DNA of 38,742 bases. Origin: a bacterium. Its GTDB lineage: Bacteria; Vulcanimicrobiota; Vulcanimicrobiia; Eremiobacterales; Eremiobacteraceae. The stretch spans positions 1-38,742 of the forward strand of contig CADDZI010000023.1 of the NCBI GenBank assembly GCA_902812405.1, written 5' to 3'. Below, piece by piece: positions 1 through 38,742 of the stretch. The position numbers and the translations under genes are program-made. Each line of letters begins with the position of its first letter. Within the stretch, counting starts at the first letter, position 1. The notes beneath the pieces are model-generated. The model was given only the letters and a program-made list of their open reading frames with translations. It did not search any database and was not told the DNA's origin.

Positions 1-43
1 GAAATACCAGAGCCGCGAACGCGACCAGACATCCGGGGCGCAT
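1..43 (-). CDS. Start of a possible exported protein, cut by the window edge
   Basis: Reading leftwards from an ATG at 43, fourteen codons are visible before the window ends (MRPGCLVAFAALVF). They look like the start of a signal peptide: an early arginine followed by an unbroken hydrophobic run. A GGGGTGA stretch directly upstream of the ATG could serve as ribosome binding site. The gene would be divergent from the helicase gene starting at 123. Nothing can be said about function, and with so few codons this could be chance. Confidence 0.35.
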   Translation of the reverse strand, partial: MRPGCLVAFAALVF

Positions 44-122
44 GTCACCCCGGCAAAGGGCACGACATCGCACGTATCAATCAGGAAACCGACCTGCGGC
101 CGGAGAACGGTGACGGACCTGT

Positions 123-3100
123 ATGGGCCTCCTGGATGCTTTACCCGCACCCGGCATCTCCTTCGACCCGCTGATCGAACAATGGTTTATGGCGACGTTC
201 CCGCACCCAACCGAGCCGCAAATCGCGGGCTGGCCCGTCATCGCCTCCGGCCGGGATACTCTCATCTGCGCACCAACCGGTTCGGGCAAGACGCTGGCCG
301 CTTTCCTCATAGCTCTTGACCGGCTCGTGCGGATCGCACGCCACGCGCCCGCCGATGCGGTCACGGTGCTCTACGTGTCACCGCTCAAGGCACTTGTCAA
401 CGACGTTCAGCGTAACCTCGACGTGCCGCTGGCCGGCATTCAGGCGCTGGCCGCACAACAGGGAATACCCTTGGCGCCCATCCGAGTGGCGCTGCGCACG
501 GGTGATTCGACCAGCCGCGAACGCGAACGCATGCTGGCAGCCAGGCCGCACATCCTTGTCACGACGCCCGAATCACTCTCCATCCTGCTCACCGCCGCGC
601 GTTCGCGCGAGCTGCTGCAAAGCATCTCCACCGTCATCTGCGATGAGATTCACGCGGTTGTCGAGAGCAAGCGCGGTCCGCACCTAGCACTGTCGCTGGC
701 GCGGCTGGATGAACTCGTCCGGCGAGCCGGCCGGCCGCGGCCTCAACGTATCGGCCTGTCCGCCACTGTGCAGCCGATCGACGCCGTAGCTCGGTTCCTC
801 GTACCGGCGGGCGTCCAACCGAAAATCGTCGACATTGGTCATCGCCGCGACATCGACCTCTCGGTATGGGTGCCGCCCGACGAGCTGCGACCCGTTGTCT
901 CAAGCGAGCTGTGGCAAGACATCTACGACCACATGGCAGAAATCATCCGCGACCATCGTACCACGCTTGTGTTCGTGTCAACCCGCCGCCTGGCCGAGCG
1001 GGTGGCGCACAACTTGCGCCAGCGCCTTGGCGAGGGCGCCGTCATGCCGCACCACGGCAGTCTGGCCCGTCACCTGCGCATGGATACAGAACGGGCGCTC
1101 AAGGAAGGCCGGCTGCGCGCCGTCGTGGCGACCGCCTCTCTCGAACTCGGCATCGACATCGGGACGGTGGACGTCGTCATGCAGCTGGGATCGCCGCGCT
1201 CGATCGCGGTTGCCTGGCAGCGCATCGGCCGCTCCGGACATTGGGTCGGTGCAAAACCCAAAGGCATCTTCGTGCCGACAACCCGCGACGATCTCGTCGA
1301 GTGCGCAGCCCTGGTCCGCGCCCTGCGGCGGGGAGCGATGGACTCCCTCAACCCGTGCCGTGCGCCGCTTGACATTTTGGCTCAGCAGATTGTCGCCGCC
1401 TGTGCGTGTGACGACTGGGACGAGGACGAACTCTTCGCCCTTGTCCGCTCGACCGACCCCTATGCGTCGCTGCCGCGCACCGCGTTCGATGCCGTGGTCG
1501 GCATGCTATCGGACGGTGTGGCCACCGCGCGCGGGCGTGCCGGCGCCCTCCTGCACCGTGACCGCGTGCACCGCCGCCTGCGCGGGCGGCGCGGAGCGCG
1601 ACTGGCCGCCATCACGGGCGGCGGCGCGATACCCGATACCACGACCTACGCAGTCGTCGCCGAACCCGAGGGCACGGTGATCGGGACTCTGGATGAAGAT
1701 TTTGCCGTCGAAAGCATGTCGGGTGATATTTTCCTCCTGGGGACGCACTCGTGGCGCGTGCGCCGCGTCGAACAGGGTCGCGTACGGGTTGAGGACGCGG
1801 CGGGAGCGCCGCCCTCCATCCCGTTTTGGAACGGCGAGGGGCGGGGCCGCACGCGAGAACTTTCCCAGGAAGTGTCCGAGCTGCGGCTGGAGGTGGCGCG
1901 CCGCTGCGAGAGTGGCGGACGCGATCACGCGCGGGCTTACCTCGAGAGCGAGTGCGGCCTCGACCGCCTGGGAGCCGAGCAGATCGTCGATTACGTCATG
2001 GCCGGACGCTCGGTGCTGGGAGCGGTGCCCGGCACTGCATGCGTGATCGCCGAACGCTTCTTCGACGAATCCGGGGGCATGCAGCTTGTCATCCACGCAC
2101 CGTTTGGCGCGCGCATCAACCGCGCCTGGGGCTTAGCCCTGCGCAAGCGATTCTGCCGGTCGTTTAATCTGGAACTGCAGGCCGCGGCAACCGACAACGG
2201 CATCGTCATTTCCCTGTCGGAGCAGCATGCGTTCCCGCTCGAAATCATTTTCGATTTCCTCAAGACCCACACGGTGGAGGAGGTACTGACCCAGGCCCTG
2301 TTACCGTCTCCCATGTTCACGGCACGCTGGCGCTGGAACGCGCAGCGCTCGCTGACCATTCTGCGCTTTCGCGGCGGGCGGCGCCTCGCGGCGCCCCTTG
2401 CCCGGATGAAGGCCGATGATCTGCTGGCCGCGGTTTTTCCCGACCAGGCGGCCTGCCCCGAGAACCTCAGCGGCGACGTCCGCATCCCCGATCACCCGCT
2501 CGTCAACGAAACGATTGCCAACTGTCTCCACGAGGCGATGGATCTGGCGGGCTTGCAGGACATCCTGCGGGGGATCGAGCGAGGAACGGTGCGCACGCTG
2601 GCCGTCGAGACGCCGGAACCTTCGGTCTTCTCGCACGAGATTCTCAACGCCAACCCTTTCGCGTTCCTCGACGACGCCCCGCTCGAGGAACGCCGCGCCC
2701 GCGCCGTCGCCTTGCGCTCGACGCTGCGGACGAAAGGCTTTGAAGGTGGCGGCATTGTGGACCAGACGGCAATCGCGGAGGTCGCCTCCGACGTGTGGCC
2801 GGTTGTGCGTGATGCCGAGGAGTTGCATGACGCGCTGCTGACGCTCGTGGCGCTTCCTCCGGTTCCACAATGGCAAAACTGGTTTGCCGAGCTGACAAAG
2901 CAAGGGCGGGCCACGCTCCTCGACGTGCCGGGCACAGGACAGCCTATCCGGCTGTGGGTTGCCGCCGAACGGTTGCAGGCGCTCCTGGCTCTCCACACCG
3001 GAGCTGTCATTGTGCCGACCATCACCGCTCCGCCATGGGATCGCGTCGCGCCGGACGCGCCCGAGCAGGCGATGACCGAACTTGCGCGCGGCTGGCTTGA

Positions 3101-4286
3101 GTGCAGCGGCCCTCTCACTGCATCCTGGCTTGCGCGCACGTTTGGCGTGAGCGAGGATCTGGCAACGGCTGCCCTCGTGCGTCTGGAAGGCGAAGGCCAA
3201 GTGTTGCGCGGGCACTTCCTCGACCCGGCGGCCCACTGCCATGCCGACCAAACAGACCATCAAGCCTCCCCAGCTGTGGATGCGGTGCGGGAGATTTTGG
3301 CGGGAGAGGTCCAGTGGTGCAACCGGCGGGTGCTGGCACGTATCCACCGCTTGACCCTGGGTCGTTTGCGGCGCGAGATCGAGCCGGTTACGACAGTCCA
3401 GTATGAGGAATTTTTGGCCCGCTGGCAGCACCGCACCCCAACCACCCGCCTGCACGGCCTGGACGGCACCCTACAGGTCATCAAGCAGTTGCAGGGTATG
3501 GAGTTTCCCGCCGAGGCCTGGGAGCGGGAGGTTCTTCCGGCACGCGTCGCGCGCTATCGGCCCGAGTACCTGGACCGGTTGTGTGCCGCCGGCGAGGTGA
3601 TGTGGGGACGGCTTTCCCCGCATCCGGCATTGGAGGCCCGGCCGGCGGGCGGCATCAAGCGCCGCGTGCGCCCCACGCGCGTCGCCCCGGTAGCGCTATT
3701 CCTGCGCGACGACGCATCCTGGCTCGTGCCGGAACGCACGGAACGGCCTGCCGGCCTGTCTCCCGCAGCACGGGAGGTGGCCGAGGCTCTCAAGGCACTG
3801 GGCGCCTCGTTCTTCATCGACCTCGTACGGGCAACCGGGCGGCTGGCGAGCGAAGTTGAGGACGGCCTCTGGGAGTTGGTCGCCGCCGGCATGGTGACCG
3901 CAGACAGCTTTGATAACCTGCGCGCGCTGATCGACCCGAAGAGGCGGCTTGGCCTGGGGCGTCACAACCGCGCCCGGCCGCGGCATGCACTCGGGAGATG
4001 GGCGCTCGTGCGCGCTGCCGCTCGCGCACCCGAACCCGAAGCGTCCGCACGCCTGCTCTTGCAGCGCTGGGGCGTTGTCTTTCGCGACGTTGCCAAGCGC
4101 GAAACCTGCTTGCCGCCGTGGCGCGATCTCCTCGTGACGTTGCGCAGGCTGGAGGCACAAGGGGAGATCCGCGGAGGGCGATTTGTCGCGGCGTTTGTCG
4201 GCGAACAATTTGCTCTTCCTGAAGCGCTGGCTCTCTTGCGCGCGGTGCGCCGGGAGTCTTTTAACGTCGCTGCGATCGCGCAATAG
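123..4286 (+). CDS. lhr: Lhr-type large superfamily 2 ATP-dependent helicase
   Basis: This 1387-residue protein is a large helicase-related (Lhr) enzyme, an ATP-driven 3'-5' helicase that bacteria use in DNA repair. The N-terminus has a Q-motif-like PTEPQIAGW (about 29-37), Walker A APTGSGKT (50-57), a DEIH box (174-177) and an SAT motif (about 213-215). The second RecA domain has LELGIDIGTVD and QRIGRSGHW near 340-375. After the roughly 850-residue Lhr core comes a long C-terminal region with winged-helix-like segments, as in full-length Lhr (E. coli Lhr is about 1540 residues). The ATG at 123 puts the Q motif and Walker A at the usual distance; no good Shine-Dalgarno sequence precedes it (GGAG lies about 17 nt upstream). 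It converges on the DpnI-like gene with only 38 bp between them. Some bacterial lhr genes lie beside repair nucleases or ligases, so the neighbouring nucleases may or may not be functionally linked. Confidence 0.93.
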   Translation: MGLLDALPAPGISFDPLIEQWFMATFPHPTEPQIAGWPVIASGRDTLICAPTGSGKTLAAFLIALDRLVRIARHAPADAVTVLYVSPLKALVNDVQRNLDVPLAGIQALAAQQGIPLAPIRVALRTGDSTSRERERMLAARPHILVTTPESLSILLTAARSRELLQSISTVICDEIHAVVESKRGPHLALSLARLDELVRRAGRPRPQRIGLSATVQPIDAVARFLVPAGVQPKIVDIGHRRDIDLSVWVPPDELRPVVSSELWQDIYDHMAEIIRDHRTTLVFVSTRRLAERVAHNLRQRLGEGAVMPHHGSLARHLRMDTERALKEGRLRAVVATASLELGIDIGTVDVVMQLGSPRSIAVAWQRIGRSGHWVGAKPKGIFVPTTRDDLVECAALVRALRRGAMDSLNPCRAPLDILAQQIVAACACDDWDEDELFALVRSTDPYASLPRTAFDAVVGMLSDGVATARGRAGALLHRDRVHRRLRGRRGARLAAITGGGAIPDTTTYAVVAEPEGTVIGTLDEDFAVESMSGDIFLLGTHSWRVRRVEQGRVRVEDAAGAPPSIPFWNGEGRGRTRELSQEVSELRLEVARRCESGGRDHARAYLESECGLDRLGAEQIVDYVMAGRSVLGAVPGTACVIAERFFDESGGMQLVIHAPFGARINRAWGLALRKRFCRSFNLELQAAATDNGIVISLSEQHAFPLEIIFDFLKTHTVEEVLTQALLPSPMFTARWRWNAQRSLTILRFRGGRRLAAPLARMKADDLLAAVFPDQAACPENLSGDVRIPDHPLVNETIANCLHEAMDLAGLQDILRGIERGTVRTLAVETPEPSVFSHEILNANPFAFLDDAPLEERRARAVALRSTLRTKGFEGGGIVDQTAIAEVASDVWPVVRDAEELHDALLTLVALPPVPQWQNWFAELTKQGRATLLDVPGTGQPIRLWVAAERLQALLALHTGAVIVPTITAPPWDRVAPDAPEQAMTELARGWLECSGPLTASWLARTFGVSEDLATAALVRLEGEGQVLRGHFLDPAAHCHADQTDHQASPAVDAVREILAGEVQWCNRRVLARIHRLTLGRLRREIEPVTTVQYEEFLARWQHRTPTTRLHGLDGTLQVIKQLQGMEFPAEAWEREVLPARVARYRPEYLDRLCAAGEVMWGRLSPHPALEARPAGGIKRRVRPTRVAPVALFLRDDASWLVPERTERPAGLSPAAREVAEALKALGASFFIDLVRATGRLASEVEDGLWELVAAGMVTADSFDNLRALIDPKRRLGLGRHNRARPRHALGRWALVRAAARAPEPEASARLLLQRWGVVFRDVAKRETCLPPWRDLLVTLRRLEAQGEIRGGRFVAAFVGEQFALPEALALLRAVRRESFNVAAIAQ

Positions 4287-4324
4287 GCACTCGGGCGCAA
4301 ACATTCGGCGCGAGGAAAAGAAAT

Positions 4325-5104
4325 TCAGCGAGCTGTGCGCAACACGCGCTGCCAGGCTTGGCGCGCCACCATGCGATCCTCCGGCTTGGGAACGACGATG
4401 TCAACCTGGGGCAAGCCCTCCAAGTTGATCGTGCACCCGCGCCACCCCGCACGCCGCGCGCCCGCTCGCAGCGCCGTACGCGCCGTCACGCGCTTGCTGT
4501 CGATGCAACGTCCGGGGACCGCCCACACCCATTCCACGAGTCCCCGCCGGCGATCGTATTCGGCGAGCACGTAATCCGGAAGTCGTCCCGCATGGATGGC
4601 CTGGATGACCGGCCAGTAGGCCGCCCCTGTGACCGTGCCGTCGAACCTGCCATTTTTTGACTTGAGTTGGTACTCATGGTCGCAGGCCGGACAGGTGAAG
4701 TCCACAAGAGGCGTCCCGGGCACATTGCTTCGCAAACGGTCGCTCGAACACGACAGGCAGTAGAGATTTAATTCGGCCCATGTTTCAATGACCACGCGTG
4801 CGATTTGCGAGGGGCTCGCAAACCGGGCTGCCGGTGCCAGGTCCAGGAGCAGGCTTACGGCAGGGGCGCCATCCAGGCGACGGTAGCGCCCTTTGCCCAA
4901 AAACGCGATGCGCCCTTGATCGCGCAGGATTTGCAGCGTCTGCCGAATTTTCGCTTCAAGGAACCGATTGTTGGGGTACTCGCGCGCCAAACGTTCCTTG
5001 TAGGCGAGGACCGCAGCCAGCGTAAACTCGCGCGGCAACCCGGCGATCACATCCTCGACCAAGTCCTTCCACGTCTTCTTCTCTGTTCTGCGTGCTGCAC
5101 TCAC
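4325..5104 (-). CDS. DpnI-like methyl-directed restriction endonuclease with permuted domain order
   Basis: The 259-residue protein contains both domains of DpnI, the enzyme that cuts GATC when the adenine is methylated, but in reversed order. Residues 11-77 match DpnI's C-terminal winged helix (IRQTLQILRD at 54-63, then GKGRYRRL at 70-77). Residues 98-238 match DpnI's N-terminal nuclease domain. That part has a four-cysteine zinc site (C116, C119, C138, C141), an active-site aspartate (D135), QLKSKNG at 146-152 where DpnI has ELKSKKG, GAYW at 160, and RRAGWRGC at 217-224 matching DpnI's RRAGWIGC. The length equals DpnI (254). The start is a GTG at 5104 with GAGGAG eight bases upstream; an out-of-frame ATG lies between. 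It is divergent from the HNH gene (95 bp apart), and no methyltransferase gene is near. Known: DpnI reads methylated adenine with both domains. Inferred: this enzyme attacks modified foreign DNA. The glutamine at 146 leaves activity open. Confidence 0.88.
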   Translation of the reverse strand: MSAARRTEKKTWKDLVEDVIAGLPREFTLAAVLAYKERLAREYPNNRFLEAKIRQTLQILRDQGRIAFLGKGRYRRLDGAPAVSLLLDLAPAARFASPSQIARVVIETWAELNLYCLSCSSDRLRSNVPGTPLVDFTCPACDHEYQLKSKNGRFDGTVTGAAYWPVIQAIHAGRLPDYVLAEYDRRRGLVEWVWAVPGRCIDSKRVTARTALRAGARRAGWRGCTINLEGLPQVDIVVPKPEDRMVARQAWQRVLRTAR

Positions 5105-5199
5105 CGGTCATCTCCTCAGGGTCCGGAATCGGGAGCGCCCCTCCGCTGTGGCAAGAGCGTCTGCCCACCGGGGCGAACTCGCCCAGCCTGGAGGGCGGC

Positions 5200-6117
5200 A
5201 TGAAGTTCTACGTCGCCGTCACCGACAACGCTTGGTTTGATCACCTGCTGGCGCTGCACCCGCCGCCGGACGAGGTCAATTTTTGGCTGCCGGGCGGCCG
5301 GTCTGTGCGTCACGAGGTCGGGACTCCGTGGCTTTTCAAGCTGCATGCGCCGCTGAACAAGATCGCCGGCGTCGGGTACTTCACGTACTACACATCGATG
5401 CCGCTGGGGATCGTCTGGGAGGCCTTTGAAGAGCGCAACGGCGTCGGGACGCTGTCGGAGCTGCGCGACGCCGTGGCCCGGTACCGGGACGCTGCGACGA
5501 CCGTCGCGACACCTATCGGGTGCGCCGTGCTGTCGCAACCCGTGCTCTGGCAGCCGGACCAGTGGCTGGATGCCCCCGCGGACTGGTCGAAGAACATCGT
5601 CAGCGGCAAGCTGTACGATACGCGGGAGGCCGTCGGGAACGCCGTCTGGAGGGCAGTGCAACAGCGGCTCGCACCGCAGGTATCCGTCTTCCAGGAAGAG
5701 CAGCGAGGCGGCTACGGTGAACCACACCTGGTGCGTCCGCGTTTGGGCCAAGGTGCGTTCCGTCTTCTGGTGACAGATGCCTATGGTCGACGGTGTGCGG
5801 TGACGCAGGAAAGGGCGCTGCCGGTTCTTGAGGCCGCCCACATCGTGCCGTTTGCCGACCGGCCGAACCACGAGGTGCGAAACGGGCTCTTGCTACGCGC
5901 CGATCTGCACCGGCTCTTCGACAAAGGCTACGTCTCGGTGGATCCGTCGCGTCACGAATACCGCTTTGTCGTCAGCCGGAAAATTCACGAAGAGTTCGAT
6001 AACGGGCGTGACTACTACGCGCTGCACGGCCGTCGGATTGTTGTCCCTGAAAGGCCCGACCTGCGTCCAGATCCGGGGCTCCTTGAGCGGCATTTCTCCT
6101 CCATCTTTCTGGGGTAG
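5200..6117 (+). CDS. HNH endonuclease with N-terminal PUA/EVE-like domain
   Basis: This is a putative restriction endonuclease of the HNH (COG3440-like) class. Translation from the ATG at 5200, preceded by GGAGGGC, gives 305 residues; an open frame runs back to 5092 but lacks a signal for initiation. The N-terminal 100 residues (MKFYVAVTDNAWFDHLL, then FKLHAPLNKIAGVGYF and MPLGIVWEAFEERNG) resemble the small sensor domain found in this family, related in pattern to PUA/EVE/ASCH folds that in other nucleases read modified bases. The C-terminal HNH site comprises C199, AAHI with H214, N228 in NGLLLR and H237 in DLHRLFD. The gene is divergent from the DpnI-like gene and probably shares its promoter region. 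There is no methyltransferase or specificity subunit, which suits a modification-dependent enzyme. Target and activity are inferred. Confidence 0.85.
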   Translation: MKFYVAVTDNAWFDHLLALHPPPDEVNFWLPGGRSVRHEVGTPWLFKLHAPLNKIAGVGYFTYYTSMPLGIVWEAFEERNGVGTLSELRDAVARYRDAATTVATPIGCAVLSQPVLWQPDQWLDAPADWSKNIVSGKLYDTREAVGNAVWRAVQQRLAPQVSVFQEEQRGGYGEPHLVRPRLGQGAFRLLVTDAYGRRCAVTQERALPVLEAAHIVPFADRPNHEVRNGLLLRADLHRLFDKGYVSVDPSRHEYRFVVSRKIHEEFDNGRDYYALHGRRIVVPERPDLRPDPGLLERHFSSIFLG

Positions 6118-6202
6118 CCGACCCGCTCGGGTGGCATCGCGCCCTGCTTGGGACCGACCCCAGATTTCAAGCGCGAACCTTCCGTCGGTTGCGCACGCGC
6201 GA

Positions 6203-6222
6203 CGGTCGGCCAAGGCCGACCG
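6203..6222. repeat. Palindrome, GGTCGGCC-AA-GGCCGACC core (copy A)
   Basis: A perfect inverted repeat, CGGTCGGCC-AA-GGCCGACCG, is followed by the flank GCTACGG. It lies between the convergent HNH and M42 genes. The same core and the same GCTACG flank recur at 6301-6326, and related palindromes lie at 10827, 10888 and 17202. Confidence 0.8.
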
Positions 6223-6280
6223 CTACGGACAGTGCGTTGCGTGAAGGGTGCACGAGCACACGGGCGCATGACGGCGCAGC

Positions 6281-6335
6281 GTTCTCTCGGTCGCGCAAGC
6301 GCGGTCGGCCAAGGCCGACCGCTACGAGTTTTTCT
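6281..6335 (+). repeat. Nested palindrome (copy B), possible terminator of the HNH gene
   Basis: The copy opens with GTTCTCTCGGTCGCGCAAGC and continues into a complete GGTCGGCC-AA-GGCCGACC palindrome, then GCTACGAG and five T residues (6330-6334). It looks as if the second palindrome type has replaced the right arm of the first. A GC-rich stem followed at short distance by a T run could end transcription of the HNH gene; the opposite strand has no T run, so it would serve the M42 gene less well. Confidence 0.7.
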
Positions 6336-6348
6336 TGCGAACCGAGGC

Positions 6349-7476
6349 TTAGGGGCCTGACCGCCACGAGGGGTCGTCGATCAACCCTTCGACGATGCGG
6401 ATCATCGCCTTGAGGTCGCCGAGATCGATGACTTCCATCGAGTGCGAGTACCGGATGGGAATGCCAAACGGGATGACGGCGGTTGTCTCACTCCAGAAGT
6501 TCTCGCCGTCGTTGCCGCCGCCGGTGGCGCCGATTTGCAGCGGGATTCCACGCCGCCGCGCCCAAGCCAGAATGCGCCGATTCCACTCCGGTGGGCTGAG
6601 ATTGCTCTGGTCCAGCGCCCGCATCACCGCCCCCTGACCCAACGGCGCATACGCTTGCTGCGGATTCTCCAGCGGCGTATCGGACGTCACGAACATGTCC
6701 ACCGGGAAGACAAAGTCTGGCTGCAGAGCTTTGGAGACGGCCCGTGCGCCGCGGGTGCCCAGCTCCTCCTGCACCGACCAGACGAACGTCACCGTCCCTT
6801 TGACCGCCTCGGGATTGAGACGCCGCACCGCCTCCACCAGGCTCGTACAGCCGAAACGGTCATCCATGGAACGCGCGGCATAGCGGGAACCCGCGAGGTG
6901 GTAGAGGTGCTTTTGGATGGTAATGGTATCGAGGAGCCGGATACCGAGTGCTTCGACCTGTGCGCGGGACGATGCACCGACATCCACGTAGATGGAAGAA
7001 AACGTAAAGGGAGGCTCTTCGCGACCGGTGAGGTGAATGGATTTGGTCGCCACGACGCCTGGGACATCGCCGCTCGCGGTATGCACCAACACAAAGCGTC
7101 CCTCAAAGATTTCAGGCCAAAAGCCGCCTGCAGGTTCGACCCGGAGGTAGCCGTCGGGGGTGATTCCCGTAACGTACAGTCCAATTTCGTCCATATGTGC
7201 GATGAAGAGCATGCTCGGTTCGCCGTGACCCACTTGGAGTATGAGGTTTCCCATCGCATCCGTGCGGGGGTGTGCCCATGACGGAAGCAGGGACGCCACG
7301 GCTGCCCGTACCGGCCCTTCGCTGCCGCTGACGCCATAGGTCGTCACAAGACGCCGCAGGACATCCAGTGTCGAGAGATCGTCGGCCCGGGCCGCCGACG
7401 GCAGCGTCGCGATAGCCACGACCCCAGCAAGGCACAGTGTCCAGGCGCATACCGTTAGGAACATACGTTTCAGCAT
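6349..7476 (-). CDS. M42-family metallo-aminopeptidase with a signal peptide
   Basis: The 375-residue protein belongs to peptidase family M42 (glutamyl aminopeptidase / deblocking aminopeptidase), two-metal exopeptidases. All expected metal ligands and catalytic residues are in place: H94 and D96 in AHMDEIG, D205-D206 in SMDDRFG, E237-E238 in VQEELG, D260 in FPVDMF, and H345 in RYSHSMEV. The start at 7476 gives MLKRMFLTVCAWTLCLAG followed by SAARADD, a clear Sec signal peptide with a likely cut after ARA at about residue 31. The open frame continues further upstream but overlaps the divergent propeller gene and carries no conserved sequence. Most characterised M42 enzymes are cytosolic dodecamers, so export is unusual. 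It is convergent with the HNH gene and divergent from the propeller gene. Confidence 0.9.
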   Translation of the reverse strand: MLKRMFLTVCAWTLCLAGVVAIATLPSAARADDLSTLDVLRRLVTTYGVSGSEGPVRAAVASLLPSWAHPRTDAMGNLILQVGHGEPSMLFIAHMDEIGLYVTGITPDGYLRVEPAGGFWPEIFEGRFVLVHTASGDVPGVVATKSIHLTGREEPPFTFSSIYVDVGASSRAQVEALGIRLLDTITIQKHLYHLAGSRYAARSMDDRFGCTSLVEAVRRLNPEAVKGTVTFVWSVQEELGTRGARAVSKALQPDFVFPVDMFVTSDTPLENPQQAYAPLGQGAVMRALDQSNLSPPEWNRRILAWARRRGIPLQIGATGGGNDGENFWSETTAVIPFGIPIRYSHSMEVIDLGDLKAMIRIVEGLIDDPSWRSGP

Positions 7477-7569
7477 CTCATTCAGGTCCCCATGACGTGT
7501 CGCGATGATACCCGCATTTATCTGTCGGAGGCGGAAGGTCCGCCTGTCTGCGTGAGCATACACTCCCCC

Positions 7570-10500
7570 ATGGGCAAGATGTTTTCGTGGGCGGTGCGTT
7601 CCTTCGCAGCCGCCCTGGTTGTCTTTTGGTGCGCCGGTTTTGAGGGGTCCGCTGACGGCGCACAAGCTGCACCTGCAGCCACACCGACCCCGAATCCCGT
7701 CTACGGTCGCCTCCATTGGCGCGAGGTTGGCCCCGCCGCCGCAGGTGGTCGCGTGGCGGCCGTCGCCGGAACAGCGACCGACCCTTTCCTGTACTACCTT
7801 GGCGCTGCCGGCGGTGGCGTCTGGAAAAGCGAGAACGGCGGGGCGAGCTGGGAACCTGTGTTCGACAAGCAGGACGTGCAGGCGATTGGGGCCGTCGCTA
7901 TCGACCCCACGAATAAAAACGTCGTGTGGGTCGGTACGGGCGAGGCCAATCCCCGCAATGACGTCATGTACGGCGACGGCATCTACAAGTCGACCGACGG
8001 GGGTAAGACGTGGCGCACTATGGGTCTGCGCGACCTGCGCTACATTTCGCGCATCGCCATCAACCCGCAAAACTCCAATGTCGTCGTCGTGGCGGGATTC
8101 GGCGACTTCTTTGCCGACACTCCCAACGGCGGCATCTGGCGCACCGATGACGGCGGCCGGACCTGGCGGCACACGCTGTACGTCGGACCCCAGACCGGCG
8201 GCTCCGATCTGGCCGAAGACCCGCAGCATCCCAACATTCTCTTTGCCGGGTTGTGGCAGTTTCGCCGGGTACCGTGGACGTTCACGAGCGGCGGTCCGGA
8301 TGACGGCTTGTACCGTTCAACCGACGGCGGCAAGACGTGGCGCAAGCTCATAGGGCACGGACTGCCCGGCGGCCTCATGGGACGCATCGGCCTGGCGATT
8401 GCGCCCAGCGATCCGCGCCGTGTGTACGCGCTGATTCAATCCAAGGAGGGCCTCCTGTGGCGTTCGGATGACGGCGGCACGACGTGGCGCATGATGAGCG
8501 ACGATACGATCGTCGATCAGCGCCCCTTCTATTTCAGCCACATCGCCGTTGACCCATCGGATCCCAATCACGTGTGGGCGGTTTCAGAATTGCTCTCGCA
8601 GAGCAAAGACGGCGGGAAGACCTTCAAGGCGGTTGCCGAAGACTCGGTCCACGTCGACTACCATGCAATTTGGATCGCCCCCAACGATCCCAAGCGCATC
8701 ATCGTCGGCGAAGATGGCGGTTACGCCCTCACGCTCGATGGCGGCGACACCTGGTCCTTCTCACGCAACCTCGCCATTGGGGAGGTGTACCACGTCGGTT
8801 ACGACGACCGTAATCCGTACCACGTCTGCGCACCATTGCAGGATAACAACGCCTATTGCGGACCCTCCAATAGCCTGGATCCGAACGGCATCCTCAACTC
8901 CATGTGGGATCGGGTCATCGGAGGCGACGGCATGTGGGCTGTCCCCGATCCCAGCGACTGGCAGCGCGTGTGGACCGACCTCCAGACTGGTAACATCGCA
9001 ATATGGGACGAGCGCACGCAGTCCAATCGGTTCATCAACCCGTACTTCCAGTCGGGCGCGGCGGATTTTGCCCTCTATGCACAACCCTACCGTTTTAACT
9101 GGGATAGTCCGATCGCGTTCGCTCCGTGGGATCCGCACACGGTCTGGCTGGGGGGCAACGTCGTCTTCCAGACACAAGACGACGGAGAACATTGGACGCC
9201 CATCAGCGGGGACCTGACGCGGAACATCAAATCCCACCAGCAGCCCTCAGGTGGTCCCATTACACTCGATGTCTCTAGCGCCGAGTACTCCGACACAATC
9301 CTCGATATCGAGGGTTCGCCCCAGGCCAAGGGCGAGATCTGGGTCGGCACCGACGACGGGCTGGTGCAGCTGACCCGCGATGGCGGCGCCCACTGGGCGA
9401 ACGTCACGCCCCCCGGCGCACCGGAGTTTGCGCGGGTCGAAACCGTGGCGCCGTCGCCGTTTGCGGACGGAACCGCGTACGCCGCCTTCGACAACCACCG
9501 GGCCGGGGATCACCGGCCGTACCTCTACGTGACGACGGACTTTGGCAAGACCTGGCGTGAGATCATCGGCGGCTTGCCCGGCGATGACTACGTCCGGACC
9601 GTGCGCCCCGACATCCGCAACCCCAACGTCGTCTATGCCGGCACCGAACACGGTGTGTGGATTTCGTACGACTCCGGCGGATCGTGGCAGAGCCTGCAAT
9701 TGAACCTGCCGCATACGTCGGTCCGCGATATCCACATCCAGCCGACGTTCAACGATATCCTGATCGCAACGCACGGCCGAGCCTTGTGGATTCTGGACGA
9801 TGCAACCAGCATGCAAAACATCCCCAAGGCGCGGGCCGATGGCGTCGAACTTTTCCCCATCCGGACGGCGTACGAATACCACGAGCATAGCAATCTCGAA
9901 GAGCTCTATACCGACTACGCCGCACCCAATCCGCCGAACGGCGCGATCGTGACGTTCTACCAAGCCGCCCCGCAGAAGAGCGCGCCGCAGGTGCAGATCC
10001 TGGACGCGGCCGGCCGGGTGGTGCGCACGATTGCCGGGACGCACAAAGTGAACGGCCGCGAGATACCCTACGTGACGAACGATCAAGGCCTCAATCGAGT
10101 CGTGTGGGACTTCCGGGAAGATGGACCCGTGCGGTGGATGGGTGCGGCGCGCGAGGAATACCAAGGCCCCCGCGAAGGCGCTCTCCTGCCGCCGGGTACC
10201 TACAGCGCGCGCCTCACGCTCAACGGACGGCTCTTCACCCAGACGTTCGAGGTCAAACCCGACCCGCGCTTTACCTTGACGCAGGCCGACTACGAAGCCA
10301 TCTACGAGTTCCAACACAAGTACTTCGGGGAATTCTCCAACGTTGACAGCGCGCTCAACGCGCTGGATGCCTTGAAGAAGGACCTGGACGCGGCGGCGGC
10401 CGCCGTGCGGCGACGCGGCACGGGTGCGGCCATGCAGGCGTCACAGAAACTGCAGGCGGTAGCGGCTGCGCGGGACTCGGTCTTCAACAGGTTGACCGCT

Positions 10501-10749
10501 AATTTCCGCAATGACGAGGATTCGATCATGCGGCCCGGTCAGCTGCGTGAAGATCTCGAAGGCTTGACCTTCGTGTCGGGTTCCCCACCGACGCCCGCCT
10601 TGCTGCAGTACGCGGCGACCGTGGACCAGCGGTACCGTGACATCCTGGGCCAGTACGATGCGCTGGCAGGGCAGGTGCAAGCTCTCAATGCGGCGCTGAG
10701 CGCGGCAGGGGTCAAGCCCGTGGCGATTCCGTCCGCGATCAATCCCTAG
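7570..10749 (+). CDS. Exported BNR/sortilin-like beta-propeller protein
   Basis: Translation from the ATG at 7570 gives about 1059 residues. It starts with a signal peptide (MGKMFSWAVRSFAAALVVFW) and is followed by many BNR/Asp-box repeats of the form S-x-D-G-G-x-T-W, for example KSTDGGKTW, RTDDGGRTW, RSTDGGKTW and RSDDGGTTW. These build one or more beta-propellers of the type seen in sialidases and sortilin (VPS10). The last 150 residues are alpha-helical, with alanine-rich coiled-coil stretches and no BNR repeats. This layout matches a large family often labelled glycosyl hydrolase or photosystem II stability factor-like; no glycosidase activity has been assigned to this architecture here, and I see no catalytic triad. 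The start is uncertain: GTG at 7552 and ATG at 7579 are in frame and no strong Shine-Dalgarno sequence is present. It is divergent from the M42 peptidase gene (93 bp). Confidence 0.85.
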   Translation: MGKMFSWAVRSFAAALVVFWCAGFEGSADGAQAAPAATPTPNPVYGRLHWREVGPAAAGGRVAAVAGTATDPFLYYLGAAGGGVWKSENGGASWEPVFDKQDVQAIGAVAIDPTNKNVVWVGTGEANPRNDVMYGDGIYKSTDGGKTWRTMGLRDLRYISRIAINPQNSNVVVVAGFGDFFADTPNGGIWRTDDGGRTWRHTLYVGPQTGGSDLAEDPQHPNILFAGLWQFRRVPWTFTSGGPDDGLYRSTDGGKTWRKLIGHGLPGGLMGRIGLAIAPSDPRRVYALIQSKEGLLWRSDDGGTTWRMMSDDTIVDQRPFYFSHIAVDPSDPNHVWAVSELLSQSKDGGKTFKAVAEDSVHVDYHAIWIAPNDPKRIIVGEDGGYALTLDGGDTWSFSRNLAIGEVYHVGYDDRNPYHVCAPLQDNNAYCGPSNSLDPNGILNSMWDRVIGGDGMWAVPDPSDWQRVWTDLQTGNIAIWDERTQSNRFINPYFQSGAADFALYAQPYRFNWDSPIAFAPWDPHTVWLGGNVVFQTQDDGEHWTPISGDLTRNIKSHQQPSGGPITLDVSSAEYSDTILDIEGSPQAKGEIWVGTDDGLVQLTRDGGAHWANVTPPGAPEFARVETVAPSPFADGTAYAAFDNHRAGDHRPYLYVTTDFGKTWREIIGGLPGDDYVRTVRPDIRNPNVVYAGTEHGVWISYDSGGSWQSLQLNLPHTSVRDIHIQPTFNDILIATHGRALWILDDATSMQNIPKARADGVELFPIRTAYEYHEHSNLEELYTDYAAPNPPNGAIVTFYQAAPQKSAPQVQILDAAGRVVRTIAGTHKVNGREIPYVTNDQGLNRVVWDFREDGPVRWMGAAREEYQGPREGALLPPGTYSARLTLNGRLFTQTFEVKPDPRFTLTQADYEAIYEFQHKYFGEFSNVDSALNALDALKKDLDAAAAAVRRRGTGAAMQASQKLQAVAAARDSVFNRLTANFRNDEDSIMRPGQLREDLEGLTFVSGSPPTPALLQYAATVDQRYRDILGQYDALAGQVQALNAALSAAGVKPVAIPSAINP

Positions 10750-10754
10750 ACCGC

Positions 10755-10785
10755 TGCGGGCGCTCCGATGCACGGGGCGCCCGCA
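10755..10785 (+). terminator. Strong hairpin just after the propeller gene
   Basis: A 12-bp stem, including one G-T pair (TGCGGGCGCTCC with GGGGCGCCCGCA) around a seven-base loop, begins six bases after the stop codon. The tail (CGTGTTGTC) has few T residues, so termination may be weak or factor-assisted. It is distinct from the palindrome family further downstream. Confidence 0.55.
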
Positions 10786-10826
10786 CGTGTTGTCACGGCT
10801 AGATCGCCAGGCTATGGACAGTCCGT

Positions 10827-10851
10827 ATCGGTCGGCTTTTAGCCGACCGAT
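10827..10851. repeat. Palindrome ATCGGTCGGCT-TTT-AGCCGACCGAT (copy C1)
   Basis: A perfect 11-bp inverted repeat around TTT. Its arms contain the GGTCGGC/GCCGACC core of copies A and B, with a different centre. It lies between the convergent propeller and S10 carboxypeptidase genes. Confidence 0.8.
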
Positions 10852-10887
10852 GGAACCACCCGCCTTGTCGCACGCCCAAGGCGTCAC

Positions 10888-10942
10888 GTTCTCTCGGTCG
10901 CGCAAGCGCGACCGCTACACACGGTTGCGCGAGCGAGACCGC
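10888..10942. repeat. Palindrome GGTCGCGC-AA-GCGCGACC with a degenerate second copy (C2)
   Basis: GTTCTCTCGGTCGCGC, AA, GCGCGACC and GCTAC form the simple version of the repeat, with the same left flank (GTTCTCTCGG) as copy B. A degenerate second copy follows directly (GGTTGCGCGAGCGAGACCGCT, 10923-10943). Together with C1 it fills most of the gap between two convergent genes. Confidence 0.78.
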
Positions 10943-10953
10943 TCAGACCGTCG

Positions 10954-12507
10954 TCAGTGGTGCAGCACCGAGGCATACCAGGCCTCGAGATCGCGCCGGA
11001 ACTCCGCCAGGGCCGGCGTGTGGAGGTACACCATGTGGCCGGACTGGTAGAATCCATACGTGATGTGCTTCTGCAACGCGGACGATAGGTTGAGGTGGTT
11101 GAGCGTATAGACAGTTGCAAAGTAGGGCGTCGCGAAGTCGAAGTATCCGTTGGCCGAGAAGACGCGCAGGTGCGGGTTTTCGGTCATCGCCGTCGCGAGG
11201 TCGGGTGCCACGTTGGTGGGCTCGATCCCGTTGTGTTTGAAATCCCACGGTCGCGTCGCATGATAATTGACCGGCAGGTAGGGGATATCTGGCTCGTAGT
11301 GCAGATCCTGGCGGACGTACTGATTGAAGGTCGCCGTGAAGGCACCCGACGTCGCAACGTCCGCCGGGTCCCATTCCGGTTCGTTGCCCACGATGTCCAG
11401 GCTGTAGGTGGCAAAGCGGGCATCCAGCCGCCCCACAATCTGCCCGCTGCCGCGCAGCAGCTCGGTCTCGAAGCGCAGGTAGGGAATCCGCAGGTTCGAG
11501 TCGCTGATGTACCGCTCGGACAAACCTGTGTACTCATGCAGCTTGCGGACAACGTCCGCCCGCTCGGCGGCGCCTAGTTGAGCACCCTTGGCGAGCGCGT
11601 CGAGGTACTCGCCCATGGCGAAATCCTCGACCTGGTGCAAAAATGCCGGCAGACTGGACGCGCTGACTTTGTGGTGGTACCAGGCAACCGCCGCCTCCGT
11701 CGGCAGGTACAGGACGTAGCCCCAGTCGCCGCCGCCGATGGAAACTGGATCAAAGTTGATTTCCCAGTCCAAGTTGAAGTTCAGGATGGTGGATAAGAGC
11801 ACGACGCCGTTGAGGTCGATACCCTTGTCCTCCAGGTAACTGGCCAGAGCCGCCGAGCGGGTGGTCCCGTAGCTCTCGCCAAACAGGAACTTCGGCGAGT
11901 TCCAACGATTGAAGTTCGTAATGTAGGACTGGATGAATTGCCCAAAGGCCGCGACATCCTGATCGACCCCAAAGAAGTCTTTTGGCGTCCCAACGCCGAT
12001 AATACGGCTAAAGCCGGTCGCCGGTGCATCGACGAAGACCTCGTCCGTGGCGTCCAGCAGCGAGAAGGAATTATCTTCATAGCGGTAGGGGGCGGGGGGT
12101 GTCACCTGGGCATCGCTCGTCACGACGCGCACCGGTCCGAAGGAACCCATGCGCAACCAGATGGTTGAACTGCCCGGGCCGCCGTTGTAGAAAAACGTCA
12201 CCGGGCGGGTGTTGGGATCGGCACCGTCCAGCGTATACGCGGTATAGAACATGCGGCAGGTGGGTTGACCTTTGTCATTGCGCAAAACAATCGTGCCGGC
12301 GCGCGCCGTGTAGGCTAGGGTCTTGCCGTCCACGACCAAGGTATGATGCGTCACCGCATCCGGAATCGCTCCTGGTGCATGTTCGGGCGCCGCTTTGGCC
12401 GACGCGGCCGGCGAAGGTGAAGGGTCGGTTTCCCCGGCGACACCGGGGCGTGCGGGAGCCACCAAAAAGATAAAAACGATGAAGAAGAGATAGGCAATGA
12501 CTTTCAC
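10954..12507 (-). CDS. Exported S10-family serine carboxypeptidase
   Basis: A 517-residue serine carboxypeptidase of family S10 (alpha/beta-hydrolase fold), which removes C-terminal residues from peptides. The oxyanion-hole motif FFYNGGPGSS, the nucleophile S212 in FGESYGT, D457 in SANGYFDFATP and H491 in SGHMVYLH are all present. I place the start at the GTG at 12507 because GGAGG lies five bases upstream; an ATG at 12519 is also in frame, but it would place that sequence inside the gene. The resulting N-terminus (MKVIAYLFFIVFIFLVAPARPGVAGE) is a signal peptide, followed by a Pro/Ala-rich linker. The gene is divergent from the adaptor gene (187 bp apart, no obvious promoter seen) and convergent with the propeller gene. 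With the M42 enzyme it suggests extracytoplasmic peptide breakdown. Confidence 0.92.
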   Translation of the reverse strand: MKVIAYLFFIVFIFLVAPARPGVAGETDPSPSPAASAKAAPEHAPGAIPDAVTHHTLVVDGKTLAYTARAGTIVLRNDKGQPTCRMFYTAYTLDGADPNTRPVTFFYNGGPGSSTIWLRMGSFGPVRVVTSDAQVTPPAPYRYEDNSFSLLDATDEVFVDAPATGFSRIIGVGTPKDFFGVDQDVAAFGQFIQSYITNFNRWNSPKFLFGESYGTTRSAALASYLEDKGIDLNGVVLLSTILNFNLDWEINFDPVSIGGGDWGYVLYLPTEAAVAWYHHKVSASSLPAFLHQVEDFAMGEYLDALAKGAQLGAAERADVVRKLHEYTGLSERYISDSNLRIPYLRFETELLRGSGQIVGRLDARFATYSLDIVGNEPEWDPADVATSGAFTATFNQYVRQDLHYEPDIPYLPVNYHATRPWDFKHNGIEPTNVAPDLATAMTENPHLRVFSANGYFDFATPYFATVYTLNHLNLSSALQKHITYGFYQSGHMVYLHTPALAEFRRDLEAWYASVLHH

Positions 12508-12694
12508 CGGCACCTCCATCGAACGTGACAGGCATAGGCGGCGAGGGCTGAGGACAGAGTTCGCACGTCCCGCCGCGATGCCTTGTCGCACGACGCCGAC
12601 GGACACAAGCGGTACGCGGCTTTGCGCGCTGACCGGTCCCCATTGTCCGTGCTCCAACCAGGGACACGGCGTCACCGGGTGCAAAGCAGGAGAC

Positions 12695-13987
12695 ATGAGA
12701 TGGACGATCCGGCAGGGCGCACGCCGGATGTGGTGTGCCGCCTTGTGCCTCGGCATCGTGGCACTGAGTGCCTGTGCACACCGCACTACGCCGCCGGGAG
12801 GCGGAGGCATGCCGGGTGCTTTCGCCTTACCCGTCGCGGCCGCACCGATTGTCCGCGGCGACATCGCCCAGACTTTTGACGTGACGAGCACCGTGACGCC
12901 GCTCCAGCAGGCATCGCTGTCGTCGGTCATCTCCGGCAACGTCATTGACGTTGCCGCCCAAATTGGACAGCGCGTTCACAAGGGCGAGTTGTTGGTGAAA
13001 ATTGACGACAGCACGCTGCGCGCGGCAGCCACCCAGGCCGCCGCGCATCTGGCCCAATTGCTTGCCACCTACGGGGGCGGCGTCCGTTCGGCACAGGCCA
13101 ACCTCGCCTCCGCCAAGGTGGCCTACGAGACCGCAGAGCGTACCTACCAGCGCGATCTGCAGCTCTTCTTCCAAGGCTTCGTTGCAAAGGCAGACCTGGA
13201 CCAGGCGCGCAGCCAAGCGGCGGCGGCGCAGGCCCAATACCAGGCCGCGCAGATAGCGGCGGAAAACGCAAGCCTCAACCCGGGCAGTCATAGCGCGGCG
13301 CTGGCCGATATTGCCAACGCACGTGCGGCACTGCAGCAAATCCAAGCGCAGATCGCCCAAACCAATGTCGCCGCTCCCTTCGACGGCGTCGTGACGGCCC
13401 GCAACGTCGATCCCGGCACGCTGGCTTCGCCGGGCACGGTCCTCATGCAAGTCGCACAGCTGGATCCGGTGTTCGTGGATGCGGGCATTTCCGGCGACGA
13501 TCTGCCGTTCGTCCATGTCGGCACGCCGGCAACCGTCACGGTCGCCGCCATCGCGGGACGAGCCTGGCATGCCGCCGTCGCCTACTTGAATTTAGCGGCT
13601 GCGCCGGGCAGCTTGACATACCAGGCCCGGGTGCAGGTTCCCAATTCCGATCTGGCGTTGCGCGGAGGGATGGTGGCGACCGTCTCCTTCGTCCGGTCAC
13701 ACAAGACAGGCGTTCTCCTGGCGCCCCGCGCCGCGCTTGTGCAAACCCAAACCGGCTACTCCTTGTACGTCGTCGCCGGCGGAAAAGCACAGGCGGTGCC
13801 GGTGGACGTCGGGATTACGAACGACCGCGTTGCCGAAGTGTCGGGCCCCGGTCTACGTGCCGGGCAGCTGGCGATTCTCAATCCGGCCGTCACGCTGCAG
13901 CCGGGCATGCCGGTCCAGATTATACCGGCGGGCAAGCCGGGCACAAAGACGCCGACCAAGGCCGCCTCCACCCGCAGCGCAGGCTAG
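12695..13987 (+). CDS. RND efflux periplasmic adaptor, lipoprotein (pump 1)
   Basis: A 430-residue membrane fusion protein of the HlyD/AcrA type, which joins an inner-membrane RND pump to an outer-membrane channel. From the ATG at 12695 (AGGAG just upstream, tight spacing) the N-terminus runs MRWTIRQGARRMWCAALCLG, then IVALSAC with lipobox LSAC. The lipoyl half motifs (SGNVIDVAAQIGQRVHKGELLVKI and TNVAAPFDGVVTARNVDPGT) surround a long alpha-helical hairpin rich in A, Q and E, followed by beta-barrel and membrane-proximal domains. A longer open frame reaches 12497 but overlaps the divergent carboxypeptidase start and is not conserved-looking. The RND gene begins 27 bp downstream, so the two are one operon; no TolC-like gene follows. 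Confidence 0.9.
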   Translation: MRWTIRQGARRMWCAALCLGIVALSACAHRTTPPGGGGMPGAFALPVAAAPIVRGDIAQTFDVTSTVTPLQQASLSSVISGNVIDVAAQIGQRVHKGELLVKIDDSTLRAAATQAAAHLAQLLATYGGGVRSAQANLASAKVAYETAERTYQRDLQLFFQGFVAKADLDQARSQAAAAQAQYQAAQIAAENASLNPGSHSAALADIANARAALQQIQAQIAQTNVAAPFDGVVTARNVDPGTLASPGTVLMQVAQLDPVFVDAGISGDDLPFVHVGTPATVTVAAIAGRAWHAAVAYLNLAAAPGSLTYQARVQVPNSDLALRGGMVATVSFVRSHKTGVLLAPRAALVQTQTGYSLYVVAGGKAQAVPVDVGITNDRVAEVSGPGLRAGQLAILNPAVTLQPGMPVQIIPAGKPGTKTPTKAASTRSAG

Positions 13988-14014
13988 GCCCCAGGAGCGG
14001 ACACCCGGCAGAGC

Positions 14015-17000
14015 ATGTTCACCAAGTTCTTCATCACCCGCCCGATCTTCGCGTCCGTTCTCTCGGCGCTCATCTTGCTGGCCGGGGCTATCTCGCTGCC
14101 CTCGTTGCCGGTCGCTCACTATCCCAACATTTCCCCGCCCCAAATCTCGGTGACGTCGGAGTACATCGGAGCCAACGCCGAAGCCGTTGAGGCGTCCGTC
14201 ACCAATCCCCTCGAGCAAGCCATCAATGGCGCGGAGGGTTTGCGTTACATCTCTTCGACCAGCAGCGATGATGGCTCGAGCACCATTGTCGCGACGTTCA
14301 ATTTAGGTCGCGACCCGGACCGCGCGCTGTCGGACGTCCAAAACCGCGTGAGCACCGTCGCCGGCGTCCTCCCCGCCCAGGTCAACCAGACCGGCATCTC
14401 GGTCACCAAAAACTCCTCGACGTTCATCATGGCGCTGGCTCTGACGTCGGACAATCCGAAGTACGACAGCATCTTCCTCAGCAATTATGCCGACCGGTAC
14501 ATCACCGGCGCCCTGAAGCGCGTCAAGGGAGTCGCCAACGTCATCATCTTCGGTGAACGTAAGTATGCGATGCGCCTGTGGCTGGACCCCACGAAGTTGC
14601 AGGCGTACGGTCTGACGGCGGGCGACGTCACGTCGGCGTTGGCGGCGCAGAACGTCCAGGTGGCGGCGGGGGCCATCGGCCAGCCGCCCGCGCCGCCGGG
14701 GCAAGCCTACGAGTACCGGGTACGCGTGGCGGGTCAGCTCCAAACACCGGCTGAGTTCGCCAACATCATCGTCAAGTCGGGCAACGGGTACCTGGTGCAC
14801 GTGGGCGACGTCGGGCGGGTGGATTTGGGCGCTGAGAACTACGCCACCAACCTGAACTTCGATGGCAAGACGGCGGTCGGCTTGGGCGTTCTGCAGCTGC
14901 AGGACGCCAACTCGCTCAGCGTCTCGCAGGGCGTGCAAAACGTCATGGCAGGTTTGGCCGCGCAATTTCCGCCGGGCGTCCACTACCAGGTCGCCTTCGA
15001 TTCGACGGTCTTCGTGCACCAGTCGATCAACGAAGTTCTCAAGACGCTCCTCGTCGCGATCAGCCTGGTCATCTTGACGATCTTCTTCTTCTTGCAGGAC
15101 TGGCGGACGACGCTCATCCCGGCCATTACGATCCCGGTGTCGCTGCTGGGGACGTTTGCCTTGCTCAAGGCGTTCGGTTTTTCGATCAATGTCCTGACAC
15201 TGTTCGGTCTGACGCTGGCCACGGCGCTGGTAGTGGACGATGCGATTGTCGTCATCGAGAACATCGTGCGCTACGTCCAGGAACACAAGACGAACCCGGT
15301 GGAGGCTGCACCCCTGGCCATGCAGGAAATCGCCAGCGCCGTCATCGCCACCTCGCTCGTCCTGCTGGCGGTGTTTGTCCCGGTGGCGTTCTTCCCCGGA
15401 GAGACGGGGCAGCTCTACAAGCAGTTCGCACTGACCATTGCCTCGACCATTTCGATCTCCGCCTTCACGGCCCTCACTCTGGCCCCGGCCCTGGCGGCCA
15501 TTCTGCTCAAAGGCGGGGAGGGCCGGCACAGCTGGTTCATGCGTCAGGTGGGCGCCTTTATCCAACGCCTGCGCGCCGGGTATGGGCGCTTGTTGCCCAC
15601 GGTTCTCGCCCGCTGGCCGATCGTCGTCGCCGCGTTCGCGGTCTTGCTGGTCGTGACCGTCTCCATGCTGCGCATCGTACCCACGGCCTTCGTGCCCGAC
15701 GAGGACCAGGGTTACTTCATTATCATCGAGCAAGGCCCACCCGGCGTATCGCTGCAGTATACCGATGCAATCATGGCGCGGGCTCTGAAGGTGTTGCGCA
15801 CGGAGCCCGACGTCACCGATGCCTTCATCGTCTCGGGCTTCAGCTTCACCGGCGTCGGGTCGAACAACGGCATCATGTTCTGCCACCTGAAGCCGTGGTC
15901 GGACAGACGGTCGGCGGCAGATTCGGCGCAGGCCGTCGAGAACCGCCTCAACAGCAAATTTGCGGGCATCACGGGCGCCGTCATCTACGCCTTCAACCCG
16001 CCCGCTTTCACCGTCGGCAACATCAGCGGCTTCGATTTTGAACTCGAGGACCGGGCCAATCTGGGACTCGGTGCCTTGGCCCAAACCGCCAATCTCATGA
16101 CCTATAAGGCGAACACCAACCCCGCCTTGACGTCGGTCTTCACCACCTTCCGCGTCGACAGTCCGCAAATCCAGCTCGACATCGATCGCAACGCGGTCGA
16201 AGCTGCCCACGTCAACCTCAGCGACGTCTTCAACACGCTCCAGATCTTGCTTGGCTCGGACTACGTCAATAACTTTACCTACCAGAACAATTCATACCGG
16301 GTCTTCGTCCAGGCCGACGCTCCTTTCCGTTCGCACATCGATGACTTGCGTCTGTACTACGTGCGCGCCGCCAACGGAACGCTGATTCCCCTGTCGGCGC
16401 TCATGAGAATTCGCCACGTCTTGGGCCCGCCGCAGATTACCCACTATAACCTCTTCCGCTCCGTCGAGTTTAGCGGCAACCCGCGTCCCGGCTATTCCTC
16501 GGGTCAGGCCATCGCCGCCATGCAGGACGTCGCCAAGCAGACCCTGCCCGCCGGCATGGGCTACGAGTGGACGGGTGTGTCGCTCGATCAGATCGAGGCG
16601 GGGAGCGTCACGATCGTCATCTTTGGGCTGGCCGTCGTTTTCGTATTCTTGGTCTTGGCCGCACAGTACGAGAGCGTCGTCGATCCCCTCATCATCATCT
16701 TGGCCGTTCCCCTGGCCATTCTCGGCGCTCTCACCGCAGTCTGGCTGCGCGGGATGCAGAACGACATCTACACGCAAATCGGCCTGGTCATGCTCGTCGG
16801 CCTGGCCAGTAAGAATGCCATTCTGATCGTGCAGTTTGGGAATCTGCTGCGCAAGCAGGGGGTCCCGGTGGCCGAAGCTGCGGTGCTCGCTGCTCGCACG
16901 CGGTTGCGTCCCATTCTCATGACCTCGTTCGCGTTCATCTTCGGCATCATGCCCTTGGTATTCGCGACCGGCGCAGGCGAGGCCGGACGTCGCTCCATCG

Positions 17001-17155
17001 GGACGGCCGTCGTCGGCGGCATGCTCGTCTCGACTCTGTTGAATCTGTTTGTTACTCCCGTCCTGTACGTCCTCATTGCGGGGGCGGAGGAGCGCCTGCG
17101 CGCCCGGCGAGCTGGCGCGGGTGCGGCGGAGCGATACGAGGCAGCCTCCAAGTAG
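14015..17155 (+). CDS. RND multidrug efflux transporter, AcrB/HAE1 type (pump 1)
   Basis: A 1046-residue inner-membrane pump, the usual length for AcrB-type hydrophobe/amphiphile efflux proteins driven by the proton gradient. The N-terminus MFTKFFITRPIFASVLSALI followed by PVAHYPNISPPQISVTSEYIG is characteristic. TM4 carries the paired proton-relay aspartates (about D408 and D409, in LVVDDAIVVIENI), and the second half has GLASKNAILIVQF and RPILMTSFAF. Two large periplasmic porter/docking loops are present, giving twelve predicted membrane helices. It follows its adaptor closely and converges with a minus-strand DUF2784 gene; a palindrome repeat lies in that gap. Substrates cannot be read from sequence. 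Confidence 0.94.
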   Translation: MFTKFFITRPIFASVLSALILLAGAISLPSLPVAHYPNISPPQISVTSEYIGANAEAVEASVTNPLEQAINGAEGLRYISSTSSDDGSSTIVATFNLGRDPDRALSDVQNRVSTVAGVLPAQVNQTGISVTKNSSTFIMALALTSDNPKYDSIFLSNYADRYITGALKRVKGVANVIIFGERKYAMRLWLDPTKLQAYGLTAGDVTSALAAQNVQVAAGAIGQPPAPPGQAYEYRVRVAGQLQTPAEFANIIVKSGNGYLVHVGDVGRVDLGAENYATNLNFDGKTAVGLGVLQLQDANSLSVSQGVQNVMAGLAAQFPPGVHYQVAFDSTVFVHQSINEVLKTLLVAISLVILTIFFFLQDWRTTLIPAITIPVSLLGTFALLKAFGFSINVLTLFGLTLATALVVDDAIVVIENIVRYVQEHKTNPVEAAPLAMQEIASAVIATSLVLLAVFVPVAFFPGETGQLYKQFALTIASTISISAFTALTLAPALAAILLKGGEGRHSWFMRQVGAFIQRLRAGYGRLLPTVLARWPIVVAAFAVLLVVTVSMLRIVPTAFVPDEDQGYFIIIEQGPPGVSLQYTDAIMARALKVLRTEPDVTDAFIVSGFSFTGVGSNNGIMFCHLKPWSDRRSAADSAQAVENRLNSKFAGITGAVIYAFNPPAFTVGNISGFDFELEDRANLGLGALAQTANLMTYKANTNPALTSVFTTFRVDSPQIQLDIDRNAVEAAHVNLSDVFNTLQILLGSDYVNNFTYQNNSYRVFVQADAPFRSHIDDLRLYYVRAANGTLIPLSALMRIRHVLGPPQITHYNLFRSVEFSGNPRPGYSSGQAIAAMQDVAKQTLPAGMGYEWTGVSLDQIEAGSVTIVIFGLAVVFVFLVLAAQYESVVDPLIIILAVPLAILGALTAVWLRGMQNDIYTQIGLVMLVGLASKNAILIVQFGNLLRKQGVPVAEAAVLAARTRLRPILMTSFAFIFGIMPLVFATGAGEAGRRSIGTAVVGGMLVSTLLNLFVTPVLYVLIAGAEERLRARRAGAGAAERYEAASK

Positions 17156-17160
17156 ACGAC

Positions 17161-17231
17161 GCGTAGCGGCCGCGCTTGCGAAGCCCGGGAAAACGTCGCA
17201 TGCGTAGCGGCCGCGCTTGCGCGGCCGAGAG
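17161..17231. repeat. Two palindrome copies (D1, D2), inverted orientation
   Basis: GCGTAGCGGCCGCGCTTGCG (17161-17180) is a partial copy. TGCGTAGCGGCCGCGCTTGC followed by GCGGCCGAGAGAG (17201-17233) is a complete one. Read on the minus strand, D2 is CTCTCTCGGCCGCGC-AA-GCGCGGCCGCTACGC, matching copy C2 with GG-CC in place of GG-TC/GA-CC, a compensated change that preserves pairing. It lies between the convergent pump 1 and DUF2784 genes. Confidence 0.8.
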
Positions 17232-17235
17232 AGCA

Positions 17236-17670
17236 TCACATCTTGGACGACGTGTTGCGCTGCCGGGTTCTACGCGAGACCGGCACGGCAAACCATAAAC
17301 CGACGACCAGGATAAAAACCAGAACGTACAGCCAGGCAAAGAAGGCCAGCGGCAGGTTCCAGTACAGCACGCGTTCGCCGAACGCTTGCAATGCCGGCGT
17401 CGCATGGGGCACGGTGGCTGCAATGGCCTCCAGACGCTCCTCCCAGACGGTAAGGAAGCACGCCCGGCCCGCAACCTTCTGGAGCGCAACCACGGCCATG
17501 CCTGCGACATGCATTCCGCGTAACCACGGAATGCGCACGAAGCCCCAATTCAGGCGAGCACCCAAGGGAATAAGGATGAGGCCCGCGACGATGAACCCCG
17601 CGATCAAAAGATGCACCGCCAAGATGGCTTGGGCTGCCACCAGCGCTGTTTGCGGGTTCACAAGGGCCAT
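17236..17670 (-). CDS. DUF2784-family membrane protein
   Basis: About 144 residues from the ATG at 17670, with a purine-rich GAGGGAG roughly a dozen bases upstream; the open frame extends to 17748 but the extra residues are charged and unconserved-looking. The protein has about four hydrophobic segments (ILAVHLLIAGFIVAGLILI, MHVAGMAVVALQKV, LPLAFFAWLYVLVFILVVGL), an early RLNWGFVRIPWLRGMH stretch and the FLTVWEE region, which together match the DUF2784 pattern. Function of the family is unknown. It follows the pump 2 gene on the same strand after 144 bp that contain an imperfect hairpin (about 17759-17780). It could be the last gene of the receptor-adaptor-pump run. Confidence 0.72.
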   Translation of the reverse strand: MALVNPQTALVAAQAILAVHLLIAGFIVAGLILIPLGARLNWGFVRIPWLRGMHVAGMAVVALQKVAGRACFLTVWEERLEAIAATVPHATPALQAFGERVLYWNLPLAFFAWLYVLVFILVVGLWFAVPVSRRTRQRNTSSKM

Positions 17671-17814
17671 GACCGCCGGGTCTCCCTCTTTCCTGTCGTT
17701 CGTCCCTGATGGGGAACCGTCGCGACGGCGCGCGCGAATCGGCTGCACCGCTCCGGGCCGGGATTGCGCGACGAGCGCAACATCCCGCCCGGGAGTGACA
17801 CGACGCCGTCCCCG

Positions 17815-20800
17815 TCAGACCGGGACCGGCGGCTCCTCGGGTCGCGGCGCCGCAGGCGGCGGTGGTACCTCGATGTCCGGCTCGACCTCCCATTCGTCAG
17901 GTGCCAACCGCATGTACACAACCGGGATGAGCACCAGGGTGAGGAGCAGCGAGCTGCTCAGGCCGCCGATGACGACGATGCCCAACGCTTGGCGGACCTG
18001 GGCGCCGTTCACTAAGCCCAGCGCCAGCGGTGTCATGCCCGCAATCATTGCGCACGTCGTCATGATGATCGGCCGGAATCGAATGCGGGCGCTCTGACGG
18101 ATGGCGTCGTACTTACCGTACCCGCGGGCTCGCAGCGTGTTGGCATAATCGACCAAGAGGATGCCGTTTTTGGACACGAGACCCACCAGCATCACGACCC
18201 CAATGAGCGAGAAGAGGTTCAGCGTCTGCCGCGTGATTGCCAGCAAGGTGAGAGCGCCGACCGAGGCCACCGGCACCGAGAACATAATGATGAAGGGCAT
18301 CGTGTACCCGTTGTACAGGGCGACCATAAGCAGGTACACCATGACCATGGAAAGGGCGAGTGCCGCCCCCATGCCGGTCACGGTATCTTTCAGGTTCTGC
18401 TGATTGCCGTTGGGATTGGCGTGGACGTCCACCCACGGCGGGAGGTGAGCGGCCCGCAAATTCTTGAGGAAGGCATTCTGCACAATGGAGAGCGGCACAC
18501 CGGGTGCGGTGTTGGCCGTCACGTGAATGACGGTTTGCCGGTTGACGCGGGTAATGATGGGCGGCGCCGGGGCGTAGGTGAGGTTGGCGACCTGTCCGAT
18601 CGACACCAGCGACCCGTTGGCCGCCCGGACGCGGATGTTGCGGATGTCGTCCAGACTTGTCTGCGCCGACACCGGAAAGATGACGAAGACATCTTTGAGG
18701 CCGTTGACGCCTTCAAATTGCGTGGCGATGACCCCGCCCAGCGCAGCCCGGATCGCGGTGGATGCCGCGCCGATGCTCACCCCGAGCGCCTGTGCGGCGC
18801 CCCGATTGAACTCGACGTCCACCTGCGGCGCAAGTGTCAGAGCCGAACTCGTGACGTTGGTCGCACCCTTGGTGTTGCGCAGAATCTCCGCCACCTGTTG
18901 GGCGTAGACTGTCGGATCTCCCCGCACGTTGGTCACCAAATAGTCGATCGGCTGGGCGTTGCCGCCGCCGGTACTCGTAGCCGGAATGACGGCCACATCG
19001 GCGCCGGGCGCCTGGCTGCGCAGCTTCTTCTTGAGATAGTCCACCCAGTAGTCGGTGGAGTGCTTGCGGTCGTCTTTGAGGAAGAGGTGAATCTGGCCGA
19101 CGTTGCCTTCGGTCAAGAAACCGCCAAAGGGCGACGCATAGGCCCCCGACACCGCGATGTCGGTTTGCAAGTCCGGGATTCCGGCCACGATGCGATCCAT
19201 CCGCCGGATCGTCGCATCCAGCTTGGCGAGCGGTGTGCCCGTCGGATAGGTCACCTGGACGAAGATCTCGCCACGGTCCACGGTGGGAATAAACGTAAAT
19301 CCGACCGCCCCCAGCGGCAGCAGCGCCAGCGAGGCCACAAAGAGGCCGCCGGCGATGCCCGCCACCAAACCCGGGCGCGCCATCGCCTTGGGGAGCAGAT
19401 CTTCGGCATACCACATGCGGACCCGCTCGAAGCCGCGGCTGAACGACTGGATGATACCCCACGGCCGCCAGCGGCTCTTGAGTGCCCAGCGTCCGGCCAG
19501 CGTTGGGGTCACGGTGAACGACGTCCACAGCGAGGTCAACGTGGCTGCCACGACGACCAGCGCGAACTCGCTCATGAACCTCCCCACGACCCCGGGTAAA
19601 AAGGCCATCGGCAGGAAGACGACGACGTCGACGAGGGTGATGACGATCGCGGCAAAACCGATTTCGGATCGCCCGGTAATGGCCGCCACGAGCGGCGGTT
19701 CACCCTCCCGGTGATGGCGCTCGATGTTCTCCAAGACGACGATCGAATCGTCTACCAGAATCCCGACGATAAGGGTCATGCCCAGCAGCGAGACCGTGTC
19801 GATCGTGAAGTTTGCCAGCTTCATCACGATGAGCGTGATGAGCAGCGAAAACGGGATGGCGATCAACACGACGATGGCGCTGCGCCACGATCCCAAGAAG
19901 AACATCATGGCCAGCGCGGTGAGAATGATGCCCTCTTCGAGCGTGCGCAGGACACCTTCGATCTGCAGCCGGGTGAAGTTGGCTTGCACGTTGACGACGG
20001 TGAAGGTGATGCCGGGAAACTCGGCTTCCAGCCGCGGGATCGCTTTGAGGACGTTCTCGGAGGTCGTGACCTCGTTGGCTTGGGTCTGCTTTTGCACCGA
20101 GAGGCTCAAACGCGGCACACCGGCCTGGTAGGCGAAGACGCGCCGCGGTTCGTAGGAATCGGTGATCCTGGCAAAGTCGCCGATGCGCGGCACGTTGGAG
20201 GGTGACGTCCACGGGTTGAGCGACCCGGCCGGCTGCCACGAGGGCGGCCCGCTTGCCTGAAGTCCGTTACCCGCCAGGATGATGGGCAGGTTGGCGACGG
20301 TCTGCGGGTTCTGTACGTCACCCCGGATGTCAACCAGGGTCTCGCGGTTGGGCTGGTAGACGATGCCGCCCGGCAGACGGCTGTTGTTCGTCTGGATCGT
20401 TGTCACGATGTCGTTGATCGTGAAACCGCTGCCCTGCAGCGCAACCGGATTGACGGTGACGAGGAGTGCCGGGGTTACCGTGCCGTTGGCATCCACGTTG
20501 CCGACGCCGTCCACCTGTTCCAGCGCGGGAACAACCTGGTTTGTGACAACATCCGATAACCCGGCCAGCGAATAGGAGCGCGACGAGACGGCAAGCGTGA
20601 CGACGGTCGGCTCGCCCGGGTCGAGGGTGGAGATTTCCGGCGATCGTAAGTCCGAGGGCAGCTGCGACTGAGCGGCCTGCACCCGCCGGATGACCTGCAC
20701 TTCCGCCTCGGTCTGGTCGGCATCCAAGTTGAACACCGCGGAAATCGTTGCGGCACCTTGGCGGATCGTCGAATTGATGACGTTAAGATCGGGGGCGCCT

Positions 20801-21015
20801 GCGATCTGATCCTCGATGGGACGCACGATGTTGTCGCGCATTTCGGTCGGTGAGGCGCCGGTGTACGTGACGAAAACCGAGACCGTCGGCAAGTCGATGT
20901 TGGGGAACTGCTGCTGGGTCAGATTGGCGTAGGCGATGAGTCCGCCCACCGTCACGAACGCAATCATGACGAAGACGAGCGCCGGACGCTGGACAAAGAC
21001 GCGCGTCAGCCACAT
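17815..21015 (-). CDS. RND efflux transporter, AcrB/HAE1-like (pump 2)
   Basis: A 1066-residue RND pump with the N-terminus MWLTRVFVQRPALVFVMIAF, then QQQFPNIDLPTVSVFVTYTG. The TM4 relay aspartates are about D422 and D423 (GILVDDSIVVLENIERH). The second half carries GLVSKNGILLVDYANTLR and RFRPIIMTTCAM. In the first porter/docking region there is an extra Pro/Ser/Trp-rich stretch of roughly 25 residues (around SGPPSWQPAGSLNPWTSPSN) before IGDFARI, which typical AcrB-like proteins lack. The C-terminus ends in an acidic, proline-rich tail (EVPPPPAAPRPEEPPVPV). The adaptor gene ends only 3 bp upstream of this start, so the two are co-transcribed. No outer-membrane channel gene accompanies them. 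This pump is clearly diverged from pump 1. Confidence 0.93.
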   Translation of the reverse strand: MWLTRVFVQRPALVFVMIAFVTVGGLIAYANLTQQQFPNIDLPTVSVFVTYTGASPTEMRDNIVRPIEDQIAGAPDLNVINSTIRQGAATISAVFNLDADQTEAEVQVIRRVQAAQSQLPSDLRSPEISTLDPGEPTVVTLAVSSRSYSLAGLSDVVTNQVVPALEQVDGVGNVDANGTVTPALLVTVNPVALQGSGFTINDIVTTIQTNNSRLPGGIVYQPNRETLVDIRGDVQNPQTVANLPIILAGNGLQASGPPSWQPAGSLNPWTSPSNVPRIGDFARITDSYEPRRVFAYQAGVPRLSLSVQKQTQANEVTTSENVLKAIPRLEAEFPGITFTVVNVQANFTRLQIEGVLRTLEEGIILTALAMMFFLGSWRSAIVVLIAIPFSLLITLIVMKLANFTIDTVSLLGMTLIVGILVDDSIVVLENIERHHREGEPPLVAAITGRSEIGFAAIVITLVDVVVFLPMAFLPGVVGRFMSEFALVVVAATLTSLWTSFTVTPTLAGRWALKSRWRPWGIIQSFSRGFERVRMWYAEDLLPKAMARPGLVAGIAGGLFVASLALLPLGAVGFTFIPTVDRGEIFVQVTYPTGTPLAKLDATIRRMDRIVAGIPDLQTDIAVSGAYASPFGGFLTEGNVGQIHLFLKDDRKHSTDYWVDYLKKKLRSQAPGADVAVIPATSTGGGNAQPIDYLVTNVRGDPTVYAQQVAEILRNTKGATNVTSSALTLAPQVDVEFNRGAAQALGVSIGAASTAIRAALGGVIATQFEGVNGLKDVFVIFPVSAQTSLDDIRNIRVRAANGSLVSIGQVANLTYAPAPPIITRVNRQTVIHVTANTAPGVPLSIVQNAFLKNLRAAHLPPWVDVHANPNGNQQNLKDTVTGMGAALALSMVMVYLLMVALYNGYTMPFIIMFSVPVASVGALTLLAITRQTLNLFSLIGVVMLVGLVSKNGILLVDYANTLRARGYGKYDAIRQSARIRFRPIIMTTCAMIAGMTPLALGLVNGAQVRQALGIVVIGGLSSSLLLTLVLIPVVYMRLAPDEWEVEPDIEVPPPPAAPRPEEPPVPV

Positions 21016-21018
21016 GGT

Positions 21019-22239
21019 CTAGCGCACCGCGACCTTTTGTCCATCCACGAGGCTCGTCTGCCCGTTGGTGACCACCCGCGTCCCGGCCGACAGTCCTGTC
21101 ACGACTGCATACGTTGGGTCTTCAGCCACCTCGGTGACGTCCGCAACGTGGGCCACGCCGTCGTGGACGGTCATGACGGTCTGGTGGGTGTCGTCGAGAA
21201 AGGCGGTCCGCGGCACGGCAATGCCGCGGACGGGTGGGGCCTCCACGTTGGCGGTCACGGTCATCCCGGGTCGCAAGGCGCCGTCCGGGTTGGGGATCTG
21301 AACTTTGACGATGAAACCGCTGCTGGCGGGGCTCGTGGGAGGCAAGACCGCCACGACCCGGCCGCGGAATGTTCGCGCCGGAAGGGCGGGCGCCGTCAAG
21401 GTTGCGCCGGCCCCGCCCGCAATCCCCGCAATCTGAGAGCCGTAGGCATTCAGGACGGCGTCGACGTCGTCAATCTCTTGCAGCGTGAAGATCTGACGGG
21501 TGCCGGGATACTCGCCCGGGTTGAGGTTGCGGTTGACGACAATCCCATTAACCGGTGAGAGGATGACCGCTCGTGCAATCTGGGCTTGAATCTGCTCCAG
21601 GGCGGCGCGCGCCTGCTCGACGTTGGCCTTCTGCAGACCCTCGTTCTGGGTGCCGTTGGCCTGCTCGTTCTCAATCGCCTGGGCGAGTGTGGCCTGGGCC
21701 GCAGCAACCGCCTTCTCATCGACCGCAACCTGGGTACGCTGGGTGTCCACGGTCTGTTGGTCAATGAAGCCTTGGCGTAGCAGTTGTTCGTCGCGTGAGA
21801 GCGTGACCCGGGCCAGACGCAGGTTGGATTCGGCCTGGGCCAGGCCCGCCCGCGCGTAGCGCACTTGGTCGCCTCCCTGGTTGATGGCCAACGTCGCCTG
21901 ATACTCGGTTTGCTGCAGGTGAGCGGCAGCTTGCGCGGCCGCCGAGGTCAGATCGGCCGTATCCAGACGAGCCAGAACCTGCCCGCGGTGGACGACGTCG
22001 CCTTCGTTGACGTACACGGCATCGGTTGGTTCCTGCAGGCTGGTCGTTAGGGCAACGTTTTCGAGCGGCGCAATGAGACCGGAGAGAACGACCAGCGGGT
22101 GGATCGTTCTCTCAGCGGCTTGCGTGACGCTGACGCTCGGCGGCGGCGGCGGCGGCTTAGGTGTCTGCCGGGCACAGGAGGCCGTCGCAACAAGGCATAC
22201 CGCGACAAGACACCGTGTCCAAAGCCCTGTTCTCTTCAT
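21019..22239 (-). CDS. RND efflux periplasmic adaptor, lipoprotein (pump 2)
   Basis: A 406-residue HlyD/AcrA-type adaptor. The N-terminus MKRTGLWTRCLVAVCLVATASC has a lipobox-like TASC, and a proline-rich segment follows. Lipoyl half motifs (LQEPTDAVYVNEGDVVHRGQ and ARAVILSPVNGIVVNRNLNP) flank a long coiled-coil hairpin (QANGTQNEGLQKANVEQA region). The barrel domain includes ALRPGMTVTANVEAP, and the C-terminal part VVTGLSAGTRVVTNGQTSLV. There is no strong Shine-Dalgarno sequence before the ATG. It lies 84 bp downstream of the TonB-dependent receptor and 3 bp upstream of the RND gene. Confidence 0.91.
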   Translation of the reverse strand: MKRTGLWTRCLVAVCLVATASCARQTPKPPPPPPSVSVTQAAERTIHPLVVLSGLIAPLENVALTTSLQEPTDAVYVNEGDVVHRGQVLARLDTADLTSAAAQAAAHLQQTEYQATLAINQGGDQVRYARAGLAQAESNLRLARVTLSRDEQLLRQGFIDQQTVDTQRTQVAVDEKAVAAAQATLAQAIENEQANGTQNEGLQKANVEQARAALEQIQAQIARAVILSPVNGIVVNRNLNPGEYPGTRQIFTLQEIDDVDAVLNAYGSQIAGIAGGAGATLTAPALPARTFRGRVVAVLPPTSPASSGFIVKVQIPNPDGALRPGMTVTANVEAPPVRGIAVPRTAFLDDTHQTVMTVHDGVAHVADVTEVAEDPTYAVVTGLSAGTRVVTNGQTSLVDGQKVAVR

Positions 22240-22253
22240 GACCGGGATGCTTC

Positions 22254-22262
22254 AGTGTACCA
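22254..22262 (-). promoter_or_regulatory. Possible extended -10 promoter before the pump 2 adaptor
   Basis: Read on the minus strand, the gap between the receptor and adaptor genes contains TGGTACACT, an extended -10 (TG-n-TACACT) about 15 bases before the adaptor ATG. No good -35 is seen. If real, the pump could be transcribed apart from the receptor. Confidence 0.3.
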
Positions 22263-22323
22263 CAAAAATCTGAGAAGAGCTTGAGACCCGGCAGCGGCGC
22301 GTTCCTCCCGCAACAGCGACTTT

Positions 22324-25300
22324 TTAGCGCCGCAGCGTGGGGGGCGTTTGCACCTCGTTGCCCGATCCGCCCGATGCAGGCAGCCGGTCCGGACCTGCGG
22401 GTCCTCCCGGCCCGCGTTCCATGTATAGCCCAAATGCCGGAGTAAAGTTGAGCGCGGGCAGCCGAGCAGCACCATATCCCGCGGCTGTTATCTCGTCTTC
22501 CGTTCCGGCACTGACGCGGGCGCAATTGACAAGTGCTGGAATACCGGCCAGCGGCTGCGGCTGCAGTTCCAGCCACCAGCCCTTCGGCGCCGTGTGGATC
22601 GTCACGGTCCATCCGGCCGGGGGCGGTGGGGATGCCACCCCTGCGGTCTTTGCCGCCACGTACTGCCAGAGCGAGGTAAGCAGCTGCTCGGCCACCGGTT
22701 TCAGATCGCTCGTGCAGCGGTCGGATGACACAAGCGCCAGCGGATGCGCGGGCGGCGTTGCCGGCAGGCGGTAGACGCGGAATTGCTCCTGTCCGGCAGC
22801 CGGTGGCTGACGAACGATGTACAGTCCGACCGACGGCATGTAGGCCAGCGGATTCCGGAAGAACGATGACCCGGCAGCCACGTACAGATGTGCGGCTTGC
22901 GCTTGCTCCCGCGTTCCCAGGTGGATCTGCGCGCACGAGAGGACGCTGCGCAGCGCGTCCAGCGTCTGCGGCATGAACGTCACCGCATACGAACCACCCA
23001 GGGGATGGTAGGCGACCGTAAAACCGGGAACGTCAGGCACGCCCTCGGGCGGCGATGACGGGTATCCGGATGGCGTCTTTGCGGCTTCGAGGGCTGCAAC
23101 GTACGCCTTCATGGCGCCCACGATCGTGACGGCGGCTTGCGCAGCGGTACTCGTACAGCTCGGCCGCGCGGTATCCAAAGCAAACGGAGACGCCGGTGGC
23201 GTCTGGGGAAAGCCTTGGGTGAACGCTCCGAAGAAGACGTCGCGCCCGCCGCGTGGGCCTCCGGGCGCCTGGGGCCCACCTTGAGCGACGGTCTTCGGAC
23301 CGGATTGCCACTGGGCGGCCTGCGCGGCCGTCTGACCGTAGCCAATCTTCACCGCGTAGGTCACATTGATTTGCCGCGGCGCCAAGGGCCTGGCAATGAC
23401 GCTGAGCGGCCCAGCCCCAACCGTCGGCGGCCCGACCGCATACGCCGAGGAGGAGAACGCGTCACCAAACTTGTTGAACACGTTGCTCTCGGAGATCGTC
23501 AATCTGCCGTGGGTGAAGTCGTATGCCAAACCCGCATCCGCGACGACGTAGCCGGGAAGATAATTGCGATTGTCAGGCGACGTATAGCGGGCATCCGCCA
23601 AAAGCTCGAGCGGCGAGCTGAAAGCGCGATAGTCGAACGTGATACCGGCCTGGTGCAGTGGAACTCCCGGCATTTGGGACCCTGCAATGATGTCGGAGTA
23701 GATGTTGGTCAGGCGCGGATCGCCGGTCAGCGGCTTGACAACCTGCGTCACGAAGAATGGCTCGGCCGCCAGTGCACGCCCGAGGTTGACATCGCCGACC
23801 AGCTGCATGCCTTCGTACACCATCCTCACGCCGCTGACCGGCAGGTTGAGGTACAGGTTGGCAGGCAAAAAGACCGTGCCGGCGGGCTCATCACAACCGC
23901 CGGGCGAGGCGAATATCTGACCGACCTCCTGGAAGTAGCCCGGGGGGAAATACCCGGGTGGCAGCGCCGAGGCGTTGACGAGCGCATTGAGAAGCGTATC
24001 GTGCTGCACTTGACGGTACAGCGATACGGAGAGAATACCTGCGGCCGGCCATGCGTGACGGTAGGTTGTGCGGATGTCGAAAGCAGTCTGGGCTCCCGGT
24101 TCGTCACCCGGCCCCGAGCCGTATGCCGTGCCACTGCGGCAGTTGAATTGCAGCCCGGCGGGATCGGTGAGGACGCCGAATCGCGGCGGCCCCGCACCGT
24201 TGTTGCCGATGTCGATGCTGCCGACGAAGGCATCCCGCGACGTGGGGCTCCAGCTTGCATTGACGCCCGCGAGCAGCGAGGCGCCGACGTGATGAGCGCG
24301 GGAGACGCCGATACTGTCCCCCAGCGTCAGGCGGTCGTTGCTGCGGATCGTATCGAGCACCGAGAACGAGGAGTATGAACTCGTCCCCTGCGCGGACCCG
24401 AAAATCGCCGCTTCAGGTCCGAGGCCGGTGGACTGCTGCTTGGCGGACGACGTGACGGCCTGGAACGAGATCGTGTGGCGCTCGCGGCTGGGCAGCTCCA
24501 CGCTGAGCAAGGCGCCTCGCGTCGACCCTGTGAGCTCTTGGCCGAACGGCGAGGGAACGCCATCCACGTGGCGATTGAGCAAATCCTGGTCGGTCCGTGA
24601 TTGGGTACCGAAGAAGGACAGCTGGAGCGACGTGGCTCCGACAAATGCGGCATCGCTGAGGGTGGCCAGCGCGAAGTGACGGCTGTTATAGTTTCCCGGG
24701 CCGTATCCGCAGGGTAAAGGTCCCGTGTCGACGGTGCACAGCGCATCGTTGTAGCCATTCGACGAGATGAACGTGCCGCTGATGGATTGCGTCCCGGCGA
24801 TGTTGACCCGCAGCTTGAGCAGGTCACCCTCGGTTTGGTTGGCGCCGGCGTGCACGTAGTCGAACCCGCTCGTGTCCGCGAATTTTTGACCGGCCAGAAG
24901 GTTGTCGCTGCCGCGGATGGCATGCACGTAGGCGAGACCTAGGTTGCCGGCGCTGCCTTGGACCGAGAGGTTGGTCACGGCGCCTCCCTGGCTGCCGAAC
25001 GTCTGCGAAAGACCGGTCACCCACACACGGGTCGGCTCCAGGGTCCGGTAGTTGACCGACCCTCCCAGTGCACCCGCCATCGGGTTGAAACTGACCGACG
25101 CCCCACTGAAGAGATCTGAACTGACGAATCGGAGATCCCCCGCGGTTCCCGGGGCGTTGAAGGGAATGCCGTCCAGCAAGACCTGCGTCTGCGACGGATC
25201 GTGGCCCTCCAGAGAGATCGTCTCGGGGGCATCATTGGCGCTTGAGTCGGTGTCAACGGAGACGCCGGCAACTTTGTTGAGGGCATCGTTGAGCGAGGAC

Positions 25301-25770
25301 GATAACGTGCGGATCGGGCTGTCTTGCGAGATGCTGGTTGTCGAGATGTTGACGTTGGACGTCACGACAATCGTGCCCAAGCTCCTCGGGCCGCTCTCTT
25401 GGGCCAGCGACACGCGGACCGTGACCGCCTGGTCAGAGGAGACTTCGAACTCCTGCGTCGTGACCGTCTGATATCCGCCCTTGAGGACCCGCGCTGTATA
25501 CAGCCCGGCCGGAACGTCCTGGAAAACCACTCGTCCGGACGTCGTCGTCAATTCGCTGGCCATGACCGGGCCTTCGAGCAGGACCCGGGCCAGCGCGAGG
25601 GGCGCCTTCGACGAGGCATCCGAGACCACAATGGTAATGTGACCCTCATCGGTCTGCGCGTCCGCATGGCCAGACGACAGGGCAATGGCAAGCGCCGCAA
25701 CAGCCGCGGACAACCCCGGACCGCCGGCGGCACGCCGCAGCATCTGCCCAAGGAAGCGTCCAAGACGCAT
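22324..25770 (-). CDS. TonB-dependent receptor with duplicated C-terminal extension
   Basis: A 1148-residue outer-membrane receptor. I use the ATG at 25770 (GAGGGCAGGT just upstream); an ATG at 25782 also fits, while the open frame to 25959 would run through the promoter region. Order: signal peptide ending near SSGHADA; a carboxypeptidase-regulatory-like domain (ITIVVSDASSKAPLALARVL, VVFQDVPAGLYTARVLKGGY); a plug (ISLEGHDPSQTQVLLDGIPF, MAGALGGSVNYRT); and a beta-barrel ending around residue 808 (INVTYAVKIGYG). About 340 residues follow the barrel, which is unusual, because such receptors normally end with the last strand. This tail holds two related units, each with two cysteines. It heads the minus-strand run receptor-adaptor-RND-DUF2784 and is divergent from the response regulator gene. 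No ligand can be read from the sequence. Confidence 0.88.
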   Translation of the reverse strand: MRLGRFLGQMLRRAAGGPGLSAAVAALAIALSSGHADAQTDEGHITIVVSDASSKAPLALARVLLEGPVMASELTTTSGRVVFQDVPAGLYTARVLKGGYQTVTTQEFEVSSDQAVTVRVSLAQESGPRSLGTIVVTSNVNISTTSISQDSPIRTLSSSLNDALNKVAGVSVDTDSSANDAPETISLEGHDPSQTQVLLDGIPFNAPGTAGDLRFVSSDLFSGASVSFNPMAGALGGSVNYRTLEPTRVWVTGLSQTFGSQGGAVTNLSVQGSAGNLGLAYVHAIRGSDNLLAGQKFADTSGFDYVHAGANQTEGDLLKLRVNIAGTQSISGTFISSNGYNDALCTVDTGPLPCGYGPGNYNSRHFALATLSDAAFVGATSLQLSFFGTQSRTDQDLLNRHVDGVPSPFGQELTGSTRGALLSVELPSRERHTISFQAVTSSAKQQSTGLGPEAAIFGSAQGTSSYSSFSVLDTIRSNDRLTLGDSIGVSRAHHVGASLLAGVNASWSPTSRDAFVGSIDIGNNGAGPPRFGVLTDPAGLQFNCRSGTAYGSGPGDEPGAQTAFDIRTTYRHAWPAAGILSVSLYRQVQHDTLLNALVNASALPPGYFPPGYFQEVGQIFASPGGCDEPAGTVFLPANLYLNLPVSGVRMVYEGMQLVGDVNLGRALAAEPFFVTQVVKPLTGDPRLTNIYSDIIAGSQMPGVPLHQAGITFDYRAFSSPLELLADARYTSPDNRNYLPGYVVADAGLAYDFTHGRLTISESNVFNKFGDAFSSSAYAVGPPTVGAGPLSVIARPLAPRQINVTYAVKIGYGQTAAQAAQWQSGPKTVAQGGPQAPGGPRGGRDVFFGAFTQGFPQTPPASPFALDTARPSCTSTAAQAAVTIVGAMKAYVAALEAAKTPSGYPSSPPEGVPDVPGFTVAYHPLGGSYAVTFMPQTLDALRSVLSCAQIHLGTREQAQAAHLYVAAGSSFFRNPLAYMPSVGLYIVRQPPAAGQEQFRVYRLPATPPAHPLALVSSDRCTSDLKPVAEQLLTSLWQYVAAKTAGVASPPPPAGWTVTIHTAPKGWWLELQPQPLAGIPALVNCARVSAGTEDEITAAGYGAARLPALNFTPAFGLYMERGPGGPAGPDRLPASGGSGNEVQTPPTLRR
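22411..23157 (-). repeat. Tandem duplication inside the receptor's C-terminal extension
   Basis: Unit 1 spans about 22796-23157 and unit 2 about 22411-22716. Shared pattern in both: CTS, then YVAA, a proline-rich turn, G-(F/W)-T-V-x-(Y/I)-H, PQ-(T/P)-L, L-x-x-CA, GT-x5-AA, and finally GLY-(I/M)-x-R-x-P. Identity is modest, so the duplication is old. Conservation of both cysteines suggests one disulfide per unit in an oxidising compartment. Confidence 0.72.
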
Positions 25771-25791
25771 ACCTGCCCTCATGTCTGGTCT

Positions 25792-25797
25792 AGTATA
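25792..25797 (-). promoter_or_regulatory. -10-like TATACT before the TonB-dependent receptor
   Basis: On the minus strand TATACT lies about 22 bases before the ATG at 25770, which would leave a very short leader. The region 17-18 bases further upstream (TTTTAAACTC) is a poor -35 match, so activation by a regulator is possible. The neighbouring OmpR-type gene is a candidate. Confidence 0.4.
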
Positions 25798-25870
25798 GCC
25801 CGCCGTTCTTTGATAGAGTTTAAAAGGCTTTGCCGTTGGCGTTTTTGAGGTTACGTTAAGGCGGCCCGCA

Positions 25871-25876
25871 TACAAT
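25871..25876 (+). promoter_or_regulatory. -10-like TACAAT before the response regulator
   Basis: TACAAT followed by AAAA, about 100 bases before the response regulator ATG. Upstream lies TTGAGGTTACGTTAAGG, in which a TTGAGG hexamer sits 20 bases from the -10 (too far for an ideal promoter) and GTTACGTTAAG could be a regulator half-site. The spacing suggests a regulated promoter, but this is only a pattern match. Confidence 0.35.
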
Positions 25877-25979
25877 AAAACCTCGAGGAGGATGTTCCGT
25901 TGATCCTCCCGGACGCTGCCGCCTCCGGTCCGCTGCCGGACCGGCTGCCGGATGACCAACGGACAAGAGACCGGTCAGG

Positions 25980-26663
25980 ATGCCAAAAGATTCGAAGATT
26001 CTTGTCGTCGATGACGAGCGCCCCATGCGGGACATGCTCCGCCTGGGTCTGGAGCGCCAGGGATACGTCGTGCGCGAGCTCTCCGACGGCCGAGGCTTGG
26101 AGAGTTGTCTTGCGCAATGGCAGCCCGACGCCATCATTTTGGACGTCATGTTGCCGTTCGCCGACGGCTTCGCCCTGCTGCCGACGATCCGGCGGTACAC
26201 ACAGGCGCCGGTGATCATGCTGACAGCCAAGTCGGAGGTCGAGGACCGCGTCACCGGGTTGCGCGCGGGTGCGGATGATTACGTCCCCAAACCCTTCGCC
26301 TTCGAGGAACTGGTCAGCCGGATCGAGGCCGCCCTGCGCAGACCGCACATCTCGCAACCCGAATTTTTGCGCTACGAAGACTTGAGTGTCAATCTCAAAA
26401 CGCGGGAGGTGACCCGCGGCGACAAGACGGTCACCTTGACCAACAAAGAATTCTCACTGCTCACGACCCTCATGCGCGAACCGCGGCGCATCTTCAGCAA
26501 GGACGAGCTGCTCTCGCTCGTGTGGGGCGAGGATTTCGAAGGCGAAGTCGGCAACGTCGAAACCTACATTTCGTACTTGCGGTCAAAGATTGATGCCGAT
26601 TTTCCCACGAAATTGATCCACACGATCCGCGGTGCCGGCTACAGCCTGCGCAGCGCCACCTGA
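25980..26663 (+). CDS. OmpR/PhoB-family response regulator
   Basis: A 227-residue two-component response regulator. The receiver domain has the acidic pair D11-D12, the phospho-acceptor D55 (AIILDVMLPF), T82 (VIMLTAKS) and K104 (YVPKPF). The C-terminal half is an OmpR-type winged helix (VTLTNKEFSLLTTLMREPRR, ETYISYLRSKID, HTIRGAGYSLR). The ATG at 25980 gives an ideal N-terminus (KILVVDDE), though the Shine-Dalgarno sequence is poor. It is divergent from the TonB-dependent receptor, so the shared 210-bp gap is a natural target for it. A histidine kinase lies 540 bp downstream on the opposite strand rather than in the same operon; partnership is inferred from proximity. Confidence 0.93.
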   Translation: MPKDSKILVVDDERPMRDMLRLGLERQGYVVRELSDGRGLESCLAQWQPDAIILDVMLPFADGFALLPTIRRYTQAPVIMLTAKSEVEDRVTGLRAGADDYVPKPFAFEELVSRIEAALRRPHISQPEFLRYEDLSVNLKTREVTRGDKTVTLTNKEFSLLTTLMREPRRIFSKDELLSLVWGEDFEGEVGNVETYISYLRSKIDADFPTKLIHTIRGAGYSLRSAT

Positions 26664-26694
26664 GTCTCACGCCGGATGCCGAGGCGCGCGGCGG

Positions 26695-27015
26695 TCAGGA
26701 ATTGGCGATAATGATGCGGGCGTGACGGACGATGCCCGAGACTTGCACCAGACCCTGCAGACTGTCGCCGGCGATGACGGTCACCCGGGCGCCCTCATGG
26801 CTGAGATCGCGAATCGTCTTCACGAGTGTCGCCCAGGCGGCGGACGCCACGGAGCGCGTCCGACGAAGGTCGATGGCGGCGTCCGCTTGCGGCTGCCGCC
26901 GAGCTTGCCTTTGGAAACGGCGCACCTTGCGGCACGCACGCGCATCGAGCACTTCATCGAACACGAGCGGCGGGAGGGAGGTGTCGGCGGGTTTGTCGTT
27001 GCGGGGTGCGTTCAT
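26695..27015 (-). CDS. Small STAS-like protein (possible anti-sigma antagonist type)
   Basis: A 106-residue protein with an unstructured N-terminus (MNAPRNDKPADTSLPPLVFD). The rest fits a STAS fold: a strand with IDLRRTRSVASAAW, where STAS proteins have D-x-S-x-(V)-x-x-x-D-S-S-G, a helix (ATLVKTIRDLSHEGARV), then VTVIAGDSLQGLVQVSGIV and ARIIIAN. STAS domains act in anti-sigma antagonists, transporters and lipid-transfer (MlaB-like) proteins. The classical DSSG serine context is altered (VASAAW), so phosphorylation is uncertain. It lies on the same strand 189 bp after the histidine kinase and is convergent with the response regulator (31 bp gap). Family assignment rests on pattern only. Confidence 0.5.
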   Translation of the reverse strand: MNAPRNDKPADTSLPPLVFDEVLDARACRKVRRFQRQARRQPQADAAIDLRRTRSVASAAWATLVKTIRDLSHEGARVTVIAGDSLQGLVQVSGIVRHARIIIANS

Positions 27016-27204
27016 GCGTCTGTCGTCCGTAAGGTGAGGAGGTCATGCGTGCGGCCGGCGAATCGGTGTCATTCGCCGCCGCGGCACTATTCTACCCCGC
27101 CCGACTCAAACGGTCCTGAGAAAGAGATGAAGATAAGCTGAAGGCGTGGCCGCACCTGGGCACCGGGCGCATGGCTGCTTCCCGGCGCACCGCACCAGGG
27201 GCCG

Positions 27205-28728
27205 TCAGCGGCGGGCGTGGTCGGAGGTCTGTACGACTGCGTACTGCCAAGCAGGAAAATGCAAGCGGACTGTCGTGCCCCGGCCAAGGGCCGATTCGAG
27301 GCTGACGGAACCACCCGCCCGCTTGACCGCGCGCTCGACGATCGCCAACCCCAAGCCCGCGCCGGTGATGGAACCGCTCGATTCGCCCCGCGAAAACCGC
27401 TCGAAGGCCCGCGCCCGGACCTCGGGGCTCATACCCGGGCCGTCGTCGGCAACGGCAACAACCACCGTATCACCCTCGACGCGGACGCGCGTTTGGATGT
27501 GCGAACCCGGGGCGTACTTCAATGCGTTGTCGATGAGGTTGCCGATGGCTTCGTGCAGCTCGGATTCCGAGACTTGAACGAAGGCGTCCCGTTGCGCATC
27601 CACCGTCAGGCGGGCGCCGTTGGCGAGCGGACGGAACGACGCGACGACGCTCTCGGCGATGTCCGCCGCGTCCAAGATCTTGACGTCGTGAGGCTCCTGG
27701 CTCTCCAAGCGCGTCAGCAACAGCAGTTTTTGGATGAGCACGCTCATCCGCTTACCCTGCTCGTCGATCTCCGAGAAGACGCGGGCGGCCATCTCGCCGT
27801 CTGCCTGGCCGCTCTGCCGCAGCAGCTGCACGTAACCCATGATGACGGCCAACGGCGTGCGCAGCTCGTGCCCCGCGTCCGCGACGAACTGGCGGATCTT
27901 GGCCTCCACTTCGGCGCGCTGCTGGGCCGCGGTCTGCATTTCGGAGGCGACGGCGTTGTACGCCGCAACGAGCTCCGTCGCGCTGCCGTCGTCCGGGTCG
28001 AACGTCTCCAGGCGGGCGAAATCGCCGTTTGCCAAACGCAGCAAGCCGGAACGCAGCCGGTCGAGCGGCCGGATGGCCGAGGCGAACAGCCGCCGGCCAA
28101 GCAGCAGGACGGCGACAAACGTCAGGAACATCGCCGCAATCGCCAGGCTCCGCGACAGGTTTTGAACGGACGCCACGACATCTTGGGTCGGACGGAAGAG
28201 CACTAGGCCGCCGTCGATGTGCACGAAGGAAGTTGGAACGCTCAGTTCGCCCAGCGGCCAGCGCAGCAGGTTGATTCCGCGCGTCGCCGGACCGGGCAGC
28301 CGCATCGCAAAGATCGTCCCGTGGAAGCCCACATCGGTCGGGACAAACGTCGGACCGGGTACGGGGGGCGGGGATGTGGCGACCGCAACCCGTGTCAAAC
28401 CGAACGGCCGGTACGGAAGGTTGCCAATCGCGGGGTCGCCCGCCAAGAGTTTGCCGTCGTCATCGTACACGGCCGCTGTGAAACCGGGCACGCTGCGCAC
28501 GAGCGTGACGATGGCCTGGGCTACCTGCGTGGGCGTCTTGTGATTGTTTTGCATCCTCTGGGCGACATGCGCGACGTCGTCGGCGATGTGAGCCCGCACG
28601 TTTGCATCAAACCACACGCTGGGCACAACCGCAGTCAGCCCCCACGACATTCCCAAAAAAACGACGAGAGATCCGGCGGCGGCTACGATGGCCAGCCATA
28701 AGCTTGAGGTCCAGGTACGACGATACAC
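27205..28728 (-). CDS. Two-component sensor histidine kinase
   Basis: A 507-residue membrane kinase. A first membrane helix (LWLAIVAAAGSLVVFLGMSW) is followed by a periplasmic sensor region of about 150 residues. A second helix (SLAIAAMFLTFVAVLLLG) leads into a HAMP segment (IRPLDRLRSGLLRLANGDFA). The HisKA motif is ADAGHELRTPLAVIMGYV with H287. The ATPase domain has an N box (IGNLIDNALKYAPG), G boxes DDGPGMSP and GAGLGLAIV, and an F box (FERFSRGE). The start is a GTG at 28728 with AAGGGG close upstream. The gene faces the OmpR-type regulator instead of following it. The sensor domain resembles nothing I can name. Confidence 0.92.
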   Translation of the reverse strand: MYRRTWTSSLWLAIVAAAGSLVVFLGMSWGLTAVVPSVWFDANVRAHIADDVAHVAQRMQNNHKTPTQVAQAIVTLVRSVPGFTAAVYDDDGKLLAGDPAIGNLPYRPFGLTRVAVATSPPPVPGPTFVPTDVGFHGTIFAMRLPGPATRGINLLRWPLGELSVPTSFVHIDGGLVLFRPTQDVVASVQNLSRSLAIAAMFLTFVAVLLLGRRLFASAIRPLDRLRSGLLRLANGDFARLETFDPDDGSATELVAAYNAVASEMQTAAQQRAEVEAKIRQFVADAGHELRTPLAVIMGYVQLLRQSGQADGEMAARVFSEIDEQGKRMSVLIQKLLLLTRLESQEPHDVKILDAADIAESVVASFRPLANGARLTVDAQRDAFVQVSESELHEAIGNLIDNALKYAPGSHIQTRVRVEGDTVVVAVADDGPGMSPEVRARAFERFSRGESSGSITGAGLGLAIVERAVKRAGGSVSLESALGRGTTVRLHFPAWQYAVVQTSDHARR

Positions 28729-28923
28729 GCCCCTTCATTCGTCGGCGGCTGAACGATTCTTGCACCCGCTCTGGGAACAGGAGGAACACCGAATCTGAAC
28801 CATCGGTCAGGCGGTACGCCGGGTGGATACGAGTACCTGCGGGAAGCACTCTGACCGGCCCTCGCCGTCAGGCCAACCACATAGGGCCGCGCTGCGGCGG
28901 GAACCGCCCGCTCGCGAATCGGT

Positions 28924-29264
28924 CTAAGGCACGGGAATACGTAGAAAGACGAGGCGCTTGAACGCGTCTAGCAGCAGCGCCAGCACAACGGCGACCGCGC
29001 CGAGCCCACCGAGCAACGCCCAGGGTAGAGGAGCCATGAGAATGCCAAGACTGGAGCGCGCCAATGAGCGTAGCTTCCAGACCCCGCCGCGACACGGCTT
29101 GCACCAGGATGATGGCTTCAAGCATCCAGGGTATGGGAGCCCACAGTTTTGCGACCAGCATCCGCCACAACGGCGCTCTCGGAGACGGCGTTTGGCCCCC
29201 AGCGTGCACGGCGGCGTGCAACCTCGGTGTCGCTGAGACCGCGGCTGCGGTCGGTGGGAGGCAT
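28924..29264 (-). pseudogene. Relic of a plasma-membrane-type proton P-type ATPase
   Basis: Three consecutive pieces of one protein family are visible in different frames. From an ATG at 29264: MPPTDRSRGLSDTEVARRRA then RWGPNAVSE, the start of a cation-ATPase N-terminal domain. After a frameshift near 29170-29185: APLWRMLVAKLWAPIPWMLE then AIILVQAV and GLEATLIGAL, matching the first membrane helices of H+-ATPases. After a junction near 29053, in another frame: ILMAPLPWALLGGLGAVAVV then LALLLDAFKRLVFLRI and a stop, the usual last helix and tail. An intact enzyme is about 800 residues, so roughly 700 residues are missing, including the DKTGT phosphorylation site. No complete copy lies in the window. 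The frames and family patterns are seen; the deletion history is inferred. Confidence 0.78.
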
Positions 29265-29267
29265 GTC

Positions 29268-29300
29268 GGCCGAGGACGGGCCCCCCCCCGTCCCGCGGCC
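29268..29300. other. GC-rich hairpin with a nine-C run
   Basis: GGCCGAGGACGGG and CCCGTCCCGCGGCC pair over most of their length (one bulge, one G-T pair) around a run of C residues (29281-29289). It lies just downstream of korB on the minus strand and upstream of the ATPase relic. There is no T run, so a terminator role is uncertain. The long C run is also a place where sequencing or replication slippage is likely. Confidence 0.4.
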
Positions 29301-29329
29301 GGCACCATTCGCTCGGCGACTCTTTGCTA

Positions 29330-30202
29330 TCAGGCGTACGCGTCTTGTAGAGCCGCCAAGCCGGGATCGACCGTTTCAATCGGCAGCGAGGCGATGGGCG
29401 GGCGGCCGGTACCCAACATGAGTTCCTCGAGCGTCGGCCGGATCTCGCGATAGAAGATGCCGAGCGGAATCTTGCCCGGCTGCGTCAGCGTGGCAAACGC
29501 CCGCACACGGTCGCGCACGTCGTAGCCGGGGAGGTCGTCTAGATGGTACACGTTCTCCTTGAACCACTTGTACGTATTGACTTTGTTGAACGTGACGCAG
29601 GGTGAGAGAACTTCCACGATCCCAAAACCCGGGTGCCGCACCGCCTCCTTGATCATCTCCGCCATCTGCTTGGGCTCGGAGGAAAATGCCCGGGCGATGA
29701 ACGTCGCTCCGGCCGCAAGAGCGATGGCCAGGCCGTTGATGGGCGCATCCGGGTTGCCCTGCGGGTGGGGTCCGGCTTTGTAGCCCAGCATGCTCGTCGG
29801 CGAGGACTGGCCTTTGGTGAGCCCGTAGGTCTGGTTGTCCATCACGATGTACGTCATGTCGGGATTCCGCCGCACGGCATGAATGAAGTGTCCGGCACCG
29901 ATGGCGTACCCGTCGCCGTCCCCGCCAGCGACGATGACGGTCAGATCGGTATTAGCGAGCTTGACCGCAGTTGCGGTCGGCAGCGCCCGGCCGTGCACGC
30001 CGTGAAAAGCGTAGGAGTGCAGGTAGCCGGAAATCTTTCCCGAGCAGCCGATCCCAGAGATGAACGCCACCTTGTGCGGTTCCAACCCCAGCTCGGCGCA
30101 GGCTTGCTTGAGCGCAGCCAGCACGCCGAAGTCACCGCATCCGGCGCACCACCACGACGGCGTCGCGGTGGCAAAATCTTTTGGCGTCAGCGTGGTTGCC
30201 AT
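29330..30202 (-). CDS. korB: 2-oxoacid:ferredoxin oxidoreductase, beta subunit
   Basis: The 290-residue thiamine-diphosphate subunit of a two-subunit 2-oxoacid:ferredoxin oxidoreductase, most like the 2-oxoglutarate enzyme (KorB). C19 and C22 (WCAGCGDFG), C53 (GIGCSGKI) and C202 (LSPCVTFN) match the four ligands of its [4Fe-4S] cluster. GGDGDGYAIGAGHFIHAVRR and MDNQTYGLTKGQSSPT are the cofactor-binding signature. Start at 30202, with GGAGAGG about nine bases upstream; the frame runs further into korA sequence but is not part of the family. It follows korA by 41 bp. The reaction couples 2-oxoglutarate oxidation to succinyl-CoA with ferredoxin reduction, or the reverse in reductive pathways. 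Confidence 0.92.
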   Translation of the reverse strand: MATTLTPKDFATATPSWWCAGCGDFGVLAALKQACAELGLEPHKVAFISGIGCSGKISGYLHSYAFHGVHGRALPTATAVKLANTDLTVIVAGGDGDGYAIGAGHFIHAVRRNPDMTYIVMDNQTYGLTKGQSSPTSMLGYKAGPHPQGNPDAPINGLAIALAAGATFIARAFSSEPKQMAEMIKEAVRHPGFGIVEVLSPCVTFNKVNTYKWFKENVYHLDDLPGYDVRDRVRAFATLTQPGKIPLGIFYREIRPTLEELMLGTGRPPIASLPIETVDPGLAALQDAYA

Positions 30203-30243
30203 AATCCGTATCCTCTCCTGCACCGTGTTCTTGCGGCCGGCAC

Positions 30244-32010
30244 TTACCGCGCGGCCACCCCCGCCGGCAGCGTTGCCATGCGGCGCGTAACGGCGTCGAG
30301 AATCTCCGCCGGACGGAACGGACGACCGTTGTACTTGCGCACGCCGTGCAGCGACGGCACCGGACCCGTGACCGCTCGAATGAGCCGTTCCAGCTGGCCG
30401 CTGATGTTGTTCTCGACGACGAAGACATGCTCGGCGCCGGCGACGAACGCGCGCACGTCGCCCTCGGGGAACGGCCACAGGGTGCGCAGCTGGAGGAACT
30501 TGCTCGCCACGCCGACGGACCGTAGGCGATCCTGGACTTCGCTGACCGGACCGCGATTGGCGCCAAACGCGATGAACGCCATGCCGGCCTCGGGTTCGCC
30601 GAACAGACTGGGCCGGGGCAGGTCGGCACGCATAGCATCCAGCTTGCGCATGCGCTTGTCCATCATGCGGGCTCGATTGGCGGCATCCTCCGTGATGACG
30701 CCGGCGTCGTTATGCTCCGAACCCGGCGCCAGATGCATGCCGCCCTCCACGCCCGGCACCGTCCGCAGGGAGACGCCGTCCTCGGTGAACGCAAACCGCT
30801 TGTACTCGCCGAAGGTGACGCCGCCGTTCCGAACGAGTTTCCCCCGGTCCACGGTAACGGCGCCAAGCTCCAAGCGCGGCAGCGTTTCCTTGCTCTGGCA
30901 CAGTGCCTGCTCGGTCAGGAGGAAAACCGGCACCTGGTACTTCTCGGCTAGGTTGAAGGCCGCGACCGTGAGGTAGAATGATTCCTCGACGGTACCCGGC
31001 GCGATGACGACTCGCGGAATCTCGCCATGGCCGGCAAAAATGACGTGGTTGAGATTGCTCTGCTCGGTCTTCGTCGGCATGCCGGTGGAAGGACCGGCGC
31101 GCGCACACTCGACGACGACGATCGGCGTTTCCAGAACCCCGGCCAACCCGATGCCCTCGGTCATGAGCGCCTGGCCGGGACCCGAAGTCGCGGTCATGGC
31201 GCGCACGCCGGCATAGGCGGCGCCAATCGTCATGTTGATGGCCGCCAACTCGTCTTCGGCCTGCACGACCGTCCCGCCGTAGCGGGGGGCGTGTTTGGCC
31301 ATCCACTCCAGAATATCCGTCGCGGGCGTGATGGGGTAGCCGGCCATGAAGCGGCACCCTGCGGCCAGCGCCCCATAGCCGATGGCATCGTTGCCCATCA
31401 TGAGCAGACGGTCGCCATCCGGACGCGCGCGCAGAGCGTAGCCGCTGGGGCGATCGAAGTGCTCGCGAACGTAGCGTTCGCCGGCCTCGATGGCTCCGAT
31501 GTTTTGGGCGACGACCTTCTCACCCTTACGCTCGTACTGCTTGGTGACCAGGCCGCGGACAATCTCTTTGTCCATACCGATCAACTCGCCCAACACGCCG
31601 AGCGAGATCGTGTTGCGCACGAGCTCCAGCCCAAGCTGCTTTTTTGCGATGTCGGCGAGAGGCACGTCGTACACGTAGACGTCGGGGCGGCGCGCCGCGT
31701 CGGTCAGCTTCTCCTGCGAATTGTCGAAGATGACAAAGCCGCCCGGGCGCATTTCGGCGATGTGTTTCTCGACGCACTCGAGGTCGAAGGCGACCATGGC
31801 GTCCACCATGTCTCCCAGCCCATAGTGAGGCTGCTCGCCGGCGCGAATGACGTAATTCGTGTGACCGCCGCGGATGCGGGACGGGAAGTCCTTGAAGGTG
31901 TAGACCTCCAGGCCCATACGCTTGAAGACGAGCGCAATGAGGTCGCCGGTGGTCAAGCTGCCGTCGCCGGCTTGCCCGCCGAAGAGGACCTGGATGTTGT
32001 TGACGATCAC
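30244..32010 (-). CDS. korA: 2-oxoacid:ferredoxin oxidoreductase, alpha subunit (gamma-alpha fusion)
   Basis: A 588-residue fusion. An N-terminal gamma domain (VLFGGQAGDGSLTTGDLIAL, FPSRIRGGHTNYVIR) is joined to the alpha subunit, with YPITPATDILEW near residue 225 and the pyrimidine-binding part (VQAEDELAAINMTIGAAYAG, TSGPGQALMTEGIGLAG). YPITP followed by a small residue is typical of the 2-oxoglutarate branch rather than pyruvate oxidoreductase; substrate is inferred from that and from gene order. The start is a GTG at 32010 with GAGG four bases upstream. About 400 bp without a gene precede it. 2-Oxoglutarate is also the amino acceptor of the two transaminases encoded further along the same strand. 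Confidence 0.92.
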   Translation of the reverse strand: MIVNNIQVLFGGQAGDGSLTTGDLIALVFKRMGLEVYTFKDFPSRIRGGHTNYVIRAGEQPHYGLGDMVDAMVAFDLECVEKHIAEMRPGGFVIFDNSQEKLTDAARRPDVYVYDVPLADIAKKQLGLELVRNTISLGVLGELIGMDKEIVRGLVTKQYERKGEKVVAQNIGAIEAGERYVREHFDRPSGYALRARPDGDRLLMMGNDAIGYGALAAGCRFMAGYPITPATDILEWMAKHAPRYGGTVVQAEDELAAINMTIGAAYAGVRAMTATSGPGQALMTEGIGLAGVLETPIVVVECARAGPSTGMPTKTEQSNLNHVIFAGHGEIPRVVIAPGTVEESFYLTVAAFNLAEKYQVPVFLLTEQALCQSKETLPRLELGAVTVDRGKLVRNGGVTFGEYKRFAFTEDGVSLRTVPGVEGGMHLAPGSEHNDAGVITEDAANRARMMDKRMRKLDAMRADLPRPSLFGEPEAGMAFIAFGANRGPVSEVQDRLRSVGVASKFLQLRTLWPFPEGDVRAFVAGAEHVFVVENNISGQLERLIRAVTGPVPSLHGVRKYNGRPFRPAEILDAVTRRMATLPAGVAAR

Positions 32011-32413
32011 TGCCTCGTTATCGGCCTTGTGGAGTACGGCGTGGAGCGTTTTGCCCGGTTAGATTGACCATCTGTCCATTGCCCGCTCCCAAAACAAGGC
32101 TTTTTCCAACTCGTGGAGCGGCTTCCTGCGAGGCCGCCAGGCCGTGTCGTGCCGCCGAACGCACTCCCAGAGGGTGGACGCAAGCATGCTCGGCCCGAGC
32201 GGTTTGCCGGAAGCGGTTGTGACGAGCTAGGGGGAGGCTTGCTCCAGGAAGGAGGCGACTGGCGTCATTCATGCCGAGCGGCGCAACGCCACGTCGCCGA
32301 ACCCGGGCTCCCGTTCAAGCCGTGCGCGTTGGGCATAGACCGGATCGCACGGGAAGATGATGTTGGGTCAACGGAGCCGGATGTGACAGATCAGGGCCCC
32401 AAGGATTGCGCTG
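32011..32413. other. Gap of 403 bp without a recognisable gene
   Basis: The gap lies between the PilZ gene and korA, both on the minus strand. Short open frames exist on both strands, but their translations are arginine- and proline-rich and resemble nothing. I see no tRNA, no palindrome of the local family and no clear promoter. A leader or small RNA for korAB would be possible, but nothing in the sequence shows one. Confidence 0.5.
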
Positions 32414-32821
32414 TCAGTCTCGCGCGTTGCGCGGAACGGAAAAACCCGTTTCGCGCCGGTGCTGTTCTTGGGTCAAAAATTCCGCGATTGCTTGGTCGCC
32501 GGCTGCCCCGACTCCGGTGAAGCGCACTCCTATGTGCCACTGAAGACCGCTCCCGTCTCGTGCAGCGTGAACCACCTCTGCATCGACGCCGTGCGGCTGG
32601 GTCCCGAGCAAGAGATAGAACCGAACGGGTTGTCCTTTGTGCAGAGGCTTGGCCGATGTTACCCGGGCTCCGCCCGCAGACAATTGGGTGACGATGACGG
32701 AACGCACCTCACCCGACCGCAGCGTCAGACGAGCGGGTTCGGTCATGACCATACGATACCAACGTCGCGCGCGACGGGACGCGCGGCCTCCCGTCAGCAC
32801 ATTGCGGAGCGCGTCGAACAT
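32414..32821 (-). CDS. PilZ-domain protein, altered c-di-GMP motif
   Basis: A 135-residue single-domain protein that fits the PilZ beta-barrel. An arginine-rich start (RASRRARRWYRMVMTEPARL) corresponds to the RxxxR region. VIVTQLSAGGARV (43-55) corresponds to the D/N-x-S-x-x-G motif, followed by KGQPVRFYLLLG and WHIGVRFTG. PilZ domains bind cyclic di-GMP and pass the signal to motility, exopolysaccharide or other targets. The first residue of the second motif is Q46 instead of D or N, which may weaken ligand binding. It stands alone, with gaps of 138 and 403 bp on either side, so its target is unknown. Confidence 0.72.
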   Translation of the reverse strand: MFDALRNVLTGGRASRRARRWYRMVMTEPARLTLRSGEVRSVIVTQLSAGGARVTSAKPLHKGQPVRFYLLLGTQPHGVDAEVVHAARDGSGLQWHIGVRFTGVGAAGDQAIAEFLTQEQHRRETGFSVPRNARD

Positions 32822-32959
32822 GTCGTGTGTTGCCTTTCACCCGCCGGCGAAGAACGTCCAGACAGTACGACCGGAGGATCGAGTGATGCGTTTCACACGT
32901 CCGGCCGCCGCATGTCATATGGCATACGCGCACGGGAGTCTGCCAGACCGCCCGGCCTT

Positions 32960-34282
32960 CTATCCGGCTGGGATGAAACGCGTCAGACACGTGCCTGACG
33001 CAACGTACAACGCGCCTTGCGCGACCGACGGACCCCGCCCGAAAGCCGGTGCGCAGACCCGCCAGCGCCCCAGCGGCCGTCCGGTACCCGCCGCAAATGC
33101 GTCCAGCCAACCGGTCGTCTCAAGGGTCACGACCTCGTTGCCCCAGAGTACCACGCCGCCGTACTCGGGACCGGTTGGCTCGCGCCAGACAATCGCGCCG
33201 TCGCGAGCGCGCAAGGCGGTCAGCGAGCCGCGATCTCCGTCGTAGAGCGGAACGAAGACCACGCCGTCGCCAACCGCCGCCGCGCCGATGATTGATGCGC
33301 CTCCCGACGCGTCCGGCACCCGGGTCTTCCATAACAAACGTCCGGTTGCGGCATCCACCGCGTAGTAGGAACCATCCTTGCTGCCTTCACCGACGACCGT
33401 CACGCGGCGGCCTCCGATGGTGACGGCAAACAGATTGGGCGAGGCAAAGAAATCTTCGTCGAAGGCGTCGTGGGGGTGGGAGGGTCCGAAGGTCCACAAT
33501 GCCTTGCCGGTGCGAAGATCCAGGGCGATGATGCTGTCACTGCCGGGATCCGGACCGGGCGGCGGCTGACGCATGGGCAGCGGATTGCCCGAACCGATGT
33601 ATGCGATGCCGGCGGCCGGCTCGACGGCCGCACTGGCCGAGACGCCGGAACCGGGCCCTGTGTAGCGGGCCGGCTCGTACACCCAGCGCACGCGGCCCGT
33701 GGCGGCATCCAGGGCCAGCTCGCGTCCACGATCGGTGGGGCGGTCGGCCATGAGATCGATCCCGATGAGCACGACGCCGTCGGCGACGACCGGCGAGGAG
33801 TAGACGTCATCGTTGCGGCCCATGTCGCAGATCGTCGTGCGCCACAGGCGCGTGCCCGTGGCCGCGTTGAGTGCGGTTAGCGTACAGTTGCCGCTGGCGG
33901 CATACGCCGTGCCGCCGTCGAGCGCGACCGATCCGATGACGCCGCGCGGGCCGCCGTAGGTTTCATCTCCATTGGCACCCAGGTACGTCTTCCAACGCAC
34001 GCGGCCGGTCGCCGCATCCAACGCGACGACGTCTCCGCGCCACGTACCGACGTACACGGTGTCACCCTCGCTGGTCGGCGTTGACGTGATGCGGCTTGCA
34101 GCCACGTAGGTCCACGTCCGGATGAGCTTTGCCGAACCCGGACCGGGCACGACGTGACCCGAGTTGTTCAGATCGGCGCGCAGCAACGGCCACGTTTGGC
34201 GCGGTGCCGCGCCCACGCGCGGACCCGCCCGCGCGGCGCAGGCGCTTGCACAGATCAGGGCTGCGAGCAGGAGATAGCGCAC
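32960..34282 (-). CDS. Exported PQQ-type beta-propeller protein
   Basis: About 440 residues from the GTG at 34282. The N-terminus MRYLLLAALICASACAARA is a signal peptide; ASAC could be an imperfect lipobox. The protein then shows repeated quinoprotein propeller units of the form A-x-D-A-A-T-G-x-x-x-W (VVALDAATGRVRWKTYLG, TALNAATGTRLWRTTIC, ALDAATGRVRWVYEP, AVDAATGRLLWKTRVPD). The stretch DEDFFASPNLFAVTIGGRRV followed by VVGEGSKDGSYYAVD recalls polyvinyl-alcohol-dehydrogenase-like quinoproteins. There is no CXXCH haem site and no clear quinoprotein dehydrogenase active-site signature, so catalysis is unproven. Four cysteines (two near the start, two near the end) could form disulfides. No good Shine-Dalgarno sequence was found. 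A terminator separates it from the aldehyde dehydrogenase upstream. Confidence 0.8.
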   Translation of the reverse strand: MRYLLLAALICASACAARAGPRVGAAPRQTWPLLRADLNNSGHVVPGPGSAKLIRTWTYVAASRITSTPTSEGDTVYVGTWRGDVVALDAATGRVRWKTYLGANGDETYGGPRGVIGSVALDGGTAYAASGNCTLTALNAATGTRLWRTTICDMGRNDDVYSSPVVADGVVLIGIDLMADRPTDRGRELALDAATGRVRWVYEPARYTGPGSGVSASAAVEPAAGIAYIGSGNPLPMRQPPPGPDPGSDSIIALDLRTGKALWTFGPSHPHDAFDEDFFASPNLFAVTIGGRRVTVVGEGSKDGSYYAVDAATGRLLWKTRVPDASGGASIIGAAAVGDGVVFVPLYDGDRGSLTALRARDGAIVWREPTGPEYGGVVLWGNEVVTLETTGWLDAFAAGTGRPLGRWRVCAPAFGRGPSVAQGALYVASGTCLTRFIPAG

Positions 34283-34336
34283 GGCTGGTGTTGGGAGGGG
34301 CCCAACCTTCCGTTGCCGAGCGACACCACCCTGCCG

Positions 34337-34376
34337 AAAAACTTGCGTGGCGGTCCCGCCGGTGCGACCGCCACGC
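34337..34376 (-). terminator. Intrinsic terminator of the aldehyde dehydrogenase gene
   Basis: A perfect 11-bp stem (GCGTGGCGGTC with GACCGCCACGC) around a ten-base loop. On the minus strand it is followed by AAG and five T residues. It begins about ten bases after the stop codon. This is the clearest intrinsic terminator in the window and marks the end of the gabT-patA-aldehyde dehydrogenase operon. Confidence 0.85.
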
Positions 34377-34386
34377 CCTCGCCGAC

Positions 34387-35931
34387 TTACGCGGAGAACC
34401 AGCCCGAAGGTTGCACGGCCAAGTTGACGTTGATCTGCTTGACTTCCGTATATGCCTCGTAGCCGTACGTTCCCAACTCGCGCCCCATGCCCGACTGCTT
34501 GTAGCCGCCCCACGGCGCCTCGTTGTACGTCGGGTGGTAGGTGTTGATCCACGTGATGCCGGCGCGCAGCTTGCGGATGACGCGGTGCGCCTTGGCAACG
34601 TCGTTCGTAAAGACACCCCCAGCCAAGCCGTAGATGGTGTCGTTGGCCAGGCGCACGGCCTCCTGTTCGTCCTTGAACGTCTGCACGACGAGGACCGGCC
34701 CGAAAATCTCCTCGCGCACGATCTTCATCTCGGGCTTGGTCTCGGTGAAAATCGTCGGCACGAGGAAATTACCGCGCTCGCCGAGCTCCCCGGATAAGCG
34801 GGTGCCGCCGCAGGCCAGCCGGGCGCCTTCCTCGACACCGCTGCGAATGTAGCCCTCGACCTTCTCGAGGTGGGCGCGGCTGATGATCGGCCCCATCTCC
34901 GTCTGCGGATCAAACCCGTCGCCGACCCGGATCTTCTTGGCCCGCTCGATGATCGCCGGAACGAGGCGATCGGCGATCGACTCTTGGACCAGCAGGCGCG
35001 AGCCGGCCGAGCATACCTGGCCGGCATTGGCAAAGATGCCGAACAGCGCGTAATCCACTGCCGTCTCGAAGTCTGCATCGGCGAAGATGATGTTGGGGGA
35101 CTTCCCGCCCAATTCGAGCGAGATCTTCTTGAGGTTCCCGACGGCGGCTTGCATGATCGAGCGCCCGGTCTTCGTGCCCCCCGTGAAGGCGACTTTGTCC
35201 ACCATGTGGCTGGCGGCAATCGTGTGCCCCACGACCGGGCCGGCACCCAAGACGATGTTGACGACGCCTTTGGGGAACTCCAATTCATCGATCCAGGTCG
35301 CAAGCCGCAACGCGGTCAAGGGGGTCAACTCGGAGGGTTTGAGCACGCAGGTGTTGCCCGCCGCCAGCGCCGGGGCCAACTTCCAGGCCGCCATGAGCAA
35401 GGGATAATTCCAGGGAATGATCTGGCCGCAGACGCCGATCGGTTCGCGCACGACGAACGTCTGCGACGGGGCCGGAACCTCGAAGGTTTGGCCGTGCGGC
35501 TTTGTGGCCAGACCGGCATAGTAGCGAAAGCAATTGGCGGCATCCGCCATGTCGAATTCGGTCTCGCGCAACGGTTTGCCGTTGTTGAGCGTCTCCAGGC
35601 GCGACAGCTCCGTCGCATGCTCGTCGATGCGATCGGCAAGCCGGAACAGAAGCTTGGCGCGATCTTGCGCCAGCGAGTCGCCCCACGGGCCCTCGTAGAA
35701 TGCTTCGTGCGCCGCCTGGATAGCCCGCTCGGCGTCCTGTGCCGTGCCCTCGGCAACCCGGGCAATCACCTCCCCGTTGGCCGGGTTGCGCAATTCCCGC
35801 CTGCCGCCGTCGGACGCCTCAACCCAACTGCCCCCGACGTACATCAGGCACGTGCCGTTCTTCTGCGGTACATTTCTGAGCAATTCGTCCGGCCGCGGTT
35901 GCCAGGTCGGACGGGGTTCCACCTTTGCCAT
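34387..35931 (-). CDS. Aldehyde dehydrogenase, betaine-/aminobutyraldehyde type
   Basis: A 514-residue NAD(P)-dependent aldehyde dehydrogenase. The catalytic C307 (NAGQVCSAGSR), the general base E273 (LELGGKSPN), the catalytic asparagine in IPWNYPLL and the FTGGTKTG cofactor motif are all present. The C-terminal part (APWGGYKQSGMGRELGTYGY, EVKQINVNL) is close to betaine aldehyde dehydrogenases, a group that also oxidises 4-aminobutanal. Next to a putrescine aminotransferase and GABA aminotransferase, the likely role is 4-aminobutanal to GABA. Glycine betaine synthesis is the alternative, but no choline dehydrogenase or transporter is nearby. The start has AAAGGAT nine bases upstream; it lies 49 bp after patA and ends at an intrinsic terminator. 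Confidence 0.9.
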   Translation of the reverse strand: MAKVEPRPTWQPRPDELLRNVPQKNGTCLMYVGGSWVEASDGGRRELRNPANGEVIARVAEGTAQDAERAIQAAHEAFYEGPWGDSLAQDRAKLLFRLADRIDEHATELSRLETLNNGKPLRETEFDMADAANCFRYYAGLATKPHGQTFEVPAPSQTFVVREPIGVCGQIIPWNYPLLMAAWKLAPALAAGNTCVLKPSELTPLTALRLATWIDELEFPKGVVNIVLGAGPVVGHTIAASHMVDKVAFTGGTKTGRSIMQAAVGNLKKISLELGGKSPNIIFADADFETAVDYALFGIFANAGQVCSAGSRLLVQESIADRLVPAIIERAKKIRVGDGFDPQTEMGPIISRAHLEKVEGYIRSGVEEGARLACGGTRLSGELGERGNFLVPTIFTETKPEMKIVREEIFGPVLVVQTFKDEQEAVRLANDTIYGLAGGVFTNDVAKAHRVIRKLRAGITWINTYHPTYNEAPWGGYKQSGMGRELGTYGYEAYTEVKQINVNLAVQPSGWFSA

Positions 35932-35980
35932 AGATTGCGATCCTTTCCGTGTTCGATTCTCGAACCAGACTTCAATCCTC

Positions 35981-37378
35981 TTATGAGATCTTGGAGGCCA
36001 CCTCAGCCAGCGAATCCGCCAGCGCGCGGCACACGTCGTCGGCCTGCTCGTCGGTGAGGGTCAAGGGGGGCTCCACGCGGATGACGCGTGCGTTGACGAG
36101 CGTGCCGGAGACGAGCACGCCCCGGTCCAGCATCGCCTTGCTGACCTCAAAGCCCAAGTGGTCGTTGGGGAACTCAAGAGCCATGAGCATACCCTTGCCT
36201 CGAACGTCGGTGACGATGTGCTCGTAGCCCCGAACGGCCTCGCGCAGACCGGCCAGCATCCGCTGTCCCAGACGCGCCGCGCGCTCCGGCAGGCGCTCTT
36301 CGAGGAGGACGTTGATCGTCGCCAGCGCCGCCGCGCAGGCCAGGGGGTTGCCGCCAAAGGTCGTCGTGTGGAGAAACGGATTGCCGAAGAGCCGGGAGAA
36401 GACGGCCTTGGTGCCGACGACCGCCCCGGCGGGCATGACACCGCCCCCGAAGGCCTTGGCCAGGCACATAATATCGGGTGCGACGCCCCAGTGTTCGCAG
36501 CAAAACATTTTCCCGGTCCGTCCCATCCCGGTTTGGACCTCGTCCAAGATGAGCAGCGCGCCGAACTCATCGCAGAGCGCGCGCACCCCGGGAAGGTAGT
36601 CGTCATCCGGAATGTTGACGCCGCCCTCGCCTTGGACAGGCTCCAGGATCACCGCCCCACAGTCCTCGCCAACCGCGCGCAAGGTTTGCATGCGCCAACG
36701 CAAGGCGGGCAGGTCGTTGAAGGGCACGTGCTCGATGTTGGGCAGCATGGGCCCGAAGGGGCGGCGGAACTCCGCCTTGGCGCTCACCGAGAGAGCGCCC
36801 ATGCTCTTGCCGTGAAATCCCTTCGTCGCGCCAATGATCGTCTGCTTAGCCGGATCGAACGCGCGCGCCAGCTTCACCGCTGCCTCGATCGCCTCGGTGC
36901 CGCTGTTGCAGAAAAATGCGTACGCGAGATTGCCCGGCGTCAGCATGGCGAGTGTCTTGGCCAGCATCGCGCGCAGCGGGTCCAGGAGATCCTGGCTATG
37001 GAGAGCCTGACGCTTGAGCTGATCGGTCACCGCCTTGACGACCTTGGGGTGGCGGTGGCCGACATTGTAGATGCCAAAGCCGCCCAGGCAGTCAATGTAT
37101 TCTTTGCCGGTGACGTCGCGGTAGGCATTGGGGCCCGCGTCTGACCACTCGACGACGGCCGCGGCCCGCTCCAAAGACGTCGCCTTGCGGTACTCCAAAA
37201 ACCCAGGATTAACGTGGTCGCGAAACCCGTTGACGGTCTCGGCCGTCACCCACGCCGCTTCGTCTGGGTCAATGTCGGTCTTGGCGATCAGGTCGAGCAC
37301 CCGCCGCGTGTAGGCCAAGACCTCCGCCTGGCGTTGGGCTTCGGTTTGCGGGGTCTTGAGTTGATCGATGGCTTGCAT
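35981..37378 (-). CDS. patA: Putrescine--2-oxoglutarate aminotransferase
   Basis: A 465-residue class III PLP-dependent aminotransferase that converts putrescine and 2-oxoglutarate to 4-aminobutanal and glutamate. Long stretches match E. coli PatA (YgjG): HVNPGFLEYRK, IDCLGGFGIYNVGHRHP, HSQDLLDPLRAMLAKTLA, FFCNSGTEAIEAAVKLA, LILDEVQTGMGRTGKMF and FLHTTTFGGNPLACAAALAT. The PLP lysine is about K308 (CLAKAFGGG). Unlike E. coli PatA, the terminus here starts shortly after MQAIDQLKTPQTEAQRQAEV. The nearest Shine-Dalgarno sequence (AAAGGAG) lies an unusually long 19 bases before the ATG, and no other start codon fits better. It follows gabT by 24 bp and precedes the aldehyde dehydrogenase. Confidence 0.93.
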   Translation of the reverse strand: MQAIDQLKTPQTEAQRQAEVLAYTRRVLDLIAKTDIDPDEAAWVTAETVNGFRDHVNPGFLEYRKATSLERAAAVVEWSDAGPNAYRDVTGKEYIDCLGGFGIYNVGHRHPKVVKAVTDQLKRQALHSQDLLDPLRAMLAKTLAMLTPGNLAYAFFCNSGTEAIEAAVKLARAFDPAKQTIIGATKGFHGKSMGALSVSAKAEFRRPFGPMLPNIEHVPFNDLPALRWRMQTLRAVGEDCGAVILEPVQGEGGVNIPDDDYLPGVRALCDEFGALLILDEVQTGMGRTGKMFCCEHWGVAPDIMCLAKAFGGGVMPAGAVVGTKAVFSRLFGNPFLHTTTFGGNPLACAAALATINVLLEERLPERAARLGQRMLAGLREAVRGYEHIVTDVRGKGMLMALEFPNDHLGFEVSKAMLDRGVLVSGTLVNARVIRVEPPLTLTDEQADDVCRALADSLAEVASKIS

Positions 37379-37402
37379 GATGTCCGTCGGCGTGAATCTC
37401 CT

Positions 37403-38701
37403 TTAGGCCGCCAGGGCAGCCTCTGTTGCAGCCGCCAAGCGCTCCAGGCCGCGTTGCAAATCGTCGTCGTCGATGACCAGCGGCACCAAAATGCGGATGA
37501 CGTTGCGCCGCACGCCGGCCGGCATGAGTAGCAGGCCGCGATTGCGCGCCTCCTCGATGATACGCTGCGCCAAGGCCCGACCTGTGCGCCGCGCTCCGTC
37601 CGTCTCGTCGGCGAGTTCGAAGCCCATCATGGCACCCAGACCTCGGACGTCGCCAATGACCGGGTGGCGGCCTTGGAGACTCCGCAGCGCTTCACCGAGA
37701 GTCTCACCGATCTTCGCCGCCCGCTCGACAAGACGCTCCTCCTCCATGACGTCCAAGACGGCCAGAGCGGCAACGCAGGCGAGGGGGTTGCCGCCAAATG
37801 TCCCGCCCAGGCCACCCGGCGCGGAGGCGTCCATAATGTCGGCCTTGCCGGTGACGGCTGCCAGAGGTAGGCCGTCGGCCATGCTCTTGGCCAGGGTCAT
37901 AAGGTCGGGCTCGATCCCCGCGTGCTCGATCGCAAACATCTTGCCCGTGCGCCCGTACCCGGATTGGATTTCGTCGGCGACGAGCAGGATGCCGTGCGCG
38001 TCGGCAATCCGCCGCAAAGCGGTCAGGTACTCGGGCGGCGCCGGTACGAAGCCGCCTTCTCCCAGCACCGGCTCGATGATGATCGCTGCGACGCGTGACG
38101 GAGCGACCTCGGATTCAAAGAGTTCGTCCAGCCCCTCCAGAGCGCGGCGCACTGTCCAGCCGTGGTACTCGTAGGGAAACGGGGCGTGGTACACTTCGTT
38201 ACAAAACGGGCCGTAATTTTGCTTGTACGGGGCGTTCTTGCCGGTCATGGACAATGCCAAGAGCGTGCGGCCGTGAAAACCGTGGTGGAAAGCCACCACC
38301 GCCGGTCGTCCGGTGTACATGCGGGCAATCTTCACCGCATTTTCCGTTGCTTCGGCGCCCGTGGTGACGAGGAGGGTCTTCTTCTTCGAGGGGCCGGGTG
38401 CCAGGCGATTGAGGCGGGCGGCCAGCGCAACGTAACTCTCGTACATCGCGACTTGAAAACAGGTGTGGGTGAAGCGCGCCAATTGCGCCGCGACTGCCCG
38501 CTGGACCGCGGGGTGAGCGTGGCCGACGTTGACGACACCGATACCCCCGACAAAGTCAATGTACTCGCGTCCCTCAACGTCCCATAGCTTGGCCCCCGAC
38601 GCTCGGGCGGTGAAGATCGGGTGGGTATTGCCGACGCCGCGCGGCACCTCGGCTGCGCGCATCTCAAGGAGCTGGTTCGTGCGGGAGGTTGCAACGGCCA
38701 T
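37403..38701 (-). CDS. gabT: 4-Aminobutyrate aminotransferase
   Basis: A 432-residue class III aminotransferase that transfers the amino group of GABA to 2-oxoglutarate, giving succinate semialdehyde and glutamate. Diagnostic matches to GabT are EVPRGVGNTHPIFTARA, KLWDVEGREYIDFVGGIGV, HTCFQVAMYE, KTLLVTTGAEATENAVKIAR, LGGTFGGNPLACVAALAVL and IGDVRGLGAMMGFEL; the PLP lysine is about K272 (LAKSMADGLPLA). I use the ATG at 38701 with AAAGGG seven bases upstream rather than the GTG at 38722. It is the first visible gene of the operon gabT-patA-aldehyde dehydrogenase. A succinate-semialdehyde dehydrogenase (gabD) would complete the route and may lie beyond the window. Confidence 0.93.
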   Translation of the reverse strand: MAVATSRTNQLLEMRAAEVPRGVGNTHPIFTARASGAKLWDVEGREYIDFVGGIGVVNVGHAHPAVQRAVAAQLARFTHTCFQVAMYESYVALAARLNRLAPGPSKKKTLLVTTGAEATENAVKIARMYTGRPAVVAFHHGFHGRTLLALSMTGKNAPYKQNYGPFCNEVYHAPFPYEYHGWTVRRALEGLDELFESEVAPSRVAAIIIEPVLGEGGFVPAPPEYLTALRRIADAHGILLVADEIQSGYGRTGKMFAIEHAGIEPDLMTLAKSMADGLPLAAVTGKADIMDASAPGGLGGTFGGNPLACVAALAVLDVMEEERLVERAAKIGETLGEALRSLQGRHPVIGDVRGLGAMMGFELADETDGARRTGRALAQRIIEEARNRGLLLMPAGVRRNVIRILVPLVIDDDDLQRGLERLAAATEAALAA

Positions 38702-38742
38702 TGTGACCCTTTCGTTGTCCACATCCTGTACCGGGATGCGCC

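Follow-up and report, generated by a model that had tools for sequence, protein, structure and literature searches.

A DpnI-family protein with its winged helix ahead of its nuclease domain, an order shared across one uncultured bacterial lineage

The 38,742-nt stretch of DNA analysed here (the window) encodes a 259-residue protein that, judged from its sequence, is a member of the DpnI family by domain content and a variant by architecture, with the winged helix placed before the nuclease domain instead of after it. This reversed order is wider than the window's gene and is a trait of one uncultured bacterial lineage; as far as the searched literature shows, a winged-helix-first DpnI-type enzyme is undescribed. 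DpnI itself cuts DNA with methylated GATC sites, and we consider it likely that the window protein is a stand-alone methylation-dependent (Gm6ATC, type IIM/IV) restriction endonuclease of the DpnI family with an N-terminal, 6mA-reading winged helix. The features on which this reading is built are as follows (window positions, with the source of each call in parentheses).

4325 to 5104, minus strand (read from 5104 to 4325): gene for the DpnI-type protein, 259 aa, GTG start (open reading frame, Pfam, PDB sequence match)
5112 to 5117, minus strand: Shine-Dalgarno sequence GAGGAG, 7 nt ahead of the GTG (sequence)
4874 to 5083, minus strand: winged helix of the DpnI_C family, residues 8–77 (Pfam, phmmer, alignment)
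4859 to 4873, minus strand: extra connector of about 5 residues (78–82), from the winged helix to the equivalent of DpnI Met1 (alignment)
4331 to 4858, minus strand: DpnI-type PD-(D/E)XK nuclease domain, residues 83–258 (Pfam, phmmer, AlphaFold, Foldseek)
4661 to 4702, minus strand: predicted active site D135-x10-Q146-L-K148, equivalent to DpnI D53/E64/K66 (alignment; roles from PMC4117772)
4436 to 4480, minus strand: predicted methyl-pocket and base-reading loop R209, L212, R218, W221, G223 (alignment; roles from PMC4117772)
5200 to 6117, plus strand: HNH_2 nuclease gene, 305 aa, head to head with the swapped gene (Pfam and structure-sequence comparison)

Both halves of the protein are recognizably of the DpnI kind, with Pfam matches to DpnI_C (Dam-replacing HTH, PF17726) at residues 8–75 (E = 1.5e-19, 70.4 bits, cut-off 23) and to DpnI (Dam-replacing family, PF06044) at residues 85–236 (E = 2.9e-34, 118.8 bits, cut-off 26.7). 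A first-pass annotation of this DNA had described an N-terminal DpnI-like winged helix (residues 11–77) followed by a DpnI-like nuclease half (98–238), and both placements hold, with the nuclease limits corrected to about 83 and about 258. In a phmmer search against PDB sequences, DpnI was the sole match (E = 8e-30) and was aligned in two blocks (query 83–233 on DpnI chain positions 4–153, and query 25–77 on 205–257) whose order is swapped, so that the window protein reads winged helix first and nuclease second. DpnI runs from nuclease (1–182) to winged helix (183–254) (PMC4117772), as that annotation had stated, and it was equally right that both halves align to DpnI and that total lengths are the same (259 versus 254 aa). 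The PADLOC methyl-directed REase model also matched the protein (E = 1.4e-40). An AlphaFold model built with 17 homologues reached a mean pLDDT of 88 and a pTM of 0.71, with pLDDT falling to 67–69 across residues 81–100, and the proposed structural comparison with DpnI bore out the family assignment: the top Foldseek matches in the PDB were DpnI chains 4kyw/4esj (E = 2.9e-17, rmsd 1.8 Å over 175 columns of one domain), with PvuII following at much weaker scores.

Taxonomically, the family is carried by 18 of 149 Eremiobacterota genomes (the phylum named Vulcanimicrobiota at NCBI), and within the window's own taxonomic family by one genome of 14, that of the window. The frame is full-length in 17 of the 18 members; all 17 match both Pfam families and have the winged helix first, and the eighteenth, which has a frameshift in its nuclease part, likewise begins with the winged helix. 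Outside this phylum, in samples of Chloroflexota (400 genomes), Actinomycetota (397), Pseudomonadota (299) and Bacteroidota (248), every full-length homologue examined (19/19) is nuclease-first, like DpnI. The survey of domain order that the first-pass annotation had called for thus set the window's gene within a lineage-wide pattern. A pattern scan of an 84,980-species collection returned 12 collinear winged-helix-first loci, 11 of them labelled Eremiobacterota and the twelfth encoding a protein with the same scores and length as that of L007 (the window's class). Since the survey elsewhere consisted of the four-phylum samples and this one scan, further swapped lineages are possible. Among mobile elements, a search of the viral_contigs set with the swapped profile found no relatives, the phages scanned gave nothing beyond a winged-helix match, and the plasmids scanned gave one Neisseria gene of normal order and otherwise just matches to the winged helix by itself.

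These scans also touched other proteins with a DpnI-type winged helix. Two viral contigs encode proteins (L111 1242–2186 and L112 1326–2192) with an NPPY motif like that of adenine methylases and, at the C-terminus, a winged helix of this type (AKIRQTLQ), and here the 6mA reader appears to be joined to a methylase, as it is elsewhere to nucleases. On two others, short proteins (L107 1977–2210 and L108 1791–2210) consist of little beyond the winged helix and are possibly free-standing readers or inhibitors. On the Lactiplantibacillus plasmid NZ_CP028262.1, a gene whose annotation names a sigma-70 family factor (L113 2288–3661) adjoins a DEAD/DEAH helicase gene and has the winged helix near the N-terminus of its product; it is probably a misnamed fusion protein. 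Within the family, the most divergent swapped homologue (L037 1261–1989, the same gene in L024) has lost the zinc cysteine C141 and ends early, and is possibly inactive or altered in function. Several members are broken (L050/L104, L011/L012, L065, and L066 and L069), through an internal deletion that leaves the start of the nuclease fused to the winged helix in L050 and through frameshifts or split genes in the others. The gene seems to be lost often, as would be expected for a costly restriction enzyme.

Geometrically, the two domains are joined by a shorter connector than had been proposed. The first-pass annotation's linker at about residues 78–97 shrinks to an extra connector of residues 78–82, since DpnI Met1 aligns at about residue 83 and residues 83–97 belong to the nuclease domain itself, being the mostly unstructured stretch with which that domain begins in DpnI too and which is followed by the minor-groove-contacting helix; the winged helix is therefore attached about 5 residues ahead of a complete nuclease domain. 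Counted from KIRQ in the winged helix to Q-L-K in the active site, the distance is 92–94 residues in all 17 swapped species, as compared with 165–172, in the opposite direction, in normal-order enzymes. Such near-constant spacing suggests that the inter-domain geometry is under selection.

Evolutionarily, a tree of the catalytic domain places the swapped proteins in one clade (100/99), nearest to the normal-order Chloroflexota enzyme L039. When the tree was rooted on L075, a distant family member with no detected winged helix and a single long outgroup branch, the swapped clade together with L039 (97/93) was nested among normal-order enzymes, which implies, with the caveat of that long branch, that the swapped order is derived. 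How the winged helix came to stand first is a separate matter. An independent fusion, in which the C-terminal winged helix was lost and an N-terminal one gained from another nuclease (for instance of the wH-HNH type), comes close to an even chance in our judgement without reaching it. N-terminal winged helices of the same family do occur in other nucleases (L029, a wH-HNH protein, and the wH-GIY-YIG and wH-HNH types of PMC11037411), and winged helices intermingle between nuclease types (PMC11037411); moreover, the winged-helix tree sets the swapped proteins apart from the normal-order ones (92/93), with L029 falling inside the swapped set. However, the L029 branch is very long, the tree has just 78 columns, and AU tests on those columns rejected none of three arrangements, whether the swapped winged helices were grouped with the normal-order set (p = 0.375), with the Gln-type normal-order enzymes (p = 0.189) or with non-DpnI winged helices (p = 0.339), so the winged-helix tree is uninformative between permutation and independent fusion.

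A within-gene transposition, by which the same winged helix changed ends, from C-terminal to N-terminal (for example by tandem duplication and truncation at both ends), is a credible alternative that we hold tentatively, at somewhat below even. It would accord with the kinship of the swapped catalytic domains to L039 in the rooted tree, with a swapped C-terminus that stops where the normal linker would start, and with a winged helix that stops about 5 residues ahead of the normal start methionine. Against it, neither a duplicate nor an intermediate gene turned up, the root depends on one long outgroup branch, and the winged-helix tree is indecisive. The earlier reading of a permutation and not a fusion is kept as to the DpnI-type nature of both halves and softened to a possibility as to permutation, because the 78-column winged-helix tree fits either origin. 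It would be a further and rather unlikely step that such a transposition tied the 6mA reader ahead of the nuclease by a short constant connector, held the two readers in a different fixed geometry, and left an enzyme that needs or measures a spacing of Gm6ATC sites unlike DpnI's.

Functionally, the residues to which roles in the methyl pocket, base contacts and active site of DpnI have been assigned (PMC4117772) have equivalents that are mostly invariant among the 17 swapped proteins. The zinc site is kept (C116, C119, C138, C141), as are the methyl-pocket and guanine contacts (DpnI R126, L129, R135, W138 and G140 are R209, L212, R218, W221 and G223), the minor-groove contacts (S17/Q18 are S99/Q100) and two active-site residues (D53 and K66 are D135 and K148); in the K52-I-R54-Q segment of the winged helix, K52 and R54 correspond to K229 and R231, which DpnI needs. 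The exceptions fall in base reading and catalysis. The guanine N2 contact N48 is Gly130 in the window protein and Asn in most swapped homologues, and in the winged helix DpnI N224, H225 and Q233 are replaced by R47, F48 and T56, so that the exact specificity of the effector may differ. The catalytic Glu of DpnI, E64, is replaced by Gln (Q146) in the window protein, as it also is in the normal-order enzymes L039, L048, L049 and L057; the change therefore predates the swap or is independent of it.

In the predicted endonuclease, the winged helix (through its KIRQ-LQ-LRD helix) would bind a fully methylated Gm6ATC/Sm6ATS site as effector, while the PD-(D/Q)XK domain would read Gm6ATC independently, using the loop with R209, L212, R218, W221 and G223 together with S99 and Q100 in the minor groove, and would cut within the methylated site, such that foreign Dam-methylated DNA would be destroyed. 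We infer the specificity, the cleavage position, the defence role and the continued service of the moved reader as an effector; what the sequences show directly is which domains are present and in what order, how far their residues are conserved, how the gene is distributed and how evenly its domains are spaced. The genomic setting agrees with restriction of methylated DNA: a search for PF02086 (Dam-type) and PF01555, two main ones among several adenine methylase families, found no match in the genome, which is 96.65% complete, and the neighbouring gene is of a fitting kind. The closest solved structure to the HNH part of this neighbour is VcaM4I, an EVE-HNH modification-dependent nuclease; the neighbour is also weakly like the HNH enzymes that act on phosphorothioate DNA, and its N-terminal part looks PUA/EVE-like by motif (its AlphaFold model, at pLDDT 31.5, was too poor for use). 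In three other Eremiobacterota loci the swapped gene again has this neighbour nearby, as a homologue in L014 (1187–2074) and L017 (1911–2789) and as a remnant in L018 (4655–4918), and the swapped DpnI gene and its HNH_2 neighbour probably form a small type IV defence island. In L014 and L024 the swapped gene is also flanked by two ORF pairs (L014 3882–4886 with L024 5603–6673, and L014 2194–3192 with L024 6630–7649), one pair carrying a SYKPALLKALV motif and the other YHYPR-Y, which by resemblance may be further restriction-type genes. GATC avoidance was considered as evidence and set aside as uninformative, given that counts are near expectation (observed/expected 0.87 in the window and 1.02 in related loci).

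That the protein instead binds without cutting, as a reader or regulator of methylated DNA with Gln at the position of the catalytic acid, seems improbable to us. In its favour, the replacement of Glu by Gln is found in all 17 swapped members; yet D135 and K148 are invariant, the neighbouring gene is of the restriction type, several normal-order relatives have the same Gln, and some nucleases of the PD-(D/E)XK kind tolerate it. A PD-QXK catalytic domain is named in Mrr-type fusions (PMC11037411), which, together with the normal-order relatives, makes the predicted cleavage activity plausible. Finally, although the window comes from a draft genome of 110 contigs, an assembly or frame-choice artefact behind the swapped order has a negligible chance and is ruled out, since 17 genomes, each from a different species, show the same order with the reading frame unbroken and the spacing held constant.

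In the survey of Helbrecht et al. (2024), which covered more than 1,000 winged-helix fusion nucleases, the types described are PD-(D/E)XK-wH, PUA-wH-HNH, wH-HNH, wH-GIY-YIG, PLD-wH and wH-Mrr(PD-QXK)-NTPase (PMC11037411), none of which is a winged-helix-first DpnI-type enzyme, the DpnI type there being solely nuclease-first. We found no description of such an enzyme in the literature searched, which included few subscription papers and lay outside REBASE, nor a characterized enzyme with the reversed order, in line with the first-pass annotation. Domain order varies among other modification-dependent families (PMC6212794), and the principle of reordering is thus already known. Nonetheless, DpnI serves widely as a model for double methyl readout and inter-domain crosstalk (PMC4117772), and a natural reversed order with a short connector offers a direct test of whether that crosstalk depends on connectivity. 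Winged-helix-first DpnI-type enzymes also add to the modular 6mA-dependent nucleases known so far, and may yield a tool enzyme with a different site-spacing requirement.

Among known systems, R.DpnI of Streptococcus pneumoniae (4esj, 4kyw; PF06044 and PF17726) resembles the window protein in having both domains, in length, in its zinc cysteines, in being a stand-alone gene, and in its methyl-pocket and most base-reading residues (identity 30% over the nuclease part and 43% over the aligned winged-helix part), whereas the window protein has its winged helix first, an extra connector of about 5 residues, and Gln for the catalytic Glu. FcyTI and Psp4BI, type IV enzymes of the PD-(D/E)XK-wH type, share the domain content and the predicted Gm6ATC dependence but begin with the nuclease and share about 58% identity with DpnI (PMC11037411). 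The wH-GIY-YIG and wH-HNH fusions likewise place an N-terminal winged helix as 6mA reader before a nuclease, but their nuclease domains are unrelated to that of DpnI, and those wH-GIY-YIG enzymes that have been tested cleave outside the site they recognize (PMC11037411). Lastly, the wH-Mrr(PD-QXK)-NTPase proteins share both the leading winged helix and the PD-QXK active site, and differ in having a Mrr-type nuclease and an added NTPase domain (PMC11037411).
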